This document shows positions 1-7,057 of a stretch of 7,057 nucleotides of DNA, piece after piece. Source of the stretch: Candidatus Rifleibacteriota bacterium (GTDB lineage Bacteria > UBP17 > UBA6191 > JACPRK01); the NCBI GenBank assembly GCA_016213865.1, contig JACQZL010000032.1, forward strand, positions 1 to 7,057. Reading direction: 5' to 3'. The position numbers and the translations under genes were made by a program. Below the pieces are notes generated by a model. It saw nothing but the letters and a program-made list of their open reading frames with translations. It was not told the DNA's origin and searched no databases. The first letter of the stretch is position 1. Each line of letters opens with the position of its first letter.

Positions 1-1
1 G

Positions 2-1156
<1,155 letters not shown>

Positions 1157-1226
1157 CGCCGGTCCGCCAGGGCCGCTCGTGCCCGTGACGAAACCACTGG
1201 TGCCACTCCGGATCATGAACCGGTGG

Positions 1227-1246
1227 GACCGGCCTCCGCGCCGGTC
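1227..1246 (+). terminator. Hairpin between the fumarase and the small gene (possible terminator)
   Basis: GACCGGC (1227-1233) pairs perfectly with GCCGGTC (1240-1246) around the 6-nt loop CTCCGC. It lies about 70 nt after the fumarase stop. No T-run follows, so a classical intrinsic terminator is not supported. It could still be a weak terminator, an RNA-stabilising 3' hairpin, or chance in GC-rich DNA. Confidence 0.35.
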
Positions 1247-1250
1247 AGCC

Positions 1251-1262
1251 GTTGGCGCCAAC
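1251..1262. promoter_or_regulatory. Perfect 12-bp palindrome, possible operator
   Basis: GTTGGCGCCAAC is its own reverse complement. It sits four bases after the 1227-1246 hairpin and 65 nt before the ATG of the small membrane-protein gene, where a regulator site could lie. One or two such palindromes are expected by chance in a window of this size, so the regulatory reading rests on position alone. Confidence 0.25.
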
Positions 1263-1315
1263 CGGCAGCAGCCTTGTATGGCGATTCCACCCGATTCGAG
1301 GTATCCACAATCCTC

Positions 1316-1321
1316 AGGAGG
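1316..1321 (+). promoter_or_regulatory. Ribosome binding site of the small membrane-protein gene
   Basis: A full-consensus AGGAGG lies six bases before the ATG at 1328. It decides the start: the same frame is open from an earlier ATG at 1223, but that would add a polar, proline- and arginine-rich extension with no Shine-Dalgarno site. Confidence 0.85.
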
Positions 1322-1327
1322 TCCCCG

Positions 1328-1471
1328 ATGTCGACGACGTTCAAGATCCTGGGTGCGGTGCTGCTCATCCTGGTCGTCCTGTCGCTGGTGAAGAAGTTGG
1401 TCGCTCTGGCCGTGTCCTTGCTGGTCGTGCTGGTCTTGCTTTCGTTCATCTTCCCCGGCGCCAAGAAGTGA
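1328..1471 (+). CDS. Small hydrophobic membrane protein, 47 residues, unknown function
   Basis: I do not recognise this protein. It starts at the ATG six bases after a perfect AGGAGG and ends at TGA 1469-1471. After MSTTFK come two hydrophobic stretches rich in Leu and Val, about residues 7-21 and 24-42, separated only by a Lys-Lys pair at 22-23. The C-terminus is PGAKK. This suggests either a tight two-helix membrane hairpin with the lysine pair at the turn, or one long membrane helix with a charged kink. There is no cysteine, histidine or acidic residue, so enzymatic activity is very unlikely. It lies 171 nt after the fumarase and 52 nt before the large secreted-protein gene on the same strand, so co-transcription with the latter is possible but unproven. 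Coding status rests on the ribosome binding site and the clean membrane-segment composition. Confidence 0.72.
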   Translation: MSTTFKILGAVLLILVVLSLVKKLVALAVSLLVVLVLLSFIFPGAKK

Positions 1472-1511
1472 TGGGCCATCAGCCTCCGGGCGTGGGCTAT
1501 CATGGCGGGGA

Positions 1512-1517
1512 AAGGAG
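1512..1517 (+). promoter_or_regulatory. Ribosome binding site of the large secreted-protein gene
   Basis: AAGGAG lies six bases before the ATG at 1524. That start also begins a well-formed signal peptide, so it is preferred over the out-of-frame ATG at 1502. Confidence 0.85.
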
Positions 1518-1523
1518 AGCCTG

Positions 1524-1586
1524 ATGGCCCGTCGTATGGTGCTGGTGACGATGCTCTTCGCGAGCTTGTCGCCGGCCGTTCTTTCG
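1524..1586 (+). other. Signal peptide of the large secreted protein
   Basis: Residues 1-21 have a basic start (MARR), a hydrophobic core (MVLVTMLFASL) and a small-residue cleavage region ending A-V-L-S before Gln22. Signal peptidase I cleavage after Ser21 is the best guess. No Cys follows at +1, so it is not a lipoprotein. This routes the protein through Sec. Confidence 0.8.
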
Positions 1587-4500
1587 CAGACACTTCCGTG
1601 CACACTGCCCGACCTGTACGTGCAGGACTTCACGTACCTCGTCAACTCGTCCCCGGGGGGGTGGACGCGAATGAGCGTGTTCGTCGGGAACGCGGGCACC
1701 GGGACGTACGACACGTTCGACGCGAAGGTCTATCTGAGCACCAACCAGACGATAGACGCCTTCGACACTCAGATCCTGAGCCTCTATGTGAACGGCCTCT
1801 CGGCCAGCACCATCACGAGCTGGACCGGTGAATTCTTGCTGCCGGGCGCGGTCTCCCCGGGCAACTACTTTGTCGGAGCGCGGGTCGACCCGACGAACCT
1901 CGTGGCCGAGTGCAACGAGACGAACAACGTCCTGGCAACGGCGGCCGCGAGCTTCAAGGTCTGGCCTGTCTCGTCCGATGATCACCCGGGGTTGTTCGCC
2001 TCCGTTCGGATTCCACAAGACAGGCTGAGCGATTCGGTGACGAGCCTCGCCGGCTCGATCGAGACCAGCGGAGACGTGGACTGCTTCCGCCTGGACGTCA
2101 CTCCGGGGGTCGCGTACGACCTCTACACGAACGGGCTCGGCACGGGCAGCGACACCGTCCTGGAGGTCTACTCCAGCGACGGCTCGGTGCTCCTGGCCCA
2201 AAACGACGACGATCCGGCCGGGGGCACCAGCGGCTCGCGCGTCACCCTGCGTCCGTCCTCGACGCCGCTCTTCGCCGCGATCCGGCACTACTACTCCTAC
2301 GGGAAGGGCACCTACACTCTGCGTTTGGCCCGGGTCGCGTCCGACGACCATCCCGGGTCCCCACTGGAGACCCGCAACCCGCAGGACACTCTCTCGGTCA
2401 GCGTTCTTGCGCTCTCGGGGCAGATCGACTACGACGGCGACGACGACTACTTCCGCCTGGAGTTGAGCCCAGGGACGACCTACACCCTGGCCACGCAGCT
2501 CTCGACCCTGGCCGACACCGTGCTGACCGTCGTCTCCTCGGACGGGGTGACCGTCCTGGCTTCGAACGACGATGCCTCGTCGACCGACCGTTCCTCCAGA
2601 GTGTCGTTCACGGCTCCGGACAGCGTGCTCTACGCCCGGGTGAGCGCTTACCGGGTGGGCCAGCTCGGCACGTATACGTTGCGGTTGACTCCACCGGCCG
2701 ACGATCACCCGAACGCCCCCGGCCAGGTGCAGTACACGGACACCGTCTCGATGACCGTGCCCTGGCGGGCCGGCCAGCTCGAGGTGGGGGGCGACGAGGA
2801 CTACTTTCGCGTGTCCGTGACCGCCGGCCGCGCCTACGCGCTGGAGGTCGAGCTGGACGGCCTCAGCGATAGCGTGCTGACCCTCTTCGAGTCGAACGGG
2901 ACCACTCCTGCGGGCGAGAACGACGACATCTCGTCGAACAACAGGGCCTCCCACATCGACTTCGTTGCCACGTCGTCGACCTACCTCGCGCGCGTCCGCG
3001 GGTACAGCTCGCTGCTGACCGGAGGCTACGGCTTGCGCTTGAGCGAGGCCGACGACCACCCCAACTCGGCCCGCGGCACCGGCGCCGCAGACCGGCTCAC
3101 CGAGTCCCTCTCGACCCTCCAGGGCTCCATCGAGGCCACCGCGGACGAGGACTACCTGCAGTTGCAGGTCACGGCGGGCGTGCCGTACGTGCTCGGCACG
3201 GCCCTGGGCACTCTGGCCGATTCCGTGTTGACAGTCTACGGCCCGGACGGCACGACGCCGCTGGGCGACAACGACGACGTGGACGACAGCACGAGGGCCT
3301 CGAGGGTTGCGTTCACGCCGTCAGGGACCGGCGCCGTCACCCTCTACGCTCGCGTCCGAGCGTACAGCTCGACCCAGACCGGCACCTACTCCGTCACGCT
3401 GGAACGGGCCACCCTGGACGACCACCCCGACCGGGCCCAGGACCTTCTGGCGGTCCGCGATACCGCCGACGAGTCCCTCCTGGGAGTCCCAGGCAAGTTC
3501 GATCGCGCAGGGGACGTCGATTTCTTCCAGGCTGTCCTGCAGGCCGGCGCCAGGTACCGGGTCGCCCTCTCCCTGGATCGGGTCGTCGGCGCGGCCGTGC
3601 GCGTCCAGTCGGCCAGCGGGAGCCTGCTTGCCGCCAGCCTGGACAACGCCTCCTTCCAGGACCCCGCGGTGGACTTCACCGTCCCCGGCTCGTTCGGTCA
3701 GACAACCGTCCACTTCCGCGTGACGGCGCTTCCCGACACCTCCATCGGAAACTACCGAGTCCGGCTGGTTTCATTGGCCGGGGTCGCGGACGATCACCCG
3801 GCCACGCTCGCCGCGACGAGGGAGCCCGAGGATCTCCTCTCGGACAGCCAACCCGCCAACAGCGGCACCCTCGAGAGCTGGCTGGACCTCGACTGTTTCC
3901 GGCTGGCCCTCGTCTCCGGCCGCCGGTACCTCGCAACAGTCCGGCTCGATACCCTGGCTGCAGCGGAGGTGACCATCCTTGGTGAGGGAGAGACGACTCT
4001 CACGGCGTCCTCCTCGGTGGTCACGTTGCCTGACGGCGCGAGCGGGCTGCAGGTCCCCTTCGTGGCGCCGGACGGTCGCGTGGCCGGGTTGCTGGTGCGG
4101 GCCCCTGCCAGCGGGCGGCCGAGCGGCCGGTACTCGGTCTCCCTGCTGCGAACGGACGACCACGCAGACACGGCGGCCGACGTCTCGGATTCGGACCTGG
4201 TTCCCATCATTGGCTTGCCCGCGCCGGGTACGCTCGAGAGCCCGACCGACGGCGACCTCTTCGGCCTGGAGCTCTCGACGGGCCGGAGCTACCGGATCGA
4301 GGTGATGCCCGAGACCGGCCGCAGGGTCCGCTGCGAGTTGTTCCGGCGGGACGGGACCACCTCGCTCGGAAGTGCGGTCTCACCCACGGACGGCGCTGCC
4401 GCCGGGTTGCAGGGGATCCAGCCCTCGACCTCCGGGACGCACTACTTGCGGGTATCGGTGGCACCGGGCAGTCTGCCCGGGCGTTACTGGGTCCGGCTCG

Positions 4501-6747
4501 TCTTGCCGGCACCTCGTGTGACGTTCACGTCGGTCAGACGTTCCACCGACTTGACGTGTACGTTGACGGTCCAGGGGCTGCCCGGCCGCATGACGGCACT
4601 GTTCGGCGTGCTGCTCTACGACACCGAGCTGCTGACCGGCCCTCAGGATTTCCTGTCGTCCAACGGAACCGCAAAGTACGGCGCGGCCACGCCGTTCCCC
4701 GGGGCCGTCCTCGTGGCGGCCATCCCCGAGCCCACGACCGCGGCGCAAGTCGGCGTCGGTGCCTCGGAGGTCGTCGTGCTCCAGATGCCGCACCGCCTGC
4801 CGGCGGGCGTCTCCGAGCGAGGCAGGGTTGCGGCGGTCCTCACGATCATCAAGGCCGGCAACGACCTCTTCGCGGTCTTTTCTCCCGATGCCGATGCGGG
4901 CCTGGAGCGGGTCGTGGAGGCCTTCGACGCTGCCGGGCGGCTGCTGCCGGTCATCCAGGAGCTCCCCCCCCAGGAGGACATGCGCGCGGCCCGCGTTCGC
5001 CTCGACGGACGCCTCAGCGCCGACCGCGACTTCTTCCCGCACACGCTGACCTATTCCTGGGAAGTGGTGAAGGCGCCGGGTGAGGTGAGGCTGGAGAACC
5101 CGTCGACCGCCACGCCTTCCTTCGTACCTCCGGTGGCAGGCGAGTACGTGTTCAGCCTGGTCGTCTCCGATGCCGACCTGGCCAGTCTGAGGGCCGAAAC
5201 CCGCGTGCTCGTCAACCGAGTCGGCGAGACGCCGACGGCAGTGCCCAGGGCCGCCGCCGCGGGCCAGTTGACGGCGGCGACTCCGGCGTCCAGCCTCGTG
5301 ACCCTGCCCGTGTCGGTGGCCCAGGTACAGCTCGACGCGACCCGCTCGTTCAGCCGAATCTCGAGCCGGACCTCGCAGCTCACCTACCGATGGAAACAGG
5401 TCGAGGGACCGGCCGTGGACCTGGTGCCGTCCAACACCGGCGCCAGCCCCAGGTTTGCCCCCACGACCACCGGACTCTTCGGCTTCGAGTTGACCGCTAT
5501 CGACCCGGCGGGCTCGGTCAGCCCGGGCGACCGGATCGATGTGCTGGTGGTGGCGTCGGGCCAGATCATCCCGCTCGTTTCCGTCACGGCCCAGGCATCC
5601 TCGACCGCCGGGGCGGGCGAAGCCGAGGACCTGGTCGACAGCCTGGCCGGAGGCCTTCGCCGCACCTCGCTTCGTGCCACGCTTCCGACCACCGTGTGGG
5701 TAACGGCCTCGGTCACCGACTCGGAGGTCGCCGCGGGGCGTCACTCGCTCAGATACCTGTACCGCCAGCTCTCGGGGCCGAGCGTCCAGCTCAACCCCGC
5801 GTACGACGAGGGCTCTCGCACCGTGTCGCGTACGGCCTTCTCGCCCTCGCTGGCCGGCGTCTACGAGCTCGAGATCGGAAGAGCCCTTCACGCGCGCCAA
5901 GGACGGCCGTGGACTTGCCTCCACGCCGGTGTCGGCCGTGCAGGTCCCGGCGGGTTCACTCGTCACCCTGGAAGGCCGCGGTTCGGACGACGAGGGCAGT
6001 GGTCAGGCGCCCCGTCACTACACCTGGCAGCAGGTCGAGGGGCCGCAGACTCCCCTGTCAAACCCCTACAGTCGCGTGACGACCTTCGTGACGCCGCAGT
6101 TGCCCGGCACCGAATCGCACGAGATGCGCTTCGACCTCTACGTGGACGACGGGTCCACCCGGAGCGAGCCCTCTCCAGTCCGAGTGCTGGTCGTGCCCAA
6201 GGACTTGCCACGCGTCGAGCTGACCCCGAAGGCCGGGGTCAACCTTCTCGGTCTGGGAGTGGCCCCGCGGACACTCGACAAGCCGTACAATCTGAGCGAC
6301 CTGATGAACGACATGGGGGCCCTGTTCGTGGCCACGCCTGTGCCGGGGCTCCCGGCCAAGTTCAAGGCGTACTTGCCGGGCGATCCGGCGGCCGCGAACG
6401 TCTCGATTCGAGGCAACGAGGGCTACCTGGTCCTTCGCGCTGGACCGGCATCTCGGCCCGTGACCTTGGCCGGCGATCTCTGGGACACCGGCACGCTCAG
6501 CCGAACGGTGACGCAGGGCCTCAATCTGATTCACCTGCCGAGAGGTCTTCCGGCAGGCTATCGGGCCGGACAGCTACTCACCGCGACGGGCGGCACCTTC
6601 GCGATCGTCTTCGAGACCGTCAACGGCCGTACGCGACCTCGGGTCGTACTGCCGGCCGACTCCACGTCGCCCCTGCTGGTGCCCGGTCAGGCCATCTGGG
6701 TCCACCGCGCGCTGCCGTCCACGACTGTCACGCTGCCCCAACAGTAG
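1524..6747 (+). CDS. Large secreted CARDB/PPC/PKD mosaic protein, frameshifted by a 13-nt adapter-like insertion
   Basis: This is an exported beta-rich protein of about 1736 residues once the frame is repaired. In order it has a signal peptide (1-21), a CARDB domain (29-145), seven PPC-like repeats (152-995), a cohesin-like domain (998-1145), four PKD-like domains (1150 to about 1555) and a C-terminal duplicated module. No catalytic domain, transmembrane anchor, LPXTG signal or dockerin was seen. By analogy these domains bind proteins or glycans or act as spacers, so a surface, matrix or adhesin-like role is inferred, not shown. The frame from 1524 is supported to about 5870. Downstream similarity lies in the next frame and ends with TAG at 6745-6747. 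As sequenced, the first frame stays open to 6890, but its last 330 or so residues are an Arg/Gly/Ser-rich artefact. The strong ribosome binding site and convergence with the gene at the right edge support one complete gene. Confidence 0.88.
1608..1958 (+). other. CARDB domain of the large secreted protein
   Basis: Residues 29-145 run from PDLYVQDF to the end of an immunoglobulin-like fold. Family hallmarks are PDL at the start, VFVGNAGTG in the middle, and NYFVGARVDPTNLVAECNET followed by NN at the end. CARDB (cell adhesion related domain in bacteria) domains are adhesion or spacer modules of secreted proteins. Cys26 and Cys130 could form a disulfide closing the domain, which is inference. 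Confidence 0.75.
1977..4508 (+). repeat. Seven tandem PPC-like protein repeats, each opening with DDH
   Basis: Repeats start at 1977, 2343, 2700, 3051, 3417, 3789 and 4155 (residues 152, 274, 393, 510, 632, 756 and 878), a period of 117-124 residues. The shared pattern is DDHP, a Gly-rich strand, G-D-x-D-x-F/Y-x-L, a D-S/T-V-L-T-V core followed by DG, an NDD turn, and a final G-x-Y-x-L/V-x-L strand. This matches bacterial pre-peptidase C-terminal (PPC) domains, usually found at the C-terminus of secreted peptidases. Repeats 1-4 keep the NDD turn; repeats 5-7 have lost it, and repeat 7 opens DDHA. The acidic DxD and NDD loops would suit calcium binding in the first four repeats, which is inference. 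Confidence 0.82.
4515..4958 (+). other. Cohesin-like beta domain of the large secreted protein
   Basis: Residues 998-1145 resemble the cohesin or related carbohydrate-binding-like fold. There is an early strand LTCTLTVQGLPG, then FGVLLYDTELLTG (compare the F-x-L-x-Y-D-x-x-x-L signature), an asparagine-bearing loop, a strand VLVAAI, and a late strand VAAVLTIIKAG leading to FDAAGRLLP. No dockerin is visible in the window. The assignment is by pattern only and is tentative; it may be a different beta-sandwich. Confidence 0.4.
4971..6195 (+). repeat. Four PKD-like domains, the third broken by the frameshift
   Basis: Approximate spans are 4971-5219, 5313-5555, 5574 to about 5940, and 5947-6195. 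Each has an L-x-G/A-x-x-S opening (LDGRLSAD, LDATRSFS, LEGRGSDD), a Y-x-W or equivalent strand (YSWEVV, YRWKQVEGP, YLYRQLSGP, YTWQQVEGP), an A/TP-x-F or similar middle strand, and a closing G-x-Y/F-x-F/L strand. PKD domains are rigid spacer or binding modules in secreted bacterial proteins. The third carries the sequence defect at 5872-5884. Confidence 0.72.
5872..5884 (+). other. 13-nt match to the Illumina adapter stem at the frameshift
   Basis: AGATCGGAAGAGC is identical to the stem shared by the TruSeq read-1 and read-2 adapters. It sits exactly where coding similarity moves from the frame of ATG 1524 to the next frame. Deleting the 13 bases gives GVYELAFTRAKDGRG, which has the same spacing as the equivalent strand of the first PKD domain (GEYVFSLVVSDAD). 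The total then becomes a multiple of three from ATG to TAG. Deleting one G instead also restores the frame, but leaves four extra residues (EIEE region) in the strand. Confidence 0.8.
6220..6708 (+). repeat. C-terminal duplicated module of the large secreted protein
   Basis: Two copies lie at about 6220-6438 and 6508-6708. Copy 1 runs from AGVNLLGLGVAP to FKAYLPGDP and NEGYLVLR; copy 2 runs from QGLNLIHLPRGLP to PRVVLPADS and GQAIWVHR. Shared signatures are G-V/L-N-L near the start, LP-G/A-D, and a closing G-x-x-hydrophobic/aromatic strand ending in Arg. I recognise no named family with confidence. Its place at the very C-terminus suggests a terminal binding or sorting module, which is inference. 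Confidence 0.5.
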
Positions 6748-6751
6748 CTCG

Positions 6752-6765
6752 TGGCCGCGGGGCCA
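6752..6765. terminator. Short GC hairpin after the large gene
   Basis: TGGCC (6752-6756) pairs with GGCCA (6761-6765) across the tetraloop GCGG, five bases after the TAG. The stem is short and no T-run follows, so it is weak evidence for termination on its own. Confidence 0.25.
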
Positions 6766-6789
6766 GGTGGATCGCCAGGTCGGTGCTCC

Positions 6790-6811
6790 CGGGTCAGCGA
6801 TGCGTGACCCG
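6790..6811. terminator. Hairpin between convergent genes, possible bidirectional terminator
   Basis: CGGGTCA (6790-6796) pairs perfectly with TGACCCG (6805-6811) around an 8-nt loop. It lies 42 nt after the stop of the plus-strand gene and 84 nt beyond the stop of the minus-strand gene, where a shared terminator would be expected. There is no T-run on either side, so the call rests on symmetry and position. Confidence 0.4.
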
Positions 6812-6832
6812 TGGCCGCCGACTGCTGCCTCC

Positions 6833-6894
6833 TGCCCACTGCCCACTGCCCACTGCCCACTGCCCACTGACACTAACCACTAACCACTAACACC
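6833..6894. repeat. Heptanucleotide tandem array, TGCCCAC then TAACCAC
   Basis: Five exact copies of TGCCCAC (6833-6867) are followed by a shortened unit TGACAC (6868-6873), two copies of TAACCAC (6874-6887) and an altered TAACACC (6888-6894). Short heptameric tandem arrays of this kind occur between genes in several environmental phyla. Copy number probably varies by slippage. Because seven is not a multiple of three, the TAA triplets at 6874, 6881 and 6888 fall in all three plus frames, and the CTA triplets at 6873, 6880 and 6887 give TAG in all three minus frames. Confidence 0.9.
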
Positions 6895-6895
6895 A

Positions 6896-7057
6896 TCACT
6901 CCTTCTTCTGATCCGGATTGAACCACACCTTCAGCCAGTACTCGCGGCTGTACTCGCCGGTCGGTTGCGTGAACGCTTCCGGCGGTAACTTGTTGAACAC
7001 CTCGCGCATCCGGTCGCGGGCGTCCAGCGCCTTGCCCTCGTCCCGCAACTGCCGGTA
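6896..7057 (-). CDS. C-terminal end of an unidentified protein, cut by the right edge
   Basis: Reading the minus strand from the edge gives 53 codons and then TGA (complement of 6896-6898). The frame is open right to the window edge. The piece is hydrophilic, starting with a charged, probably helical stretch (RDEGKALDARDRMREVFN), followed by LPPEAF, GEYSREYWLKVW and the end FNPDQKKE. A second in-frame stop (TAG) lies two codons beyond the TGA, inside the tandem array. I do not recognise the family from this fragment; there is no membrane segment or catalytic motif. It converges with the large secreted-protein gene. Coding status is supported by composition and by the ordinary placement of its stop just before the repeat array, but it is short. 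Confidence 0.6.
   Translation of the reverse strand, partial: YRQLRDEGKALDARDRMREVFNKLPPEAFTQPTGEYSREYWLKVWFNPDQKKE

Follow-up and report, generated by a model that had tools for sequence, protein, structure and literature searches.

Genes and features of the locus

The window, by which we mean the whole stretch of 7057 nucleotides that was analysed, contains part of a fumarase gene followed by a large gene whose reading frame switches at a short adapter-like sequence. The features on which the analysis turns, all on the forward strand, are listed here with the basis of each assignment.

2-1156, + strand: 3' part of a fumarase gene (ORF, structure-chain match)
1524-5871, + strand: upstream part of the gene for a large secreted-type protein, in frame 0, with CARDB, PPC and K319L-like PKD domains (ORF, domain matches)
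5862-5888, + strand: 95% interval of the frame switch and likeliest place of a mis-join, with about 114-117 native bases apparently absent (codon usage, relatives)
5872-5884, + strand: TruSeq-stem 13-mer AGATCGGAAGAGC (exact sequence match, 13 of 13 bases)
5885-6747, + strand: downstream part of the large gene in another frame, with the last PKD domain, the C-terminal region and a stop at 6745-6747 (ORF, alignment with the relative P0003)

An in-frame TAG interrupts the fumarase gene at 359-361 (+). Because its two pieces match the structure chain 6mso_A up to residue 318 (aligned with residue 119, the last before the TAG) and then from residue 321 (aligned with the second residue after it), there is no change of length at the stop, and the pieces were colinear with solved fumarases. 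The TAG may reflect faulty sequencing or be a genuine nonsense mutation; circumstantially, it fits a contig of poor quality. Between the fumarase gene and the large gene we observed a very hydrophobic ORF of 46 aa with no Pfam match (1330-1471, +). Short tandem repeats at 6825-6893 (CTGCCCA in 5.4 copies, CACTAAC in 3.0 copies) lie between two convergent genes, and an open frame at 6899-7057 (−), reading YRQLRDEGKALDARDRMREVF...NPDQKKE, is apparently the C-terminal end of a minus-strand gene. The N-terminal sequence of the large protein suggests that it is secreted, and no NCBIfam match came near its cut-off.

The adapter-like 13-mer and the frame switch

The original prediction had placed an adapter-stem 13-mer at 5872-5884, and we found AGATCGGAAGAGC at this position on the forward strand as the sole exact copy on either strand of the window, with the other three listed matches carrying 3 mismatches each. 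The 13-mer is the stem common to both TruSeq adapters, and the longest run in common with either adapter was 13 bases. The number of copies expected by chance in 7057 bases was 0.00021 under uniform base frequencies, 0.00013 under the window's own frequencies and 0.00025 under a first-order Markov model, in agreement with the earlier estimate of about 2 in 10,000. The 13-mer is also compositionally atypical for the large gene, at about the 1-2% level. When scored by base frequencies at the codon positions of that gene, it ranked 45, 87 or 72 from the bottom (three phases) among 5066 in-frame 13-mers, and in both relevant frames it contains an AGA codon, which is used in 4 of 1697 codons.

The position of the frame switch was estimated with a homology-free change-point model of codon usage. 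Its training stretches were 1524-5820 in frame 0 and 5971-6744 in frame 1, and its prior was flat across 5826-5963. The best point was 5878 and the 95% interval 5862-5888, with 0.84 of the posterior falling within 5871-5884, which bears out the claim that the 13-mer coincides with the frame change. Training on the upstream part alone gave the same outcome (0.845). Removal of the 13-mer restores the frame, as had also been claimed, but as a matter of arithmetic only, 13 leaving a remainder of 1 on division by 3.

Relatives of the large protein

When residues 1100-1449 of the upstream part served as query, 92 of the 7992 proteins scored were returned, the window's own ORF (P0001) being one of them. 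The sole other protein at 49% identity over 100% of the query was P0003; P0002 had more bits than P0003, yet its PKD array matched at 31% over 63%. A second search with residues 480-916 of P0003 returned 8 proteins among 7990 scored, P0003 included, of which P0093 (35% over 84%) and P0094 (33% over 93%) share the P0003 design. As the last two are 75% identical (911 of 1216 aligned columns), they are not independent witnesses. The junction region is continuous and in one frame in all three relatives. Searches of other collections yielded little: genome contigs contained no relative when searched with P0003 and 7 loci of remote PKD similarity (28-34%) when searched with the alignment, viral contigs contained no relative, plasmids gave 5 records at 25-28%, and in a further search 2 of 6 genomes gave a remote match. 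With a mean pLDDT of 38.8, the AlphaFold2 model of P0003 was poor and was set aside as evidence.

In frame 0, starting from the ATG at 1524, the alignment with P0003 (584 columns, 44%) reaches GVYELE at 5856-5873 and goes a dozen weak columns beyond it. The frame at positions 1 mod 3 aligned with P0003 from about 5929, at 43% over 267 columns. Read in frame 0, the first bases of the stem give E-I, which fits the PKD pattern (the first residue is E in P0003 and R in P0093 and P0094), and the downstream frame reads the stem as R-S-E-E. Neither E-I-G-R nor R-S-E-E was observed at the corresponding place in any of the three relatives.

A segment missing between PKD domains

Spacing was measured between successive PKD domains, with the aromatic-x-aromatic motif a little ahead of GP as the landmark of each. 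In the window the landmarks at 5052, 5385, 5754 and 6019 gave spacings of 111, 123 and 88.3 residues, the last becoming 84 without the 13 bases. The corresponding spacings were 111, 118 and 123 in P0003 (landmarks 320, 431, 549 and 672, the last of which fell outside the motif pattern of the script and was taken from the alignments), 110, 122 and 122 in P0093 (616, 726, 848, 970) and 110, 122 and 123 in P0094 (617, 727, 849, 972). The two preceding spacings of the window therefore agree with the relatives, while the last is 38-39 residues short of all three. It follows that, with the 13 bases taken as foreign, 114-117 native bases are absent; taken as native, they reduce the net loss to 101-104 bases. 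The absent part corresponds approximately to residues 590-627 of P0003, where one PKD domain ends and the following one begins.

These results contradict the claim that removing the 13-mer restores the PKD strand spacing, which then stands at 84 residues against 122-123 in the three relatives. They support the accompanying caution that the flanks might not be contiguous and that sequence could be missing. The check that the original prediction proposed against homologues of the PKD region was run here on proteins, and P0003, P0093 and P0094 all carry the 38-39 extra residues. A clean insertion of 13 bases is rejected on the spacing; the lesion resembles a mis-join in which sequence was lost.

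We also considered a repeat-mediated collapse between PKD modules. A search over 5000-6744 found no repeat at the junction. The repeats elsewhere were short or imperfect, with lengths of 14-28 nt and 79-93% similarity, and some of them had a copy to the left and another to the right of the junction; we rejected this candidate for the stretch searched.

The stem in public contigs

As controls we scanned IMG/VR for the stem followed by C, as in the window, for the stem followed by ACA or GTC, the two forms of adapter run-on, and for a scrambled 14-mer. The contig-end comparison drew on the best 80 of 89 stretches for stem+C and the best 80 of at least 120 in each other scan, and was confined to whole-contig loci, hand-picked from their lengths (34, 30, 66 and 60 for stem+C, scramble, stem+ACA and stem+GTC, respectively). 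Among the matches listed, run-on faced outward within 200 nt of a contig end in 127 of 132 cases: stem+ACA gave 70 matches on 66 contigs (65 outward within this distance, 1 inward, 4 internal) and stem+GTC 62 matches on 60 contigs, all 62 outward. By chance, about 4 contigs in each of these two sets would have a match near an end. The 34 listed matches to stem+C, on 34 contigs, were distributed differently (7 outward, 3 inward, 24 internal), as were the 30 listed matches to the scramble on 30 contigs (1 outward, 29 internal).

Among the best 80 loci of each set, whole contig or not, and with matches less than 300 nt from stretch ends excluded, the reading frame was open for 90 nt on both sides in 56 of 69 listed matches to stem+C and 60 of 74 to the scramble. 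Internal stem+C 14-mers are thus mostly natural and behave like the scramble. Since the two occur in open frames equally often, an internal 13-mer on its own is weak evidence of an adapter. Of the four listed internal stem+ACA matches, L250 and L290 lay just past the 200-nt limit and L296 departs from the adapter after three more bases, while in L238 a long piece of adapter is followed by more sequence. An 18-base pattern, made of the five bases preceding the stem in the window and the stem itself, was found in 4 contigs, all with ordinary adapter run-on near a contig end. Several IMG/VR records are themselves contaminated (L238:3889-3960, L280:68-100, L014:100-162), with a TruSeq adapter, or pieces of both adapters, joined to further sequence.

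Ordinary adapter contamination therefore looks different from the case of the window, which counts against a quick verdict. The 13-mer lies at 5872-5884 of 7057 and not at a contig end facing outward, and the bases after 5884, CCTTCACG, belong to neither adapter-specific tail. What does match an adapter remnant is that native sequence is interrupted at the stem, by a frame switch and the absence of 38-39 residues.

Origin of the junction

We consider it probable (about 0.77, a figure that is our judgement and not a computed value) that the 13 bases are a residual TruSeq stem in a mis-join across a small gap of a poorly covered contig, an artefact with about 115 native bases missing. Left-hand reads would have exhausted their insert near 5871 and run into the adapter. 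The consensus would then have stretched exactly 13 bases, to where paired TruSeq adapters diverge, because these adapters have only those 13 in common. The stem would next have been joined to native sequence lying 114-117 bases downstream in this gene, with the loss of the last part of one PKD domain and the first part of its successor, and the rest would thereby have been thrown out of frame. With 863 further bases of this gene to the right of the stem, simple read-through fails to account for the right-hand join. Candidates for how that flank was attached are the closing of a gap, the joining of contigs and the mispriming, during library PCR, of a strand that ended in adapter. The 13 bases would accordingly be adapter, and the join would stem from the library or the assembly and not from the organism.

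The evidence for an artefact comprises the exact 13-base match, the localised switch, the 38-39 absent residues, the atypical composition, the fumarase TAG and the precedent of L238. Against it stand the facts that known run-on faces outward at contig ends, that internal stem+C is mostly natural, and that E-I suits the PKD pattern. A natural origin is unlikely because the stem, the missing segment and the frame switch, itself placed to within about 27 of 7057 nt, coincide within about 30 nt, but internal adapter joins are likewise rare, so it keeps some weight.

Such an origin would be a real deletion and frame change in the organism, by decay or polymorphism, with a junction that spells the adapter stem by chance, and we regard it as unlikely. 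The usual confinement of run-on to contig ends and the natural character of most listed internal stem+C matches (56/69 in open frames, scramble 60/74) speak for it, and the fumarase TAG could likewise be real decay. It needs three coincidences, however, in that a 13-mer expected 0.00025 times falls within a break interval of about 30 nt and in the broken gene, and that 13-mer is atypical for the gene. Were it true, the giant PKD-protein gene would have lost about 100 bases net, the resulting natural sequence would be indistinguishable from adapter, so that trimming programs would clip it, and the locus would represent a decayed gene with a curious junction and no new mechanism.

Somewhat less likely still is a mis-assembly or chimera without adapter: the 13-mer would belong natively to one of the flanks, or a native site resembling adapter would have been trimmed and so have contributed to the gap. 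The missing segment and the frame change require a mis-join only, and R-S-E-E in the downstream frame is possible for a linker. The absence of this reading, and of E-I-G-R, from the three relatives argues against a native 13-mer, as does the small chance of a stem at the join, and clipping would presumably hit the reads of one strand only. Programmed ribosomal frameshifting is highly improbable: two overlapping open frames do hold two parts of one protein, but the relatives encode the region in one frame, inspection by eye found no slippery heptamer at the junction, and we rejected it on the missing segment, since a frameshift cannot supply about 38 absent residues and the two frames together fall short of a complete relative-type protein (spacing 84-88 against 122-123).

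The original prediction had favoured residual adapter over both programmed frameshifting and gene decay. Adapter is indeed the best reading and frameshifting a poor fit, while decay is less likely than an artefact but keeps some probability.

We treat the locus as a data-quality matter; it would be wrong to take the broken frame, or the PKD boundary that seems to be lost, as biology. The same applies to P0001, an ORF of 1788 aa that is in the protein collection owing to the broken frame. Since native sequence is missing as well, deleting the stem alone would yield an in-frame fusion that is false. More widely, the control indicates that an internal match to the stem only is usually natural and requires an independent sign of a break.

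Comparison with known systems

The protein of the window shares its PKD run (Pfam K319L-like type) and a similar C-terminal region with P0003, P0093 and P0094, and its PPC domain with the last two. It differs from all three in a longer N-terminus and a CARDB domain, and in lacking the 38-39 residues that they carry.

TruSeq contamination of public assemblies has been described by Moeller et al. (2024, PMC11536531), who report that 1110 of 15,657 MGnify species assemblies were enriched in the stem at p < 0.01, where about 157 were expected, and that in public assemblies the stem is concentrated at contig ends. The stem is the same as here, used there as a 12-base marker. The cases described in that report lie at contig ends and often run into the rest of the adapter, whereas in the window the match is internal and spans 13 bases, after which native sequence of the gene resumes. 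Cooley and Wright (2024, PMC11017572) linked internal stops to assembly error, and their spurious pseudogenes are likewise broken frames that arise from the assembly and not from the organism. Their account, as far as considered here, concerns frameshifts and internal stops generally, while the case of the window is that of a probable adapter join. Adapter contamination is thus already known, and the window is an unusual internal instance of it.
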